Shown: positions 1-64,000 of the stretch, piece after piece
Layout: each line of letters starts with the position of its first letter
Position numbering within the stretch: position 1 is the first letter of the stretch
DNA from: Desulforegulaceae bacterium
Lineage (GTDB): Bacteria; Desulfobacterota; Desulfobacteria; Desulfobacterales; JACKCP01
Length of the DNA stretch: 64,000 nucleotides
Assembly (NCBI GenBank): GCA_034006035.1
Contig: JAVETN010000003.1
Location: 138,472-202,471 of the forward strand
Direction: 5' to 3'
Made by a program: the position numbers and the translations under genes
Notes under the pieces: model-generated
The model's input: only the letters and a program-made list of their open reading frames with translations
What the model was told of the DNA's origin: nothing
The model's database searches: none

Positions 1-332
1 TCTGGAATAATTTCATATGCATCAATTTCATCCAAAACAGCCGGTAACTGGGCAAGAGTTGCATTTTGACAGAATTTGCAGGTAAAATTGCATCCAGGAG
101 ATCCAATGGAATATGAAAAGCTTCCGGGCAGAACATGAAACAGCGGTTTTTTTTCAATTGGATCAAGAGCTTTTACAGCTATTTTATTTTTTATAAGTGA
201 AATTATTTCATCAGAAATATTTTGCCTTACTCCGCATTTGCCTTTTTCATTTTTTTTAAGAACGCAAAAATGACTGCACAAAAGGCAGATTGATTTATTG
301 TTGTTTATTTTTTTGTATAATTTCTTTTCCAT
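1..332 (-). CDS. AmmeMemoRadiSam system radical SAM enzyme, N-terminal part (3' end outside window)
   Basis: Partial gene of which about 110 N-terminal residues are visible; the C-terminus lies beyond the left edge. My translation shows a cysteine-rich N-terminus (C16, C19, C23, C33) followed by a radical SAM cluster motif CxxxCxxC (C81, C85, C88) in a PGCNFTCKFCQN context. That is the pattern of the PflA-like AmrS family, which cleaves S-adenosylmethionine reductively and is known from AmmeMemoRadiSam loci of unresolved substrate. The ATG at 332 overlaps the end of the upstream methyltransferase gene by 28 bases in another frame, suggesting translational coupling. The Memo and AMMECR1 partners, if present, must lie outside the window. 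Confidence 0.85.
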   Translation of the reverse strand, partial: MEKKLYKKINNNKSICLLCSHFCVLKKNEKGKCGVRQNISDEIISLIKNKIAVKALDPIEKKPLFHVLPGSFSYSIGSPGCNFTCKFCQNATLAQLPAVLDEIDAYEIIP

Positions 333-1075
333 TGAGCACACCTCTGAGGAATTGCATTTACAGGTTTTATTGCAGGATTTTCAACTTTAAGCTCAAGGGG
401 TTTCAGCCTGAATCTGGGTTGTAAGCACACACAAATACCTGCAAAGTTTCCAAAAGGACTTTTTTGAAAAAGTTCGGGATAACCAAGATATTCTAAAACA
501 GGGCTTCCAATGAGATCAAAAGTTGAAACTGTTCTCCATTTTACAGGAACATCGCCTAAAAGATTTTTTATTATCTGTTTTATTTCAAAAATACTGAAAA
601 GTTTGAGTTTGTGTGATTCAGGGAATAAAAACCCTTTTATTGTTTTTTGAACCCCTTTGATTGCAAATCTGTTTGTGACTCCTATGAAAACATAGTTTTT
701 TGTAACACGAAATGATTCTTCCAGTGCTTTTACAGGATCTTTTGTATTTCCAAGGGAATTGAAAAAAAAGGAATATTCAAAGCTGTTATCATCAAAGGGA
801 AGATCTTCTGCTTCACTTTGATGATATGAAATTTTATGTGAAAATTCTCTTTGTGCAATTTGAAGCTTTGATTTTTCCGGATCTGTAAGAGTTAAGTCAA
901 GATTTATTTCAAGGCAGGCCTTTAAAATTTCGTGGGAATTTGAACCTATTGAAAGAATTGAATCTCCGGGGATTGGATTTAAAAGACTGAAAAAAAGCTG
1001 GATTTCCCTTGAAAGGTTTGGAAAATCTGCAGAGCGGTAAGTTTTGCTATTGAAATCAAATTTTTTTTTGAACAT
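305..1075 (-). CDS. class I SAM-dependent methyltransferase (UbiE/Coq5-like fold)
   Basis: A 256-residue protein with a Rossmann-type methyltransferase fold. A degenerate motif I (ILSIGSNSHE, about residues 40-49) binds the methionine moiety, and LPFDDNSFEYSFFFNSLGN (about 92-110) resembles the motif II/III strand of Methyltransf_11 enzymes. The glycine-rich loop is poorer than usual (GSNS), so activity is not certain. It overlaps the downstream radical SAM gene, so the two may be co-expressed. The substrate is unknown; a small-molecule target is as likely as a protein one. No signal peptide or membrane segment is seen. Confidence 0.75.
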   Translation of the reverse strand: MFKKKFDFNSKTYRSADFPNLSREIQLFFSLLNPIPGDSILSIGSNSHEILKACLEINLDLTLTDPEKSKLQIAQREFSHKISYHQSEAEDLPFDDNSFEYSFFFNSLGNTKDPVKALEESFRVTKNYVFIGVTNRFAIKGVQKTIKGFLFPESHKLKLFSIFEIKQIIKNLLGDVPVKWRTVSTFDLIGSPVLEYLGYPELFQKSPFGNFAGICVCLQPRFRLKPLELKVENPAIKPVNAIPQRCAQWKRNYTKK

Positions 1076-1555
1076 AAGATTACCTGCTGCATTAAAATAT
1101 TTTTTTATTCCAAACTTGAAAATTGCTTAATCCAGGTTGTTATTAATTTGAAAATCAAACTTTAATACAAACTGATTTTGTCCTAAAACTTTTTACTAGT
1201 TATAACAATAGTGCTTTTTTCATTTAATTCAACCATGGGAAAGTAAAACCCAATGATTTTTAAAGAAATTATTTTCTGTTCCAATATCTTTGGTAAACTT
1301 ATTAAAGAACTAAATTAGTTTTTTTAAAAGGAAATTGGATTTTGTAAAAAAAGGGGATTCCCGGTCAGTGGATAACCTGACCGGGAAGGAGGAAGATTAA
1401 ATCTAGTTTTTTTAAATCAAAGACAAAAAACAGATAAGTCTTTAAGTAAGTTTGGAAGACCTATATCTTCTTAAGATAAGTGATACAATCTTTGGTTACC
1501 CAAAGTTTGGATATTGTATAAAATATTTTATTGTTTTTTGTCAATGAAGATTTTT
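1076..1555. other. 480-base intergenic region between methyltransferase and etfA
   Basis: AT-rich stretch without a supportable gene. The only clear structure is the etfBA terminator hairpin. The part next to the methyltransferase start probably carries its promoter, but I see no convincing -35/-10 pair. Confidence 0.5.
1343..1387 (-). terminator. rho-independent terminator of etfBA
   Basis: An 11-bp perfect stem (1358-1368 with 1377-1387, TTCCCGGTCAG arm) with an 8-nt loop. Read on the minus strand it is followed by TCCCC and a run of seven T. It lies about 170 bases beyond the etfA stop codon. Confidence 0.8.
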
Positions 1556-2497
1556 TTATTCAAGCTCCTGTTTAAGGATTTCAAGAAATAAAGAAGCATC
1601 TTCAACAATACAAAGATCTGAATGGCTGAAAATAGATGAGTAGGGGTCACTATTAACAGAAATAACAAATTCAGAATCTTTCATTCCATAAATATGCTGG
1701 GAAGAGCCGGAAATTCCAAAAGCTGAATACACTTTGGGAGAAACAGTTCTTCCTGTGATTCCAACTTGTCTTTCATACCCAAGAAGCCCTTCGTCAACAA
1801 TGGGTCTTGAACAGCCTACAGCTGAATTCGGTATTAATTTTGAAACTTCAAAAATTTTTTCAATTTCTTCACTTGAGTTCAGTCCCCTTCCTATGGAGAG
1901 AATGATTTTTGCGTTATCAAGAGAGGAGCTTTCAGATTTTGACATTGTTTCAACTATCTCAACCCCCGATGTTTTTGGTTTTATTTCTGTTTCTTCAAAA
2001 CTTTCTTTTGAAAAAGGAGAAGGGTTTTTTTCAAAACTTGAACCTGAAACAGTTAATACAGCTTTTTTTTTCTTGTTTTTTACCAGGGCTTCAAGTTTGG
2101 AATTGAAAATCATCCTTGAAAACTTGTTTTTTGCTTCAATTTTTAAAATATTTGTAATTATTGATGCCTTAGATTTACCAGCAATAAAAGAAGCTGATTC
2201 AAGGGACTTGGTGGAAGAGTCAAAGCAGAGATAAGAAAAGTCTGTTTTTTCAATGATTTTTTCAAGGCAGAAACCTATTTCATCTGGATTATGATCTTTT
2301 AAACCGGTTTTTATATTTAAAATAGATCTAAAATCAATTTTACTTGAAAACTCTTTAATATCGGGTTCATTGAAAACAACAAGAAGTATTTCTTCTTTTG
2401 TATAAATATTAAGATTTTGTCCGAAATTTATAAGTTTTTTTGCCTGTTCAATTCTATTTTCCATACTGTCACAGACTAAAATTATTTTTTTATTCAT
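1556..2497 (-). CDS. etfA: electron transfer flavoprotein alpha subunit
   Basis: 313 residues, the normal size for EtfA. The C-terminal FAD domain is clear: GRGLNSSEE, then VGCSRPIVDEG, RQVGITGRTVSPKVY, GISGSSQHIYGM and VNSDP, each matching the classic FAD-binding signature with substitutions (SRPIVDEG for SRAAVDAG; SS where most have AI). The N-terminal domain is more divergent. EtfA with EtfB accepts electrons from acyl-CoA dehydrogenases in the cytoplasm and passes them to a membrane quinone oxidoreductase. It starts 9 bases after etfB, with an AAGGA box, so the pair is one operon. The divergent acyl-CoA dehydrogenase operon nearby is the obvious electron source (inference). Confidence 0.92.
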   Translation of the reverse strand: MNKKIILVCDSMENRIEQAKKLINFGQNLNIYTKEEILLVVFNEPDIKEFSSKIDFRSILNIKTGLKDHNPDEIGFCLEKIIEKTDFSYLCFDSSTKSLESASFIAGKSKASIITNILKIEAKNKFSRMIFNSKLEALVKNKKKKAVLTVSGSSFEKNPSPFSKESFEETEIKPKTSGVEIVETMSKSESSSLDNAKIILSIGRGLNSSEEIEKIFEVSKLIPNSAVGCSRPIVDEGLLGYERQVGITGRTVSPKVYSAFGISGSSQHIYGMKDSEFVISVNSDPYSSIFSHSDLCIVEDASLFLEILKQELE

Positions 2498-2506
2498 TTT
2501 TTTTCC

Positions 2507-3280
2507 TTAAAGAATTTTTTTCTGTTTTAAAATTTCAAGAAAAGCCTTTGCTTTGTCTTCTATGCTTCCCTTAAGTATTTCACCTTTTCTTGTTTTGGAA
2601 GGCAGTTTAAGTTCTTTTGTTTCAAAACTGATTTTTGATTCCAGGCTTTCAATATTTTTTACAACAAGGGTTGATTCATCAACTTTTAGCATTCTTAATA
2701 CATTTGGATATCCAGGCTTGTTTATCCCGGCCTGAAAATTTAAAATACATGGAAGTGCAAGTTCTGCCCTTTGTGAAGCTCCGCCTTCAAGTTCTCTTTT
2801 TACAATTATTTTATTTTTGGAAATTTTTTCAATGGAAGTCACTCCTGAAACAGAGGGAATGGAAAGTTTTGAAGCTGTTAAAAGACCTGTTGTTCCGTTC
2901 ATCATATCTTCTGACATCATTCCGCTGAAAATCATTTTATAGTCATTTTCCATGAAAATGTTTTTTACTGCATTTGATACAAAATCAGGGTCATTTGCAT
3001 TTTTTATTTCAGTTTGAATCAAAATCCCTTTATCCGCACCTTTTCCAATGGTTTTTTTTAGAATTTCAAGGCTAGGTTCTGTTCCCACAGAAATTGTATG
3101 AATTTCAATACTATTGTCTTTTTCCTTTAATTTAAGAGCTTCTTCAAGTGAATGATCATCAAATCTGTTTATTTTAAAGTTCAAATCCGGGTTTTTTAAT
3201 GAAAAGTTGTTTTTTAAAATAGCTGGGTCAGTCATTTGAATTTCTTCAAAAACCGGTTTTATTGTTACAAGTATTTTCAT
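2507..3280 (-). CDS. etfB: electron transfer flavoprotein beta subunit
   Basis: 257 residues, typical EtfB length. It begins MKILVTIKPV, the characteristic first strand, and has the FSGMMSEDMMNGTTGLLTASKLSIPSV region (about 118-143) that corresponds to the AMP/FAD-contacting loop of the family, followed by ELEGGASQRAELALPCI. It forms the cytoplasmic heterodimer with EtfA. It is the first gene of the etfBA operon and faces the histidine phosphatase / acyl-CoA dehydrogenase operon across a 262-base control region that contains a long dyad (3301-3359) close to its start. Confidence 0.92.
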   Translation of the reverse strand: MKILVTIKPVFEEIQMTDPAILKNNFSLKNPDLNFKINRFDDHSLEEALKLKEKDNSIEIHTISVGTEPSLEILKKTIGKGADKGILIQTEIKNANDPDFVSNAVKNIFMENDYKMIFSGMMSEDMMNGTTGLLTASKLSIPSVSGVTSIEKISKNKIIVKRELEGGASQRAELALPCILNFQAGINKPGYPNVLRMLKVDESTLVVKNIESLESKISFETKELKLPSKTRKGEILKGSIEDKAKAFLEILKQKKIL

Positions 3281-3300
3281 TTTTAATCCTTTGTCAGTTG

Positions 3301-3359
3301 TCAGACAAAGCTAATTTAATACTTTAGCGATTAATATTTTAAAAATTAGTTTTGTCTGA
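3301..3359. repeat. 17-bp inverted repeat upstream of etfB
   Basis: Arms 3301-3317 (TCAGACAAAGCTAATTT) and 3343-3359 are complementary over 17 positions with one G-T pair, separated by 25 bases. It sits 21 bases upstream of the etfB ATG. It could be a two-site operator or a leader hairpin in the etfBA mRNA; the sequence does not decide. Confidence 0.6.
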
Positions 3360-3436
3360 ATAAAGCAAGTCTAAGTTTTTTAAAAAATCTCTTATTTATA
3401 TTTTATACAGGAATGAAAATTTATCAACAAAAAAAT

Positions 3437-3446
3437 CGAACGTTCG
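3437..3446. promoter_or_regulatory. putative TetR-type operator
   Basis: Perfect 10-bp palindrome CGAACGTTCG followed directly by another TTCG. CGAACG/CGTTCG half-sites are typical of TetR-family operators. It is placed 12 bases upstream of the -35 box of the + strand operon that encodes a TetR regulator at 5600, so it is probably that regulator's site (inference). Confidence 0.55.
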
Positions 3447-3458
3447 TTCGTTTTTTTG

Positions 3459-3487
3459 TTGACATAAAATTTTCTAAGATTTAAAGT
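3459..3487 (+). promoter_or_regulatory. sigma-70-type promoter of the histidine phosphatase-acyl-CoA dehydrogenase operon
   Basis: TTGACA (3459-3464), a 17-base spacer and TAAAGT (3482-3487), about 55 bases before the first start codon. The -10 box lies inside a 14-bp perfect dyad (3470-3483 with 3492-3505) that could be a second operator or a hairpin at the 5' end of the mRNA. Confidence 0.65.
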
Positions 3488-3542
3488 TTTATAAATCTTA
3501 GAAAAAAAAGAGATAATTTATTGGTTTACAAAGGAAAATTTA

Positions 3543-4262
3543 ATGCCTCTTCTTTATGTTATCCGCCATGGCCAGGCTTCATTTGGGGAATCAGATTATG
3601 ACGAACTTTCAAAAATCGGCATAAAACAAGCCCAGATTCTTGGAAAATTTTTTAAACAAACCAAAACAACCTTTGATTCAATTTTTTCAGGTTCTTTGGA
3701 AAGACAGGTTGATACTGCTGTCCATACCTTAGAAGGAATGGGGGAAAAGGGTAAAAAAGTAGAAATAAATAAAGGTTTCAATGAGTATAGTCATACAGAT
3801 CTTATAAATGCCAGTCTTGATTATTATAGACAAAAAGAACCGGAAAAATCATACGATTTAGTTGAGCTTTCAAAAGATAAAAAAAAATTTCAGGTTTTTT
3901 TTTCCAGGCTGGTTGAGGATTGGATAAGCGGTGAATTTTCTGGTTATGGAGTTGAAGCCTATGAAACATATTCTCATAGGGTTTTAAAAGCCTTTGAGGA
4001 GGTATCAGATTTAAAAGAAAGAAAAGGTAAAATTGCAGTTTTTACTTCAGGAGGGGCAATTTCAGCACTTCTTGAAAATACTCTCCAGGTTCATCCTTTT
4101 AAAGCAGCCAAGATTGGATGGGGAATAAAAAACTGCTCAATTTCTATTGTAAGCTCAAAAGGAAGGTTCAATAGGAACTCAAACAGATTTTTATTAAGAA
4201 GTTTTAATTGTTCGGCTCATTTTGAGCTGGAAAATGACAAAGACCTTATTACCTACAGATAA
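3543..4262 (+). CDS. histidine phosphatase family protein (phosphoglycerate-mutase-like)
   Basis: 239 residues. The N-terminus YVIRHGQASF carries the nucleophilic histidine motif RHG (residues 8-10), which forms phosphohistidine in this superfamily. In the C-terminal motif the usual second catalytic histidine (xHGG) is replaced: the sequence reads VFTSGGAISALL. It is the first gene of a TetR / acyl-CoA dehydrogenase / APH-kinase / SDR operon, with an AAAGGA ribosome site. Partnered with a kinase-like gene in the same operon it may remove or shuttle a phosphate on an acyl-CoA intermediate, but that is inference. The substrate is unknown. Confidence 0.8.
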   Translation: MPLLYVIRHGQASFGESDYDELSKIGIKQAQILGKFFKQTKTTFDSIFSGSLERQVDTAVHTLEGMGEKGKKVEINKGFNEYSHTDLINASLDYYRQKEPEKSYDLVELSKDKKKFQVFFSRLVEDWISGEFSGYGVEAYETYSHRVLKAFEEVSDLKERKGKIAVFTSGGAISALLENTLQVHPFKAAKIGWGIKNCSISIVSSKGRFNRNSNRFLLRSFNCSAHFELENDKDLITYR

Positions 4263-4277
4263 TCAAGGAGGAGTAAG

Positions 4278-5486
4278 ATGGATTTTAGAATATCGGATAA
4301 AATTAAACTTATAGTGGATACAATAAACGAGTTTATTGACAAGGAACTTATTCCACTTGAGCCTGAATTTGTGATGGGAGATTTTAATGAAATGGAGCCG
4401 GCTATAAAAGAAAAGCAGGCAATGGCTAAAAAAATGGGATTATGGGCCCCTAATTTCCCTGAAGACTGCGGAGGGATGGGACTTTCCATGGTTGAGCATG
4501 GACTTGTTTCAGAGGCTCTTGGGCGTTCTCCTCTTGGACATTATGTTTTTTGGTGCCAGGCTCCTGATGCGGGAAACGTTGAAATTTTACATAAATACGG
4601 GACAGAAGAGCAAAAGGAAAAATATTTAAAACCTCTTGTAAGGGGGGATATAAGAAGCTGTTTTTCAATGACAGAAGTGGATATGCCGGGTTCAAATCCT
4701 GTAATGCTTGAGACAACTGCTGTAAAAGACGGGGATGATTATCTAATCAACGGGCACAAATGGTATACAACCTCTGCTGACGGGTCAAATTTTGCCATAG
4801 TAATGGCTGTGACAAATCCTGAAGCTTCAAAATATCTTCAGGCAAGCATGATAATTGTTCCAACAGAAACCAAGGGCTTTAATCTTGTAAGAAATATTCC
4901 TGTAATGGGCCATGAAGGAAGCGGATATGCAAGTCATGCAGAAATTTTATATCAGTCGTGCAGGGTTCCTCAAAAGAATCTTTTAGGGCCTGAAGGCCAT
5001 GGTTTTGTAATAGCCCAGGACAGACTTGGGCCAGGAAGAATTCATCATTGCATGAGATGGCTTGGGATATGCAAAAGATCCTTTGATCTTATGTGTTCAA
5101 GGGCAAACTCCAGAGTAATTTCAGCTGATGGTAAAACCCTTGCCTCAAAACAGACAGTTCAGAACTGGGTTGCAGAATCAGCTGCTGAAATTCAGGCGGC
5201 AAGACTTCTTACCTTGAATGCAGCATGGCAGATAGATGAATACGGTGCTTCAGCCTCAAGAGATGCTGTTTCAATGATAAAATTTGTTGTTGCAAATACA
5301 ATGAACAAAGTAATTGATAGAGCACTTCAGACATATGGAGGACTTGGGATGACAGATGATACAATTCTTGCATATTTTTACAGGCATGAAAGAGCTGCAA
5401 GGATTTATGACGGAGCAGACGAGGTTCACAAGTCATCTTTAGCCAGGAGAATGCTTAGAACCTATGAAGGAAAAGTTATAAGATAA
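4278..5486 (+). CDS. acyl-CoA dehydrogenase, ACAD10/11-like
   Basis: 402 residues, a full-length flavin acyl-CoA dehydrogenase. Features seen: CFSMTEVDMPGSNP (flavin-binding loop, about 131-144), HKWYTTSADGSNF (about 160-172), GPGRIHHCMRWLGICKRSFDLMCSRANSR, and a C-terminal AYGGLGMTDDT-like segment ending RIYDGADEVHKSS. This last motif replaces the MCAD-type YEGT catalytic glutamate context and matches the ADGPDEVH form of ACAD10/11. It would oxidise acyl-CoA at the alpha-beta bond and reduce EtfAB. A strong AAGGAGGAG ribosome site precedes it, 15 bases after the phosphatase gene. The neighbouring APH-type kinase and SDR genes mirror the fused domains of animal ACAD10/11 proteins. Confidence 0.92.
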   Translation: MDFRISDKIKLIVDTINEFIDKELIPLEPEFVMGDFNEMEPAIKEKQAMAKKMGLWAPNFPEDCGGMGLSMVEHGLVSEALGRSPLGHYVFWCQAPDAGNVEILHKYGTEEQKEKYLKPLVRGDIRSCFSMTEVDMPGSNPVMLETTAVKDGDDYLINGHKWYTTSADGSNFAIVMAVTNPEASKYLQASMIIVPTETKGFNLVRNIPVMGHEGSGYASHAEILYQSCRVPQKNLLGPEGHGFVIAQDRLGPGRIHHCMRWLGICKRSFDLMCSRANSRVISADGKTLASKQTVQNWVAESAAEIQAARLLTLNAAWQIDEYGASASRDAVSMIKFVVANTMNKVIDRALQTYGGLGMTDDTILAYFYRHERAARIYDGADEVHKSSLARRMLRTYEGKVIR

Positions 5487-5599
5487 TTTTCTTTTGGGAA
5501 AAGTTTATGTTTATTCTTATTTTCAATCTGACTATTCAGTTATAATTGAACAATTGTATTTAATAAATATAAACCCCAAATTAAAAAGGAAATAAAAAA

Positions 5600-6304
5600 G
5601 TGGAAGAGTTTGATTTTACAGAATTTAAAAAAAGATTTGATACTTCAAAAAACACCCTTTGCAAAGAGGTTTTTTATCAAAATCAGGAAAGTATAAAAAT
5701 AAAGAATGAAAAAAGGGCAGTGGAAAATCTTTATAAAATTTTTAACGCTGTATTTTCAATATCTTCCAAAAAGGGCTTTCAGGCAATGACAATGAGAGAC
5801 TTAAGCAGGGAAGTTAATTTAAGTATGGGAGCCCTTTATGCATATTTTAAAAATAAGGAGGATTTGCTTCATATAATCCAGAAACAGGGAAGAGCAATGG
5901 TAAAAAATATTCTGGATTCCTTTGAATCAACTTCTCCTGATCCTCTTGGAAAGCTTAGAGCAGTAATAAAAGCTCATATTTTCTTAAGTGAGGTGGCAAG
6001 ACCCTGGTTTTTTTTCACTTTTATGGAAGCAAGAAGTTTGAATGAAAAAGAACTGGAGGAGGCAAGAGCACTTGAGGCACATACTGAAAAAGTTGTGGTT
6101 GATATTTTAAAGCTTGGAGAAATTCAAGGTGTTTTTAAAAAAAGAAATCATTTTTTGACAGCAAGTATAATCAAGTCCATGCAACAGGACTGGTATCTTA
6201 AAAAGTGGAAGTACAAATCAAGAAAGATAGGCCCTGATGAGTTTGCTGATTATGTTATAGGATTTGTTGAATCCTTTGTTCTTGCTGAGCCAAAAATAAT
6301 TTAA
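5600..6304 (+). CDS. TetR family transcriptional regulator
   Basis: 234 residues. It starts with GTG and has about 40 extra N-terminal residues before the HTH. The HTH region is clear (about residues 48-92: SISSKKGFQAMTMRDLS, then VNLSMGALYAYFKNKEDLL), with the GALYAYFxNKEDLL recognition-helix signature. The C-terminal half is the variable ligand-binding domain, likely for an acyl-CoA (inference from context). It sits inside the operon it probably controls, 113 bases after the dehydrogenase gene and 12 bases before the kinase-like gene. The CGAACGTTCG palindrome at 3437 is the best candidate operator. Confidence 0.88.
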   Translation: MEEFDFTEFKKRFDTSKNTLCKEVFYQNQESIKIKNEKRAVENLYKIFNAVFSISSKKGFQAMTMRDLSREVNLSMGALYAYFKNKEDLLHIIQKQGRAMVKNILDSFESTSPDPLGKLRAVIKAHIFLSEVARPWFFFTFMEARSLNEKELEEARALEAHTEKVVVDILKLGEIQGVFKKRNHFLTASIIKSMQQDWYLKKWKYKSRKIGPDEFADYVIGFVESFVLAEPKII

Positions 6305-6316
6305 GGGGGTTCAAAA

Positions 6317-7378
6317 ATGGAAGATCAGGCAGTTGATGTAAGAAAAGGAGAAGAGCTTGACCATGAAAAGATTAGGGAGTTTTTAAGGGAAAATGTTGAA
6401 GGGATAGATGGAGATATCTATGTAAAGCAATTTCCCGGAGGTTTTTCCAATCTTACCTACTTGATAGAATCCAATGGAAAGCAAATGGTTTTAAGAAGAC
6501 CGCCAAAAGGAGCTGATATAAAATCAGCCCATGATATGGGAAGGGAATATAAAATTTTAACAGCTTTAAAGCCGCTTTTTCCATATTGCCCCACACCATT
6601 GGCATACACAGAAGATCTATCAATAATGGGCTGTCCCTTTTATATAATGGAAAAAATATCAGGGATAATTTTGAGAAAGGAGCTTCCCAAAGGCCTTGAT
6701 TTAAGCTCTGAAGATGCAGGAAATTTATGTAAAAAACTTCTTGATGTTCATGTTGAACTTCATTCAATAGATGTTGAAAAAAATAATCTTTCATTTCTTG
6801 GAAAACCTCAAGGCTATGTTCAAAGACAGGTTGAAGGCTGGAGCAGAAGATATGTAAATGCTAAAACAGACGATGCTCCTGGATTTGAAAAGGTTATGGA
6901 ATGGCTCAATGACAGGCAGCCCAAAGATACTGATTCTCCCTCAATAATTCACAATGATTATAAATTTGATAATGTTGTTCTTGATAAAGACAATCCCATG
7001 AAAATAATCGGGGTTCTTGACTGGGAAATGGCAACATATGGAGATCCGCTGATGGATCTTGGCAGTTCTCTGGGTTATTGGATTGACAGGAATGATTCAG
7101 ATGAATTCAAGCTTTTAAAAACCATGCCAACAGATATTGAAGGTGCTTTAACAAGAAATGAAATGATAGAAAGATATGGGGAAAAAACAGGCAGAAACAT
7201 GGATAATTTTGATTTTTATCTATGTTTTGGAACCTTTAGGTTGGCTGTAATTGCCCAGCAGATATACAAGAGGTTTTTTCTTGGGTATACCAAGGACAAA
7301 AGATTTGGAATGCTTATTCATGCAGTCAATATTCTTGAAAAGCTTTCTGGTAAAATTATTGATAATTCCAAATTGTAA
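6317..7378 (+). CDS. APH-type phosphotransferase (ACAD10/11 kinase-like)
   Basis: 353 residues with an aminoglycoside-phosphotransferase/choline-kinase fold. Nucleotide loop FPGGFSNLTYLI (about 36-47), then the catalytic HNDYKFDN (HxDxxxxN) and DWEMATYGDPLMDL (the DFG-equivalent metal site) are all intact, so it should be an active kinase. It matches the stand-alone bacterial relatives of the kinase domain of ACAD10/ACAD11. In that family phosphorylation of a hydroxyacyl-CoA precedes elimination; the LvaA protein of levulinate catabolism belongs to the same group. Antibiotic resistance is an unlikely role given the operon. A good AAGGGGG ribosome site precedes the ATG. Confidence 0.88.
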   Translation: MEDQAVDVRKGEELDHEKIREFLRENVEGIDGDIYVKQFPGGFSNLTYLIESNGKQMVLRRPPKGADIKSAHDMGREYKILTALKPLFPYCPTPLAYTEDLSIMGCPFYIMEKISGIILRKELPKGLDLSSEDAGNLCKKLLDVHVELHSIDVEKNNLSFLGKPQGYVQRQVEGWSRRYVNAKTDDAPGFEKVMEWLNDRQPKDTDSPSIIHNDYKFDNVVLDKDNPMKIIGVLDWEMATYGDPLMDLGSSLGYWIDRNDSDEFKLLKTMPTDIEGALTRNEMIERYGEKTGRNMDNFDFYLCFGTFRLAVIAQQIYKRFFLGYTKDKRFGMLIHAVNILEKLSGKIIDNSKL

Positions 7379-7448
7379 TTTATAAAAAGTAAAAACTTTG
7401 TTTCAGCTGTCAAATTTAAAAAAAGATAAACATAAACAAGGAGGCAAA

Positions 7449-8207
7449 ATGGCCGGGTTTTCACTTGAAAATAAGGTAGCTCTTATAACAGGAGCAAGCC
7501 GGGGAATAGGAGAAGCTATTGCACATTGCTTAAGCGAGAATGGTGCAAAAATTATTTTGGTGAGCAGAAAAATAGATGCTCTTCAAAAAGTTGAAAACGA
7601 TATCAAGACAAAAGGCGGTCAGGCTGAATCAATGGCCTGTCATATGGGCGAAATTGATCAGATAAAAGCTCTTGTTCAATCAGTTAAAGAAAAATACGGA
7701 AAACTTGATATTTTAGTAAATAACGCAGCTGCAAACCCATATTTTGGTGATATGATTGATGCTGAAGAATGGGCCTGGGACAAGATTTTTGATGTAAACC
7801 TGAAAGGCCCTTTTTTTACAATAGTTGAATTTGCAAAGCTTATGAGGGAAAACGGAGGAGGAAGCATAGTAAATGTTTCTTCAATAAATGGAGTTCGTCC
7901 TGCAGCTTTTCAGGGAATGTATTCGATTTCAAAGGCAGCTCTTATTTCTCTTACAAAAGCATTTGCCAGGGAACTTGCTCCCCATAAAATAAGAGTAAAC
8001 GCTCTTCTTCCTGGACTTACAGATACAAAATTTGCAAGTGCTCTTACAAGTGATGAAAATTTAAAGAAAATGATAGTTTCCCAGATTCCCCTTGGAAGAA
8101 TTGCAGATCCTGAAGATATGGCAGGAGCGGTTTTATATCTTGTTTCAGATGCTGCTTCATATACAACAGGTTCATTGATTGTGTGTGATGGGGGTATGAT
8201 TGCATAA
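7449..8207 (+). CDS. short-chain dehydrogenase/reductase
   Basis: 252 residues from the ATG at 7449, which follows an AAGGAGG box; an in-frame ATG 51 bases upstream lacks one. TGASRGIGEAIA is the NAD(P)-binding loop, NNAAANP the structural motif, SSING supplies the catalytic serine, and YSISK is the YxxxK pair. The C-terminus ends with the classic LVSDAASYTTGSLIVCDGG. As a classical SDR it would oxidise or reduce a hydroxyacyl/ketoacyl group with NAD(P)H. It is last in the phosphatase-dehydrogenase-TetR-kinase-SDR operon and is followed by a clear terminator. Confidence 0.93.
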   Translation: MAGFSLENKVALITGASRGIGEAIAHCLSENGAKIILVSRKIDALQKVENDIKTKGGQAESMACHMGEIDQIKALVQSVKEKYGKLDILVNNAAANPYFGDMIDAEEWAWDKIFDVNLKGPFFTIVEFAKLMRENGGGSIVNVSSINGVRPAAFQGMYSISKAALISLTKAFARELAPHKIRVNALLPGLTDTKFASALTSDENLKKMIVSQIPLGRIADPEDMAGAVLYLVSDAASYTTGSLIVCDGGMIA

Positions 8208-8259
8208 AAAATAAAATTTTTTATTCCTCGGAACTTGTTAGAGGACCAATTACGCAAGT

Positions 8260-8292
8260 CAGGGCAGGAATTCTCCTGCCCTGCAATTTTTG
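8260..8292 (+). terminator. rho-independent terminator of the acyl-CoA operon
   Basis: 10-bp perfect stem CAGGGCAGGA / TCCTGCCCTG (8260-8269, 8274-8283), loop ATTC, followed by CAATTTTTGTTT on the + strand. It lies between convergent genes. Confidence 0.85.
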
Positions 8293-8301
8293 TTTAAAAC
8301 T

Positions 8302-9516
8302 TTAGTTCAGCCCAGTGTTTTTGTGAATATTTTTATATGCTTTTTTCATAATCTTTGTAAGCAAGTCAATGTCTGCTGGTTTTTCAAGGTAGGCAAAGGC
8401 TCCTAGTTCCATACATCTTTGTCTTTCAGTTTGATTTCCATGACCTGTAAGAATAATAATTTTAGTTCCCGGGCTTTTTTTCTTGGTTTCTTTCAAAACC
8501 TCATATCTGTCAAATCCAGGTAAATTCAGGTCAAGAATAATAACCTCGGGATGATCTCTTTTTATTATTTCAATAGCCTCCCTTCCTGTTGAAACCGGGA
8601 ATGAAGGCAGGTCTCTTATGGCAAGCCGCTCTGAAAGTGTCTGGATAAAATCAGCCTCTTTATCAACAAGAAGGACCTTGTGGGGTCTTTTAAAATTTCG
8701 ATCTGCCAAAATATCTGGCTTATAAAAGTTCTGTCCTATTTTTATTTTAACATTTGAAACTCCATCAATTGCTTTTGCAGCGTTTTTAAGTTCGCTTTTA
8801 AGTTTGGAAAGAAAAAGAACTTTTTTGTTTATTATAAGAGTGATATCACTGCCCTGGGCATCAACATCAAGATCAAAGCCTTGTTTGCAAAGCTCTAACC
8901 CAAGATTTGATTCAAGTTTAAAATCATTAATATGTTTTTTTGATAAATTTGAAAATTGGAGAAGAGGATTACCAAGGTAGCTTGAAATAAGTTTATATGC
9001 TCTTTCTGTTGTTGTTTTATCCATTGGAACCACCATATCATATAGTGATGGGTTCCATGGACCTGAGTTTTTTATATAATAAGAGAATTCATCTGCTTTT
9101 TCATCAGAATCAAGAATTTCTTTTTTTGCATTTTCTTTACTTATTCCCAAACTGGCTGCATTTTCAATTCTGTGCTGGTGTTCAGCAATTATAAGTATTC
9201 TTATGAGATGGTTTATTTTTTTGGGAAGAAGAAGGCTTGAAAATCCGTAAAATATCTGATCGTCCCCAATAAGCTTTGATACTGAAACTTTAAGTTCTGC
9301 CAGGGATTTTTCCTTTTCTCTGGTAAAGCTGTTGAAAAAAGAAGGAGGATTTAAAAAAACTTTTTTATAAGTATCTTTATTTTCATTGAATATTTTTGCA
9401 GCGGCTTCAACAATCTCATTGTCAGTTATAATTTTATACCCGTGATTTTTTCCCAGCTTTTTTACTAATTCTAAAGCCCCTGAATATTTGTCTGAAAATA
9501 TGCTTATTATTGGCAT
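8302..9516 (-). CDS. cytidylate-kinase-like / receiver fusion protein
   Basis: 404 residues. Residues 1-180 resemble the cytidylate-kinase-like family (AAK6): the end of that part, DSDEKADEFSYYIKN followed by WNPSLYDMVV, matches its conserved LID/acceptor region. However the P-loop (SDKYSGALE in place of a GSGG-type loop) is degraded, so catalysis is doubtful. A linker of about 205-265 looks like a BON-type alpha/beta module (tentative). Residues 279-395 are a receiver domain with phospho-acceptor D329, LTGHG and EKPAD; the acidic pair reads DK instead of DD or DE. It would be a phosphorylation-controlled protein without a DNA-binding domain. A perfect sigma-54 promoter lies 68 bases upstream. 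Confidence 0.75.
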   Translation of the reverse strand: MPIISIFSDKYSGALELVKKLGKNHGYKIITDNEIVEAAAKIFNENKDTYKKVFLNPPSFFNSFTREKEKSLAELKVSVSKLIGDDQIFYGFSSLLLPKKINHLIRILIIAEHQHRIENAASLGISKENAKKEILDSDEKADEFSYYIKNSGPWNPSLYDMVVPMDKTTTERAYKLISSYLGNPLLQFSNLSKKHINDFKLESNLGLELCKQGFDLDVDAQGSDITLIINKKVLFLSKLKSELKNAAKAIDGVSNVKIKIGQNFYKPDILADRNFKRPHKVLLVDKEADFIQTLSERLAIRDLPSFPVSTGREAIEIIKRDHPEVIILDLNLPGFDRYEVLKETKKKSPGTKIIILTGHGNQTERQRCMELGAFAYLEKPADIDLLTKIMKKAYKNIHKNTGLN

Positions 9517-9583
9517 TTAAATTTCTCCCGGTACTGATTTTGTGTTTCTTGCTGGTTTCCAGGTTGATCACTGCTTAGAGTAC

Positions 9584-9599
9584 AGCAAAATTAGTGCCA
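9584..9599 (-). promoter_or_regulatory. sigma-54 (-24/-12) promoter, perfect consensus
   Basis: Minus strand reads TGGCAC-TAATT-TTGCT, an exact match to the TGGCAC-N5-TTGCW consensus. It is intergenic and points at the cytidylate-kinase-like/receiver gene starting at 9516. Confidence 0.8.
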
Positions 9600-9643
9600 A
9601 ATTTAGTAAATCAAAAGCATAAATCCGGGATTTTAAGATTTTG

Positions 9644-10000
9644 TTATTTGAAAATTTCTTTAATTTTTTTTGTTAACTGATTAATATCAAGGGGTTTCAT
9701 TAAATAATCTTCAGCTCCAAGTTTCATTCCTTCCATTCCTTCTTTTGTTGACCCGTGTCCTGTAAGAAGAATTACTGGAAGAGAACTTTCAATTTTTTTT
9801 AGTTCAGCAAGCACTTCAAGCCCGCTCATACCAGGCATCATAAGATCAAGAACAACTAGATCAAAAGATTTTGAAAAAAAGATTTCAAGACAATTTTCTC
9901 CGCTGAGTGCAGTTGTAACCTCATAGCCCCTTAGTTTAAGCCTTTGAGCCAAAGTTTGGACAAATTCATATTCATCATCAACAAGTAATATTTTTTTCAA
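9644..10000 (-). CDS. single-domain response regulator
   Basis: 118 residues, a complete CheY-like receiver and nothing else. LLVDDE (residues 5-10), phospho-acceptor D52, LLTGHG and the KPLD lysine are intact. It starts 2 bases after the sensor kinase stop codon, so the kinase is its likely partner. With no output domain it probably relays phosphate or acts by protein contact. Fourth gene of the sigma-54-activator/NifX/kinase/regulator operon. Confidence 0.9.
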   Translation of the reverse strand: MKKILLVDDEYEFVQTLAQRLKLRGYEVTTALSGENCLEIFFSKSFDLVVLDLMMPGMSGLEVLAELKKIESSLPVILLTGHGSTKEGMEGMKLGAEDYLMKPLDINQLTKKIKEIFK

Positions 10001-10002
10001 AC

Positions 10003-11736
10003 TTATTCCTCCTCTGACATTGATTCATAGGTCTCTTCTTCGGGAAGAAGGATAGTGAACTTTGTTCCTTCATTTACTTTGCTGGTAAAGCTTAATTTGC
10101 CTTTCAGCTTTTTTACTATTCCATAGGTTATTGAAAGCCCAAGGCCTGAGCCTTGTCCGAGTTTTGTGGTAAAAAATGGATCAAAAATATGCTTTTTAAT
10201 TTCTTCATTTATTCCGCATCCATTGTCTTTGAAGTCTATTCCAACCATTTTTTGTTCAGAAAGGTAGTAGGAGCTGATTTCTATTTTTCCACCAGTGTTA
10301 ACGGCTGCCACGGCGTTTGTCATAATATTTAAAAAAACCTGCTGAACCTGTCCCTTGTCTGAAAAAATCTGAGGATTTTTAGGATCAAGGTCAAGCAAAA
10401 GCTCGATTTGTCTGAATGACGCTTCTTTTTCAAGAAATCCAAGGACTTCTTTAACTATGAAATTTACGTCCAGTTTTTCAAAATTAATATCAAACTTTTT
10501 TGCAAATCCAAGAAGCCTGTGAGTAACTGAACTGCATCTTGAAACTGAATTTATGATTGAGTTATTGTGCTTTAAAAACTCATCTTTTAATTCAAAATCT
10601 TTTGAAAAAGAAATAATGTCTTTCATAAGACCTGCTTTTTCATTGATTATGGCAAGGGGGTTGTTTATTTCATGGGCAACTCCTGCTGCAAGGCGACCTA
10701 TTGAAGATAGTTTCTGGGTGTGCTGAAGCTGTTTCATTGCAGTCTCTCTTCTGTCATCAGCTGTTTTTATTCTATTTGTGACAAGGCTTGAAAGTTTCAT
10801 TGAGGCAATTACAATTATAAGAATGCTTATTCCCAGAATAAAAAATATTTCACTTTTTAAGGAGTACCATGAATTGAGAAGCAGTGATTTTGGTTTGACT
10901 ATTACAATTATATAGTCTGAGTGAACCCTTGTTAGCCCGGCAAGAACCTGTCTTTTTTTAGGATCTGTAATTTCAGTTATAAAAGTACCATGGATATTCT
11001 CCGGCAGATCAAGAAGGCATTTTTCCATTACATTGCCGTAATACCTTGATGATGTCTGAAGAATTTTATTTTTGTTTAAAATAAAAGCGTCACTTTCAGG
11101 GCCGAGATTGACTGAATTGACAAGTTCTTCGTATTTTTCTGTGTCAATAGTTGCCCTTAAATACCAGGTTTTTCCCTGGTCTGTAACTCTTTCAACGACA
11201 TAAACTATATGGGGAAACTTTCTGTATCCCATAAAAACATCGCTGATATAGGTTCCTCTTACTTTTACTTCTTTGAAAGAATCCTGTTGGGAGTAGTCTT
11301 TTCCAAGGAGTTTATAGGGGCCTTCATAGCTTTGAAGGATTCCGTCTTCATTGATAACACCTAGATCAACAAATCCTGAAAACTCGTTTCTTAAAGATTT
11401 GAAAATTTTTTTTATAGTATCAGGATTCTGGAGTTCTTCATGGGAATATGCATTGGAAATAAATCTTATAGTCGAAAGCCTTTCTTCAATGAAGATTTCA
11501 AAGGCGTATTTTATATCATTAAGAATATTGTGAAGGGGTGCTTTTATTTCTTTTTGAAGGCTTTCTTTATATTGATGATAATTTATTATTGCCATTATAG
11601 TTAGGGGTAAAATGGTTATCATTGTGAAAAGAAAGGCTATGCTTCTTTTCATTTTCACATATCTGTAAGGCTGCCTTAAATGTTCAGGAGGGGTTTTGAA
11701 AAAATAAAAAAGATTATTCATAAAGGTTTTTTTCAT
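10003..11736 (-). CDS. dCache-type sensor histidine kinase
   Basis: 577 residues. TM1 about 32-50, an extracytoplasmic double-Cache domain 55-285 (FVDLGVINEDGILQSYEGPYKLLGKDY), TM2 about 297-315, a short linker, HisKA with phospho-acceptor H355 (AGVAHEINNP), and HATPase with N box (NIMTNAVAAV), DNGCGI G1 box, FFTTKLGQGSGLGL. The Cache domain is closely similar to those of the kinases at 18180 and 35643, all DctB-like in layout, so a small carboxylate or other anion ligand is likely (inference). Its start overlaps the NifX-like gene by 23 bases and its stop nearly touches the response regulator gene. Confidence 0.93.
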   Translation of the reverse strand: MKKTFMNNLFYFFKTPPEHLRQPYRYVKMKRSIAFLFTMITILPLTIMAIINYHQYKESLQKEIKAPLHNILNDIKYAFEIFIEERLSTIRFISNAYSHEELQNPDTIKKIFKSLRNEFSGFVDLGVINEDGILQSYEGPYKLLGKDYSQQDSFKEVKVRGTYISDVFMGYRKFPHIVYVVERVTDQGKTWYLRATIDTEKYEELVNSVNLGPESDAFILNKNKILQTSSRYYGNVMEKCLLDLPENIHGTFITEITDPKKRQVLAGLTRVHSDYIIVIVKPKSLLLNSWYSLKSEIFFILGISILIIVIASMKLSSLVTNRIKTADDRRETAMKQLQHTQKLSSIGRLAAGVAHEINNPLAIINEKAGLMKDIISFSKDFELKDEFLKHNNSIINSVSRCSSVTHRLLGFAKKFDINFEKLDVNFIVKEVLGFLEKEASFRQIELLLDLDPKNPQIFSDKGQVQQVFLNIMTNAVAAVNTGGKIEISSYYLSEQKMVGIDFKDNGCGINEEIKKHIFDPFFTTKLGQGSGLGLSITYGIVKKLKGKLSFTSKVNEGTKFTILLPEEETYESMSEEE

Positions 11737-12094
11737 TTACTTCCTTTCCTTCTATTCTTTTTTTAAGGAGAATATCCCCGTTTTTCAGTTTTCCATTAAA
11801 AAATCTTTTAGATGCTTTTCTGAAAGAACCTGCCACATTTTCAATGATTTTTATTTTCTTCCAGTTAAGATATTGGTAAAATTCATCTTCTATTCCGCAA
11901 CAGATAAGGGTTTCAATTCCTCCTGTAAGAATCAGATGACAGAGCTTGTCAGCGGAAGCCTGGGGCAGAACTATTATTTTTTCCTCGGGCTTTTCTTCAC
12001 CTTTTTCTTTGAAAAGTATAAGCACTTCTGTTGCCAAGTCGAATCTTGGAGCAATTTCATTTCCTGATATTGGTATGATTATTTTTTCAGCCAT
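11714..12094 (-). CDS. NifB/NifX-family (dinitrogenase cofactor biosynthesis-like) protein
   Basis: 126 residues with the Nitro_FeMo-Co fold: MAEKIIIPISGNEIAPRFDLATEVLI at the start, ASADKLCHLILTGGIETLICCGIEDEFYQYL in the core. This fold binds iron-sulfur/molybdenum clusters in NifX/NafY, but many sulfate-reducer homologues are of unknown function. No nif genes lie nearby. It is wedged between the sigma-54 activator (6 bases upstream) and the kinase (23-base overlap), so it looks like part of the signalling unit, perhaps a redox or metal sensor. The role is inferred. Confidence 0.72.
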   Translation of the reverse strand: MAEKIIIPISGNEIAPRFDLATEVLILFKEKGEEKPEEKIIVLPQASADKLCHLILTGGIETLICCGIEDEFYQYLNWKKIKIIENVAGSFRKASKRFFNGKLKNGDILLKKRIEGKEVNEKNLYE

Positions 12095-12100
12095 TGTTTT

Positions 12101-13531
12101 TTATCCGATCTCATATTTTTTCATCTTTCTCCACAGGGTGGTTCTTCCCCAGCCTAAGATTTCTGCTGCTTTGGATTTGCTTCCCCCTGATTTTAGAAGA
12201 GCATCTATGATAAGTTTTCTTTCAATTTCTGGAAAGGATGAAAAGCTTGCTGTTTCAATTGTTGTTTCTTTTTGTTCCGATTTGTCTGGGTTGCTATGTT
12301 TTAGCACTTCTTCTGACCCGGATGTTGTGTCTTTTGAAGGTTTGTCCCTGTGCTGAATATATGCTGGAAGATCTGGGGGGGCAATTTTTGAATTTTGGCA
12401 GACGTTTGCCGCATATTCTATTATATTTCTTACTTCTCTTACATTGCCGGGGTAAGTATATTTAACCAGAATTGATTTTGCCCGGGAGTTGAAACCAGAT
12501 ATTTTTTTATTTAAAGATTCATTGAATTTTTTAAGAAAATGGTTGAGAAGAAGGAGAAGGTCGTCGTCTCTTTCTCTTAATGGGGGAAGGTGAATTCTTG
12601 CCACATTAAGTCTGAATAACAAGTCCTGCCTGAAGTTACCTTCTCCTACCATTTGTTCAAGATTTCTATGGGTTGCTGCAATTATCCGGACATTTGCTTG
12701 GAATCCTTTTGTGCTGCCAAGGGGATATACCACTTTATCATCAAGAAAAGTCAGCAGTTTTACCTGAAGGGTCAAGGGAAGATCCCCAATTTCAGTGAGA
12801 AAAAGAGTTCCATTATGTGCTAGCTTAAATCTTCCGGGTTTGTTTTCAACAGCACCTGTAAAGGCTCCTTTGTTGTGTCCAAAAAGTTCACTTTCAAGCA
12901 GTGTCTCAGGAAGTGCACCGCAATTAACTTTTATAAAAGGGCCTTCAGATCTTTCAGATGCCCTGTGCATTTCTTCAGCAAGAAGATCTTTTCCTGTACC
13001 TGTTTCACCTGTGATAAGAGTTGAAGCATCGCTTTGGGCAAGCACAGGAAGAAGTCTGTAAATTTTAGCCATTTCCGGACTTCTTCCTATTATGCTTGAA
13101 AAACTTAAATCCTCTTGATAATTTTTTGTTTTATTTTTTTCTTTTTCCGGTTTTTTTACAATGAGGATATAGCCTTGTTTATTTGCTGAAGAATCGTAAA
13201 TTTCTGAAAAAAGAATTTTTACAGGAATTATTTGTCTGAAGGAATTTAAAATATCTGTTTCAATAAAGTTGTTTTCCATTTTTGTTTCAGGTTTTTTTAA
13301 AGGACATTCATGGCCGCAATGCCTGGTTTTTAAAAAATATCTGCACGGGAGGCCCAGTGCTTTTTCAAGGGAAAGATCAGAAATTGTTTTTGTTTTTGAA
13401 TTAAAAAAAACCAGATTGAGCTCATTATCTAGGATAATAATAGGATGATCAAAAGCATCAAAAAGTTTTTCTAAATTTGTTCCTTTTTGGAACAAGCCTC
13501 TAGCTATGGGAGGCGAAGTTAGCGGGTTCAT
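12101..13531 (-). CDS. PAS-AAA-Fis sigma-54 activator with Cys-rich PAS
   Basis: 476 residues. PAS domain at 20-125 with a C63, H71, C72, H74, C76 cluster that could bind metal or sense redox. AAA+ domain 143-370: Walker A GETGTGKD (175-182), GAFTGA loop (222-227) that contacts sigma-54, and a Walker B reading TLFLTEIGD, where the usual first acidic residue (DE) is a threonine (T246). C-terminal Fis-type HTH about 430-476 (SGGSKSKAAEILGWGRTTLW). No receiver domain, so it is controlled through PAS and perhaps the NifX-like protein. It is the first gene of the operon. TGAAACA/TGTTTCA repeats lie upstream. Confidence 0.93.
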   Translation of the reverse strand: MNPLTSPPIARGLFQKGTNLEKLFDAFDHPIIILDNELNLVFFNSKTKTISDLSLEKALGLPCRYFLKTRHCGHECPLKKPETKMENNFIETDILNSFRQIIPVKILFSEIYDSSANKQGYILIVKKPEKEKNKTKNYQEDLSFSSIIGRSPEMAKIYRLLPVLAQSDASTLITGETGTGKDLLAEEMHRASERSEGPFIKVNCGALPETLLESELFGHNKGAFTGAVENKPGRFKLAHNGTLFLTEIGDLPLTLQVKLLTFLDDKVVYPLGSTKGFQANVRIIAATHRNLEQMVGEGNFRQDLLFRLNVARIHLPPLRERDDDLLLLLNHFLKKFNESLNKKISGFNSRAKSILVKYTYPGNVREVRNIIEYAANVCQNSKIAPPDLPAYIQHRDKPSKDTTSGSEEVLKHSNPDKSEQKETTIETASFSSFPEIERKLIIDALLKSGGSKSKAAEILGWGRTTLWRKMKKYEIG

Positions 13532-13533
13532 TA

Positions 13534-13618
13534 TGTTTCACCTTGGTTTTTCTTTTATAAAAAGAGTATCTTTAAGTTTTGCCCAACTTTAATTCAAAAT
13601 GAAACATTGATTGAAACA
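13534..13618. repeat. TGTTTCA / TGAAACA heptamer repeats in the activator promoter region
   Basis: TGTTTCA at 13534-13540, and TGAAACA at 13600-13606 and 13612-13618; the last two are direct repeats with a 12-base period. They bracket the likely promoter of the sigma-54 activator gene and could be autoregulatory sites. Short motifs in AT-rich DNA, so moderate confidence only. Confidence 0.35.
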
Positions 13619-13654
13619 TTTATTGTGAATAGTTTAAAGAAAATATTTTTTTAA

Positions 13655-13715
13655 AGACAATAAAAAACTTCCGATCTGAATTATGGGGGAGGAAGTAACT
13701 TCAGATCGGAAGTTT
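13655..13715 (-). terminator. terminator of the receiver gene at 13798
   Basis: 16-bp perfect stem (13665-13680 with 13700-13715, AAACTTCCGATCTGAA arm), 19-nt loop, followed on the minus strand by a T-rich tract (GTTTTTTATTG). Lies 82 bases beyond the stop codon. Confidence 0.7.
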
Positions 13716-13797
13716 AAGGGGGATGGATATTTTTAAGATACAATTTAAAGATTTAAGCTGACTGCAAGAGGCAGAAAAATAAATTTATAATATTAAA

Positions 13798-14250
13798 TTA
13801 AACACTCATATGATCAGTTGTTTCATGGGATTTTAAGTCAATATTTGTAAAAAAATTTTCTGAAATTACCTCAGAAATTCTCCATTCAAGCTCTTTGTAA
13901 TCAATAGGTTTTATAAAACAGTCAACAGCTCCTAAATCAATAATTTCCATGGCTTCAGAAAGGCTTAATATTTCTGCTGCAACAATTATTTTTGTGTAAG
14001 GCTTCAGCCTTAGTATTTTTAAAAGTGAAACAATGGCATCACTGGCATTTTTATAGTCAAGAACAATACAATTGGAGCTTAAGTCAATTGAAAAGGAAAC
14101 AATATTTGCAGCTGAAGATTTTATTGGAGTCATGCCCATATTTTTAATTTGATTTATTATTTCATCTGATACAGCATCCCCTCCGACCAGAATTTCTGGC
14201 TTTTCAAGAGAATTTGTATAGGTATTTTCATATTTTTTAAAATTTTTCAT
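13798..14250 (-). CDS. orphan divergent receiver-domain protein
   Basis: 150 residues. CheY-like fold is recognisable from CIVLDYKNASD (candidate phospho-acceptor D65), IIVAAE in place of the ILTG switch strand, and IDLGAVDCFIKPIDYKELEW with the conserved lysine. The N-terminal acidic pair is poor (GGDAVSDE), so phosphorylation may be weak or absent. No output domain. It stands alone between its own sigma-54 promoter (14303) and a terminator (13665). Function unknown; possibly a phosphate sink or protein-interaction regulator. Confidence 0.7.
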   Translation of the reverse strand: MKNFKKYENTYTNSLEKPEILVGGDAVSDEIINQIKNMGMTPIKSSAANIVSFSIDLSSNCIVLDYKNASDAIVSLLKILRLKPYTKIIVAAEILSLSEAMEIIDLGAVDCFIKPIDYKELEWRISEVISENFFTNIDLKSHETTDHMSV

Positions 14251-14302
14251 CTTTCCACCTCATAAATTAATGAATAAAAAATCATCCCTTAATTTATTAT
14301 AT

Positions 14303-14318
14303 AGCAATAGATATGCCA
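14303..14318 (-). promoter_or_regulatory. sigma-54 (-24/-12) promoter
   Basis: Minus strand TGGCAT-ATCTA-TTGCT, one mismatch to consensus, 53 bases upstream of the receiver gene that starts at 14250. Confidence 0.7.
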
Positions 14319-14373
14319 TAAAACTATTATCTTTGGCTTATCCTTAGAGTTGTCAAGGTTTAAAATCTCCATT

Positions 14374-14895
14374 TCAGTTTCCAGCAGCTGACAGTCTGGT
14401 GAACAAAGAAAAGAGAAAAAGAACCGATCCTATGGAAACAGCTATTACAATTAATGTTTGAATATTAGTCAGTTTGATATTTGTTTTGAGCCCTTTTCCT
14501 ATAAGCCACCATTTCCAGACTTCAGCAAACCAGAGAAAAAAAGGGATGCCGGCTCCAATTATTGTTGTACCTGCTGAATAAGCAAAAATTGAAAAACATT
14601 TTTTATAATCTGCGTTGTCAGGTGTGATTACAAGAATAGCAGTAAATGCAAAAAATGCTGCAATCAATGTCATTCCTACAGCATTGATAAAGTATATGGA
14701 GCCTGTAATAGCTATATAGTCTGCTACAGATGTTGAAAAAATAAAAACTATTGCTGAAAAAAAACAGGAAATACATAAAAAATAAAAAGGAGGTTTAAGG
14801 CTTATATTTTTTGGAAGATTTTCAAAAAAAGCCCCTGGATTTTTTATCATTGTCGAAAGTGTATCAATATAACTTTTTATTGTAAGCTGATTCAT
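14374..14895 (-). CDS. YIP1 family membrane protein
   Basis: 173 residues with about five membrane segments (about 34-54, 58-78, 79-102, 113-135, 148-168) after an N-terminal [10 protein letters not shown] segment, the usual Yip1-domain entry (KNPGxFFxxLP). Bacterial Yip1 proteins are of unknown function and often sit next to transport or envelope genes. A good AAGGAG box lies 7 bases before the ATG, inside the tail of an old chemotaxis-receptor remnant. It is probably at the end of the DASS operon transcript. Confidence 0.7.
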
Positions 14896-14899
14896 TTTT

Positions 14900-15071
14900 C
14901 TACTCCTTGTTTTTTATGTCTTGGGTTGCTTTTATTTCATTGGCAACAACAGCAAATCCTCTGCCGGCATCGCCAGCTCTTGCAGCTTCTATTGCAACTT
15001 TTAGGGCAAAGAAGATTTATTTGATCAGATATTGCTGAAACAGCTTGAGTAATCTTTGCTTTTTCTTCCAT
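14900..15071 (-). pseudogene. frameshifted chemotaxis-receptor (MCP) signalling-tip remnant
   Basis: Minus-strand translation reads [15 protein letters not shown] in one frame and then [25 protein letters not shown] in the next, which is the highly conserved MCP hairpin tip. The two halves are joined by one extra T at about 15008-15011. Only about 55 residues remain, with no receptor body upstream, so this is debris of a larger gene. It ends at a TAG (14900-14902) that lies in the ribosome site of the YIP1 gene. Confidence 0.75.
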
Positions 15072-15106
15072 TTATAATGGCGAGTAAAAAACATTTGAGT
15101 TCTTTT

Positions 15107-15253
15107 TTAGAGGCTTAAAACAAGATAGCCAACTCCGGTCCCAAGCATTATAATTGTCATGAAAAAGAAAATTTTTCTTTCAGCTTTTTTAGAAAACCAG
15201 AGCTTTCCGTTCTTGTAGTAGAATAATTTTTCAGATTTTTTTTTATTTTCCAT
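15107..15253 (-). CDS. 48-residue single-span membrane protein downstream of DASS transporter
   Basis: My translation gives 48 residues: a lysine-rich N-terminus with a FYYKNGKLWFSKKAERK segment, then one hydrophobic helix (about 28-48, FFFMTIIMLGTGVGYLVLSL). AAGAGG lies 5 bases before the ATG. It follows the DASS permease by 66 bases on the same strand, with a hairpin in between. Location and size suggest an accessory small subunit of the transporter (inference). No family recognised. Confidence 0.6.
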   Translation of the reverse strand: MENKKKSEKLFYYKNGKLWFSKKAERKIFFFMTIIMLGTGVGYLVLSL

Positions 15254-15269
15254 TTTATCCTCTTTTTGG

Positions 15270-15295
15270 AAGGGCCTTTAATTTAAAAGGCCCTT
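15270..15295 (-). other. intercistronic hairpin
   Basis: 10-bp perfect stem AAGGGCCTTT / AAAGGCCCTT with a 6-nt loop between the DASS gene and the 48-residue gene. On the minus strand it is followed by CCAAAAAG, not by T, so it is more likely an mRNA-stabilising or partial attenuation element than a full terminator. Confidence 0.55.
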
Positions 15296-15319
15296 GTTTA
15301 AAGTTAATTTGTTTAAATT

Positions 15320-17173
15320 TTAAAATCCGGGAAGTCCGCCAAAGCCTCTCATTCCCCAGTAAACCATGGTAAGAGCCAGGAGAACTACGTTTGCAACAAC
15401 CCACATGATTCCACCGATTCTTAAAAAATCCTTGGGCTCAAGATAACCGCTGGCATATACAATTGCATTTGGAGGAGTACCTATAATAAGAAGGTATGCA
15501 AATGAAGATGCACAGGCAGTACTCATGGCTATAAAAGGAAGAAATGATGTGCCGGGATGTGCAAGAGCTGCAAGGTTAAGAGAGATAGGACCAACTGCAG
15601 CAGCAGCAGGACCGTCTGCCATAAGGTTTGTCATTATTGCTGTAAGTCCGTTGTTTACAAGCATAAGAGGAGCACCGCTGTTTATTCCTAAAGGAGCAAG
15701 CAGGTCTAGAACTGATCTTGCCATCCAGTAAGCAGCACCTGTGGAGTCAAGTGTACGTCCAAAAATAATTGCACCTGCATAAAGCCATACAACACCCCAG
15801 TCCACTCCTTCCTGATAATCCCTCCAGTTAACAATTCCTGCCATTATATAGGCAACAGCACCTGCAATAGCAATTACACCTATTCCAAGCCGTACTGGAA
15901 TAATTCCTGAGGTGTAAAAAAGTTTTTCAGTAAACCATCCAAAAACCATGATAACAAAAATGATAAGGGCAATTATCTGATGCTTGTTCCAGGGTCCCAT
16001 TTTATCAATTTCGCTTTGAAGATGCCTCATGGCAGGTCCAAGATCTGTAACCAGTGGTTTAAATCTCCAGTTTAAAACCAACCATGTTATTGGCATCATT
16101 ACTATTACAAATGGCATTGCATAGGTTACCCACTCAAAATAACCAATGTTGAAGCCAAACATATCTTCAAGATAGGTCATCATTATTACGTTTCTGGCAC
16201 CGCCTGAGGGAGCTCCAAATCCACCGATATTACATGCCATGGCAATACCAATCATAAGCATTTTTCCAAGTTCGGGATCTGAAGGCACATCTTTTGTAAG
16301 GCTGTTTTCGTATAAAAGAATACCAATAGGCAAAAACATTGCTGCAAGTGCATGATCTGAAATAAATGCAGCAAGAGGCGAGATTATAAGAAAAAATATA
16401 AGAGTAATCCATTTCACATTGGGGGTTGCAAGTTTTCTGAACATCATAAGGCAGACTCGCTTGTCTACACCGGTTCTGACAAATGCCACAGCAAACATCA
16501 AGCTACCCATGATAAACCAACAGGCATCACTCCAGTAGAGCATGGCAACTTCTTGACGTGTTACAACATTGGTAAACATAAAAATAAGGCCTATGCAGAA
16601 AGCAACTGCTGGAAGAGGGATACATTCTGTAAAAAAACAGAATACTATGAAAATTGTTACCCCTATTGAAACCTTGATTTTCCAGGCACTTTTATCTGCG
16701 GCAGCCCTGTCTTTTACTGAAAGATCTTCATATTTTAAAACATCTCTTCTTAAATCAAGAAGTTCTTGTGAAAGAGCTGAAAAAGATTCCTCAGTAAAAT
16801 TTGCTTCAACAAATTTATGGGCTTTTGCTAAGTTTTGTGAATCACAATCAATTTTGTATTTTTTGCACCATTTTGCATCTCTTTTTAAAAACCTTGCTTT
16901 TGACATTGCACCCATCTGCATGTTTTGATCCATCATTCTTCCCGTCAAAAGCTGCCATTGTTCGGCATCCGATGCTTTTACCTTAAAAACTTTTTCTGTT
17001 ACATGGTTTACCACTACCTTAGGGCCTATAGCATACTCTGTCCCAACATCTTTCATTCCATAAGGTGTAGGCATGAAAAGGACTACAAACAATAACACCA
17101 CCGGGATAATAAAAAGTTTCCAGTCAACATACTTGTCATATCCCGTTGCTTTCTCTTTTTTAGTGTTTTCCAT
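15320..17173 (-). CDS. DASS/SLC13 family sodium-coupled anion permease (large, with extra loop)
   Basis: 617 residues. About 13 membrane segments. TM1 at 17-35 is followed by an unusual soluble insertion of about 120 residues (about 40-165) before the transport core. Core motifs: IAMACNIGGFGAPSGGARN in the first half and MTNLMADGPAAAA then IIGTPPNAIVYASGYL in the second, corresponding to the paired substrate/sodium sites of the family. The second half keeps TPPN; the first has GGARN. DASS proteins import dicarboxylates, tricarboxylates or sulfate with sodium. It is encoded 30 bases after the receiver-CBS gene, in an operon with a dCache kinase, so the kinase probably senses the transported anion. 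Confidence 0.9.
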   Translation of the reverse strand: MENTKKEKATGYDKYVDWKLFIIPVVLLFVVLFMPTPYGMKDVGTEYAIGPKVVVNHVTEKVFKVKASDAEQWQLLTGRMMDQNMQMGAMSKARFLKRDAKWCKKYKIDCDSQNLAKAHKFVEANFTEESFSALSQELLDLRRDVLKYEDLSVKDRAAADKSAWKIKVSIGVTIFIVFCFFTECIPLPAVAFCIGLIFMFTNVVTRQEVAMLYWSDACWFIMGSLMFAVAFVRTGVDKRVCLMMFRKLATPNVKWITLIFFLIISPLAAFISDHALAAMFLPIGILLYENSLTKDVPSDPELGKMLMIGIAMACNIGGFGAPSGGARNVIMMTYLEDMFGFNIGYFEWVTYAMPFVIVMMPITWLVLNWRFKPLVTDLGPAMRHLQSEIDKMGPWNKHQIIALIIFVIMVFGWFTEKLFYTSGIIPVRLGIGVIAIAGAVAYIMAGIVNWRDYQEGVDWGVVWLYAGAIIFGRTLDSTGAAYWMARSVLDLLAPLGINSGAPLMLVNNGLTAIMTNLMADGPAAAAVGPISLNLAALAHPGTSFLPFIAMSTACASSFAYLLIIGTPPNAIVYASGYLEPKDFLRIGGIMWVVANVVLLALTMVYWGMRGFGGLPGF

Positions 17174-17203
17174 TTTTAACTCCCTCTTATATTATAGTCT
17201 TGA

Positions 17204-18103
17204 TCAGACAATAATGTTTATCATTGCAAAGAAAATATCCTGCTCTCTGACTATTCCAATCACCCTGTCCTTATCTTTTACAAGTACCCTTCTTCTTCCG
17301 CTTGTGTAAATCAAGTCAGCCACCTCCATGAGGTTTGCGTCTTTATCTACTATAGGCGGTTTTTCAGACATTAGTTCACTGACCTTTTTATTTTCTATTT
17401 TTTTTGTCTGAAGGGTGAAAAGACCGTCCCAGAACATGCTTGAATACTGAACTGAATCAGCCATTGAAGGTTTTGGAGCTGAGAGGTAGCCAGGCCTTAT
17501 TGACTCGAGAAGATCATAAATTGTTAGAAGACCGATTTGTTCTTGTTTGTCGTTCATTACAATTATTGATCTATGTCCCGACACAATAAAAGATTCGCTT
17601 GTAAGTGAGGGCTTAAAAGAGGCAAGAAGAATGGTCATAGCTTCTTTTACAGTTGCATTCATGGAAACAGAGGAATAGTTTTCAATCCATGTCATTACAT
17701 CAAAAGCTTTTTTTTCTTTTTTCTTTTCAAGGTGATACCTGTCGTCATAGGCTTCTCTGATTTTCATTGACAAGATATCAATTCCACAAGGTTTGCTAAG
17801 ATAGTCAAAAGCCTTTTCTTTTAGTGCTTTTTCAGCAGAATCTGCTGAGCCGTGGCCTGTGAGCATTATTACCCTGATTTCAGAGTCGATTTCCTTGATT
17901 TTTGAAAGGGCGGCATGGCCATCCATTCCTTTCATTTTTATATCAAGAACAACAACATCCTGTGGCTGTTTTCTCACAATTTCAATAGCTTCTTCTCCGC
18001 TTTCAGCCATGGTAACTTCAAAACCTTTTTTTTGTAGAAGTTTTGAGGTTGTTTCACGAAATCTGGCTTCGTCATCAACCATTAGAACTTTGACTTTTTC
18101 CAT
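17204..18103 (-). CDS. receiver-CBS response regulator
   Basis: 299 residues. Receiver 1-122 with VDDE (9-12), phospho-acceptor D54, MLTGHG and KPCG. Then a two-CBS module: ENYSSVSMNATVKEAM... MTWI region about 140-205 and VSELMSEKPPIVDKDANLMEVADLIYTSGRRRVLV about 243-285. No DNA-binding domain. CBS pairs bind adenine nucleotides, so it may gate the transporter or kinase according to energy state (inference). It lies between kinase and permease genes, all on the same strand. The CBS module resembles that of the stand-alone protein at 38066. Confidence 0.88.
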   Translation of the reverse strand: MEKVKVLMVDDEARFRETTSKLLQKKGFEVTMAESGEEAIEIVRKQPQDVVVLDIKMKGMDGHAALSKIKEIDSEIRVIMLTGHGSADSAEKALKEKAFDYLSKPCGIDILSMKIREAYDDRYHLEKKKEKKAFDVMTWIENYSSVSMNATVKEAMTILLASFKPSLTSESFIVSGHRSIIVMNDKQEQIGLLTIYDLLESIRPGYLSAPKPSMADSVQYSSMFWDGLFTLQTKKIENKKVSELMSEKPPIVDKDANLMEVADLIYTSGRRRVLVKDKDRVIGIVREQDIFFAMINIIV

Positions 18104-18179
18104 TGTTTAAGCCTCCTTCAAAGATGTTAGTTTGTTTTTGCCAACCGGTTTCATGAATTTTTCTCCTTATCTTTCATAT

Positions 18180-19865
18180 TTATATTTTTTCTGAATCAAA
18201 GGGGAGTCTGATTAGAAATTGGGAACCCTGTCCATATTCGCTTGTAAGGGTCATATCTCCTCCAAGTCCTTTGATGATTCCATAGACTGTGCTCAGTCCA
18301 AGGCCTGTGCCTTCACCAACAGGCTTTGTTGTAAAAAATGGCACAAAAGCTTTTTCAAGCTCTTCTTTGGTAAATCCGCAGCCATTGTCCTGAAAAATTA
18401 TTACTGCATCTGAGTTTTCTTTTTTAATGGATATTTTTATTTGCCCGTCTGACCTGCCCTTGAGAGCATAAATCGAGTTGTTTAAAAGGTTTAAAATTAC
18501 CTGTTGAATCTGGCCGGCATCGCTTTTCATCAAAGGGAGATTTTTTTCAATTTCCTGGATTATTTTTACATTTTCAACCCTTGCTTTTTCATCAACCATA
18601 TGAACAATTCCAGGAATTGTTTCTTCAAGGGAAAAGGCTTCAAAACTTGCTTCATCTTTTCTTGCAAAAGTAAGAAGGCCCCTTGTTATTTTTCCGCATC
18701 TTGTTACCTGAAGTTTTATTTGCTCAACACAGTCGGTTAAGGTGAAAAGTTCGTCTTTAATTTTTGAAGTATCTGTTTTGTTTATATCTTTAAGACATTC
18801 ATCAATCATTGCTGTTTCTGATTTGATAACCTGGAGGGGGTTGTTGATTTCATGGGCTATTCCTGTGCTCATTTCTCCAACTTCAGCAAGTTTTCCTGCG
18901 ATTATTAGTTGGGTTTTCATTTCTTTTTTTTCAGCATTGGCAACTCTTAATCGGTTTGCCATGTTTGAAGCCATTATAAATCCTGTTACAACTACAATGG
19001 TTCCTCCTGAAAAAATTATTAAAACAGAAACCACGGCTGCCATAAAAAGAGGAAAATACGCATCAAGAGCCTCCTGTCTTACAACAAGGGCCCATTTGAC
19101 TTCAGAAAGAGGGACTGCACAGTAAATGTATTTAAATCCAGACATTCCTCCTCCAAAAAACGAAGAGGGATTATTGTCTTTGTTGCTTTCAATATGGTTA
19201 AAATAATTTACCATACTTGAGTTGTCGTCTTTTCCTTTCATGGTTTTTAAAACACCTTCCTTGTTTATTATATAAGCATGGCCTGTTCTTCCTATTCTTA
19301 TACTGTAAACAAGAGTGTTGAAAAAATGGGTATCAATTGTAGTTCTTAAATACCATTTGCCTTGGTTGTCCTCTTTTTTTGCAGCAATTATAAAATGGGG
19401 GATTTGTCTGAAGCCAAGAAATTCATCGGAAATAAAAAAACCATTTTTTTCAACCATCTTAAACCAGGTCTCATTGTAGTAGTTTTTCCCTTCCAGGTTG
19501 TAGGGGCCTGCATAGGCAACATGGTTTCCTTTTGAGTCAAAAACGCCTAGGTCAACAAAGGCTGTTGATTGGGATTGGAGGTTATTGAATATTTTTAATA
19601 AATACTCTTTATTTTTAAGGTCTTCAAAATCGTGGTTGTCTGCAAGAAGTTTTAAAATTCCTGATTTTTCATTTAAAAAGGAGTCGACCATGTCTCTGTG
19701 ATCACTGGCTATCCTGATTAATTTGTTTTCAACTTCTTTTCCTGAGTATGAAACAAAGTAAAAAACTATAACAGCACAAACCAGGAGAAGAAGGGTTACA
19801 GGAAGCATGACAACCCTTGTAAAAATCATTTTCCCCATTTTTTTTCTATAAGCTTGTTCTTCCAC
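18180..19865 (-). CDS. dCache-type sensor histidine kinase of the DASS operon
   Basis: 561 residues. TM1 about 14-40, extracytoplasmic dCache domain 45-265 (FVDLGVFDSKGNHVAYAGPYNLEGKNYY; ISDEFLGFRQIPHF), TM2 about 273-299, HisKA with H338 (GIAHEINNPLQV), HATPase with NLLNNSIYAL, DNGCGFT and FFTTKPVGEGTGLGL. All catalytic boxes intact. First gene of a kinase / receiver-CBS / DASS / small membrane protein / YIP1 transcription unit. A perfect sigma-54 promoter lies 60 bases upstream. Confidence 0.93.
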   Translation of the reverse strand: MEEQAYRKKMGKMIFTRVVMLPVTLLLLVCAVIVFYFVSYSGKEVENKLIRIASDHRDMVDSFLNEKSGILKLLADNHDFEDLKNKEYLLKIFNNLQSQSTAFVDLGVFDSKGNHVAYAGPYNLEGKNYYNETWFKMVEKNGFFISDEFLGFRQIPHFIIAAKKEDNQGKWYLRTTIDTHFFNTLVYSIRIGRTGHAYIINKEGVLKTMKGKDDNSSMVNYFNHIESNKDNNPSSFFGGGMSGFKYIYCAVPLSEVKWALVVRQEALDAYFPLFMAAVVSVLIIFSGGTIVVVTGFIMASNMANRLRVANAEKKEMKTQLIIAGKLAEVGEMSTGIAHEINNPLQVIKSETAMIDECLKDINKTDTSKIKDELFTLTDCVEQIKLQVTRCGKITRGLLTFARKDEASFEAFSLEETIPGIVHMVDEKARVENVKIIQEIEKNLPLMKSDAGQIQQVILNLLNNSIYALKGRSDGQIKISIKKENSDAVIIFQDNGCGFTKEELEKAFVPFFTTKPVGEGTGLGLSTVYGIIKGLGGDMTLTSEYGQGSQFLIRLPFDSEKI

Positions 19866-19925
19866 TTTAATTTCCCCTTTTCAGTTTTAAGCTTTAAGAA
19901 ATGAGCTTAATCTTTCTTTTATAAG

Positions 19926-19941
19926 AGCAAAGAGAGTGCCA
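19926..19941 (-). promoter_or_regulatory. sigma-54 (-24/-12) promoter, perfect consensus
   Basis: Minus strand TGGCAC-TCTCT-TTGCT, exact consensus, in front of the kinase gene that starts at 19865. Confidence 0.82.
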
Positions 19942-19968
19942 TGTTTTTCAAAAAATATTTTCGATTAA

Positions 19969-19981
19969 TATCAGCATGTTA
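19969..19981 (+). promoter_or_regulatory. candidate IHF site
   Basis: TATCAGCATGTTA matches WATCARNNNNTTR exactly. It lies between the sigma-54 promoter and the distal dyad, the position where IHF bends DNA to bring an activator to sigma-54 polymerase. The consensus is short, so chance is possible. Confidence 0.4.
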
Positions 19982-20021
19982 TCTTGGTTGGCGTTTGGGG
20001 GGCGGTGGCGGTGTTAAGGAG

Positions 20022-20051
20022 TTTTACAAAGTATAAAAAAATATTTTACAA
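20022..20051. promoter_or_regulatory. candidate activator site (TTTTACAA repeats)
   Basis: TTTTACAAAG (20022-20031) and ATATTTTACAA (20041-20051), about 85-125 bases from the sigma-54 promoter. Similar TGTAAA/TTTACA dyads occur upstream of the kinases at 22403 and 35643. Confidence 0.35.
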
Positions 20052-20211
20052 TTTCGTTATTTACAGATCTTGTTATTCTGCGTTTTGGAGACAAAATTCT
20101 TTGATTAAATAAAGAAAAACGGAAAATTTAATCCAGGAAAGATTGAATTGTTTGGAGATGTGAAATTTGAGTAAGATCTGTCTGGAAAGGGCCTGGCAAA
20201 ATCAAGGATAA

Positions 20212-20232
20212 CGGGCTTTACTTTAAAGCCCG
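20212..20232 (-). terminator. hairpin after the receiver gene at 20241
   Basis: 9-bp perfect stem CGGGCTTTA / TAAAGCCCG with a 3-nt loop, 8 bases beyond the stop codon. The following minus-strand sequence (TTATCCTTG) is only weakly T-rich, so termination may be partial. Confidence 0.5.
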
Positions 20233-20240
20233 CAGTATAA

Positions 20241-20678
20241 TTAGAATCCTTTTTGGCTTGTAGTTTTTTGAAATTTTATCTGAGTGATTCTTTCTTCCGC
20301 ATTTTTTTTTCTTTTGTCAGCTAAAAGAACCTTGTCAATAAGAGCTTCAATATCGCAGGGCTTCAGAAGATAGTCATAAGCCCCAAGCTTCATTCCTTCA
20401 ATTGCAGAATCAGTGGTGGAATGTCCTGTGAGCATGATTACTTCAATAAGGGGTTTTTCCCTTTTTATTTCTCTTAAAACTTCAACTCCATCCATTCCCG
20501 GCATTTTAACGTCAAGAATAACCACATCTATATTGTTGTTTCTAATAATTTCAAGACACTCCTTTCCTCCGGGAGCAGTCATTACTTTGAAATCTTTTTT
20601 TTGTTTTTTTATAAGCTTTGAAGTTGTTTGAAGAAATCTTTCTTCGTCATCAACAAGAAGTAAATCTGTGCTAATCAT
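20241..20678 (-). CDS. single-domain response regulator with C-terminal tail
   Basis: 145 residues from the ATG at 20678, chosen because AGGAGG lies 7 bases upstream; an in-frame ATG 48 bases earlier has no such box. Receiver with LLVDDEE (7-13), phospho-acceptor D56, MLTGHST and KPCD. A basic, charged tail of about 20 residues follows. Alone under its own sigma-54 promoter (20756), it could serve any of the nearby kinases. No DNA-binding domain. Confidence 0.88.
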   Translation of the reverse strand: MISTDLLLVDDEERFLQTTSKLIKKQKKDFKVMTAPGGKECLEIIRNNNIDVVILDVKMPGMDGVEVLREIKREKPLIEVIMLTGHSTTDSAIEGMKLGAYDYLLKPCDIEALIDKVLLADKRKKNAEERITQIKFQKTTSQKGF

Positions 20679-20997
20679 TGGCGGGCCTCCTGGTGGAAAA
20701 TTTATAAATTTAATTTTTAGTGTCAAAATTTAAAAGCTTACTCAATAATTAAGTTCGCAAAATCGATGCCATAAAAAAAAGAGACTTGGAAAAGAAATAT
20801 AATTAGAAACTGGCCAAAGATTAAAGCTTTGTTTCAGGAAGATAAAAGCTTAACAGGATGAATTTTAGGTAATTGCTGGGTTGAACATCAATTTTGAGCC
20901 TGAATAAAAAATGGTTTTTGCTCAAAATTGATTGTTCATAGCAACAAAAAAACTCCTGCTGGTTGTTTTTGGTGATTTATAGAAAACTAATTGGTTT
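20679..20997. other. 319-base intergenic region
   Basis: No gene. It contains the sigma-54 promoter of the receiver gene (20756-20771) and a 13-bp perfect inverted repeat (20887-20899 with 20920-20932, ATCAATTTTGAGC arm, 20-base spacer). The repeat may be the 3' hairpin of the NtrC-type gene or an operator. Confidence 0.5.
20756..20771 (-). promoter_or_regulatory. sigma-54 (-24/-12) promoter
   Basis: Minus strand TGGCAT-CGATT-TTGCG, keeps GG-N10-GC; 78 bases upstream of the receiver gene start at 20678. Confidence 0.68.
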
Positions 20998-22410
20998 TTA
21001 TTCTTTTATTTCTATATTGAATTTTTCAATTTTTGTATGCAGGGTTGGTCTTGAAACTCCAATAAGTTTAGAGGCTTTTGAAATATTGCCTTTTGTTATG
21101 GAAAGGGCCTCAGAAATAATTATCTCACTGAGTTTGTCCATCAAGACTTCATAAGGTCTTTCATTTACTTCAGACAAAAGAGAGTTTTTTACCCATTCAC
21201 TGAGTTTGTTTATTTTGTTTTTGCTTTCTTCCTCTAATTGGTCAAGGTTTTTTTGGGGGAGGTTAATTTCTTCTTTTTTAATGGGGGTTCCCATATTGAA
21301 AATCACAGCTTTTTGCAAGATATTGAAAAGTTCTCTTATATTGCCGGGCCAGTTATAGGTTTTCAGGTGGTTTATTGCTTCGTCTGAAATTCCCGGATTG
21401 TTAAGCTCAGATTCAATGGAAAATTTTTTAAGAAGATAGTTGCTTAAACTGGGAATATCTTCTTTTCTGTCCCTTAGAGGAGGCATTGTTATTGTTACAA
21501 CTTTAAGTCTGTAATATAGATCTTCCCGAAAGCTTCCTTCTTCAACTGCTTTTTCAAGATTTCTGTTTGTTGCGGCAATAACTCTTACATCAACTGAAAG
21601 AGGATCTTTTCCTCCCAGCCTTTCAATACTTTTTTCCTGGAGAAGGCGTAAGAATTTTGCCTGAATTTCAAGGGGCATGTCTCCGATTTCATCAAGAAAA
21701 ACTGTTCCCTTATGTGCTTGTTCTATTTTTCCCACTTTTTTATGAACTGCTCCTGTAAAAGCCCCTTTTTCATAACCAAAAAGTTCACTTTCAAGAAGGG
21801 TTTCAGGGATTGCCACACAATTTATTATAATAAAAGGATTTGTGCTTCTCGAGGAATGATGAAAAACCGCCCTTGCACAAAGCTCTTTTCCTGTACCTGA
21901 TTCACCTCTTATAAGAACAGTTGCATCGGTTGGAGCCACTTTCCCAATGGATTTATACACTTCTATCATTTCATTGCTGTTGCCTATCAAGGCTTCTTTG
22001 TTAAATTCTTCTTCATCAGGATTTATTATTACCGGAGAATTTCTGTATTTAGAAGATTCCACTCCTTTTTCTATCAGTTCGAACATTGGAGGTATATCAA
22101 AAGGCTTGTAAATATAGTCAAAAGCTCCTTTTTTTATTGCTCCTATTGCTGTTTCTGTGTCTCCGTAGGCAGTGATAATAATAACAGGAAGATTTGGAAG
22201 TTTTTTGTTAAGTTTTTCAAAGACTTCTATTCCGTTTATATCAGGAAGCTTGATGTCTAAAATCACAAGCTTTGGAGGATCTGCCAATATGCTTTGAATT
22301 CCTGTTTTCCCGGTAAATGATGTTTTTACCAGATATCCTTCTTTTGAAAGTATTTTTGAAAAGCTTTTCGCAAGCTGGATATCGTCGTCAATTATGTGAA
22401 TATCAGTCAT
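20998..22410 (-). CDS. NtrC-family sigma-54-dependent response regulator
   Basis: 470 residues. Receiver 1-120 (IDDD 7-10, phospho-acceptor D52, YKPFD), AAA+ 140-375 with Walker A GESGTGKE (169-176), GAFTGA (216-221), Walker B TVFLDEIGD (236-244), R-finger region RLKVVTITMPPLRDR, and a C-terminal Fis-type HTH (NISKASKLIGVSRPTLHTKI). Complete and expected to be active. Its ATG overlaps the kinase gene at 22403 by 8 bases, so the kinase is its cognate partner. It is the best candidate activator for the many sigma-54 promoters of this region (inference). Confidence 0.95.
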   Translation of the reverse strand: MTDIHIIDDDIQLAKSFSKILSKEGYLVKTSFTGKTGIQSILADPPKLVILDIKLPDINGIEVFEKLNKKLPNLPVIIITAYGDTETAIGAIKKGAFDYIYKPFDIPPMFELIEKGVESSKYRNSPVIINPDEEEFNKEALIGNSNEMIEVYKSIGKVAPTDATVLIRGESGTGKELCARAVFHHSSRSTNPFIIINCVAIPETLLESELFGYEKGAFTGAVHKKVGKIEQAHKGTVFLDEIGDMPLEIQAKFLRLLQEKSIERLGGKDPLSVDVRVIAATNRNLEKAVEEGSFREDLYYRLKVVTITMPPLRDRKEDIPSLSNYLLKKFSIESELNNPGISDEAINHLKTYNWPGNIRELFNILQKAVIFNMGTPIKKEEINLPQKNLDQLEEESKNKINKLSEWVKNSLLSEVNERPYEVLMDKLSEIIISEALSITKGNISKASKLIGVSRPTLHTKIEKFNIEIKE

Positions 22411-23863
22411 TTTTCTTTTCTCCTAAGGGAAAACTTAGTATGAAAACAGTTCCCTTTCCTTCTTCAGACTCAAAAAATACAATGCCCTTATGTTCTGCCA
22501 TGATTTTGTGTACAATACTAAGCCCAAGGCCTGAACCGTATTCCTTTGTAGTGAAAAAAGGATTTAAAATATTTGATTTAGCCTCTTCTGAAATTCCTGG
22601 GCCCGAGTCTTTAAATTTAATTTTGACAAAATTATCATCTGTGATTTCTTCGGAAATTTCAATTTCACCTCCGTTTTCCATGGCTTCACATGCATTGATT
22701 ATAATATTTATAAGAGCTTCTCTTATTCTGTCTGCATCAGCAAAGATAACAGGATTGAATCTTGATCTTATGTATTTTGTGTGTACGTCGTAGGTTTTTA
22801 GTCTGTGTTCAAGAAGCTGAATAACAGAGGTTATGATTGGATAGGTATGACAATATTCCATTTTAAGTTTTGGAAGCCTTGAAAATTCTAGAAAATTTTG
22901 AATAATATTATCAATTCTTCCGATTTCATCTGAAATAACCTGGAAATCTTCTTCATGGGTAAATGAAAGATTTAGTGAACGGCTTAAGGAAAAAAGTCTC
23001 ATTTTAACAGATGTAAAGGGATTTCTAATTGAATGTGCAACTCCTGCTGCCAGTTTTCCAACAAGGGCAAGTCTTTCCGATTGCTCAAGGCTTTCCCTGC
23101 TTTTTGTAAGTTCTGTTTCAGCATTAGCATAGAGTTGTTTTATTCCTTTTAAATTTTCTGAAATCAGTTCAATTTGATTTTTTGATTTTAAATTACTTTC
23201 AGTACCTGATTCCTCTGCAATTTTTGCAATGGGCTCAAGTATTTTTTTTGAGATAAAGTGTAAAATTACCAAATAAATAAAACACAAAAAAAGAATTGAG
23301 ATTATTGTAAGTTTTCTCATGGTTTCAGCTTTTGAATTAAGTTTTTGTTTTAGGTCAATCACTGAATTCCATTGGTAATCGCAAAGCTTTTCACAACTTA
23401 CAAGCAGGTTGAAAAACATTTTTCTTTGATGTATGTGAATGTCTGTAATCGATTCTTTCATCTTTGATTTATAAAGTTTGATTGCTTGATCTTTTGTTTT
23501 TATATATTGAGCATAATCTTTTTCGATTTTTTCTATGAGTTCAAGTTCTTCAGTGTCAGATACCAGCTCTTTTATCTGGTTAAGTTCGTTTTGGAAAATT
23601 TCCATATATTTGCCAAGTTCTTCAAGCCATTTGTACTCTTCATCGACAAAAAAATATGTTAAAAAACCTTTTTGATTTGAAAGAGCGTTTTCAAGATTTT
23701 TGGCGGCTTTATATGTTTCAATATTTTCATTTACCATTTTATTTAAAGCAGAATCAGTTTTAACTGAATAGCTTACTATGCTTACAGCCCAGATAAAAGT
23801 CATGAAAACTATAATTGAAAGAAGGAAAAACACCTTAAATTTAAGACTTAACCCTATGCGCAT
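22403..23863 (-). CDS. sensor histidine kinase with helical extracytoplasmic domain
   Basis: 486 residues. TM1 about 10-32, an all-helical extracytoplasmic part about 35-182 (4HB-like, not Cache), TM2 about 184-204, a HAMP-like segment with IAKIAEE, a coiled stretch, HisKA with H277 (AAGVAHSIRNPFTS) and HATPase ending with DSGPGIS and FFTTKEYGSGLGLSI. HSIRNP replaces the HEINNP of the other kinases. Paired with the NtrC-type regulator by an 8-base overlap. Sigma-54 promoter at 23905. Confidence 0.92.
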   Translation of the reverse strand: MRIGLSLKFKVFFLLSIIVFMTFIWAVSIVSYSVKTDSALNKMVNENIETYKAAKNLENALSNQKGFLTYFFVDEEYKWLEELGKYMEIFQNELNQIKELVSDTEELELIEKIEKDYAQYIKTKDQAIKLYKSKMKESITDIHIHQRKMFFNLLVSCEKLCDYQWNSVIDLKQKLNSKAETMRKLTIISILFLCFIYLVILHFISKKILEPIAKIAEESGTESNLKSKNQIELISENLKGIKQLYANAETELTKSRESLEQSERLALVGKLAAGVAHSIRNPFTSVKMRLFSLSRSLNLSFTHEEDFQVISDEIGRIDNIIQNFLEFSRLPKLKMEYCHTYPIITSVIQLLEHRLKTYDVHTKYIRSRFNPVIFADADRIREALINIIINACEAMENGGEIEISEEITDDNFVKIKFKDSGPGISEEAKSNILNPFFTTKEYGSGLGLSIVHKIMAEHKGIVFFESEEGKGTVFILSFPLGEKKND

Positions 23864-23904
23864 TTGATAATTCCGAGTTTAATGATTGTATTAAATTAAC
23901 GTTA

Positions 23905-23920
23905 AGCAATAATTATGCCT
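23905..23920 (-). promoter_or_regulatory. sigma-54 (-24/-12) promoter
   Basis: Minus strand AGGCAT-AATTA-TTGCT, 42 bases upstream of the kinase gene start at 23863. Its product includes an NtrC-type activator, so autoactivation is possible. Confidence 0.68.
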
Positions 23921-23970
23921 TTAGCAAGAGTCAATATTTGAAAGTTTATTAAATGTAATTGTAAATAAAA

Positions 23971-24005
23971 TTTGTAAAAATAAAAATGTATAATATTTTT
24001 ACAAA
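23971..24005 (-). terminator. AT-only hairpin at the end of the receiver gene / upstream dyad of the kinase
   Basis: 11-bp perfect arms TTTGTAAAAAT (23971-23981) and ATTTTTACAAA (23995-24005), 13-nt spacer; the right arm covers the stop codon of the receiver gene. Followed by TTTTATTT on the minus strand, so it may terminate. The same dyad lies 51-100 bases upstream of the sigma-54 promoter at 23905 and may double as an activator site. Confidence 0.45.
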
Positions 24006-24352
24006 AATGCGGTTGTTTGAATAAATTTTTTTACAGTTTCAATACTTTCAGCATTTTTTTCCACAAAATAAAGTTTTTTATTTGGGTAAAAAATATCTCT
24101 CCATTCATCGTAGGCATGAACTATAATAATGGTTTCAGGAGATATTTCATTGATTTTTTTTATAAATATCAAAGGGTTTATTGTCAAAAACTCAGGATCA
24201 AGAATTATTGTAAAAGTTGTTGGAAATTTTAAAAATTCAATTATTTCCTCCTGGTTAAAATCCTTTTTAATTTTACAGTTAAGGTCTTCAAACTCCCGTG
24301 AAATAAGCTTTCTAATATGAGGACTTTTATCTGTTACTATTATTGTTTCCAT
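23999..24352 (-). CDS. orphan divergent receiver-domain protein
   Basis: 117 residues from the ATG at 24352, which has a GGTGGG box; the ORF opens 42 bases earlier without one. Receiver-like: METIIVTDKSPHIRKLI at the start, candidate phospho-acceptor D52 in TIILDPEF, then IIIVHAY in place of the switch strand and FVEKNAE with a possible lysine. Only one acidic residue in the first pocket, so phosphorylation is doubtful. Alone between a sigma-54 promoter (24390) and its hairpin. Function unknown. Confidence 0.65.
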   Translation of the reverse strand: METIIVTDKSPHIRKLISREFEDLNCKIKKDFNQEEIIEFLKFPTTFTIILDPEFLTINPLIFIKKINEISPETIIIVHAYDEWRDIFYPNKKLYFVEKNAESIETVKKFIQTTAFL

Positions 24353-24389
24353 TTTCCCACCTTTTATTAAAGGTTCTTTTTTATTAACT

Positions 24390-24405
24390 AGCAAAACTTG
24401 TGCCT
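24390..24405 (-). promoter_or_regulatory. sigma-54 (-24/-12) promoter
   Basis: Minus strand AGGCAC-AAGTT-TTGCT, 38 bases upstream of the receiver gene. It is back to back with the + strand element at 24463. Confidence 0.72.
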
Positions 24406-24462
24406 TTATATTTTTTGTTAATATTCCTAGTAAAAACAGTCGGTTGTTTTTTGTAAGTTTAA

Positions 24463-24478
24463 AGGCATGTATTTTGCT
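24463..24478 (+). promoter_or_regulatory. sigma-54 (-24/-12) promoter
   Basis: AGGCAT-GTATT-TTGCT on the + strand, 57 bases upstream of the Na/Pi cotransporter start. Confidence 0.72.
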
Positions 24479-24534
24479 CGGATAACAAATAGCAGCTTTT
24501 TGGTAGAGGCTGTTTTTTAGATATGGAGGGTTTT

Positions 24535-26316
24535 ATGAGAAAAGATAAATTTAAAGGTTTGATTTTAATTTTTATAGTGGTTTTTCTTTTTGCTTATCCT
24601 GGGTTTTGCTTTGAAGATATTCCAGAAAATATTGGCTTTGAGTCAAAAAATATTTTTTATCCTGTTGTATTAAGTGTGTTTGCAGGTTTTGTCTTTTTTC
24701 TCATGGGGATGGATTCCATGACTCTTGCCTTGAAAAATTTTGCAGGAACAAGTTTTGGGAAAAGAATTAAAAATATTACAGGAAACAGAATAAAAGGATT
24801 TTTTACAGGAATATTTTTAAGTGCATTGTTCCAGTCCAATTCTGCAGCCACAGTAATGGTTGTTGGTTTTGTTCAGGCAGGTCTTGTCAGGTTTTCTTCC
24901 AGCCTTGCCATTATTCTTGGTGCAAATGTCGGAGCAACTCTTACAACCCAGATAATTGCCTTTAGCATTTTTCAATATTCAGTTTTTTTTGTGGGTGGAG
25001 GGTTTTTTTTAAAAATATTTTCCAAAAAGGCGGTTTTTAAAAATATTGGAAATACTCTTATTGGTTTTGGTCTTCTTTTTTATGGGATGGATCTTATGTC
25101 CCAGGCTGTTCTTCCTTTAAAAGAAAGTCCTGAAGCAGTAGTTTTTTTGCAAAAATTTTCACCTCCTTTTTATTCCCTTTTAGTTGGTGTTCTTTTTACC
25201 GCTGTAATCCAGAGCAGCGCTGCATCAACCGGTATTGCAATGGTAATGGCTGAAGGAGGTCTAATCTCTGTTACCTCTGCTGTGTCTGTGATGATAGGTG
25301 CCAATATAGGAACCTGTGTTACAGCACTTCTTGCCTGTATTGGAGCTTCAAGAGAAGCAAAAAGAACAGCTTTAGCACATTTGTTTTTCAAGACATGTGG
25401 TGCTGTGGTGTTTTTTTCAATGATTCATTCTTTTACATTTTTTTCTGAATATATAACTTCTTTTTTTAGTGAGTCCCCCTCAAGAATAATTGCAAATGCA
25501 CATACTCTCTATAATATTGGAATAGCTTTAATTTTTCTTCCTTTCTGCGGAATTATAAGTGTTTTTCTTATGAGAATTTTTCCTGATAAAAAATCTGATT
25601 ATGAAATTGTTTTTGAATCGGTTCTTGATACTGATAATCTTCCTCCCCCAGAAGCTGCCCTTGACCTTGTAAAAAATGAAATTTCAAAAATTATTGGAAT
25701 TTTAAATGAAATGGTTATTGCAGGTTCTCTTTTGTTTATAAAAGAAAAACCTCCTCAGGATAAAAGGTTTTTTTCCAAAAATGTCCTTGAAGGGATTTCT
25801 ATAAGAGGTGATGAAATAAGATTTTTAGAAGAAAAAATAAGCTCCTATCTTTTTAGGATTGTAAGAAATGATATTCCAAGAAACAAGGTTGCAAAGGCTT
25901 ATGCTTATATTTCTATTTCAAAGGATCTTGAGAGTATAGGTTCCACAATTTCCCAAACATTGCCAAGACTTTATGAAACAAGGAAAAATATAAAAACTTA
26001 TTTTTCAGAGGCTGGTTTTAAAGAGCTTTCCGAATTTCAGCTGAAAACCTTGAAACAGATTTCCAGACTTAAAAGTGTTTTTGATGAATCTGATGTTGAT
26101 GCTGTGGTAAAAGTTATGAAAAAGGAACAGGCCTATCTTGATCTTCATATGAAGTATCGTGTCAGTCATTTTGCAAGAATAAGCCAGCTCAGAAAAGAGT
26201 CGGTAGAAACCCACAAGCTTCACATGGGCCTTATGGATCTTATGATTTCTCTTATTGCCTATTCAGGAAATATTGCAAAAACCTATTTTGAAATGTCTGG
26301 AATTAAAGGTGATTGA
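24535..26316 (+). CDS. Na/phosphate cotransporter family protein (NptA/PhoU-like)
   Basis: 593 residues from the ATG at 24535, which has GGAGG 5 bases upstream; that box lies within the first codons of a longer ORF starting 12 bases earlier. Hydrophobic leader, then two inverted transport repeats with QSNSAATVMVVGF ... GANVGATLT and QSSAASTGIAMVM ... GANIGTCVTALL, the signature of the NaPi-II/NptA family. The C-terminal 200 residues are a cytoplasmic PhoU-like helical domain. Expected to import phosphate, or a related anion, with sodium. Unlike a typical Pho gene it sits behind a sigma-54 promoter and among two-component genes. Confidence 0.88.
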   Translation: MRKDKFKGLILIFIVVFLFAYPGFCFEDIPENIGFESKNIFYPVVLSVFAGFVFFLMGMDSMTLALKNFAGTSFGKRIKNITGNRIKGFFTGIFLSALFQSNSAATVMVVGFVQAGLVRFSSSLAIILGANVGATLTTQIIAFSIFQYSVFFVGGGFFLKIFSKKAVFKNIGNTLIGFGLLFYGMDLMSQAVLPLKESPEAVVFLQKFSPPFYSLLVGVLFTAVIQSSAASTGIAMVMAEGGLISVTSAVSVMIGANIGTCVTALLACIGASREAKRTALAHLFFKTCGAVVFFSMIHSFTFFSEYITSFFSESPSRIIANAHTLYNIGIALIFLPFCGIISVFLMRIFPDKKSDYEIVFESVLDTDNLPPPEAALDLVKNEISKIIGILNEMVIAGSLLFIKEKPPQDKRFFSKNVLEGISIRGDEIRFLEEKISSYLFRIVRNDIPRNKVAKAYAYISISKDLESIGSTISQTLPRLYETRKNIKTYFSEAGFKELSEFQLKTLKQISRLKSVFDESDVDAVVKVMKKEQAYLDLHMKYRVSHFARISQLRKESVETHKLHMGLMDLMISLIAYSGNIAKTYFEMSGIKGD

Positions 26317-26322
26317 GTTTAG

Positions 26323-26371
26323 GCATGAAACTATATGAAACAAAAAAGGTTTCATATAGTTTCATGCTTTT
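26323..26371 (+). terminator. 19-bp hairpin after NptA gene
   Basis: Perfect arms 26323-26341 (GCATGAAACTATATGAAAC) and 26349-26367 with a 7-nt loop, starting 6 bases after the stop codon and followed by TTTT. Probably the terminator. The arms also hold TGAAAC repeats, 190-235 bases upstream of the next sigma-54 promoter. Confidence 0.7.
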
Positions 26372-26558
26372 GGGCGTTAACTATTCTATGGTTATTTTTA
26401 ATCTTCTCTTTTCTTGATTCTCATTAAAGAAACGTATAATCTTTATCCTTGTTATTTAATAAAGCCTTGATAATTTAGTAAAAGGTGGAAAATAACGGTT
26501 TCCTTTTATTTTTTTATCTTGTAGCTTTTTTAAAACTTCAAATGTCTTTTGATCTGGT

Positions 26559-26574
26559 TGGCATGAAAGTTGCC
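26559..26574 (+). promoter_or_regulatory. sigma-54 (-24/-12) promoter
   Basis: TGGCAT-GAAAG-TTGCC, keeping GG-N10-GC, about 165 bases upstream of the DASS start. The same bases form a TTGGCA/TGCCAA dyad, so a repressor or activator site is an alternative reading. Confidence 0.6.
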
Positions 26575-26658
26575 AATCTAAATGAGTTTAATGAGATTTT
26601 AAAAATTTTAAAAAATATAAATAAGGAATAAAAATATAATTTATGTGAGGAGTGAATT

Positions 26659-26733
26659 ATGGAATTTAAATCTCTGGAAGGATTTAAAGGTAAAACAGTT
26701 TTTAAACTTAAAAGTTCTGAGCATTGGAGGTAA
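26659..26733 (+). CDS. possible 24-residue leader peptide
   Basis: ATG at 26659 preceded by GAGGAG with suitable spacing; 24 codons (a lysine-rich peptide starting MEFKSLEGFKGK) ending at TAA 26731-26733, six bases before the DASS start codon. Its end overlaps the DASS ribosome site, so translation of the two could be coupled. No similarity recognised; it may be fortuitous. Confidence 0.35.
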   Translation: MEFKSLEGFKGKTVFKLKSSEHWR

Positions 26734-26738
26734 GGGTC

Positions 26739-28217
26739 ATGGCATCGATTGCAACGCGAATGGGTAAGCTTGATATTGATTGGATGAAGTTAGGTTTTCT
26801 TTTTTTTGGGGTAGCTCTTTTTATTATAGTCTATTTTTCACCACAATGGGTTGATGCGGTTGACCCTGAAGGAAAGCATTTTCAGCTTTCAAGGGAAGGG
26901 AAAGGTGCTCTGGCAGTATTTCTTCTTGCGGGTATCTGGTGGGTGTTTGAAGTACTTCCCATTGGGATTACAAGTCTTACAATTGGAGTTTTACAGGTAT
27001 TGTTTTTAATAAGGCCTGCTAAAGTCGCATTCAAGGATTTTATGGATCCTTCGGTTCTTTTTATTTTTGCATCTTTGGTAATAGGAATGGTTTTTACCAA
27101 AACCGGGCTTACAAAGCGGCTTGCATATAAAATGCTTTCTTTTGTTGGTGAGCGAACAAGTATGATTTATTTGGGATGCTTTGTTGTGACTGCACTTTTA
27201 ACCCATATAATGGCACATACTGCAGTAGCAGCAACTGTTTATCCCCTTCTTATGACAATTTACAGCATGTATTCCGACGATGATAAGCCTACAAAGTTTG
27301 GTAAGGGTCTTTTTATAGGAATGGCTTTTGTTGCTGGAGCTGGAAGTATTGTAACTCTTCTTGGTGCTGCCCGAGGAGCTGTTGCCTTGGGGTTTTTCAA
27401 GGATATTATAGGAAGAGAAGTGTCTTTTTTTGAGCTTTCTTTTTATATGTTTCCAATAGGCTGGCTTATGGTTTTGATCCTTTGGGGCTTTTTCATGATA
27501 TTTTTCAAGCCTGAAAAAAAGACAATACCCGGGCTTAAAGAAAGAGCCAAGCAGATGAGCAAAGAAATGGGTAAATTTACAAGACAGGAAATACTTGCTG
27601 CTGTAATTATATTTTCATGCATTTTTGCTCTTTCACTTCGTTCATTTGTTCCAGCTCTTGAACCATTTGATAAAACCGCAATTATTCTTGTATCTACAAT
27701 TTTATTTTATGTTTTTGGAATTTTAGATCTTCAGGATCTTGAAGCTGTTCCATGGAATATAGTTCTTCTTTTTGGTGGAGCCATGAGTATAGGTTTTTGC
27801 CTCTGGGAAACAGGTGCTGCAGAATGGCTTGCTATTCACTGGTTGGGCTTTTTTCTGGAATCACACTGGTTTGTATTTGTCATAGGAATTTCATTTTTTG
27901 TGATGGTAATGACAAACTTTATTATGAACGTTGCAGCCATAGCTATTTCTCTACCTGTGGCACTTGTTGTTGCTCCATATCTTGGAGTTGCTCCTGAAGT
28001 TATTCTTTTTGCGTCCCTTATAACAGCAGGTATGCCGTTCTTACTTCTTGTTGGTGCTGCTCCAAACGCTATTGCATACGACTCAAAACAATTTACAACA
28101 GGTGAATTTTTCCTTGCAGGAATTCCGGCAAGTATTATTCTTATCATAGTGGTTGGTCTTGCAGTTTCTGTAATTTGGCCTATGATGGGAATGCCAATTA
28201 CAATTCCAACTCCATAA
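26739..28217 (+). CDS. DASS/SLC13 family sodium-coupled anion permease (compact)
   Basis: 492 residues from the ATG at 26739, with GGAGG 8 bases upstream; the ORF opens at a TTG 15 bases earlier that overlaps that box. About 12-13 membrane segments. First-half site reads GAGSIVTLLGAARGA, second-half sites MTNFIMNVAAIAISLP and LVGAAPNAIAYDSKQF. PPN is replaced by APN and the first half lacks the usual TPPN, hinting at a different substrate from classic dicarboxylate carriers. It lacks the long loop after TM1 seen in the other two DASS proteins here. Probably controlled by the sigma-54 promoter at 26559. Confidence 0.88.
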   Translation: MASIATRMGKLDIDWMKLGFLFFGVALFIIVYFSPQWVDAVDPEGKHFQLSREGKGALAVFLLAGIWWVFEVLPIGITSLTIGVLQVLFLIRPAKVAFKDFMDPSVLFIFASLVIGMVFTKTGLTKRLAYKMLSFVGERTSMIYLGCFVVTALLTHIMAHTAVAATVYPLLMTIYSMYSDDDKPTKFGKGLFIGMAFVAGAGSIVTLLGAARGAVALGFFKDIIGREVSFFELSFYMFPIGWLMVLILWGFFMIFFKPEKKTIPGLKERAKQMSKEMGKFTRQEILAAVIIFSCIFALSLRSFVPALEPFDKTAIILVSTILFYVFGILDLQDLEAVPWNIVLLFGGAMSIGFCLWETGAAEWLAIHWLGFFLESHWFVFVIGISFFVMVMTNFIMNVAAIAISLPVALVVAPYLGVAPEVILFASLITAGMPFLLLVGAAPNAIAYDSKQFTTGEFFLAGIPASIILIIVVGLAVSVIWPMMGMPITIPTP

Positions 28218-28259
28218 TCCAACTTTATTAATTGGAGTGGTAAATCCTGTCATCATAAG

Positions 28260-28307
28260 ATTTATGGGGCGGCTTTTTTACGGGTCGCCCCATAAATTTA
28301 TTTTTTT
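28260..28307 (+). terminator. rho-independent terminator of the second DASS gene
   Basis: 12-bp perfect stem ATTTATGGGGCG / CGCCCCATAAAT (28260-28271, 28286-28297) followed by TTATTTTTTT. Confidence 0.88.
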
Positions 28308-28310
28308 GTC

Positions 28311-30167
28311 TTAGCTGATATATTCTTCAATCTCTTTTAGAAATCTTGATGTTTTTGCAAGCCTGTTTTGTCTGAAGTCCGCTGATGTCAGGAAGGTTCT
28401 AAATTCCGCTCTTGTTATTGCAACATACATAAGCCTTCTTTCTTCCTGAAGTTCCATGGTAGAATCCATTGATTTCCAGTGGGGAAAAAGTTCTTCTTCG
28501 CATCCTGCTACAAAAACAGTGTTAAACTCAAGCCCTTTGCAGGAATGAACCGTTGAAAGGTTAACTCCTCTTCCAAGATCATTTTCATCTTCCGACTCTT
28601 TGTCTTGCCTTACCAGGGCGGCTTCTTCTAGGTATTCTGCTATTGAATCCCTTTGCCCAGCTGTTGCAATTAGCTCCTGGATGTTTTCTTTTCTCGTTGT
28701 TATTTCCCGGGGAGTTTTGGCTATAGATTCCAGATAATTAATATATTCTGTTTGAGATATTATATATTCAATTGCAAGGTTTGGAGGCAGATCTTTTATT
28801 TCCTCCAAAATTTCCAAAAGGTTTTTTAAGTTTTTATGGACTTTTTGCGATAAAAGAGATTTTTGGACCGCTTCTTTTGCCGCATCTAAAAAAGACATTC
28901 CCTCAATTCTCATTGAGCTTATCTTTTTAAGCATTGCAGGCCCTATTCCTCTTTTGGGAATGTTTATAATTCTTGCAAACGCAGTGTCATCCATGGGAAA
29001 GCAGGCAGAGGTAAGATAACAATTAAGATCAAGAATTTCTTTTCTTTCAAAAAATCCTTTGTCACCAAGAAGTCTGTATGGGATTTTTAGCATTCGGAAT
29101 GCTTTTTCAAAAGCCCTTGAGCAGAATTTTGTTCTGTATATCACTGCCATTTCTTCATAGTTTATACCTGCGTTATTCAGTGTTTGAAGTTTTTTTCCTA
29201 TCCACAAAGCTTCTTGTTCCTCATCTCCCAAGTAGTGAACAGAAACTTCACCTCCGGTTTTTGAAGAAAAGCAGGATTTTTCCATCCGATCTGCATTGTA
29301 TCCTATGAGATGGTTGGCTGCTTTTACAATTTCGTCGCAGGATCTGAAGTTTTCTTCAAGCCTGAAAATTTTGCTTTTTGGATATTTTTTTTTGAACGAA
29401 AGAAAATGATCCACATTGCTTCCCCTGAATCCATATACTGACTGCCAATCATCACCTACACAAAAAAGATTGTCATGGCCTAGAAGAAGCTGAGTGATTT
29501 CTTCCTGGAGATTGTTTGTATCCTGATATTCGTCAATTAGAACATAATGAAACATATCCTGGTATTTTACTCTTACCTCTTTGTTGTCCCTGAGTAGGTT
29601 TCTGGTAAGATACAAAATATTATCAAAATCAAGGGCATTTTGTTCCTTTTGAATGTTTTCGTATTCTTTGAAAATGTCTTCTATTCTAAACCCTTTGGTT
29701 AATGGATTTAATTGAAAGTATTCAAAGGGATCTCCATAGTTTTTAGCTATTGAAATTCTTGCTCTTATTTCCCCAAGATTTTTTTTGTCTATATTCATTT
29801 TTACAAGAACTTCTTCAAGAATTTTCTGCTGATGATAAATATCTAAAATCTGCAAAGGATTTTTATATCCCATTTGATGGGCTTCAGCTTTAAAAATTTT
29901 AAAACATGCTGAGTGATAGGTTCTCACCCAGGGAAAAGAAATCTCGTCAAGGCCGGTAAGATCAAACAGCCTTTGTTTCATTTCATCTGCTGCCTTGTTT
30001 GTGAAGGTAATTGCAAGTATTTTTTTTGGATCAAATCCTAAATTGACAAGATGGGCTATTTTTGCAGTAAGGGTTCTTGTTTTTCCTGAGCCTGCACCTG
30101 CAACTACAAGTGCGGGGCTATTTATATGATTTACAGCTTCCTGCTGGCTTTTGGATAGATTGAACAT
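28311..30167 (-). CDS. UvrD/Rep/PcrA-family DNA helicase
   Basis: 618 residues from the ATG at 30167 (GGAG box 6 bases upstream), starting MFNLSKSQQEAVNH; the ORF runs 29 codons further up but without a ribosome site. SF1A helicase motifs in order: Q motif, GAGSGKT (motif I), TFTNKAADEM (Ia), LIDEYQDTN (II), GDDWQSVYGFRGSN (III), YRTKF (IV), TVHSCKGLEF (V), VAITRAE (VI). It translocates 3'-5' on single-stranded DNA in repair or replication. Slightly shorter than E. coli UvrD (720) and without its C-terminal tail. Stand-alone gene. Confidence 0.93.
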   Translation of the reverse strand: MFNLSKSQQEAVNHINSPALVVAGAGSGKTRTLTAKIAHLVNLGFDPKKILAITFTNKAADEMKQRLFDLTGLDEISFPWVRTYHSACFKIFKAEAHQMGYKNPLQILDIYHQQKILEEVLVKMNIDKKNLGEIRARISIAKNYGDPFEYFQLNPLTKGFRIEDIFKEYENIQKEQNALDFDNILYLTRNLLRDNKEVRVKYQDMFHYVLIDEYQDTNNLQEEITQLLLGHDNLFCVGDDWQSVYGFRGSNVDHFLSFKKKYPKSKIFRLEENFRSCDEIVKAANHLIGYNADRMEKSCFSSKTGGEVSVHYLGDEEQEALWIGKKLQTLNNAGINYEEMAVIYRTKFCSRAFEKAFRMLKIPYRLLGDKGFFERKEILDLNCYLTSACFPMDDTAFARIINIPKRGIGPAMLKKISSMRIEGMSFLDAAKEAVQKSLLSQKVHKNLKNLLEILEEIKDLPPNLAIEYIISQTEYINYLESIAKTPREITTRKENIQELIATAGQRDSIAEYLEEAALVRQDKESEDENDLGRGVNLSTVHSCKGLEFNTVFVAGCEEELFPHWKSMDSTMELQEERRLMYVAITRAEFRTFLTSADFRQNRLAKTSRFLKEIEEYIS

Positions 30168-30674
30168 AATGTCTCCGGTTAAAATATTCAGGTGGAATTT
30201 ACATTGAAATGTTTTGTTTGGTGTAAAAATTGAATTTCCATTGGTGTTTGTCAAGTTGGTTGTCCAGTTTTGTTAGAAAACTGAATTTCTTTGTTTTATT
30301 TTCAAATTTATTAAGCAATAAATTTCAGACTAAATCAAGATGCTTTTTTAATCTTGATTTTAGTATGATCAATTTTTTCTGGATTTAAGGTGGCTTTTTT
30401 GCTGGATTTCAATTTTTGATATTTTTGTTCCGGCGGGATGGAGGTTTTTTGTTTTTTTATAACGGCACGGCCGGATCAAGAAAGGCATCCGGCCACAATA
30501 AAATTTGAAAGGCTGAGAATTATGCCCATTGATAAGAGTTTTTCAAACTATAAGAATCCCGCTTTTGTTGTTTTTTAAAAGAGTTTTAAAATTTATAAAA
30601 TTGAGTATAAAAAAAACAGATTCATTAAAAAAATTCTTATGTCAAACAAACCTCTTCAAGGGCATTTTCTAAAT
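30168..30674. other. 507-base intergenic region at the edge of the GC-rich operon
   Basis: No gene. Two hairpins: AAATCAAGAT / ATCTTGATTT (30332-30341, 30351-30360) and GGCCGGAT / ATCCGGCC (30469-30476, 30487-30494). The second lies in locally GC-rich DNA and could end the minus-strand operon, although no T tract follows. Base composition changes from about here. Confidence 0.5.
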
Positions 30675-31160
30675 TCAGCCAGCATCAATTTCCTTTAACC
30701 GTTTCAAAATATCCCTTGGAGAGCTTGACTGGGAGATTTTGAGTAATTCATTCATATGTTTTTCTTCGATGTCGTTTTTGTTCATCACTCGTTTTTTATA
30801 GGCGTTTTTCAGCGCTTCGAGCAGTTCTTCAAGCTCACAGGGCTTTTGCAGATATAAATAGGCTCCGTCTTTAGTGGATTGAACAGCTGAATCAATGCTG
30901 CCGTGACCGGTTAGAATCACAATTTCCATCCAGTGATGTTCTTTTTTTAGTAATCTCAAAGTTTCTTCCCCGTCAATTCCGGGCATTTTTAAATCCACCA
31001 ATGCAATGTCCACAGGATGATTTCTGGCGGCTTCAATGGCTTTTTCACCCCGGTTGACGGCTATCACGTCAAAACCTCTGGCTTCCAGGAGTTGAGTCAT
31101 GGATTTTAGAAACCGCTCTTCATCATCCACAAATAAAAGGTTAATTTTTTGGTTCTGCAT
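30675..31160 (-). CDS. response regulator, receiver plus C-terminal tail
   Basis: 161 residues. Receiver with FVDDEE (10-15), phospho-acceptor D56, ILTGHG, QKPCE; then about 35 residues of charged helix (KNDIEEKHMNELLKI) with no known output domain. Last gene of the GC-rich kinase/DASS operon, 83 bases after the preceding regulator gene. Confidence 0.88.
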   Translation of the reverse strand: MQNQKINLLFVDDEERFLKSMTQLLEARGFDVIAVNRGEKAIEAARNHPVDIALVDLKMPGIDGEETLRLLKKEHHWMEIVILTGHGSIDSAVQSTKDGAYLYLQKPCELEELLEALKNAYKKRVMNKNDIEEKHMNELLKISQSSSPRDILKRLKEIDAG

Positions 31161-31243
31161 TTTTTCCTCTCCTTTATTAAATCTGCCGTTAGCATAATCC
31201 TCAATGGAAATGTTTCCGGCAAGGGTAATAGGATTTATGATTG

Positions 31244-31684
31244 CTAGATACCGCCAGTGCGCCTTAGAAGGGTTCGCTCTTCAGCCTTACGAATCCTTTC
31301 TTCTTGCTCTTCTTTTCTTTTCCGGGCACCTTCGAGTTTTTGGGCCATTTCTCTGGCATCTGCTGGCTTGAGTAGATAATCGTAAGCCCCAAGCTTCATA
31401 CCGGTTACTGCTGTTTCAATGGCTCCGTGTCCGGTGAGCAGAATAACCTCTACAATGGGATGACGCTTTTTAATTTCCCGCAACACCTCAATACCATCCA
31501 TCTCGGGCATTTTTATATCCAGCACCACTACATCAATATCTTCTACTGCCAGAGTATCAAGGCATTCCTTTCCGCCGTAGGCGGTAAACACCTTCTCACC
31601 GGTTTCCTGAAGCCGTAGTGAAAACATTTCTACAAAATCTTTTTCATCATCCACAATCAGGACCTTTGTCGGAATTTTAATCAT
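31244..31684 (-). CDS. response regulator, receiver plus basic tail
   Basis: 146 residues. VDDE (11-14), phospho-acceptor D56, LLTGHG, KPAD; an arginine/lysine/glutamate-rich helix at the C-terminus. Its start overlaps the receiver-kinase hybrid gene by 8 bases, so translation is coupled and the hybrid kinase is the likely phosphodonor. Confidence 0.9.
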   Translation of the reverse strand: MIKIPTKVLIVDDEKDFVEMFSLRLQETGEKVFTAYGGKECLDTLAVEDIDVVVLDIKMPEMDGIEVLREIKKRHPIVEVILLTGHGAIETAVTGMKLGAYDYLLKPADAREMAQKLEGARKRKEEQEERIRKAEERTLLRRTGGI

Positions 31685-32918
31685 TTGGCTGATCTCCTTT
31701 AATCGTGTTTAATATATTTAGGCAAATATCTTTATTGTCTCCCATAAGGGAACATGCTTTCATGGTCCGGGGCAGGGTGATGGTAAATACCGTGCCCGTA
31801 CCCACCCGGCTGGATACTTCGATCTTTCCGCCCAGGCGTTTCATAATTCCAAATGTTACGTAAAGGCCGAGTCCTGTTCCTTTTCCAGGGGGTTTGGTGG
31901 TAAAAAAAGGTTCAAAAATCTTTTCTAAATTTTCTTTTGGAATACCGCTTCCAGTGTCTTCTACCTGAATTTTTGTTAATAAATCGGTTTCTTTGATGGA
32001 AACAGTAATTGTATCCTCACTGTTCACCGCAGCTAAGGCGTTTGTGATCAGATTGATCAGCACCTGCCGGATGGCATAAGCATCACTCCAGATTTTTCCG
32101 TTGACCTTATCCAGATCTTGAACAATCTCAACTTTTTTATTTTGCGCTTCTTTTTTTACAAATTCAATAGTTTCTGAAATCAATACCTTTAAGTCGGTTT
32201 TTGAAAAAACTGTTTCCGGCTGGCGGACAAAACCCAGAAGCTGATGAGTGATCCGCCGTGCCCGGTCAATGGCGGTTTCGATCTTTCCTACGGCCTTTTC
32301 AAAATCTTTTTTCCGGGGGAAAACCGCATCTTCTGTTTTATCCAGCAGAAGTCGCATAAATTCGGTGCATTCCATGATAATGGCTAGGGGATTGTCAATT
32401 TCATGGGCAATTCCTGTGGACAGGGTTCCCAGGGACGCTAAGCGCTCTGTAGCAACCATTTGTTGTTCCATCCGGGCTTTGAATTCAGCTTCCTGCTTTT
32501 TTTCTTCCTCCCGCTTTTGTTTTTCCAGAGCCTGATTAATTTTTTGCACCAGATGATCCAGTTCCACCGGCTTTGTTAGGTAGTCAAAGGCACCTTTTTT
32601 AATCCCCTCCACACCGTCTGCTGCACAGGCATGACCTGTTAGCAAAATGACTTCGGTTTTTGGAAACTGATCCCGAATCCAGGTCAAAACCTCAATTCCT
32701 CCCATTCCGGGCATTTTAATGTCCAGAACAACCACATCCACCGGCTCTTGTTTCATTAGGGACTGGCATTCTTTTCCGTTGCCTGCTTCAAAAACAATAA
32801 ACCCGCGTTTATGGAGCCGTTTTTTTAGCGGCGATCGAAAATGACTTTCATCATCCACCAGTAGTAGTCGTGTTTTTATCATGGATATTTTCTCCGGTTT
32901 TGATTCCCTGTCTTCCAC
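31677..32918 (-). CDS. soluble receiver-histidine kinase hybrid
   Basis: 413 residues, GTG start; an ATG 36 bases downstream with a GGAG box is an alternative. Receiver 14-130 (VDDES 21-25, phospho-acceptor D66, LLTGHA, KPVE), coiled linker, HisKA with H172 ([14 protein letters not shown]), HATPase with DTGSGIP and [15 protein letters not shown]. No membrane segment, so it is cytoplasmic and probably takes its signal by phosphorylation of its own receiver, making a relay step below the membrane kinase. Lies 13 bases after the DASS gene. Confidence 0.93.
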
Positions 32919-32931
32919 TTTAAGCTTTCTC

Positions 32932-34512
32932 CTACACCAATCCCAAAATTTTCCACCATACCGCAGCTACAACTACCAAAACTCCGATTAGGATAGGTGT
33001 TGCCACTAGACCGGCTTTGGTAAGATCAGAGGCCTTAAAATACCTATAGCTATAAGAAATAGCATTGGGAGGACACCCAATAACCAGCAGCATAGCAAAA
33101 GAGGTAGCCATTCCAAGACCAAGGGCTAGAATGGTTGGGTCAACTCCTTCCATTTGGGCCATGGGGATTACTATGGGCAAAATCAGGGCAGCCGCAGCTA
33201 CATTGGCCATGGCATTGGTAACCAGAGCTCCGAAAATACACATTCCTATAAAAAGCACCAGCCAGCCTTTTCCCTGGATCAACGGGAAAAAGAGATTGGC
33301 AAAATAGTCTGCAGCTCCAGAGTAGCCCATGGCAAGGCCAAGAGAAATACCACCACCAAAAATAAACAAAGCAGTACCCCATTCCATGTTGTCATTGATG
33401 TTTTCCCATTTAAGCACCTTAAACAAAACCAGTGCTGCTACTCCCAGCATACCTGTAATAGAGTAATCAATACCGTGGATGCCTTTGGTCAACCAGGTGG
33501 CAAAGGTTAGGCCAATTATTACAAGAGTTTTAATTTCAAGAGGTGTCATTGGTCCAAGGGTTCCATCAAATTTTGGCAGTTTATATTTAGGATCGGGCCG
33601 GTAGACCAGATAAACAACCCCCACAGCCACAGGTACAGTAAGCAAAGCAGCTGGCATGGCGTAAAGAATCCACTGGAAAAACGTAATCTCCAGCCCGGTG
33701 AATTCTTGCAAAAAGGCAGCTGCCACCATACAACGGCCTCCACCGATCAGGGTTCCCATTCCGCCGCAGGAGCAGGCAAAGGGAAGCGACAGCATCATAA
33801 ACTTAGCAGTGTTGGTGCCAGGTTCGATGCCGGCAGCCCTCATCATGGGGAGCATGGTGATAATGCCTATGGCACAGGCTGCAGCATCATGCATTAAAGA
33901 GGACGCCCAACCAAGACCCAGGGCAATGATAAATGTGAAACGAGTGACATTATCTCCGGCTTTTTTAACGATTAAATATCCCAGCCGTTTGGTGAGTCCG
34001 GCCTCATCCAGGGCAATGGCAAAAATCAGACAGCACATAATAAAAATTACTACTGGATGCATATACGGTGCCCAGGCATCCTTGGGACTTGCAATTCCCA
34101 TGACGACCAGGGATACACCTATACAGATTGCTGTAATTTCAAGAGGAATGGGTTCCACAACAAAAAGAAAAATAAGCACAGCCAAAATAGCCAGGAACCG
34201 TTTGGCCATGGGCGACAACCCGTCCACATAACTTACCTCAATGTCAGTGTTTTCCAAGGCTTTAGCCTGGTGTTTTAAAAACTCACCTGTGGCAGTTTCC
34301 ATCCCTGGATTTTTTGATTCTAAAATATAGGTTTTATTTTTTTTATTAGGTTCTCCAGTTAATTGAAAATGCGTATCTACCATTGAATATAAACTTTGGC
34401 CTGGGTCGCCGGATATTTTGTATTTTGTGCCCTCAGGCCGAGGCAACAGCATTACAATAACCCCAAGCATGAGACCGATACAGAGTTTGAATCCATTTGA
34501 TTTGAAAAACAT
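32932..34512 (-). CDS. DASS/SLC13 family anion permease of the GC-rich operon
   Basis: 526 residues from the ATG at 34512 (AAGGAG box; the ORF opens at a TTG 18 bases upstream that overlaps the box). TM1 about 8-26, then a soluble insertion of about 80 residues before TM2, like the larger one in the 15320 gene. Core sites CSCGGMGTLIGGGRC in the first half, TNAMANVAAAALILP and VIGCPPNAISYSYRYF in the second. Again the first half has GGGRC where classic DASS carriers have TPPN. Transport of an anion with sodium is expected; substrate unknown. Confidence 0.9.
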   Translation of the reverse strand: MFFKSNGFKLCIGLMLGVIVMLLPRPEGTKYKISGDPGQSLYSMVDTHFQLTGEPNKKNKTYILESKNPGMETATGEFLKHQAKALENTDIEVSYVDGLSPMAKRFLAILAVLIFLFVVEPIPLEITAICIGVSLVVMGIASPKDAWAPYMHPVVIFIMCCLIFAIALDEAGLTKRLGYLIVKKAGDNVTRFTFIIALGLGWASSLMHDAAACAIGIITMLPMMRAAGIEPGTNTAKFMMLSLPFACSCGGMGTLIGGGRCMVAAAFLQEFTGLEITFFQWILYAMPAALLTVPVAVGVVYLVYRPDPKYKLPKFDGTLGPMTPLEIKTLVIIGLTFATWLTKGIHGIDYSITGMLGVAALVLFKVLKWENINDNMEWGTALFIFGGGISLGLAMGYSGAADYFANLFFPLIQGKGWLVLFIGMCIFGALVTNAMANVAAAALILPIVIPMAQMEGVDPTILALGLGMATSFAMLLVIGCPPNAISYSYRYFKASDLTKAGLVATPILIGVLVVVAAVWWKILGLV

Positions 34513-34612
34513 ATTATTACTCCTTAACAATAGTTCGTGGTCAATTATTTATGGTCACTGTTTGCAATCAGGCTTGTAAAGCCCTTTTTTTATCAGCCGA
34601 TCTTTCTCTTTA

Positions 34613-35017
34613 TTATTGACGGGCTGTATACGCTTCATTTATTTTTGCTATCAATTCATGAAGTTCACAGGGTTTGGTTAGATAGTCAAAAGCTCCTAGT
34701 TCAATGCCCTTTCGGGCCGCCTCCTGTGATCCATGACCTGTGAGCATAATAATTTTCATATCCAGACCCATTTGCTTAAAAATTTTTAGAACTTCAAGTC
34801 CGTCCATGTCTTCCATTTTCAGATCCATAATGGCTACGTCAAAATCTTGTTTCCGCACTGCTTTAATGGCATCGCCGCCGCTGGAAGCAGTGGTGACCTG
34901 AAACTTTCTTTTTGAAAGACGGTTGTTCAGTACCTCTGTATATCCTTCTTCATCGTCCACAAGTAGCACTCGGATACCCTTGGCTACAGAATGCAGATTG
35001 CTCTTTTTTTGATTCAT
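34613..35017 (-). CDS. single-domain response regulator
   Basis: 134 residues. A 14-residue polar N-terminal extension, then VDDEE (20-24), phospho-acceptor D65, MLTGHG and KPCE. No output domain. Part of the GC-rich operon between the RR at 35133 and the DASS gene. Confidence 0.9.
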   Translation of the reverse strand: MNQKKSNLHSVAKGIRVLLVDDEEGYTEVLNNRLSKRKFQVTTASSGGDAIKAVRKQDFDVAIMDLKMEDMDGLEVLKIFKQMGLDMKIIMLTGHGSQEAARKGIELGAFDYLTKPCELHELIAKINEAYTARQ

Positions 35018-35132
35018 GATACGCCCTCTGACTGTTTAAATTCAGCTGTGCCGTTTTAAGCCTTATGTCCATTTGAGAATTTTAAGCGCGGCATCTTTAT
35101 TCATCTATCATAAGGTGTCTTTTTATAAGCGA

Positions 35133-35573
35133 TCAGTCGTAACCCCTTCTCAGCACCAGCTCCTCAATGCGAGCCTGTTCGATTTTTTCATCGTGGGATT
35201 TCTTTTTCTTTGCTGCCTCATCCACCTTGGCCACCAGGGTATCGATATCACAGGGTTTCATCAAATAATCAAAGGCTCCCAGCTTCATTCCTTCAATGGC
35301 CGTTTCTACTGTGGCATGGCCGGTGAGCATTATTACTTCCTTGAGGGGATAATTTTTTTTAATCTTTTGGAGGGTTTCAATTCCGTCCATTCCCGGCATT
35401 TTTACGTCCAGGACAATAACATCAACGGTGTCGTTTTCTTTGAGGGTTTTTAATGCTTCTTCCCCGCTTGATGCAGAAACGATCTTTAGCCCTCGTTTGT
35501 CTAAGCGCTTGGTCATGGTTTCCACAAAGGGTACTTCATCATCAACCAGCATAACATAAGGTGTTGTCATCAT
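35133..35573 (-). CDS. response regulator, receiver plus charged tail
   Basis: 146 residues from the ATG at 35573, chosen for AGGAG 7 bases upstream; the ORF opens 14 codons earlier. VDDE (10-13), phospho-acceptor D56, MLTGHA, KPCD; C-terminal charged helix KKKSHDEKIEQARIEELVLRR resembles the tail of the regulator at 31244. Directly follows the dCache kinase gene (69 bases). Confidence 0.88.
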   Translation of the reverse strand: MMTTPYVMLVDDEVPFVETMTKRLDKRGLKIVSASSGEEALKTLKENDTVDVIVLDVKMPGMDGIETLQKIKKNYPLKEVIMLTGHATVETAIEGMKLGAFDYLMKPCDIDTLVAKVDEAAKKKKSHDEKIEQARIEELVLRRGYD

Positions 35574-35642
35574 TTTGCTTCTCCTTTTTTCCGGTATTTT
35601 TACATTATATTTCATTTGCTTATATAAACTGCTGCCTCTTTT

Positions 35643-37343
35643 TTATTTGTGAAAGGGAATCCAGATGCGAAACCGGGACCCTTTTCCCATTACACTTTGA
35701 ACATCGATTTTGCCGCCCATTTTATTGATAATCCCGTAGCAGATGGACAGTCCCAGCCCTGTGCCTTTGCCCACTGGCTTGGTGGTAAAAAAAGGATCGA
35801 AAAGGCGGGAAAGGTTGGCCTCGGGAATGCCCGGGCCATTATCTTCCACCACGATCACAATGCTGTCGGGCTCAATTTTACTGATTTTTGTTGAGATATT
35901 TATGGTCCCTCCGGTTTTTTCCATGGCATACAAGGCGTTGTTGATTAAATTCAACAAGACTTGCTGGAGCTCAGACGGTGATGCCGTGATATAGGGAAGG
36001 GTTTTTTGAAGATTTGTTCCAATGGTGACCTTGTTGTATTTTGCCATCTGGGCGGATAAATATACAATTTCAGTGATAATGTCATTGATCTGGACATCTT
36101 TGAGTCTTGAGTCTGTTTTTCTGGCAAAACTGAGCAGTTTGTGAGTGATTTCCTTGCACCGTTGACCCTGGGTATTAATCTGGGTCAAAGCCCGCTGGAA
36201 TTCTTCGAGGTTTTTACCTTTTTCAAATTCTTCTTCTTCCAGTAGATCACCGATCCATCCGGCTTCTTCCACCATAATGGCCACAGGATTGTTGATTTCA
36301 TGGGCAATTCCTGCGGCAAGCTCCCCAATAGAAGCCATTTTGCCGGTTTCAATGATTTGTTGGTTCATTCCTTCTTTTTCTCTATCTGCCTTGCGAATGC
36401 GACGAACCATGCGATGGGTGGTATAATAGGCCATAGAAACAATGCCGGCGGCACCGATAACAAAAATCACCAATGCCAGGTAATACATTTTTCGCAGGCT
36501 TGAATACGCATCAGAAGTTTTTTGTTTGACAATAAGCAACCATTCGCCGTTTTTCAGACTGCCTGCCGCATAAAGGTTTTTTTCACCATTTTTTTTAGTC
36601 CATTGAGTGACAAGGAATTTACTCCGGGTTTTTTCAACTGCTTCCCACAAAAATGAAATCCCCTCCGGAGCCGGCGAAAAGTTCATGGCTGGTTGGGTTT
36701 GAAAATTGCCTTCCCGGTTTAAGATAAAAGCATACCCGGTTTTTCCCAGTCTAAGGTTTTGTACCAGAGAATTGAAAGCCATGAAATCTATGGTTCCCCT
36801 AAGTAAAAACTCCCGTCCGTTTTCATTTTGCTTGACCGAAACTATAAAGTGAGGGGTACCCCGGAGTCCTAAAAATACATCGCTGATATAGGAATCCGTT
36901 TGCCAGGCATTTTGAAACCATTCTGCGTCTTTGTAATTAACATTCTTAAATCCCAGTGGCCCAGCGTAGGCTGTTTGCTTGCCGGAAGCTTCTACAATAC
37001 CTAGATCCACAAATACATTGCTGTAATCATTTCTCAAAAATTGAAGTTTTTTCTTAAGAAATTCGTCATCATTAAGAGTGTCAAAATCTTTTGTCATAGC
37101 AAGAAACCGGATGTTGCCCAGTTTTTCATTTAAAAAAGTATCTATGTTTTGCCTGTGTTTTTGAACCAGCTCATTTAAATGGGCATTGGTTTTTTCTTGG
37201 AAAGACACCTGATACTGGTGCAACAGGATAGTGATCACCAAAATCATGGGGGTAAAGGAAACAATGATGGTGCTTAAAATCATGTTCCTTTCAAGAGATT
37301 TATAATAATTTTTACTTTTATTTTTCGCCATTTTATTTTCCAT
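35643..37343 (-). CDS. dCache-type sensor histidine kinase of the GC-rich operon
   Basis: 566 residues. TM1 about 20-42, dCache 50-275 (FVDLGIVEASGKQTAYAGPLGF; YISDVFLGLRGTPHF), TM2 about 285-306, HisKA with H348 (AGIAHEINNPVAIM), HATPase with DNGPGIP and [15 protein letters not shown]. Closely related to the kinases at 10003 and 18180. No obvious ribosome site at either nearby ATG. First gene of the seven-gene operon kinase-RR-RR-DASS-hybrid kinase-RR-RR. Confidence 0.93.
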   Translation of the reverse strand: MENKMAKNKSKNYYKSLERNMILSTIIVSFTPMILVITILLHQYQVSFQEKTNAHLNELVQKHRQNIDTFLNEKLGNIRFLAMTKDFDTLNDDEFLKKKLQFLRNDYSNVFVDLGIVEASGKQTAYAGPLGFKNVNYKDAEWFQNAWQTDSYISDVFLGLRGTPHFIVSVKQNENGREFLLRGTIDFMAFNSLVQNLRLGKTGYAFILNREGNFQTQPAMNFSPAPEGISFLWEAVEKTRSKFLVTQWTKKNGEKNLYAAGSLKNGEWLLIVKQKTSDAYSSLRKMYYLALVIFVIGAAGIVSMAYYTTHRMVRRIRKADREKEGMNQQIIETGKMASIGELAAGIAHEINNPVAIMVEEAGWIGDLLEEEEFEKGKNLEEFQRALTQINTQGQRCKEITHKLLSFARKTDSRLKDVQINDIITEIVYLSAQMAKYNKVTIGTNLQKTLPYITASPSELQQVLLNLINNALYAMEKTGGTINISTKISKIEPDSIVIVVEDNGPGIPEANLSRLFDPFFTTKPVGKGTGLGLSICYGIINKMGGKIDVQSVMGKGSRFRIWIPFHK

Positions 37344-37389
37344 TATTGTAATGGTTAGATGCTAAAGATGAATCCCGTACTTTGAATAA

Positions 37390-37405
37390 TGCCAAAAACA
37401 TGCCA
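37390..37405 (-). promoter_or_regulatory. weak sigma-54-like element
   Basis: Minus strand TGGCAT-GTTTT-TGGCA keeps GG-N10-GC but has TGGC for TTGC; 47 bases upstream of the kinase gene start. Confidence 0.4.
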
Positions 37406-37645
37406 GTACTCAATTCGTTTTTGGATTGTTAAAAAATAAACCTTTTAAATTAATATCTTTTTTTTAAAACAGCTGAATAAAAGTTCTCTTGCCATCTCAG
37501 GGGCTTAAATAAAGCCTTTTTTGGAACAATAGAAGGGAGGATTAAATTGAGTAAAAAATTTAAAATTTATTAAATAAGTGATAAAAAAATTTAAAATAAA
37601 GAAGGATTGGGCTGGCTTGGAAAGCCTTGGCACCTTTCTTTTTAA

Positions 37646-37690
37646 AGTTTGTAAAGTATTTTTACAGTTTGTAAAATATTTTACAGTTTT
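37646..37690. repeat. tandem palindromic repeat
   Basis: Two copies of a 20-base unit: AGTTT-GTAAAGTATTTTTAC (37646-37665) and AGTTT-GTAAAATATTTTAC (37666-37684), then AGTTTT. The second contains the perfect palindrome GTAAAATATTTTAC. About 210-290 bases from both flanking sigma-54 elements, so it is a candidate shared activator site. Confidence 0.6.
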
Positions 37691-37898
37691 TGGCAAAAGT
37701 ACAAGAAATTCTGCTTGTGTTGGGGAGCTTATATCCTTGAAGTTTGGGCAAGTTGGTAAAAACCTAATGTTTTTAATCAAAATTTTAAGTTTTGATTAGT
37801 TGTCTTTAGGGCTTTAAACTTTGGTTTTTTATAATAAGTTCCAGTAAAATCTGCGAAAGTCAAAACAAAGAGCTGTTATAAAAACAGCCCGTGAATTA

Positions 37899-37914
37899 TG
37901 GCTTGTTAATTGCA
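37899..37914 (+). promoter_or_regulatory. sigma-54 (-24/-12) promoter
   Basis: TGGCTT-GTTAA-TTGCA, intact GG-N10-GC, about 150 bases upstream of the CBS gene start. A GCTGTT/AACAGC dyad lies just upstream. Confidence 0.55.
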
Positions 37915-38065
37915 TAATATTAGTGACGCTTTTTGTGATTTTAATAAACCCTCTATTTTACTCTCCATACTGAAGAATAAAGCATAATATAAAGTTTCTT
38001 CTTTTTTAGATTTTTTCAGATGGTTGATTAGAGTAGAATAGTTAAACCTCAAGGAGGAATGTGTT

Positions 38066-38620
38066 GTGGATAAAATAAAAATAAGAGATCTGATGCGGCC
38101 TATCGAAGCATTTCCGGTTATTTCCAGTGATGCTTCCTTTATGGATGGGGTGGTGACTTTGGAAAATGTTGATGAGCAATTCAAATCAGGAAAGACTCCT
38201 GAAAGAATTTTGTTGGTTCATGATAAAAATGGAAAAGTTATTGGAAAACTTTCTCCAATGGATATTGTCCAGGGCTTGGAACCAAACTATGACTATATTG
38301 ATCGAGTGAAATCCGGGCAGTATGGTAAAATGATTAGGAGTTGGCTTTTAGCCATGAAAAACCAATTGCAATTGTGGCATAAACCCTTCGAGGAACTATG
38401 TGAAAGAGCGAATAAAATCAAAATTTACGATTTTATTAAAATGCCGAAATCTGACCAGATGGTAATGATCGACGATAGCATAGACGTGGCTTTTCACCTT
38501 TTTGTTCTTAGTCGCCATGGTTCTCTTTTCGTCAAAGAAGGGGAAAACATTGTAGGCTTAATTTTATTTTCAGATATATACAAAAAAATCAGGGAATCCA
38601 TTAAGACTTGTAAAATTTAA
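38066..38620 (+). CDS. stand-alone CBS-domain protein
   Basis: 184 residues, GTG start with AAGGAGG 8 bases upstream. Two CBS motifs: IRDLMRPIEAFPVISSDASFMDGVV with LLVHDKNGKVIGKLSPMDIVQGLEP (about 5-73), and IYDFIKMPKSDQMVMIDDSIDVAFHLF with NIVGLILFSDIYKKI (about 125-178). The spacer PNYDYIDRV ... LWHKPFEEL parallels the spacer of the receiver-CBS regulator at 17204, so both derive from one module. CBS pairs usually bind AMP/ATP or similar. No catalytic domain. Likely a partner of the DASS/kinase systems that surround it (inference). Confidence 0.82.
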   Translation: MDKIKIRDLMRPIEAFPVISSDASFMDGVVTLENVDEQFKSGKTPERILLVHDKNGKVIGKLSPMDIVQGLEPNYDYIDRVKSGQYGKMIRSWLLAMKNQLQLWHKPFEELCERANKIKIYDFIKMPKSDQMVMIDDSIDVAFHLFVLSRHGSLFVKEGENIVGLILFSDIYKKIRESIKTCKI

Positions 38621-38694
38621 GATAAACTTAGATAGAATTCCCGGGCTGGGTGATTGTAAATTTGGTTGTCTTTTTTAATAGAAACAGATCTTTT

Positions 38695-38737
38695 AGGTTA
38701 AAAAATTTAATGCTGTTTTTGTAAAACAGCATTAAAT
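38695..38737 (-). terminator. rho-independent terminator of the cold-shock gene
   Basis: 15-bp perfect stem (38705-38719 with 38723-38737, ATTTAATGCTGTTTT arm), 3-nt loop, followed by TTTTT on the minus strand. May also serve the convergent CBS gene. Confidence 0.85.
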
Positions 38738-38757
38738 AACATTTAAAAAACAATTGA

Positions 38758-38985
38758 TTATGGTTTTATTACATTTTTTGCAGCATATCCTCTGTCATTT
38801 TCCTCAATTTCAAAAATCACTTTTTCACCTTCAGCAAGAGTTCTGAAGCCGGGCATTTCAATAGAGGTATGGTGTACAAAGATATCTCCGCTTCCGTCTT
38901 CTTTTTCAATAAATCCGTAACCTTTTTTGTTACTGAACCATTTTACTTTTCCTTCAAGCTTGTTTTTTTCAGCAGTCAAAGTCAT
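38758..38985 (-). CDS. cold-shock domain protein
   Basis: About 75 residues. GKVKWFSNKKGYGFIEKEDGSGDIFVHHTSIEM carries both RNA-binding motifs (KGYGFIE and DIFVHH), and it ends with GYAAKNV as in CspA-type proteins. Single-stranded nucleic acid chaperone. The ATG at 38985 has AGGAGG only 1 base upstream; a TTG at 38979 has ideal 7-base spacing and may be the true start. The ORF also extends 18 codons further up. Stand-alone gene with a long AT-rich leader. Confidence 0.9.
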   Translation of the reverse strand: MTLTAEKNKLEGKVKWFSNKKGYGFIEKEDGSGDIFVHHTSIEMPGFRTLAEGEKVIFEIEENDRGYAAKNVIKP

Positions 38986-38992
38986 TCCTCCT

Positions 38993-39449
38993 TCTTTCCT
39001 GTAGTCACAACTCAAAAAAGTGTTTTTATAAAACATCATTGTTCACCTTAATTAAACGACTATAAGTCTTTTGAAAAAAGATGAAAAAAACTTTTGGAAT
39101 TGTGGTTAAAAATTGTTTTATAAAATATCACAACAAAAGTGCAGGGTGCAAGAAAATTTATAAATATTTATTGTTTTCAGGAGGTTCTTTGATAGTGCTT
39201 TGCACAAATAAATCTAATTGGGATGCTTTTGTAAAAAGAATGAAAAATAAATTTTCAGATCATAAAGTCTTTTTTAAACAACTCAGGTTTAGATTTTGTT
39301 AATTAAAGGCTGAAGTTTTTTCTGATAGATAAATTATATTGATAATAAGTAAAGGTTTGCTCCCGGCTGATTTCCGGGAGTAGGACTATTTGATTTTCTG
39401 TGGGTTGTTAGCCTTATATTTGTTATAATTTGAAGTAAGAATAAAAATA
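38993..39449. other. intergenic region of about 460 bases upstream of the cold-shock gene
   Basis: No supportable gene. A 73-codon + strand ORF at 39081-39302 lacks a ribosome site and recognisable features. A short hairpin CTCCCGG / CCGGGAG (39360-39366, 39374-39380) may end the phosphomannomutase transcript, but no T tract follows it. Confidence 0.4.
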
Positions 39450-40793
39450 TTAAATAAGTTTTTCAAGCTGAGCTTCAATTTCACCTTGTATTCTAAAAAG
39501 GCCTTCCTTGGTGTAGGATTCAAATCTCAACACTAAAACAGGCTGGGTATTTGAAGATCTGATAAGGCCCCAGCCATCATCATATAAAATTCTTGCTCCG
39601 TCTATATCAATAACTTTGTTTGTTTTTTTAAATATTTCTGTCATCTTTGAAACAATTGAAAGTTTTTTATTTTCAGGACATTCTACTCTTATTTCAGGAG
39701 TTGAAAAAGTTTTTGGGACATCGCTGATAAGCTCTGATGGAGATTTGTTAGTTCTATCAATTATTTCAAGCATTCTGCATCCTGCATATATCCCATCGTC
39801 ATGTCCGAAGTATCTGTCAGCAAAGAATATATGTCCGCTCATTTCTCCGGCAAGAAGTGCTTTGGTTTCCTTCATTTTCTTTTTTATTTTTGAATGGCCT
39901 GTTTTCCACATAATGGCTTTTCCGCCGTTTTTTTCAATATCCTCATACATGGTTAGAGAGCACTTTACTTCTGAGATAAAAACAGCACCAGGATTTTTTT
40001 TAATTACTTCCCTTGCGAAAATTATCATCATTTGATCGCCGTAAATCATCTTTCCCGAACTGTCTATAATTCCAAGTCTGTCTCCGTCACCGTCAAACCC
40101 TATCCCTAAATCAAGGTTGTTTTCACGGACAAGTTTTTTAAGGTCTTCAAGGTTTTCTTCAACAGTTGGATCTGCCTCATGGTTTGGGAATGTTCCGTCC
40201 ATATCGCAATAAATATCAAAAACTTCGCACCCAAGTCTTTTAAATATTTCAACAGCAAAGGGTCCAGCTGTTCCATTCCCGGCATCAACTCCGACCTTAA
40301 GCTTTTTGTTCAGAGTTATATCGTTTAAAATAAAGTCATAATAATCTTCTGTAATGCTTACAGATTTTGCAGTTCCCTTTCCTGAGTCATAATCGTTTGC
40401 TAAAATCATATTTTTTATTTTCTGGAGATCTTTTCCATGGAGGGAATCTGTACCTATATTAACTTTAAATCCATTATATTCAGGAGGGTTATGGCTTGCT
40501 GTAATCATTATTCCTCCATCAGATTTTAATTTGTGGATTGAATAATACAGCATTGGAGTGGTGGTAACTCCAATGTCTAGAACATCACAGCCCGCATCAA
40601 TAAGTGCTTGTGTAGCTATTTTTCCGTAATTATCAGATGTTACTCTGCAGTCTCTAGAAAGGCAGATTGTTTTTCCGCTGTATCTTTTTATATACGAGCC
40701 AAGAGCTTTTGCTATGTTGTAGACATCTTTTTCATCCATATCTTTGCCCGCAATCCCGCGGATATCGTATTCTCTGAATATTTCAGGATTCAT
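39450..40793 (-). CDS. phosphomannomutase/phosphoglucomutase
   Basis: 447 residues from the ATG at 40793 (AGGAG 6 bases upstream). FREYDIRG at the N-terminus, active-site serine loop TASHNP, metal loop GFDGDGDRLG, and C-terminal phosphate-binding RSSNTQPVLVLRFE: the complete alpha-D-phosphohexomutase set. It interconverts hexose 6- and 1-phosphates for polysaccharide, LPS or exopolysaccharide precursors. ManB/AlgC type by length and the FREYDIRG motif. Downstream of uppP by 18 bases, so probably one envelope-related operon. Confidence 0.93.
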   Translation of the reverse strand: MNPEIFREYDIRGIAGKDMDEKDVYNIAKALGSYIKRYSGKTICLSRDCRVTSDNYGKIATQALIDAGCDVLDIGVTTTPMLYYSIHKLKSDGGIMITASHNPPEYNGFKVNIGTDSLHGKDLQKIKNMILANDYDSGKGTAKSVSITEDYYDFILNDITLNKKLKVGVDAGNGTAGPFAVEIFKRLGCEVFDIYCDMDGTFPNHEADPTVEENLEDLKKLVRENNLDLGIGFDGDGDRLGIIDSSGKMIYGDQMMIIFAREVIKKNPGAVFISEVKCSLTMYEDIEKNGGKAIMWKTGHSKIKKKMKETKALLAGEMSGHIFFADRYFGHDDGIYAGCRMLEIIDRTNKSPSELISDVPKTFSTPEIRVECPENKKLSIVSKMTEIFKKTNKVIDIDGARILYDDGWGLIRSSNTQPVLVLRFESYTKEGLFRIQGEIEAQLEKLI

Positions 40794-40811
40794 ACACATC
40801 TCCTTTTTATT

Positions 40812-41621
40812 TTAAATATAAGCAAGTACAAAGCAAGTTGCTGAAGCCATTAAACAATACGGTGCAAAATAATAGAATTTTCCTTTAGTTAATACTTTTA
40901 TTAAAAAAACAAGAGCTAAGTATCCTATGATAAAAGATATTAAAGTCCCTACAATCACAAAGAAAAGATTTTCTGCAATATAGTCTGGGGAAACATCTTT
41001 TAAGGCTAGAAGCTGTGCTCCAAGAATTGCAGGAACAGAAAGCAAAAATGAAAATTCTGCTGCAAATTTTTTGTCAAGTCCTAAAAAAAGTCCTGAAACA
41101 ATGGTGGAACCTGATCTTGAAATTCCTGGGAAAACAGCAAAACCTTGAACAGTCCCAATAATTAAAGCTTTTTTAAGGGGATTTGAAAGGCTGTGTTGTT
41201 CTTTTTGAGAATTCTTTAAAAATTTTGATGCAAAAAGAAATGATGAGGTAATAAGAAGCATAAATCCTGTAAGAGCTATATTTGAAAAAATATGTTCTGA
41301 ATATTTTTTTATTAAAAGGCCTATTGCAGCAGTGGGTATGCTTCCGACTATTATCATGAGTACAATTGTAAAATCTTTGTTTGAATTGTTTTTTATTCCC
41401 TGGAAGTCAAAACATGAGGCTGTCAGCTTTATGATTCTTTGGAAATAAAAAATTAAAATTGCACCAAGGGTTCCAACATGAAGGCAGATATCAAAAAAAA
41501 TTTCAGGTTCTTTGATGCCTAGAATATGCTGAAAAATTACAAGATGACCTGAGCTGCTGATTGGGAGAAATTCTGTCAGGCCCTGGATTATTCCCAGAAC
41601 AATAGAATTAAATAGATCCAT
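40812..41621 (-). CDS. uppP: undecaprenyl-diphosphate phosphatase
   Basis: 269 residues, integral membrane. GLTEFLPISSSGHLVIFQHIL (residues 15-35) is the catalytic E/S-rich motif and PGISRSGSTIVSGLFLGL (about 164-181) the second conserved motif of the BacA/UppP family. About eight membrane segments. It recycles undecaprenyl pyrophosphate to the monophosphate carrier for peptidoglycan and other envelope polymers, and confers basal bacitracin tolerance. Confidence 0.95.
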   Translation of the reverse strand: MDLFNSIVLGIIQGLTEFLPISSSGHLVIFQHILGIKEPEIFFDICLHVGTLGAILIFYFQRIIKLTASCFDFQGIKNNSNKDFTIVLMIIVGSIPTAAIGLLIKKYSEHIFSNIALTGFMLLITSSFLFASKFLKNSQKEQHSLSNPLKKALIIGTVQGFAVFPGISRSGSTIVSGLFLGLDKKFAAEFSFLLSVPAILGAQLLALKDVSPDYIAENLFFVIVGTLISFIIGYLALVFLIKVLTKGKFYYFAPYCLMASATCFVLAYI

Positions 41622-42106
41622 AAATAGAACACTTTCTTTTGAGTTAAGTTAAGCTGATCTTTGAATCTGACCGAGTTTAAATTTTTCAGGTTGTACCATA
41701 ATAGCTAAAAATGTAAACTCAAACTGGTTGTTTTATGTTTTAAAAGGAAAAGTTGTGGAAGTTTTGTGCTTCATTTTGTCTTAGTCTAATTTTTGTTTAC
41801 TCATAAAAAAATCAAAAAAGCTGAATCATTAAAAAGAAGGTTGTAAACAGGTTAATCCAGGTGCAAAAAAGACTCAAAGTTTTTAAAGAAACCCTTTTGA
41901 CTTGACTAACAAACAGAAATTAAACTATTTTTTACTTTGGTGATTAAGGGAAACTGTCTTTTTTTGCTCAATTCAGGTTAAGGTAAAAAATTTAAAATTC
42001 AAAATAATTTATGGATTCTGAATCTTGAGTTTTTTAATTAATCGAACAAAAAAATGGTTTGTGTAGTTTTTATTTATTTAGTCAAAGAATAATTACAGGT
42101 GATTAA
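41622..42106. other. 485-base AT-rich divergent region
   Basis: No gene seen. A candidate + strand promoter is TTGACT (41902-41907), an 18-base spacer and TATTTT (41926-41931), about 175 bases upstream of the YggT gene. Weak evidence. Nothing else recognised. Confidence 0.35.
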
Positions 42107-42409
42107 ATGTTTATAATGGGAAATCTTTTGACCGCTGTAGCTATGGTGCTTAATACAGTGCTTCAGATTTATATGTGGATTATTATTGGTAGTGCCATTC
42201 TTTCATGGGTGAATCCTGATCCTTTCAATCCAATAGTGAGGTTTTTGAGAAGTGTTACAGAGCCTGTGCTTTTAGAGGTAAGAAAAAGACTTCCGGTTTC
42301 ATTTGGAGGTGTTGATTTTTCTCCTATAATAGTAATTCTTGGTATAATTTTTTTGCAGCAGTTTGTTGTAAATACACTTTATATGGCAGGAAAAAAAATG
42401 GGAGTATGA
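42107..42409 (+). CDS. YggT family membrane protein
   Basis: 100 residues, two membrane spans with the family pattern ILSWVNPDPFNPIVRFLRSVTEPVLLEVRKRLP between them. YggT proteins affect cell envelope or osmotic tolerance and are often near septum or pilT/proC genes; no reaction is known. An AGGTGA box precedes the ATG. Followed by pilT at 36 bases, so likely co-transcribed. Confidence 0.88.
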   Translation: MFIMGNLLTAVAMVLNTVLQIYMWIIIGSAILSWVNPDPFNPIVRFLRSVTEPVLLEVRKRLPVSFGGVDFSPIIVILGIIFLQQFVVNTLYMAGKKMGV

Positions 42410-42444
42410 TTTTAATACTTCAATAAAATTTACAGGATAAATAT

Positions 42445-43527
42445 ATGGCAAAAATAGACGCTTTTTTCAAGCTTATGAATGATCAGGGAGCATCGGACCT
42501 TCACATGGTTTCAGGTCTTCCTCCTTCTTTGAGGGTTAATGGAGAAATAGAAAGAGTAAAGTACAAGGTTTTAGCTAATGATGAATTACGGGGAATGCTT
42601 TATGAAATAGCTCCGGAAACAAAGATTAAAGAGTTTGAAGAAACCGGTGATGTTGATTTTGGTTATGAAATAAAAGGTCTTGCAAGATACAGAGCCAATT
42701 TTTTTATGCAGAAAAACGGAATCGGAGCTGTGTTCAGAGAAATCCCAAGCGAGATATTGACAGTTGAGCAGCTTGGCCTTCCTCCGGTAATTGCAAAACT
42801 TGCTCTTTTGCCCAGGGGTCTTGTTCTTGTAACAGGGCCAACTGGAAGCGGTAAATCAACCACTCTTGCTGCAATAATAGACGAAGCAAATAAAAAAAGA
42901 AAAGATCATATAATTACCATTGAAGATCCCATAGAGTTTGTTCATAAAAGTCAGGGATGTATTGTGAATCACAGGGAAGTCGGTTCGCACACCAAATCTT
43001 TTACAACTGCTTTAAGAGGTGCTTTAAGAGAAGACCCAGATATAATTCTTGTAGGAGAATTAAGGGATCTTGAAACCATTTCCCTTGCAATTGAAGCAGC
43101 CTCAACTGGTCATTTGGTTTTTGGAACCCTGCATACAAATTCTGCTGCAAAAACTGTTGATAGGATAGTTGAGGTTTTTCCTGCAAACGAGCAGCCTCAG
43201 ATAAGATCAACCCTGGCTGATTCAATAAGAGCTGTGGTTTCTCAGGTTTTATTTAAAAGAGCAGATCAAAAGGGAAGAGTTGCCTGTCTTGAAATTTTGA
43301 TCGCAAATCCTGCAGTGAGAAATCTTGTGCGTGAAGGAAAGACTTATCAGATTCCTTCTTCAATTCAGACAGGAAGACAATATGGAATGCAGCTTCTTGA
43401 TGATGCCATTCTTGAACTTCTTCAAAGAGGTAAAATCACTGGTGATGATGCCTATACAAAAGCAAACTCAAAGGCAAAGTTCAGAGAATATATAAAAAAT
43501 CCTCCAAAGGATTTTACAGAAGTCTAG
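42445..43527 (+). CDS. pilT: type IV pilus retraction ATPase PilT
   Basis: 360 residues. N-terminal PAS-like domain with the PilT-typical start (MNDQGASDLHMVSGLPPSLRVNG), Walker A GPTGSGKST (131-139), Asp box ITIEDPIEFVH, Walker B LVGELRDLETI, His box STGHLVFGTLHTNSA. The final stretch includes AFREYIKN-like KFREYIKNP. Hexameric motor that depolymerises type IV pili for twitching or DNA uptake. No pilin or assembly genes in this window, but comEA is encoded close by. Confidence 0.93.
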   Translation: MAKIDAFFKLMNDQGASDLHMVSGLPPSLRVNGEIERVKYKVLANDELRGMLYEIAPETKIKEFEETGDVDFGYEIKGLARYRANFFMQKNGIGAVFREIPSEILTVEQLGLPPVIAKLALLPRGLVLVTGPTGSGKSTTLAAIIDEANKKRKDHIITIEDPIEFVHKSQGCIVNHREVGSHTKSFTTALRGALREDPDIILVGELRDLETISLAIEAASTGHLVFGTLHTNSAAKTVDRIVEVFPANEQPQIRSTLADSIRAVVSQVLFKRADQKGRVACLEILIANPAVRNLVREGKTYQIPSSIQTGRQYGMQLLDDAILELLQRGKITGDDAYTKANSKAKFREYIKNPPKDFTEV

Positions 43528-43606
43528 TTCTTGGTTAACCAGATGAAAATAAATTTATATAAGATTTTGGTTGTTTCTATAAAAAATAAACTATTGGGTG
43601 AATTAA

Positions 43607-44782
43607 GTGAAAAGAAACGAGGTAGATCAGATACTTACAGCCATGCTTGATTCCTATGAAAATGTTTCAGACCTTAATTTCAGCATTGGAAGGCCTCCCC
43701 AGGTTGAGTCTGATGGTGAATTGAAACCAATTTTTGTTCATTCTGAAATGGAAGATCTTACTCCTTATCAAACAGAAACCCTTGCCCTTAATCTTATTAA
43801 TAACGACAAAAGGCTTTTGGATCTTTTAGTAACCACAGGATCATGCGACCTTTCATATTCTCTACCGGGAAAAGCCAGGTTTCGAGTAAATATTTTTTCC
43901 CAGTCAGGGGGGAATTATTCCATAGTTTTAAGACGATTGGAAACAAGTGTTCCCACAATCAAAGAGCTTTCCCTTCCTGATGTTTTTTTGGAAATTGCTG
44001 AGGAAAAAAACGGAATTGTTTTTATTACAGGTGCAACCGGTACAGGTAAGTCAACATCTTTGGCTGCAATTCTGGACCAGATAAACACTGCCCATTCAGT
44101 TCATATTGTCACCCTCGAAGACCCCATTGAATACCAGCATCCTCAGAAGAAAGCCACCTTTAATCAAAGGGAGCTTGGAAGTGATTTTTCAGATTATTCA
44201 AGTGGTTTAAGAGCTGCATTAAGGCAGTCTCCAAAAGTTATTCAGGTTGGTGAAATGAGGGACAGGGAAACAGTTGAAATAGGCTTAAGAGCTGCTGAAA
44301 CCGGTCATCTTGTTCTTACAACTCTTCATACTGTAGATGCAGGTAAAACTTTAAACAGAGTAATAGGTATGTTTGATATTGAAGAGGAAAGGCAATTAAG
44401 AATCAGGCTGGCAGATTCTGTAAAATGGATTGTATCACAAAGGCTTTTGCCAAAACTGGGTGGAGGAAGGGTGGCAGCCTTTGAAATTTTAAATACAAGC
44501 CTTAGAACTAAAGATGTAATTTTAAATGGTGAGGCTGAAGGCAAGACTTATTATGATATAATGGAAAGTTCCATGCATACAGGAATGATAACCTTTGATC
44601 ATAGTATAATTGAGTTGTTTAAAAATGGCCTTATCAGCGAAGACACAGCAAAAGCTTATGCTTCAAGAAAATCAATTGTAAATAGAGGGATAGATTCACT
44701 AAAGTCTGAAAGGGGTGAAAAGACAACAGATATCTCAAATCTTGAAATGGAACGAAGCTATCCTGGCAGGAAAAAATTTTAA
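43607..44782 (+). CDS. second PilT/PilU-family ATPase
   Basis: 391 residues, GTG start. Walker A GATGTGKST (142-150), VTLEDPIEYQH, VGEMRDRETVEIGLRAAETGHLVLTTLHTVDA. The N-terminal domain is more divergent than in the first protein (LNFSIGRPPQVESDGE), and the C-terminus has a charged tail. This arrangement resembles PilT-PilU pairs, where PilU helps retraction under load. It follows pilT by 79 bases and precedes the zinc-ribbon gene by 12. Confidence 0.88.
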   Translation: MKRNEVDQILTAMLDSYENVSDLNFSIGRPPQVESDGELKPIFVHSEMEDLTPYQTETLALNLINNDKRLLDLLVTTGSCDLSYSLPGKARFRVNIFSQSGGNYSIVLRRLETSVPTIKELSLPDVFLEIAEEKNGIVFITGATGTGKSTSLAAILDQINTAHSVHIVTLEDPIEYQHPQKKATFNQRELGSDFSDYSSGLRAALRQSPKVIQVGEMRDRETVEIGLRAAETGHLVLTTLHTVDAGKTLNRVIGMFDIEEERQLRIRLADSVKWIVSQRLLPKLGGGRVAAFEILNTSLRTKDVILNGEAEGKTYYDIMESSMHTGMITFDHSIIELFKNGLISEDTAKAYASRKSIVNRGIDSLKSERGEKTTDISNLEMERSYPGRKKF

Positions 44783-44794
44783 AACGGTGATAAA

Positions 44795-45499
44795 ATGCAG
44801 AAAAAATGTAAAAACTGTGGTAAAATTTTAAACATACCAGATGATAAAATACCAAAAGGAAAGACTGTTGTTGTTACCTGTCCTTCATGTAAGAAAAAAA
44901 TAAGGATTGAAAAAAAAGAAAATTTTTTTGATCTGGATGAAAAAAACTCTGATATTCCTGATCTTGTTAGTGATTTTGAGGGCGAAGAATTAATCCAGCC
45001 AAAATTTGAGGATAGTTTCTCTGATTTTAAGGACTCAGGTGATCCCTTTGATTTCATTGAGGAAGAAGGGGAAATGGCAATGCTTTGCACAGAGGATGAG
45101 GCTTTAAAAAAAGGGATGACAGATGTTCTTGAATACATGGATTATTCTGTTTTTTCACCTGAGGACAATCACCAGGCTTTAAGAGAACTCAGAATGAGAG
45201 GAGAATTTTCCCTTATTGTTGTGGATGAATCTTTTTACTGCGATGAGATAAGTAACAATGCGGTTATCAGGTATGTAAAAAGACTTCCCATGAGAGATAG
45301 GCGGGAAATTTTTGTATTTCTTGTGTCTGGAAGGCGGAGGACTTTTGATAGAAAAGATGCTTTTATCCACAGTGTCAACGCAATAATAAATACAGCCCAC
45401 CTGAATAATTTTGAAGATTTGTTGAAAAAAGGTTTTGCTGAAAACGAGAGTTTTTACAGAAATTTCAAGGAAGCATTAAAAAAAGGTCTCAAATTTTAA
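44795..45499 (+). CDS. zinc-ribbon protein with divergent receiver-like domain
   Basis: 234 residues. MJ0042-type zinc ribbon with C5, C8, C29, C32. Acidic linker about 45-90. Residues 90-225 look like a receiver fold (AMLCTEDEALKKGMTDVLEYMDYSVFSP; FSLIVVDESF with a possible acceptor aspartate), but without clear switch residues. In deltaproteobacteria such proteins occur next to pilus genes; function unknown. Possibly a regulator of the two retraction ATPases encoded just before it (inference). Confidence 0.65.
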   Translation: MQKKCKNCGKILNIPDDKIPKGKTVVVTCPSCKKKIRIEKKENFFDLDEKNSDIPDLVSDFEGEELIQPKFEDSFSDFKDSGDPFDFIEEEGEMAMLCTEDEALKKGMTDVLEYMDYSVFSPEDNHQALRELRMRGEFSLIVVDESFYCDEISNNAVIRYVKRLPMRDRREIFVFLVSGRRRTFDRKDAFIHSVNAIINTAHLNNFEDLLKKGFAENESFYRNFKEALKKGLKF

Positions 45500-45593
45500 G
45501 GACTGAACTTGCTTAGTTTCGGGTTCTTTATAGATTTTGCAGAGGAAGAAATTTTAAATTTTGTTGAACTTAAATTTTTTTAATAGAGGAATC

Positions 45594-45623
45594 AGCCATG
45601 AAAGCCTTTGGGTTTTCATGGCT
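45594..45623. terminator. bidirectional hairpin between convergent genes
   Basis: 10-bp perfect stem AGCCATGAAA / TTTCATGGCT (45594-45603, 45614-45623). On the minus strand it is followed by GATTCCTC and then an AT tract; on the plus strand by AAAATAATTTATTT. Termination signal of moderate quality for both genes. Confidence 0.5.
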
Positions 45624-45631
45624 AAAATAAT

Positions 45632-45937
45632 TTATTTATTTTTCTTTTGTAGAATTTCTTTTTGTGCAGGTTGATCACCTACAGTTATTCTATCTTTGTT
45701 TTTTAATACAGTTTTATTACCTATTCCTTTAATCTTAACAAGATCTTCAATACTTTTAAAATTGCCGTTTTTATTTCTGTATTCAATTATTCTTTCAGCG
45801 TATTTGTCTCCTATTCCTGAAAGCTGAGTAAGCTCTGCTTTTCCTGCGGTGTTTATATTGATTTTTTGAGAAGCAAACCCTGAGCCTGTAAAAATAAAAA
45901 TGAAAATGGAAAAAATAAGAACAAATTTTTTAAACAT
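45632..45937 (-). CDS. ComEA-like helix-hairpin-helix DNA-binding protein
   Basis: 101 residues. Signal peptide about 1-22 ([20 protein letters not shown]), then two HhH motifs: [24 protein letters not shown] and [21 protein letters not shown]. Secreted ComEA proteins bind double-stranded DNA in the periplasm during type IV pilus-driven uptake. The nearby pilT genes fit, but no comEC is seen. Confidence 0.88.
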
Positions 45938-46110
45938 AATAGTCTCCTGTAAAAAAAATAGGTTAAAGTAAGATATGAAAATTTAATATTTTATATTTTT
46001 ATAGTAAAATATTTAAAGTATCAACTGATAAAATTTTTTATTTGAATATTTGCAGCCAGCAAGTGATTTTGCTGGTAGTTTGATTTTTGAGGCTAGAAAA
46101 TACTGAAAAT

Positions 46111-46881
46111 TTAAAAAATTTCATTTACAGCAAGCATCCCTTCCAAAGTAAGTTGAGGTTCAATGCTTTCAATGGAAGTTGTTATTTTTTCCATTACAAC
46201 TGCAAGTCCTCCTGTTGCAATAACCATTGGATTTCCCAAGGTTTCTTTTTTTATTTTTTCCACCATTCCGTCAACAAGAGCGGCATAGCCATATAAAATT
46301 CCTGATTTCATACTTGAAATAGTGTCTTTTCCTATGGCATTTGGTGGAGGATCGTAAATTTCTACCCTTGGGAGTTTTGAAGCAATATTATAAAGAGCTT
46401 CAGCAGCTATTTTTATTCCAGGAGAAATGGCTCCACCAAGATATTCGCCATTTGAGGAAATAACATCAAATGTTGTTGCTGTTCCAAAATCAATTATTAT
46501 TAACGATGTTTTAAATTTTTTGTATGCTGCTATTCCGTTTATTATTCTGTCTGCTCCTACTTCCATTGGATTTGAGTATAAAATAGGCATAAGCTTGCTT
46601 ACAGATTTTGAATTTATCCAGTGGATATTTGCATTTTTAAGATAGTCTCTGGAAAAATCTTTTATGATATGGTCTGTTTCAGGTACTACTGAAGAAACAA
46701 GAACTTTTGTTATTTCTTTTTCAGAAATGGAGCTTTCGGAAAAAAGGCTTTTTACAATAATTGCAAATTCGTCTTTTGTTGCCTGTTTTCTTGTACTTAC
46801 CCGCCAATGCTTTAATATTTTTTTATCTTTAAAGATTCCTATAACGGTATTGGTATTGCCAACATCAATTGCAAGAAGCAT
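46111..46881 (-). CDS. coaX: type III pantothenate kinase
   Basis: 256 residues. DVGNTNTVIGIF (N-terminal ATPase loop), GADRIINGIAAY, IIDFGTATTFDVIS, GGAISPGI and TGGLA mark the ASKHA-fold CoaX family. It makes 4'-phosphopantothenate in CoA synthesis and is insensitive to CoA feedback. Encoded downstream of folP by 48 bases on the same strand. Confidence 0.94.
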   Translation of the reverse strand: MLLAIDVGNTNTVIGIFKDKKILKHWRVSTRKQATKDEFAIIVKSLFSESSISEKEITKVLVSSVVPETDHIIKDFSRDYLKNANIHWINSKSVSKLMPILYSNPMEVGADRIINGIAAYKKFKTSLIIIDFGTATTFDVISSNGEYLGGAISPGIKIAAEALYNIASKLPRVEIYDPPPNAIGKDTISSMKSGILYGYAALVDGMVEKIKKETLGNPMVIATGGLAVVMEKITTSIESIEPQLTLEGMLAVNEIF

Positions 46882-46929
46882 CTTGCCTCCGAATTTATAA
46901 GTTTGTAAGCCTGGATCAAGGACTTAATG

Positions 46930-47748
46930 TTAAATTAAAGCATCTATTACTTTTAAGGCTGCCCTGGTTTCTTTTACATCATGAACCCTTACAATTTTTG
47001 CTCCGTTAAGACAAGCAGCGCATACTGAAGCAACGCTTCCTGTTATCACATCTTCATCATTTGGCAAATCATCTTTTCCAACAAGTTTTCTTATAAATGT
47101 TTTTCTTGATGTTCCTATTAGAATTGGAAAACCAAGAGCTTTTAATTGATCAATTTTTTTTATGATTAAAATGTTGTGTTCAAGGGTTTTTCCAAAGCCG
47201 ATTCCAGGATCAAGAATAATTTTTTCTTTTTTAATTCCTTTTTTTAGTGCAAATTCAATTCTTTCTTCAAAAAAATTTAAAAGTTCATCAATAATATTTG
47301 AATATGAAGGGTTTTTCTGCATGGTCTCCGGAGTCCCTTTCATATGCATTAAAACAAGATGTGAATTGGAATCTGATGCAAGCTCTGCCATTTCATAGTC
47401 AAATGAAAGGGCAGAAATGTCATTGATTATAGAGGCTCCAGAAAGGATTGCATTTTTTGCAACTATTGCTTTATTTGTGTCAATTGAAATGGGAAGATCT
47501 GTTATTTTCCTTAAGTTTTTAATAACAGGAACAACACGGTTGATTTCTTCTTCCGGTGGAACAGATTTTGAAAAAGGCCTTGTGGATTCTCCTCCTATAT
47601 CAAGGATATCAGCCCCTTCATTTATAAGTTTTTTTGAGTGGGAAAGAGCTTTTTCTAAATTGTAGAATTTTCCCCCATCAGAAAAAGAATCAGGGGTAAT
47701 ATTAATTACCCCCATTATTAAAGTTTTTTTACTTTTAAGATCAATCAT
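46930..47748 (-). CDS. folP: dihydropteroate synthase
   Basis: 272 residues. MGVINITPDSFSDGG (pyrophosphate loop), GGESTRPF, ILDPGIGFGKTLEHN and a C-terminal RVHDVKETRAALKVIDAL are the family signatures. Condenses 6-hydroxymethyl-dihydropterin diphosphate with p-aminobenzoate in folate synthesis and is the sulfonamide target. It starts 3 bases after the ftsH stop codon, a common ftsH-folP arrangement. Confidence 0.95.
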   Translation of the reverse strand: MIDLKSKKTLIMGVINITPDSFSDGGKFYNLEKALSHSKKLINEGADILDIGGESTRPFSKSVPPEEEINRVVPVIKNLRKITDLPISIDTNKAIVAKNAILSGASIINDISALSFDYEMAELASDSNSHLVLMHMKGTPETMQKNPSYSNIIDELLNFFEERIEFALKKGIKKEKIILDPGIGFGKTLEHNILIIKKIDQLKALGFPILIGTSRKTFIRKLVGKDDLPNDEDVITGSVASVCAACLNGAKIVRVHDVKETRAALKVIDALI

Positions 47749-47751
47749 TGA

Positions 47752-49680
47752 TTATTCTTGATTTTCATCAGGAGGTTCAGGGTTTGTTTCTGAGTCAGAA
47801 ACTTCTTTTTCTTCATTTTTTGTTTTTTCTTTGTTTATAATAGGTTCCTGATCATCAAGGGAAGGAACCTTTGAAGAAAATTTAAAGTCGGGCTTTTCGC
47901 TTAAAATAAGTTCATCAAGCTCATTGCCCATTACAGTTTCTTTTTCAAGCAAAAGATCCGCAAGTTTGTGAAGAAGGCTCATGTTTTTATTTAATACATC
48001 TTCTGCTGTTTTATATGCTTTGTTTATTATATTTGTAACTGCCAGATCTATTCTTCTTGCTGTATCTTCTGAGTAATCCTTTGAATGGGTTATTTCCCTT
48101 CCAAGAAAAACCTGATCATCGTCCTTTGAATATGAAAGCGGGCCAAGCTCTTCGCTCATTCCCCATGACCTTACCATTTTATGGGCAATGTTTGTAGCAT
48201 GCTTGATGTCGTTTGAAGCTCCTGTACTTATCCTCTTGAAAATGAGTTCTTCAGCCACTCTTCCTCCAAAGGCAACAGAAAGTGAGCTTTCAAGCTGATC
48301 TTTATATCTGAAATCGCTTTCATCAGGTAGAAACCAGGTAACACCAGCAGCCCTTCCCCTTGGAATTATTGTTATTTTATTTACAGCGTCTGTTAAGGGA
48401 AGAAGTCTTGCAACAAGTGCATGACCGCCTTCGTGGTATGCAGTAACTTTTTTCTCGTCCTCACTCATTACCTTGGATTTTCTTTCAAGACCCATATATA
48501 CTTTGTCTTTTGCATCTTCAAAATCTTTCATGTCTACAAAATCTTTGTCCCTTTTTGCTGCAATAAGAGCGGCTTCGTTTATTACATTTTCAAGATCAGC
48601 ACCTGAAAATCCCGGAGTACCCTTGGCAAGGGCTCTTATGTTTACATCATCTGCAACAGTAGTTTTTTTAATATGCACTCTTAAGATCTTTTCTCTTCCT
48701 GCAACATCGGGAAGAGGAACTATCACCTGTCTGTCAAATCTTCCGGGTCTTAAAAGAGCCGGGTCTAAAACATCAGGCCTGTTTGTTGCTGCAATGAGAA
48801 TAACCCCTTCATTTGATTCAAATCCGTCCATTTCAACAAGAAGCTGGTTAAGTGTTTGTTCTCTTTCATCATGGCCTCCGCCAAGTCCAGCACCTCTTTG
48901 TCTTCCAACGGCATCGATTTCGTCTATGAATATGATGCAGGGAGCATTTTTTTTACCTTGTATGAAAAGATCTCTTACCCTTGATGCTCCAACCCCTACA
49001 AACATTTCAACAAAGTCTGAACCGCTTATGCTGAAAAAAGGAACTGCGGCCTCTCCTGCAACTGCCCTTGCTAAAAGAGTTTTTCCTGTACCTGGAGAGC
49101 CGGTTAAGAGTACGCCCTTGGGAATTCTTCCTCCAAGACGGGTGTATTTTTTCGGATCTTTCAAAAAATCGACTATTTCACTAAGTTCTTCCTTTGCCTC
49201 GTCAACTCCGGCAACATCATCGAAAGTAACCGTTTGTGTGTTTGCAGTCATAAGCTTTGCCCGGCTTTTGCCAAAAGACATGGCTTTCCCCCCACCGCCT
49301 TGCATTTGTTTCATGAAGAAAATCCAGACTCCAATTATTATCATAAGGGGAAGCCATGAGACTAAGACGCTTACTATCCAGTGGTTTTGTTCAGGTGGTT
49401 TTGCATTAATTGCAATTCCTTTATTTCTAAGTTCTTCAATAAGGCCTGGATCATTTGGTGAGTAAGACCTGTAAGTTTGTCCAGAGGCATCTTTTATTGT
49501 AAGATTTTGATCCTGAATAGTTACATCAGTTATCTGGCCCTGGTTTACCATGGCCATAAATTCGGAATAGTTAATCTGTCTGGAACCTGGACTTTGCTGC
49601 TGTTCAAAAATTTGAAAAAGCATGAAAAAGACCAGAAGTATTACCAGCCAGAGAGAAAGATTTTTATAAAAAGGATTCAA
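47752..49680 (-). CDS. ftsH: ATP-dependent zinc metalloprotease FtsH
   Basis: 642 residues. TM1 about 10-25, extracytoplasmic part, TM2 about 103-123, AAA domain with Walker A GSPGTGKT (194-201), Walker [19 protein letters not shown], and zinc protease HEGGH (about 418-422) with a later acidic ligand. C-terminal acidic tail. Membrane-bound hexamer that degrades misfolded membrane proteins and regulators. Operon tilS-ftsH-folP-coaX on the minus strand. Confidence 0.96.
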
Positions 49681-49806
49681 TTAGACCTCCAGATATTTAT
49701 TTAGCTCCTAATTTTGACAAAGGAGCAGGGTTAACTGCTTAATGTTTAGCCAATTTTTTAATTACCTTAATCATCATTGTTGAGCAAGCAAGAAATATTT
49801 GTTTTT

Positions 49807-51222
49807 TTACATTAAAATTCGTTTAATAACTAATGTTTTTTCACCTTTCAAGGGTAAAGCATTAAAATGGTTTTTTGCAACTCCTGAGATCCAGTAGATT
49901 TTTTCCCGGGATTCAAGAACTGCAATTTTTTTCTTTTCATCCGGTGAAAGTTTTTTTTCAGCTAAGATTTTTTTTATTTTTTTTCTTCCCTTGAAGTTTT
50001 TTGGAGAAAATCTGTCTCCTTTTTCAAGATTTCTCAAGATAAGAGGAAAGTTGATTTCCTTGGGATTAAGCCTTATTTCTTCAACTTCCTCAAGGCTTTT
50101 TGTATTGTCTTCCTTTTGTGTATAAATTTTAAAATTTATTGTTTTATCCGGGCTTATCAATATATTTTTTTCCGGAAGTTTTTCTATTTTGATATTAAAA
50201 TCAAGACTTTCGGGCTTATAGTTTCTCAGGCAAACTTCAGCTAGCTTAAGTTCTAAAGTTTCAAAATATTTTTCTGCTATTATCCGATCTTTTAAATGGA
50301 ATTGTTTTCTTCCTTCAAGTAATGAAATTTCAATTATTTTATCTATATGATCCAGGGTGGTTTTAAAAGTTGTTCCTTTAAGGGATTTTATGGTTTTTCT
50401 TAAAACTCTTCTTTTTATTGCTTTTTCAAGTTGATTAAAGACTTCAAGATCAATTAATGCTTTGTTTTTTTCAAACTTGACTATACTTGAAAAAAAATTA
50501 TTTATATAGTTTTCAATAAACCTGTTTTCTTCATCAGAAATATCTATAAGGTTTGCAATTCCTTTTTTTATTGATGGATTGAACTCTTTTTCCAGGTAAG
50601 GAATTAAAACATTTCTTATTTTATTTCTCAGATAGTCTGCTTCAAAATTTGTTTTGTCTATACAATAATTGATTTTCTTTTTTTCAAGGAAATCAATTAT
50701 TTGATTTTTATCAATATCAAGAAGGGGTCTTATTATATTGTTTCTTTTTTCCGGAATACCAGAAAGCCCGTCAATTCCGGTACCTCTTAAAAAATTCATT
50801 AAAACTTGTTCTATTGAGTCATCTTTATGGTGGGCTGTTGCAATAAATTTAAACCCTTTCTTTTGTGAGATTTTATTTAGTAGATCATATCTTTTTTTTC
50901 TTCCGGCGTCTTCTTCAGAAATTTTAAGTTCTTTTGATATTTTTTTTATATCTTTTTTTTCGTAGAAAAATTCTATTCCAAGCTCTTTGCAAAATTTTTT
51001 GCAAAACTGGGCGTCCTTATCTGCCTCTTTTCCTCTTAAACAATGGTTTAAGTGAAAAGCTCCAATTTTAAATTTGTATTTTTCAGATAAAAGATGAAGA
51101 TGGTAAAGAAGGAAAACAGAATCTGGGCCGCCTGAAAAAGCAAGAAGAACCGATTCGTTTTTTTTAAATTCGAATTTGTTTATGAGTTTTTTTTCTATTA
51201 GTTTTTCAAATCTTGATTTCAT
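49807..51222 (-). CDS. tilS: tRNA(Ile)-lysidine synthase
   Basis: 471 residues. PP-loop SGGPDS (residues 30-35), FHLNHCLRGKEADKDA, TAHHKDDSIEQVLMNFLRGTGIDGLSGI and the C-terminal TilS domain with FSPKNFKGRKKIKKILAEKK. It attaches lysine to C34 of the AUA-reading isoleucine tRNA, so it is essential. Usually upstream of ftsH, as here. Confidence 0.94.
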   Translation of the reverse strand: MKSRFEKLIEKKLINKFEFKKNESVLLAFSGGPDSVFLLYHLHLLSEKYKFKIGAFHLNHCLRGKEADKDAQFCKKFCKELGIEFFYEKKDIKKISKELKISEEDAGRKKRYDLLNKISQKKGFKFIATAHHKDDSIEQVLMNFLRGTGIDGLSGIPEKRNNIIRPLLDIDKNQIIDFLEKKKINYCIDKTNFEADYLRNKIRNVLIPYLEKEFNPSIKKGIANLIDISDEENRFIENYINNFFSSIVKFEKNKALIDLEVFNQLEKAIKRRVLRKTIKSLKGTTFKTTLDHIDKIIEISLLEGRKQFHLKDRIIAEKYFETLELKLAEVCLRNYKPESLDFNIKIEKLPEKNILISPDKTINFKIYTQKEDNTKSLEEVEEIRLNPKEINFPLILRNLEKGDRFSPKNFKGRKKIKKILAEKKLSPDEKKKIAVLESREKIYWISGVAKNHFNALPLKGEKTLVIKRILM

Positions 51223-51247
51223 TAGGCTTCTCTTTTTGAGATTTGTC

Positions 51248-51275
51248 TTGATTTTTTTTATTGAAAATATATGAT
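51248..51275 (+). promoter_or_regulatory. candidate sigma-70 promoter of the SRP RNA
   Basis: TTGATT (51248-51253), 16-base spacer, TATGAT (51270-51275), about 20 bases before the RNA. A 9-bp dyad ATTGAAAAT / ATTTTCAAT (51260-51268, 51285-51293) overlaps it. Confidence 0.5.
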
Positions 51276-51295
51276 GTAGTCAAAATTTTCAATGA

Positions 51296-51437
51296 AAAGC
51301 CCCAAAGTCATCCTGACCGGCCGCCGTGTAACAGACGGTTGTGAACCTCGTCAGGCCTGGAAGGGAGCAGCGATAAGCGATTCTTTGTCTGTGTCGCGGA
51401 TCGATCCCGGTCAGGATGACTTTGGGGCTTTTTTTTC
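51296..51437 (+). ncRNA. ffs: signal recognition particle RNA (4.5S-like, small bacterial type)
   Basis: The conserved SRP loop is plain: GTGAACCTCGTCAGGCCTGG, then AAGGGAGCAGCGATAAGCG (51341-51379), the Ffh-binding tetraloop/asymmetric-loop region. The RNA folds back fully: 25 bases at 51296-51320 pair with 51407-51431, and the long stem ends in a run of T, so the outer stem also acts as terminator. Binds Ffh to target membrane proteins. Located between tilS and grpE. Confidence 0.95.
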
Positions 51438-51501
51438 TTTAAGTCCCTCCACTTAGGCATATTTTCAAAATAAAACCCTTAAGAATTAGCTTTTACTTTT
51501 C

Positions 51502-51567
51502 TTGACAAGCTGTTTTTCCGTCTTATTTTTCCCAACAGATTGAGTATGATTGTTTTTACACTATAAA
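51502..51567 (+). promoter_or_regulatory. two candidate promoters of grpE-dnaK
   Basis: TTGACA (51502-51507)-16-TATTTT (51524-51529), and TTGAGT (51540-51545)-16-TATAAA (51562-51567). No CIRCE element (TTAGCACTC dyad) is seen, so HrcA control is unlikely at this locus. Confidence 0.45.
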
Positions 51568-51606
51568 AAATTGAAATAATTAATAAAGTTTTGATGGGGG
51601 AGAGTT

Positions 51607-52329
51607 TTGGAAGAAAATAATAAGACATCCCGGAAAATTGATATTGATGATGGCTCTGAAGATTCTTTTGAAAAAGCTGAGCCAGAAGAAAAAATCAATT
51701 TAGATTCTTGCTTTGAAAGTCATGATGCGGAAAAAGAAAATCAGGAGTTTGAAAGTGGTTTGGAAGAAAAAGAAGCTGATTCAATAGAGCAGCCTGATGA
51801 AATTGTTCTGCTTAAAAAAAGGCTTGAGGAAGCTGAAGAAAAATCCAGGGAATCAAATGACAAGTATATTCGAGCTCATGCAGAGCTGGAAAACTTTAAA
51901 AAAAGAACCAATAGAGAAGTCAATGAGTTTAAAAAATATGCGGTAGAAGCAATAGTAAAACAGCTTCTTCCTGTGATTGACAATCTTGAAAGAGCAGTGC
52001 TTTCCGCTGAATCTTCAGGAGAAACTGAATCATCTCAGATAACTCAGGGAATAAAAATGACCTTGAAAGAAGTTGAAAGAGTATTTGATCAGTTCAGTAT
52101 TAAATCTGTTGATGCCCAGGGAGAAAAATTTGACCCCTTATACCATATGGCAGTGGGGCAGGAAGAGCGGGATGATGTTGAAGCAAACATAGTAGTTAAG
52201 CAGTTTCAAAAAGGATATCTTCTCCATGAAAGACTTATAAGACCAGCAATGGTTATAGTTTCTACAGGAAAGTCTATGGAAAGAGCAGATAATGAAAATT
52301 TGGACAAAGAAAATAATAGCGGTGAATAA
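51607..52329 (+). CDS. grpE: GrpE nucleotide exchange factor
   Basis: 240 residues, TTG start after GGGGGAG. A long acidic N-terminus (1-60), then a coiled coil (about 65-120, LKKRLEEAEEKSRESNDKYIRAHAELENFKKRTNRE) and the C-terminal beta domain (FDPLYHMAVGQEERDDVEANIVVKQFQKGYLLHERLIRPAMV). Promotes ADP release from DnaK. Directly followed by dnaK (39 bases). Confidence 0.95.
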   Translation: MEENNKTSRKIDIDDGSEDSFEKAEPEEKINLDSCFESHDAEKENQEFESGLEEKEADSIEQPDEIVLLKKRLEEAEEKSRESNDKYIRAHAELENFKKRTNREVNEFKKYAVEAIVKQLLPVIDNLERAVLSAESSGETESSQITQGIKMTLKEVERVFDQFSIKSVDAQGEKFDPLYHMAVGQEERDDVEANIVVKQFQKGYLLHERLIRPAMVIVSTGKSMERADNENLDKENNSGE

Positions 52330-52368
52330 TTCAGTAATAACCGCGGGATAAGATAAGGAGATTTTAAA

Positions 52369-54294
52369 ATGGGTAAAATTATAGGAATAGATTTAGGTAC
52401 AACAAACTCTTGTGTTTCAGTTATGGAAGGCGGAGAGCCCAAAGTTATAACAACAGCAGATGGCGGAAGAACCATGCCTTCAATGGTGGCATTGACTGAC
52501 AGCGATGAAAGAGTTGTGGGGCAGATTGCAAAAAGACAGGCAATTACAAACCCTGAAAATACAGTGTTTGGTGCAAAAAGACTGGTGGGAAGGAAATTTA
52601 ATTCTCCTGAGGTTCAAAGAGATCAAAAAAACCTTCCCTATGAAATAAAAGAAGCAGACAATGGTGATGTCCGGGTTGTTTTAAGAGACAAGCAGTTCAG
52701 TCCTGCCGAGATTTCATCTTTTATTCTTGCAGAAATAAAAAGAACAGCAGAAGCTTATCTTGGCGAGCCTGTAACAGATGCTGTAATTACAGTTCCTGCT
52801 TATTTTAATGACAGCCAGAGACAGGCAACAAAAGATGCAGGTAAAATTGCAGGGCTTAATGTTCAAAGAATTATAAACGAGCCTACTGCTGCTTCTTTGG
52901 CATACGGGCTTGATAAGAAATCAGAGGAAGTCATAGCAGTATTTGATCTTGGCGGTGGAACCTTTGATATTTCAATTCTTGAAATAGGAGACGGTGTTTT
53001 TGAAGTTAAGGCCACAAACGGTGATACCCATCTTGGCGGTGACGACTTTGACCTTTTGGTAATTAACTGGCTTGCAGATGAATTTAAAAAAGACAATGGA
53101 ATTGATTTAAGAAATGATAAAATGGCGTTGCAGCGTTTAAAGGAAGCAGCTGAAAAAGCAAAGATGGAACTTTCATCTTCAGTTGAAACAGATATAAATC
53201 TTCCTTTTATAACAGCTGATCAGTCAGGCCCAAAGCATCTTCAGATCAAGCTTTCAAGATCAAAACTTGAATCTTTAGTGGGAGATCTTCTTGCAAGAAT
53301 TGACGGACCCTGCCTTACAGCCATCAAGGACTCTGGACTTTCAAAGGATAAAATCAATGAGGTTATTCTTGTTGGTGGTATGACTAGAATGCCAGCTGTT
53401 CAGGAAAGAGTTAAAAATCTTTTTGGCAGAGAGCCCCATAAAGGAGTAAACCCCGATGAAGTTGTGGCCATCGGAGCTGCAATTCAGGGCGGTGTTTTAC
53501 AAGGTGATGTAAAAGACGTTCTTCTTCTTGATGTAACTCCTCTTTCTCTTGGGATTGAAACCCTTGGCGGAGTTATGACAAAGCTTATTGAAAAAAACAC
53601 CACTATTCCTACAAGAAAAAGTCAGGTGTTTTCAACAGCTGATGACAATCAGCCTGCTGTTTCAATTCATGTGCTCCAAGGTGAGCGTGAAATGGCTTCA
53701 GACAATAAGACTCTAGGAAAATTTGAGCTTACAGATATTCCTCCTGCACCAAGGGGAATGCCTCAGATTGAGGTGACTTTTGACATTGATGCCAACGGAA
53801 TAGTTGCTGTTTCTGCAAAAGACAAAGGCACAGGAAAAGAACAGTCAATTAAAATTACAGCGTCCAGCGGCCTTTCAGATGAAGATATTGAAAACCTTGT
53901 TAAGGAAGCTGAGCTTCACGCAGAAGAAGATAAGAAAAAACGCAAATTGGTTGAAGCTAAAAACCAGGCTGATGCAGTAATTTATCAGACAGAAAAATCT
54001 CTTAAGGATGTTGGAGATAAAGTTGATGCCGAAACCAAGGCAAATATTGAGTCCCATGTAGAAAAACTTAAGGTGAAGATAGAAGGCACTGATGTTGAAG
54101 AAATAAATAAAGCAACTCAGGAGCTTACAGAAGCATCCCATAAACTTGCTGAAAAAATTTATCAGCAGCAGGCAGAGCAGGGCCAGGCCGAAGCAGGTTC
54201 AGCAGATCCTGCCCAGGGAGAGTCAGCAAGTCCTTCTGACGATGATGATGTTGTTGATGCAGATTTTGAAGAAGTAAAAGACGATAAAAAATAA
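52369..54294 (+). CDS. dnaK: chaperone DnaK (Hsp70)
   Basis: 641 residues. [15 protein letters not shown] (phosphate 1), [41 protein letters not shown]-type phosphate 2, [12 protein letters not shown] adenosine motif, interdomain linker [13 protein letters not shown], substrate-binding domain and lid, ending in an acidic EEVKD-like tail. No frameshift. A clear terminator follows. dnaJ is not adjacent. Confidence 0.97.
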
Positions 54295-54319
54295 AATTAG
54301 TTAAAATATAAATTATTTA

Positions 54320-54357
54320 AAAGCCCTGAAAGGTTAATCCCTGCAGGGCTTTTTTTG
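54320..54357 (+). terminator. rho-independent terminator of grpE-dnaK
   Basis: 9-bp stem AAAGCCCTG / CAGGGCTTT (54320-54328, 54344-54352) running into seven T. Confidence 0.85.
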
Positions 54358-54374
54358 TTTTTATCAAATTAATT

Positions 54375-54440
54375 TGGTCATTTGACCATTATAGACTTGA
54401 AATTATTGTTTTTTATATGTATATTTAGTTATCAAATGAC
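54375..54440 (+). promoter_or_regulatory. promoter and candidate operators of the DUF134 gene
   Basis: TTGAAA (54397-54402), 17-base spacer, TATATT (54420-54425). Just upstream of the -35 is the dyad TGGTCA-TT-TGACCA (54375-54388), and over the start site is TCAAATGAC (54432-54440), whose complement GTCATTTGA lies inside the upstream dyad (54377-54385). The two sites flank the promoter, as expected for autoregulation by the DUF134 protein. Confidence 0.6.
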
Positions 54441-54454
54441 AATCAAGGTGGGTT

Positions 54455-54802
54455 ATGACCAGGTATAAAAAAAAACGTTTTATTTCAAGAAAGCCAGAAA
54501 ATCAGGTTTTTGCACCTTTGGGAAATTCTTTTAAAGAAGAGCTTGTCTTATCCCTTGAAGGTTTTGAAGCAATAAGGCTTTCTGACTATGAAAATCTTAA
54601 TCAGGAAACAGCTTCAAAAATTATGGGAGTATCAAGACAAACCTATGGAAGAATTCTTAGAGAGGCAAGGCAGATAATAGCCGAAGCCCTTGTTGTAGGA
54701 AAAAAAATAAACATAAGCGGAGGGCATTACCAGCTCAGAAGTGAAAAAGGAAATAGAAGACGCTTCAGAGGTGGACAAAGCAGGAATCCTGATTTTGAAT
54801 AA
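54455..54802 (+). CDS. DUF134 family predicted DNA-binding protein
   Basis: 115 residues. LEGFEAIRLSDYENLNQETASKIMGVSRQTYGRILREARQIIAEALVVGKKINISGGHY is the conserved DUF134 HTH block. The basic C-terminus (RRRFRGG) may contact DNA. Function is not known. It commonly pairs with a DUF5320 gene and NifB/NifX-type genes; here DUF5320 follows by 24 bases. Confidence 0.88.
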   Translation: MTRYKKKRFISRKPENQVFAPLGNSFKEELVLSLEGFEAIRLSDYENLNQETASKIMGVSRQTYGRILREARQIIAEALVVGKKINISGGHYQLRSEKGNRRRFRGGQSRNPDFE

Positions 54803-54826
54803 AAAAACTTAAACAGGAGGTGTATT

Positions 54827-55039
54827 ATGCCAGGAATGGATAAAACAGGCCCAAACGGAGCAGGTCCAATGACAGGTGGGGCAAGAGGTTATTGTTCGGG
54901 AAATTTTCAGGGAGCTCGCAATCCTTCAGGTTATGGATATGGAAGGGGAGGAGGTTTTAGAAGAAGATTTTTTAATAGAAACAATAATTTCCAAAATCCT
55001 TTGCCAAATTTTCAAAATGGATCAGAAGTCGAAGAATAA
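54827..55039 (+). CDS. DUF5320 family small Gly/Asn-rich protein
   Basis: 70 residues, starting MPGMDKTGPNGAGPMTGGARGYCSG (the DUF5320 signature MPxxDxTGPxGxGPMTGRGxGxC), followed by a glycine/arginine stretch and an asparagine/phenylalanine-rich tail. One cysteine in the signature. No known function, though homologues accompany NifX-like proteins. AGGAGG ribosome site. Confidence 0.85.
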   Translation: MPGMDKTGPNGAGPMTGGARGYCSGNFQGARNPSGYGYGRGGGFRRRFFNRNNNFQNPLPNFQNGSEVEE

Positions 55040-55047
55040 ATAACTAC

Positions 55048-55070
55048 TCAGGGCAGCTTAGCTGTCCTGA
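55048..55070 (+). terminator. hairpin after the DUF5320 gene
   Basis: TCAGGGCAGC / GCTGTCCTGA, 10-bp stem with one G-U pair, 3-nt loop, then TTGATTTTAG. A weak T tract, so a partial terminator at most. Confidence 0.5.
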
Positions 55071-55322
55071 TTGATTTTAGCTTTAAACATTTTTTAAAAT
55101 ATTTAAAGTTTTAAACCTCACCTCAATAAAAATCATCTGTTAATTATTTAACAACACCGGTTTATTCATTTATTTAAAAACAAATCCCCAAAAGATAAAA
55201 TCAGTTCCAAGTATTGTTTCACAAATTTGTTTTCAAATTTGTAAATTCTAAGTTTGTTATGCTAAGTATAAGTTTAAAATTTTGCATATTAATTTTGAAA
55301 ATTTAAAAGGCGGGGGCAAGTT

Positions 55323-57788
55323 GTGCAGGACTTTATAAATCATGAATTAAACCTTGCAGGAAAATTTGTAGAAGAAACAGGAGCTAATATTTTTCTTACG
55401 GGAAAGGCTGGAACAGGTAAAACAACTTTTTTGGGAGAAACAGCAAAGACAACAGCCAAAAGGTTTATTGTCACAGGACCAACCGGAGTTGCTGCAATAA
55501 ATGCAAAAGGAGTGACCCTTCATTCTTTTTTTCAGCTTCCTTTTACCCCGTTTATTCCGGGCTCAGACCTTGGGGACAGAAGATTTAAATTAAGTAAGGA
55601 AAAAAGAAATATAATTAAAAATTTAGATCTTTTAATCATTGATGAAATAAGCATGGTCCGCTCTGATGTCTTAGATTCAATTGACCTGGTCTTAAGGAGT
55701 TTTAAAAACAGTCCAAAGCCCTTTGGAGGGGTTCAGCTTTTAATGATAGGTGATCTTCACCAGCTTTCTCCTGTGGTAAAAAGGAATGAATGGGAAATTT
55801 TGAAAAATTATTATGATTCCCCTTATTTTTTCAGCAGCCACTCTTTGAAAAACACTGAATTTATAACAATTGAACTCAAGCATATTTATCGTCAAAAAGA
55901 TGAAAAATTTATAAATATCTTAAATAAACTAAGAGATAATGATTTTGATAATCAGATAAAAAGTGAGCTTGAAAAAAGATATATAAAAGATTTTGTTCCT
56001 GAAAAAAATGAGGGTTATATGATTTTAACCACCCATAACAGGGCAGCAGAGTGTTTTAATCAGGAAAGAATGGAGGAAATTGAAGAAAAAGAATTTTATT
56101 TCAATGCTGATATTTCAGGTGATTTTCCAGTCAATAATTATCCGGCTCCTGAGGTTTTAAATCTTAAAAAAGGTGCCCAGGTAATGTTTTTAAGAAATGA
56201 TCCCTCACCTGAAAAGCTGTATTTCAATGGAAAAACCGGAATTGTAACAAAAATAGATAAAGAAAAAATCAAGGTTTTTTGTCCTGATGATAAAAAAGAA
56301 ATCAAGGTTTTTCCTTTGGAATGGGAAAATATAAAATACGGACTTGGGGATGATAATGAAATAAAGTCTGAAATTACAGGAAAGTTTATTCAGTTTCCTG
56401 TAAAGCCTGCCTGGGCAATAACTATTCATAAAAGTCAGGGGCTTACATTTGAAAAGGCAGTTATTGACGCCCAGGATGCTTTTACCCACGGCCAGATTTA
56501 TGTTGCCTTGAGCAGATGTACAACTCTTGAAGGCCTTGTTTTAAGTTCTCCACTTTTAAATCTTCCGGGAACCGACAAAATGGTAGAAGATTTTTATAAT
56601 AACCTTGAACCAGGCCTTTATCTTGAGAAATTTCTTGAAAGTTCAAAAAAAAGCTATCAGCAAAAGCTTATTTTTGAGTGTTTTGATTTTTCATTGTTTG
56701 ACAGGTTTTTCAGGCGATTTTATTTTTTTTGTAAAAGCAATTCAAATACAATCTTTTTATCAAATTCAGAAAAAATAGAAGAAATTAAAAAAATTGCAGA
56801 AGATGATATTTTTTCTGTATCTGAAAAATTTAAAAATCAGCTGGGTAAAATGTTTGGATCAAAAATCCTGCCTGAAAAAGATAGTTCCCTTATTGGAAGG
56901 ATAGGTAAAGCTTCTCAATGGTTTTTTGAGCGGGTGGAAAAAATAAATGATTTTTTAGAAAAATTAAGTTTTGAAACAGACAACAAAGAAATAAAAAAGC
57001 AGCTTGATTATTCATATAAAAACCTTTTTCAGGAAACACTTATAAAAAAAGCATCAGTAAAATCCTGCGAAAACGGGTTTAGTCCTTTGTTTTATTTAAA
57101 ATCTGTTTCAAAAGCACAAACAGATTTTACTCCACCAAAAAAAAAGAAAGATTCATTACCTTTGTTTGAAGAATCAGATATTGAACATGGCGAAGTGTTT
57201 TCTCTTTTAAAAAAATGGAGAGCAAAAAAAGCAGGGGAAGAAAATCTCCCCCATTATCAGATACTTCATCAAAGTGTGATAATCCAGATTTCCATAATTC
57301 TTCCGGAAAATGAAAAAGAGTTGATGAAAATAAAGGGAGTAGGGCCTAAAACCAATGAAAAATACGGAAAAGAGCTTCTTGAAATTGTAAATAATTATAG
57401 AAAAATAAATAAAATTGAAAAAGTAGAGCTTCCAGAATTTGAAGAAAAACCTAAAAATGTAAAAAAGAATAAAACCCCAAAAGAGGACACTAAAACAATA
57501 AGTTTTAATTTATACAAAAAAGGTCTTTCCATTGAAGAAATTGCCAGGGAAAGGGGTTTTGTTCCAGCAACAATTGAAGGACATTTAAGTTTTTTTGTAG
57601 AAAAAGGAGAGCTTAATCTTAATGAATTAATTTCAGAAGACAAAAAAGATAAAATAATTCAAGAAATTAAAAATCAAAAAGATCAACTTGGTTTTAAACA
57701 AATTAAAGAAAATTTAGGCAATGAATATTCCTATGGAGAAATAAAAATGGTTGTTTCTCATCTTAAGTTTCTTGAAACTAAAGATTAG
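55323..57788 (+). CDS. PIF1-like helicase with C-terminal HRDC and helix-turn-helix domains
   Basis: 821 residues, GTG start. PIF1/RecD-type SF1B helicase at 1-430: Walker A GKAGTGKT (27-34), LLIIDEISMV, GDLHQLSPV and a late HKSQGLTFEKAVID motif with VALSRCTTLEGL. A divergent middle, then an HRDC-like fold (about 640-700: NLPHYQILHQSVI, ELMKIKGVGPKTNEKYG), then a duplicated HTH/RQC-like tail (ISFNLYKKGLSIEEIARERG; LGNEYSYGEIKMVVSHL). A 5'-3' DNA helicase of the kind that unwinds G4 or replication blocks; biological role unknown. Its terminal domains resemble RecQ. Confidence 0.85.
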   Translation: MQDFINHELNLAGKFVEETGANIFLTGKAGTGKTTFLGETAKTTAKRFIVTGPTGVAAINAKGVTLHSFFQLPFTPFIPGSDLGDRRFKLSKEKRNIIKNLDLLIIDEISMVRSDVLDSIDLVLRSFKNSPKPFGGVQLLMIGDLHQLSPVVKRNEWEILKNYYDSPYFFSSHSLKNTEFITIELKHIYRQKDEKFINILNKLRDNDFDNQIKSELEKRYIKDFVPEKNEGYMILTTHNRAAECFNQERMEEIEEKEFYFNADISGDFPVNNYPAPEVLNLKKGAQVMFLRNDPSPEKLYFNGKTGIVTKIDKEKIKVFCPDDKKEIKVFPLEWENIKYGLGDDNEIKSEITGKFIQFPVKPAWAITIHKSQGLTFEKAVIDAQDAFTHGQIYVALSRCTTLEGLVLSSPLLNLPGTDKMVEDFYNNLEPGLYLEKFLESSKKSYQQKLIFECFDFSLFDRFFRRFYFFCKSNSNTIFLSNSEKIEEIKKIAEDDIFSVSEKFKNQLGKMFGSKILPEKDSSLIGRIGKASQWFFERVEKINDFLEKLSFETDNKEIKKQLDYSYKNLFQETLIKKASVKSCENGFSPLFYLKSVSKAQTDFTPPKKKKDSLPLFEESDIEHGEVFSLLKKWRAKKAGEENLPHYQILHQSVIIQISIILPENEKELMKIKGVGPKTNEKYGKELLEIVNNYRKINKIEKVELPEFEEKPKNVKKNKTPKEDTKTISFNLYKKGLSIEEIARERGFVPATIEGHLSFFVEKGELNLNELISEDKKDKIIQEIKNQKDQLGFKQIKENLGNEYSYGEIKMVVSHLKFLETKD

Positions 57789-57800
57789 TTTTATATAAAA

Positions 57801-60800
57801 TCAGCTGACTTCTTCAGTTTGAAAAACAAAATTAAAGGCTTTTTTAAGATCTTCTGTCACAAGATAAAAACAAGGAACCATGACAAGGGTGATTATAGTT
57901 GCAAATAAAACTCCAAATCCAAGGGAAATTGCCATTGGAATAAGAAACCTTGCCTGTCTTGAAGTCTCCATAATCATTGGCATAAGTCCGCAAAATGTTG
58001 TCAGAGTTGTTAGCATTATCGGCCTGAATCTTAAAATTGCTGAATTGTAAACAGCATTTGCTGGTAATTCGCCTTCCCTGGTTTTTCTATTTGTAAAATC
58101 AATTAAAACAAGGGAGCCGTTAACAACAACTCCTGAAAGAGCAACTATTCCAAAAATACTCATTACGCTTAGGGAGTATCCCATAATAAGATGGCCTATT
58201 ACAGCACCGATTATTCCAAAAGGAATGCAAACCATTATTATTACAGGCTGAAAATAACTTTTGAATGGGATAGCAAGAAGAGCATAAATAAGTAAAAGGG
58301 CAAATAAAAGGCCCTGGATAAGGCTTTGAATACTGTCTCTTATTTCTGCCTGGGTTCCTTCAAAGCTATAGGTTAAAAGAGGGGTTTTTTCTAAAAGTCC
58401 TGGAAGAACATCTTTTTCAAGATTTGCAGTTAAGATGTCTGCCTGTGATCTTGGGAAAATATCTGCTGTAACTGAAACAACTCTTTTTCCTTCTTCACGG
58501 TTTATTGATGTAAATGCCCTTGAATAACTTATTTGGGCAGCATCTCTTAAAAGAATTTCACCTTTGGGAGCATTTAAAACAAGGTTTTCAAGAGTTGCTT
58601 CATAATTTCTTTCTTTTTCAGGAAGTTTTACCATAACGCTTATTTCATCTTGACTTCTTAAAAATGAAAGTGCTTTTTTTCCGTAAACCGCATTTCTTAC
58701 CTGACTGGCAATTTCCCTTGAAGTAAGACCCATTCTTTTCCCTGCCGGGAGAATTGAAAGATCAATTTGACGTTTTCCACTGGCAGAACCATTGTCTATA
58801 TCAGAAACTCCTTCATAGTTTTCAAGCTTTTTTGCCAGCTCTTTTCCTGCATTTTCAAGAATATCTTTATTGGGATGTGAAAGTCTTATTGTAATTGCTT
58901 TTCCCGATCCCGGGCCTCCTCTGTCAGACTCAAAGGAAATTGTTTCAATTCCTGTAAGATTTCCAGTACGTTTTCTCCATTTGTTTGAAAATTCAGTTGT
59001 ACTTATGGGCCTTTTATCTGCATCTGTAAGATAAACTCTTAAGCTTATTGTATTTTCACGTATAAGAGAAAAAATTCCCTGGCTTAATTCTTCTTTTCCG
59101 TTTTCCTCAACAATCTGATTTGCACCGTCAATAAGAATTTTTTCAATTTTTCTTACATTTTCATGGGAAGATCCAATAGGAAGAACTGCATTAGCATAAA
59201 CATAGTCAGATTCAACAGAAGGAAAAAGAGTCATTCCCATTCTGCCTGATTTTATATACCCTCCAAAGCCCAGAAGAATTGCAAGGCAAAAAGCTATTAC
59301 ATTATATTTGTTTTTAATGGCAAATTTTAAAAATTTGCCATAAATATTTTCAATAAAAGATTCAAAGGCTGTGCTAAAACGATTTTGTAACTTGTTTATA
59401 AAATGAAGAATTCCTTTTTTTCTTAAAGGTTTTTGATGGCCAAGATGGGCAGGAAGGATCAAAAGACTTTCAATCAGAGACACAGCAAAGACACAGGCCA
59501 CTACAATAGGAATTGATTTAAAGATTTTTCCCATGAATCCAGGGATAAAAAGCAGGGGGAGAAAAGTTATAATATTGGTGGTAACACTGAAAAATACAGG
59601 GGTAGCAACTTCTTTTACTCCATAGACTGAAGATTGGAAAATTGAAAATCCCTTCTGTCTAGAGCTGTAAATATTTTCGCCTACAACAATGGCATCATCA
59701 ACAACAATTCCAAGTGTAATTATAAAAGCAAACATGGTTATCATGTTTATGCTGAAGTCTGTAAATGGGAAAATAAGGAAAGCTCCTGAAAATGAGACAA
59801 GAATTCCAAGGCTTACCCAGAAAGCAAGTCTGATTTCAAGGAAAAGAGCAAGAAGAATAAAAACAAGGAAAAGTCCCTGAAATGCATTTTTTAATAAAAG
59901 TGCTCCCCTTTGCTTGAAGGTGTCTGATCTGTCCCTTAAAACTGAAAGCTGTAAATCTCCTGGAAGTTCTGAGTTTATTTCAGCCATTATTTCTTTGGCG
60001 GCTTTAGAGACCTGAATGGGAGTTTGATCTCCAACTCTGTAAACATCAATCAAAAGGGCATTTTTTCCATTAAATCCTGCAGTGACAAAGGAATCTTCAA
60101 AACCTTCCTTAACAATTGCCAGATCTCCAAGCAAAACTCTTTCCCCGCTTGCCGTGGTGATTATGGGAAGTTTTTTGTATTCTTTGGCTTTTTCCTTTAA
60201 ATCTTTGACTCTTACAAGAAGGTCTCCTCCTTTTGTTCTTAAGTTCCCAGCTCCTACATCAAGAGATGAGGCTTTTATGGAAGAGGCAATATCTTCAATT
60301 TTTAAATTATATTTTCTTAAATTAGCCTGGGGAACTTCAATGTGAATTTCCCTGTCCCTTGAACCGCTTAATTCTATCTGGGTGATGTCTGAACTTTGCA
60401 AAAGTCTGTCTTTTATGTTTTCGGCTGTGTCTCTTAGAACAATATCATTTTCAGAGCCCCATAAAACCAGATCAAGAACTCCTCTTTTTCTTTCAGCAAT
60501 TGATACCTTTGGATCTTCGGTTTCATCGGGAAAGGAACTTATTCTGTCAACTTCCTTTTCAACTTCCTGCCATAGTCTTATAATATCAGCAGATTTTAAT
60601 GCCTCAATAATAACTCTGCCTGAACCTTCAGAAGCAGTGGAGCTTATACTTTCTATTCCTTCAAGTCCTTCAATTGCTTCTTCTATTGGAAGAATTATTC
60701 CTTTTTCAACTTCTTCGGGGCTTGCTCCGGGATAGGCAACTGAAACAATCACTGAATCAGGATCAAATTCAGGGAAAACTTCTTGTTTTATATTCAGTCC

Positions 60801-60902
60801 CATAATAATTCCCCCAACCAGAAGAACTATCATTAGAATATTTGCAGCAACTGAGTTGGAAGCCATCCAACCTAAAATGCCTTTGTTTGTGAATTCGTTC
60901 AT
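57801..60902 (-). CDS. RND-family efflux transporter permease (AcrB/HAE1 type)
   Basis: 1033 residues. TM1 about 15-35, two large periplasmic loops, conserved TM4 segment with TLGIVVDDAIVVGENIY (the proton-relay aspartates), C-terminal GVVVNGSLVLIDFTN. It ends 12 bases from the convergent helicase gene. Inner-membrane proton antiporter of a tripartite pump. Its start overlaps the adaptor gene by 4 bases. Confidence 0.93.
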   Translation of the reverse strand: MNEFTNKGILGWMASNSVAANILMIVLLVGGIIMGLNIKQEVFPEFDPDSVIVSVAYPGASPEEVEKGIILPIEEAIEGLEGIESISSTASEGSGRVIIEALKSADIIRLWQEVEKEVDRISSFPDETEDPKVSIAERKRGVLDLVLWGSENDIVLRDTAENIKDRLLQSSDITQIELSGSRDREIHIEVPQANLRKYNLKIEDIASSIKASSLDVGAGNLRTKGGDLLVRVKDLKEKAKEYKKLPIITTASGERVLLGDLAIVKEGFEDSFVTAGFNGKNALLIDVYRVGDQTPIQVSKAAKEIMAEINSELPGDLQLSVLRDRSDTFKQRGALLLKNAFQGLFLVFILLALFLEIRLAFWVSLGILVSFSGAFLIFPFTDFSINMITMFAFIITLGIVVDDAIVVGENIYSSRQKGFSIFQSSVYGVKEVATPVFFSVTTNIITFLPLLFIPGFMGKIFKSIPIVVACVFAVSLIESLLILPAHLGHQKPLRKKGILHFINKLQNRFSTAFESFIENIYGKFLKFAIKNKYNVIAFCLAILLGFGGYIKSGRMGMTLFPSVESDYVYANAVLPIGSSHENVRKIEKILIDGANQIVEENGKEELSQGIFSLIRENTISLRVYLTDADKRPISTTEFSNKWRKRTGNLTGIETISFESDRGGPGSGKAITIRLSHPNKDILENAGKELAKKLENYEGVSDIDNGSASGKRQIDLSILPAGKRMGLTSREIASQVRNAVYGKKALSFLRSQDEISVMVKLPEKERNYEATLENLVLNAPKGEILLRDAAQISYSRAFTSINREEGKRVVSVTADIFPRSQADILTANLEKDVLPGLLEKTPLLTYSFEGTQAEIRDSIQSLIQGLLFALLLIYALLAIPFKSYFQPVIIMVCIPFGIIGAVIGHLIMGYSLSVMSIFGIVALSGVVVNGSLVLIDFTNRKTREGELPANAVYNSAILRFRPIMLTTLTTFCGLMPMIMETSRQARFLIPMAISLGFGVLFATIITLVMVPCFYLVTEDLKKAFNFVFQTEEVS

Positions 60903-62077
60903 CTGTGACTATCCTGATTATTGTCTATTTTAAGAGGCATTCCGTTTACAGGTATATTAATTGAGGAGGTGACAATTTTTTCACCTTCTTTTATTCCTTT
61001 TTTAACAAAAATATTTTTATCGTCTTTCCAGATTATTTCCACAGGCCTTATTTCAAGAACTCCATTGTTAAAAATCCAGATATTATTGTCATGGACATTT
61101 TCCCTTGGAATTTCAAACACATTTTTTATAATATCACCCATGATTTCAAAACTAATGTAATCACCTGCTATCAATGGCAGTTTTTCACAGTCAAGACTAA
61201 GAGGATCCTTTACTTCTGCAATAATTTCAACCATTCTTGAATCTTTACTGACCCGGCCTGTAAGGGATTTTAAATTTCCTGTTCTAAAAAGATCTGAAGT
61301 CTGGGAGTAAACTTTGACCAAAGCTTTGTTTTGCTCTGCTTTTACAAGTCTTTTGATTCTGTCCTGGGGAAGATAGCCTAAAATTCTATATGATGATGTT
61401 CCATAAAGCAGGGCGATTTTTTCAAGTGAAGAAATATAGCTTCCCTCTTCAATATAGGTTTCTATTATTACCGAATCAAAAGGTGCTTTAATTATGGTTC
61501 TTGATAGGTCTAGCTGAGCTTTTGAAAGTTCAGCTTCTGATGATTCAAGTTTTGCCCGGGCAGATTTAAGTTGGGGCTGTCTTAATGCAAGTGATTTGTT
61601 TTCAAATTCATCCATTCCTGATTTTTCATAAAAGCTAAGCTCTTTTTTGGCACTTTCCTGTTTTCCTATTTCAAGGCTTAGTTCTGCTTCAGACTGCTTT
61701 ACCTGGGCTTTTAGTTTTTTTATCTGGTAAAGGTAATCTTCTTTTTCAATTTCTGCTATTATTTCGCCTTTTTTTACAATCCCCCCGGGATAAAAGTTTT
61801 TTGAAACAAAAACAATTTTACCGCTGACAGAAGTTTTAAGGTCAACACTTTTTTCAGGAACAACTGTTCCCATTCCTTTTATTATTATTTGAGATGTTTT
61901 TTTATTTAGAGTTTTAATATCAACATAAAATGCTTTTACTGTCTTTTTGGCTCCTTTTTTTACCAAAGGTTTTGAAGTCATAAAATAAGTGTAGCTTTTA
62001 ACCCCCAGGAAAATGAGTAAAATAAAAAGAGCTGTTTTTATAGAAATTCTTATGATTTTTAAGTTTTTTTCATTCAT
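60899..62077 (-). CDS. RND periplasmic adaptor (HlyD/MFP family)
   Basis: 392 residues from the ATG at 62077; the ORF opens 26 codons earlier inside the outer-membrane gene, without support. N-terminal membrane anchor (about 9-28), lipoyl half-motif KTSVSGKIVFVSKNFYPGGIVKKGEIIAEIE, an alpha-helical hairpin with KLKAQVKQSEAELSLEI and a following RAKLESSEAELSKAQLDLSRTIIKAPFDSVI half, and a beta-barrel. It links the permease to the outer-membrane channel. ATG overlaps the preceding gene's stop codon by 8 bases. Confidence 0.92.
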   Translation of the reverse strand: MNEKNLKIIRISIKTALFILLIFLGVKSYTYFMTSKPLVKKGAKKTVKAFYVDIKTLNKKTSQIIIKGMGTVVPEKSVDLKTSVSGKIVFVSKNFYPGGIVKKGEIIAEIEKEDYLYQIKKLKAQVKQSEAELSLEIGKQESAKKELSFYEKSGMDEFENKSLALRQPQLKSARAKLESSEAELSKAQLDLSRTIIKAPFDSVIIETYIEEGSYISSLEKIALLYGTSSYRILGYLPQDRIKRLVKAEQNKALVKVYSQTSDLFRTGNLKSLTGRVSKDSRMVEIIAEVKDPLSLDCEKLPLIAGDYISFEIMGDIIKNVFEIPRENVHDNNIWIFNNGVLEIRPVEIIWKDDKNIFVKKGIKEGEKIVTSSINIPVNGMPLKIDNNQDSHR

Positions 62078-63446
62078 TTTTATTTTCCATGTTTTTTGCA
62101 AATTTTTCAGCCCAGGTGCTTCCAATGGCTCTGTAAAGAGATATCCTATATTCAAGGAGATTTGATTTTTCGTTTATAAGAATAGATTCAAGATTTTTGA
62201 GGTAATTATATTTTTCAATATAATCAATATAATCTGAGCTTCCGTTTTTATATTCATTCTCAGAATAATAAAGGGAAGTTTTTGATGCTTCTATTCTTTT
62301 TTTTACAAGTTCCAGTTTTTTTAACTGGGATTTTTCTTCTGAAACTGCATCTGATACTTCCTTTAGTGCCGAAATAACAAGGTCTTTATAGGAATATAAA
62401 TTTTCGTTTCTTTCCGCTCTTGTTCTTTTGATCTCTTCTTTTAAATTTCCTCCGTTAAACACTGGTGCTGCTAAATTTGCCGCAAGATTTGAGATCCAGT
62501 CATCAATGGAAAGAGAAAAGTCATCTGAACCAAGACCTATGGCTCCTGAAATTGAAAGCTTTGGAAGCATATTTTTTTTTGCAGAATAAAGGTTTTGCTG
62601 GGAGGCATTAAGCCTTGAAAAAGAAGCTTTAATATCTGGCCTTGAACTGAGAATATCTAAAGGAATTCCAGTTTCAGGCATTGGAGGAAGATCAGGAAGT
62701 TCAGATACTTTTAATTTTAAAGAGTCAATTCCTGTAAGATAGATAAGTTTGTTTAAAAGAAGGGTTTTTTCAAGCTCAATGGAGTTTATTGTTTCTTTTA
62801 ATGAAATTGTTTCCTTTTTATGATCATAAATATTTGAAGCCTTGGTCATTCCATTTTTATACCTGAGCTTTAAAATCTCAAGCTGGTTTTCATTCTGGTT
62901 AAGGATTTCATTTAAAATTTTTAGTCTTGAATTGATTGAAGTTATATCTTTCCATGTGGTTACAGTTTCAGAGGCAATGGTTACTGCAGCTGATTCTAGT
63001 TCACTTCTTGCAGCTTTTTCATTAAATTCAGCAGCTTTTACCCGGGAATTTATTTTTCCCCATAAATCAATTTCATAACTTGCCGCAAGTCTTGCAGATG
63101 AAGATTTAGAGGTGTTTTTATCTGTTCTTGTTTCAGAAATTCCCCCCTCAATATCAAGATCAGGAAACAGCCCTGATTTTTCCTTTGCAGAAACAGCCCC
63201 TGATTTTTTAAGGGTTTCAAAGGCCTTTTTTATTGTATTATTGTTTTTAAGAGCGGTTTCAACCAGATAATTAAGTTCTTCATTATTTAAATCTTCCCAC
63301 CATTTTTCAATTTTTACATTTCCTGATAAATTTTTGGTGAAACTTTCAGGCATTTTAACATCAAAATTTTTTTCTTCGGGTTTAAATGACGCACACCCGG
63401 AAATTAAAATGATTATCAATACAAAGATTAAAAATTTTTGATTCAT
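62070..63446 (-). CDS. TolC-like outer-membrane efflux lipoprotein
   Basis: 458 residues. Lipoprotein signal MNQKFLIFVLIIILISGC with lipidated C18, then two repeats of the OEP fold (GGISETRTDKNTSKSSSARLAASYEIDLWGK; LPKLSISGAIGLGSDDFSLSIDDWISNLAANLAAPVFNGG), as in NodT/OprM. First gene of the three-gene efflux operon OMP-adaptor-permease. Possible substrates cannot be inferred. Confidence 0.93.
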   Translation of the reverse strand: MNQKFLIFVLIIILISGCASFKPEEKNFDVKMPESFTKNLSGNVKIEKWWEDLNNEELNYLVETALKNNNTIKKAFETLKKSGAVSAKEKSGLFPDLDIEGGISETRTDKNTSKSSSARLAASYEIDLWGKINSRVKAAEFNEKAARSELESAAVTIASETVTTWKDITSINSRLKILNEILNQNENQLEILKLRYKNGMTKASNIYDHKKETISLKETINSIELEKTLLLNKLIYLTGIDSLKLKVSELPDLPPMPETGIPLDILSSRPDIKASFSRLNASQQNLYSAKKNMLPKLSISGAIGLGSDDFSLSIDDWISNLAANLAAPVFNGGNLKEEIKRTRAERNENLYSYKDLVISALKEVSDAVSEEKSQLKKLELVKKRIEASKTSLYYSENEYKNGSSDYIDYIEKYNYLKNLESILINEKSNLLEYRISLYRAIGSTWAEKFAKNMENKNE

Positions 63447-63520
63447 GATTATCCTGTAAAATTAAAAGCTTTAAGTTTTTTTAATTGGCTGATGAAGATC
63501 ATTAGATTTAAGAAAGCTTT

Positions 63521-64000
63521 TTATTTTTCCCCTGTAAAAAGAGTGCAGATTCCAAAGGTAAAATTTTTATATTCCAGATTTTTAAATCCGGCTTTTTCCA
63601 TTATTTTTAAAAAATCAGGGGAAGAAGGAAAATTAATTACAGATTCAGGCAGATAAGAATAAGCGTTATAATTTTTTGAAAAAAGGCCGCCTATAAATGG
63701 AAGTATTTTTAAAAAATATAAAAGATAAAGGGATTTTAAAAATTGGTTTTCAGGTGTTGTAAGCTCTAAGACAGCAATTCTGCCGCCGCTTTTAAGACAG
63801 GAATAAAAGTTTTCCAAAGCTTTTTGTCTGTTTACTATGTTTCTTATTCCAAAAGCTATGGTAACTGCATTAAATTTTTGATCTTTAAATGGAGAATAAA
63901 GAGCATTTGAAGAAACAAGGTAAAAACTATTTTCTTTATTTTTTAGCCTTATTTTTTTCTTTGAAAATCTAAGCATTTCCCAGGAAAAATCAGCTCCTGT
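63521..64000 (-). CDS. UbiE/MenG-type methyltransferase, C-terminal part (5' end outside window)
   Basis: Partial: the open frame continues beyond 64000, where my translation reads TGADFSWEMLRFS, the motif II-upstream segment of UbiE/MenG. The visible 160 residues include ALYSPFKDQKFNAVTIAFGIRNI, GGRIAVLELTTPENQFLKSLYLLYF and ILPFIGGLFSKNYNAYSYLPESVINFPS, all typical of the C-methyltransferase for ubiquinone/menaquinone. Expected role: methylation of demethylmenaquinone. An internal ATG at 63976 is not the start. Confidence 0.88.
   Translation of the reverse strand, partial: TGADFSWEMLRFSKKKIRLKNKENSFYLVSSNALYSPFKDQKFNAVTIAFGIRNIVNRQKALENFYSCLKSGGRIAVLELTTPENQFLKSLYLLYFLKILPFIGGLFSKNYNAYSYLPESVINFPSSPDFLKIMEKAGFKNLEYKNFTFGICTLFTGEK

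Follow-up and report, generated by a model that had tools for sequence, protein, structure and literature searches.

The window analysed here is a stretch of 64,000 nucleotides from the genome of a Desulforegulaceae bacterium, which encodes a response regulator named CK-REC after its cytidylate-kinase-like and receiver parts. The gene, its domains and its promoter are placed as follows, with residues numbered on the protein:

8302-9516, minus strand: CK-REC (cytidylate-kinase-like, BON-like and receiver domains), 404 amino acids; open reading frame, Pfam, orthologues
9019-9510, minus strand: cytidylate-kinase-like domain (NMP-kinase fold), residues 3-166; PF13189 and fold match to 3hdt_A
9472-9498, minus strand: residues 7-15 (FSDKYSGAL), where the glycine loop has been lost; alignment of 108 CK-REC proteins and 42 free-standing relatives
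8731-8970, minus strand: BON-like domain, alpha-beta-beta-alpha-beta, residues 183-262 (about); Pfam BON in orthologues, model and fold search
8350-8676, minus strand: receiver domain, residues 281-389; PF00072 and structure matches
8659-8661, minus strand: codon AAA of K286, second acidic position (D in 107 of the 108 CK-RECs)
9584-9599, minus strand: perfect -24/-12 sigma-54 site TGGCACTAATTTTGCT, 83 nt before the start codon of CK-REC; motif scan

Pfam assigns the N-terminal part to PF13189 (Cytidylate_kin2) with 62.9 bits (cut-off 28), over positions 1-175 of the 176 of the model, and the C-terminal part to the Response_reg family PF00072 with 75.7 bits. An AlphaFold model built on an alignment of 63 orthologues has a mean pLDDT of 85.6; its N-terminal part superposes on 3hdt_A, a kinase-like structure of the PF13189 family, with Z 20.1 and an rmsd of 1.9 A over 162 residues, a match also returned by Foldseek (E 2.8e-8), and its receiver matches many receiver chains with Z about 20-22. 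Phmmer with the kinase-like part as query gave no real match among PDB sequences, the relation being visible by fold comparison only. The original prediction, made from the letters alone, had placed a cytidylate-kinase-like domain at the N-terminus and had named structure prediction with a fold search for an NMP-kinase fold as its check; profile and predicted fold both bear it out, 3hdt being the fold in question. The family name AAK6 is supported by no search, since the matched family is PF13189; the domain list was correct for the kinase-like part and the receiver, but a third domain between them had been overlooked.

This middle domain, folded alone, gives an alpha-beta-beta-alpha-beta arrangement with a pLDDT of 85.4. 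The Pfam BON profile (PF04972) matches 39 of the 63 orthologues, with a best E of 8.5e-5, and does not match the window copy. DolP, OsmY, Kbp and BonA are among the fold matches, with Z of only about 7; the best Z, 8.6, belongs to a non-BON ring-building domain, and ring builders of secretion systems tie with the BON proteins. The domain is named BON-like, and its assignment as BON is of moderate confidence, as judged from predicted structures. No DNA-binding domain was found in CK-REC by Pfam.

CK-REC is surrounded by signalling and transporter genes:

9644-10000, minus strand: single-domain receiver; PF00072, 107.5 bits
10003-11736, minus strand: sensor histidine kinase, dCache-like sensor with HisKA and HATPase; Pfam, orthologue adjacent in most relatives
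11714-12094, minus strand: small NifX/MrpORP-like protein (Nitro_FeMo-Co), conserved in clusters of DASS type; PF02579, 22 bits, below the cut-off
12101-13531, minus strand: sigma-54 activator (EBP), PAS-like, AAA+ and Fis-type HTH; Sigma54_activat 223.9 bits, HTH_8
15320-17173, minus strand: DASS/Na_sulph_symp transporter 1; PF00939, 162 bits
17204-18103, minus strand: response regulator with receiver and CBS, adjoining the DASS transporter
18180-19865, minus strand: dCache sensor histidine kinase
19926-19941, minus strand: another perfect sigma-54 site, preceding the histidine kinase (18180-19865), receiver-CBS and DASS genes; motif scan
26724-28217, plus strand: DASS/Na_sulph_symp transporter 2, of the type that adjoins CK-REC in relatives; PF00939, 158 bits
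32932-34530, minus strand: DASS/Na_sulph_symp transporter 3; PF00939, 174.2 bits

The window thus holds three Na_sulph_symp (DASS) genes within 26 kb, and a cache-domain kinase and receivers lie beside DASS in a genome that bears dsr genes. Besides the three DASS genes, the 20-kb island at 13798-34530 encodes several histidine kinases, many single receivers and, at 24523-26316, a Na/Pi cotransporter; the gene at 17204-18103 is a second local regulator with an output domain of adenosyl-ligand type (CBS), and weak, degenerate receiver-like proteins are encoded at 13798-14250 and 23999-24394 (PF00072, E about 0.003-0.007).

The 80 named loci with CK-REC come mostly from Desulfobacterota: Desulfobacterales, Desulfobulbus, relatives of Desulfovibrio, Desulforhabdus and relatives of Desulfarculus. 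Of the 57 other genomes searched within the order, 34 together have 35 full-length copies with 30-43% identity, so that 35 of 58 carry the gene when the window's own is counted; in the phylum, it is present at full length in 28 of 247 drawn genomes. The gene dsrA scores above the cut-off in 27 of these 28 genomes, compared with 97 of the 219 without CK-REC (Fisher p 4.9e-8 over the 247 genomes, kinship ignored), and the window genome has dsrA too. In that genome, about 4 kb separate dsrA from the sole SulP gene (G000, contig C4, 55382-61870).

The commonest gene order is TetR, SulP, CK-REC, dCache histidine kinase, single receiver, small H-box protein, receiver. In 67 of the 80 named loci, kinship being ignored, the gene directly upstream of CK-REC and in the same orientation is SulP, and SulP or DASS is near CK-REC in 75 of the 80; of the remaining five, two come from contigs shorter than 8 kb. 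In the SulP-type cluster, CK-REC is the sole receiver protein with an output domain. The second order, of DASS type, is that of the window: EBP, NifX-like protein, histidine kinase, receiver, in some cases the H-box protein, CK-REC, receiver, DASS. Both types occur together in one locus (L048, genome G046), where tandem CK-REC genes at 8135-9358 and 9401-10612 are one of SulP and one of DASS type.

Sulfate as the substrate of SulP and DASS is the published assignment for relatives. Clusters of such make-up were published in 2025 as sulfate-uptake systems of Desulfobacteraceae (PMC11887813) and share with those described here DASS or SulP transporters, cache-domain kinases, receivers, CBS proteins and a TetR regulator; the kinases were proposed there to sense external sulfate, and the CBS proteins to respond to APS, ATP or the energy state. 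The main text of that paper names regulators of WalR type and does not contain a cytidylate-kinase-like one. In the literature searched, no description was found of a cytidylate-kinase-like response regulator or of a link between cytidylate kinase and sulfate transporters; thus, gene clusters and domain families are already known, whereas their combination in CK-REC and the association with sulfate uptake seem not to have been described there. The expectation that such an output would be unusual among response regulators holds in this last sense only, since CK-REC is common in sulfate-reducing Desulfobacterota.

The small H-box protein beside CK-REC (for example L026:756-1418, and 60 similar genes) has the H-box in 59 of 61 copies and the N-box in none of the 61; full kinases keep both. 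These small proteins, with their degraded ATPase domain, are probably histidine phosphotransfer proteins. ChpT and Spo0B are histidine phosphotransferases and serve as a model by analogy; the small protein of the relatives resembles this type in its sequence, with a conserved H-box and a degraded ATPase part. Gene content suggests, by the same analogy, a relay from the histidine kinase to the single receiver, from this to the phosphotransfer protein and then to CK-REC.

The fate of the nucleotide-binding loop was followed in the alignment of 108 CK-RECs and 42 free-standing relatives. Short free-standing relatives from the same genomes have the loop R-x-x-G-[AS]-G-G-[KR] (SRQFG[AS]GGK), with G11 conserved in 100%, and G13, G14 and R8 in 97% each; free-standing relatives with an extra domain have R-G-S-Y-S-K-G-K-E. 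In the fused family, the same position reads S-G-x-[FY]-C-N-E-E, and FSDKYSGAL in the window copy: the loop glycines and R8 have no consensus counterpart, and the glycine loop is gone in 108 of 108 CK-RECs. The LID-type arginine R141, present in 94-100% of the free-standing relatives, falls to 28% in the CK-REC family and is A141 in the window copy. Core positions G91, R116, D138, Y159 and D160 are retained; new near-invariant residues have appeared in the motif FNxFTHEKE (F61, N62, F64, T65, E67, E69) and at H103, W144, W154, P164 and K167. Since the loss is common to all 108 proteins, it is old, under constraint and no damage specific to the window genome; on these sequences, the kinase-like part of CK-REC is an old pseudoenzyme. 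The broken loop that had been predicted is therefore real, as the window copy shows beside its free-standing relatives, and profile, predicted fold and the loss throughout the family all speak for a pseudokinase-like output domain in a response regulator; the earlier reading was largely right about the pseudokinase, but CK-REC proves to be a component of sulfate-uptake clusters across the lineage, no peculiarity of a single genome.

In the phylogenetic tree, fused CK-RECs form one clade (support 100/97), whose sister group consists of free-standing kinase-like plus BON-like proteins (e.g. L053:10103-10903 and L134:14506-15348). These share the same C-terminal extra region and sometimes adjoin CK-REC in the same genomes; however, they keep a G/K-rich loop (GSYSKGKE) and have no receiver. 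Similarly, compared with the PF13189 structures 3hdt and 3fdi, with which it shares profile and fold, CK-REC is without glycine loop, R8 and LID arginine, and adds the BON-like and receiver domains. CK-REC probably had a single origin, in which a kinase-like protein already bearing the extra domain gained a C-terminal receiver and lost its phosphate-binding loop.

As CK-REC almost always adjoins a sulfate transporter, it probably signals how much sulfate is to be taken up, and its best reading is as the sole non-receiver output of a sulfate-uptake phosphorelay. More fully, it is reasonably probable that a pseudo-NMP-kinase and a BON-like domain together form the output of this conserved relay, with ligand and target as we infer them. 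In most sulfate reducers, the dCache histidine kinase would pass its phosphate to the single-domain receiver, from which it would reach the phosphotransfer protein, a kinase remnant with intact H-box and degraded ATPase, and then CK-REC, which would tune sulfate uptake by SulP or DASS transporters. This control would probably occur by protein contact, the simplest reading for a regulator that has no DNA-binding domain and is the only output-bearing receiver protein of the SulP-type cluster. A second input may come from a nucleotide of sulfate activation (AMP, APS or ATP), read by the remodelled kinase pocket. That the relay ends in a pseudo-kinase which senses APS, AMP or ATP and directly gates both SulP and DASS is a tentative and rather doubtful proposal; if true, sensing of external sulfate and of the energy state would be joined in one protein. 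How costly sulfate uptake and activation are matched to supply in sulfate reducers is an open question of large geochemical weight; CK-REC, being the only output-bearing response regulator of the SulP-type cluster, offers a single concrete gene with which to ask how the signal reaches the transporter, and the repertoire of response regulators gains a pseudoenzyme output.

The strict linkage of CK-REC and transporter genes, the missing DNA-binding domain and the new conserved motifs peculiar to the fused form would also suit another function, in which the kinase-like and BON-like parts are only a scaffold for docking or dimerisation and bind the transporter (e.g. the STAS domain of SulP) upon phosphorylation of the receiver, with no small ligand; several core residues common to the free-standing relatives stay conserved, however, and this alternative is considered rather unlikely. 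The same core residues, G91, R116, D138, Y159 and D160, could instead belong to a domain that is still an active nucleotide kinase with an unconventional loop, switched on and off by the receiver, and the loop of the whole family is indeed already divergent (GAGGK or SKGKE versus GxxGxGK); an active kinase is nevertheless improbable, because loop glycines, R8 and the LID-type R141 have been lost together throughout the family.

The sensory relay proposed for most CK-RECs cannot simply be transferred to the window genome, since its copy of the receiver carries D286K and the genome is without the phosphotransfer gene: unlike in the relatives, no small H-box gene of ChpT/Spo0B type was found in this assembly, which is 97.7% complete. 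The receiver site consists of D285, K286, D329, T357 and K379, with the motif VDKEAD. The five residues DD/D/T/K are complete in 106 of the 107 other family members and incomplete in the window copy; the acidic pair is DD in 107 of 108 CK-RECs and DK in the window copy alone, and the active-site lysine is kept in 107 of 108, the exception being L057 (K379R). A single sequencing error at K286 is unlikely, as the codon AAA is two changes away from GAT or GAC. The published definition of pseudo-receivers (PMC12632262) fits the window copy, where a lysine replaces a metal-binding acid and one of the five active-site residues is absent, but it differs from the other members, which keep the pair. 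The DK pair of the original prediction is hence present as described, although it had to be rejected as a family trait; control by phosphorylation, also proposed there, fits the family, with 107 of 108 members for both the acidic pair and the lysine, and is doubtful for the window copy. L057 is likewise without a neighbouring phosphotransfer gene, and two cases of altered receivers are too few for a conclusion.

The sigma-54 promoter was searched with the consensus TGGCAC-N5-TTGCW, to which two perfect sites conform in the window, against 0.04 expected; the predicted promoter of CK-REC itself, at 9584-9599 on the minus strand, is one of them. On the tree, the window copy lies on a long branch within a minority clade of its own, linked to DASS (support 100/95), and eight relatives of this DASS clade have a site with at most two mismatches, 63-117 nt upstream of CK-REC (none in L044; one in L051, L054, L056 and L125; two in L048, L120 and L142). 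Among SulP-type loci, a two-mismatch site occurs in L091 alone, the others having at least three mismatches; the promoter is thus conserved in the DASS clade. The EBP at 12101-13531 is the likely activator of the window sites. With no phosphotransfer gene found in the genome and a lysine, K286, in place of a metal-binding acid, the window copy may be controlled chiefly through sigma-54-dependent expression rather than phosphorylation.

The K286 residue, unique among 108, the long branch and the phosphotransfer gene not found in the window genome could also mark a decaying relic without function. This is quite improbable, since the reading frame is intact, the sigma-54 promoter is conserved, and the protein deviates in 7 of 77 near-invariant columns, fewer than four other members; a broad decay of the window copy is accordingly not supported. 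Sensing of redox state or sulfide by two cysteines in place of the loop, Cys12 and Cys108, which occur together in 87 of 108 CK-RECs (SulP type) of sulfide-producing hosts and in none of the 42 free-standing relatives, is very improbable, as the DASS-type clade has neither, including the window copy (S12, L108), and nine sequences have one cysteine only.

Beside two CK-REC genes, a free-standing kinase-like plus BON-like protein (L105:11352-12203 and L109:11352-12203) has a partly degraded loop, SDSYKTGRE; these proteins are perhaps a second pseudoenzyme line.
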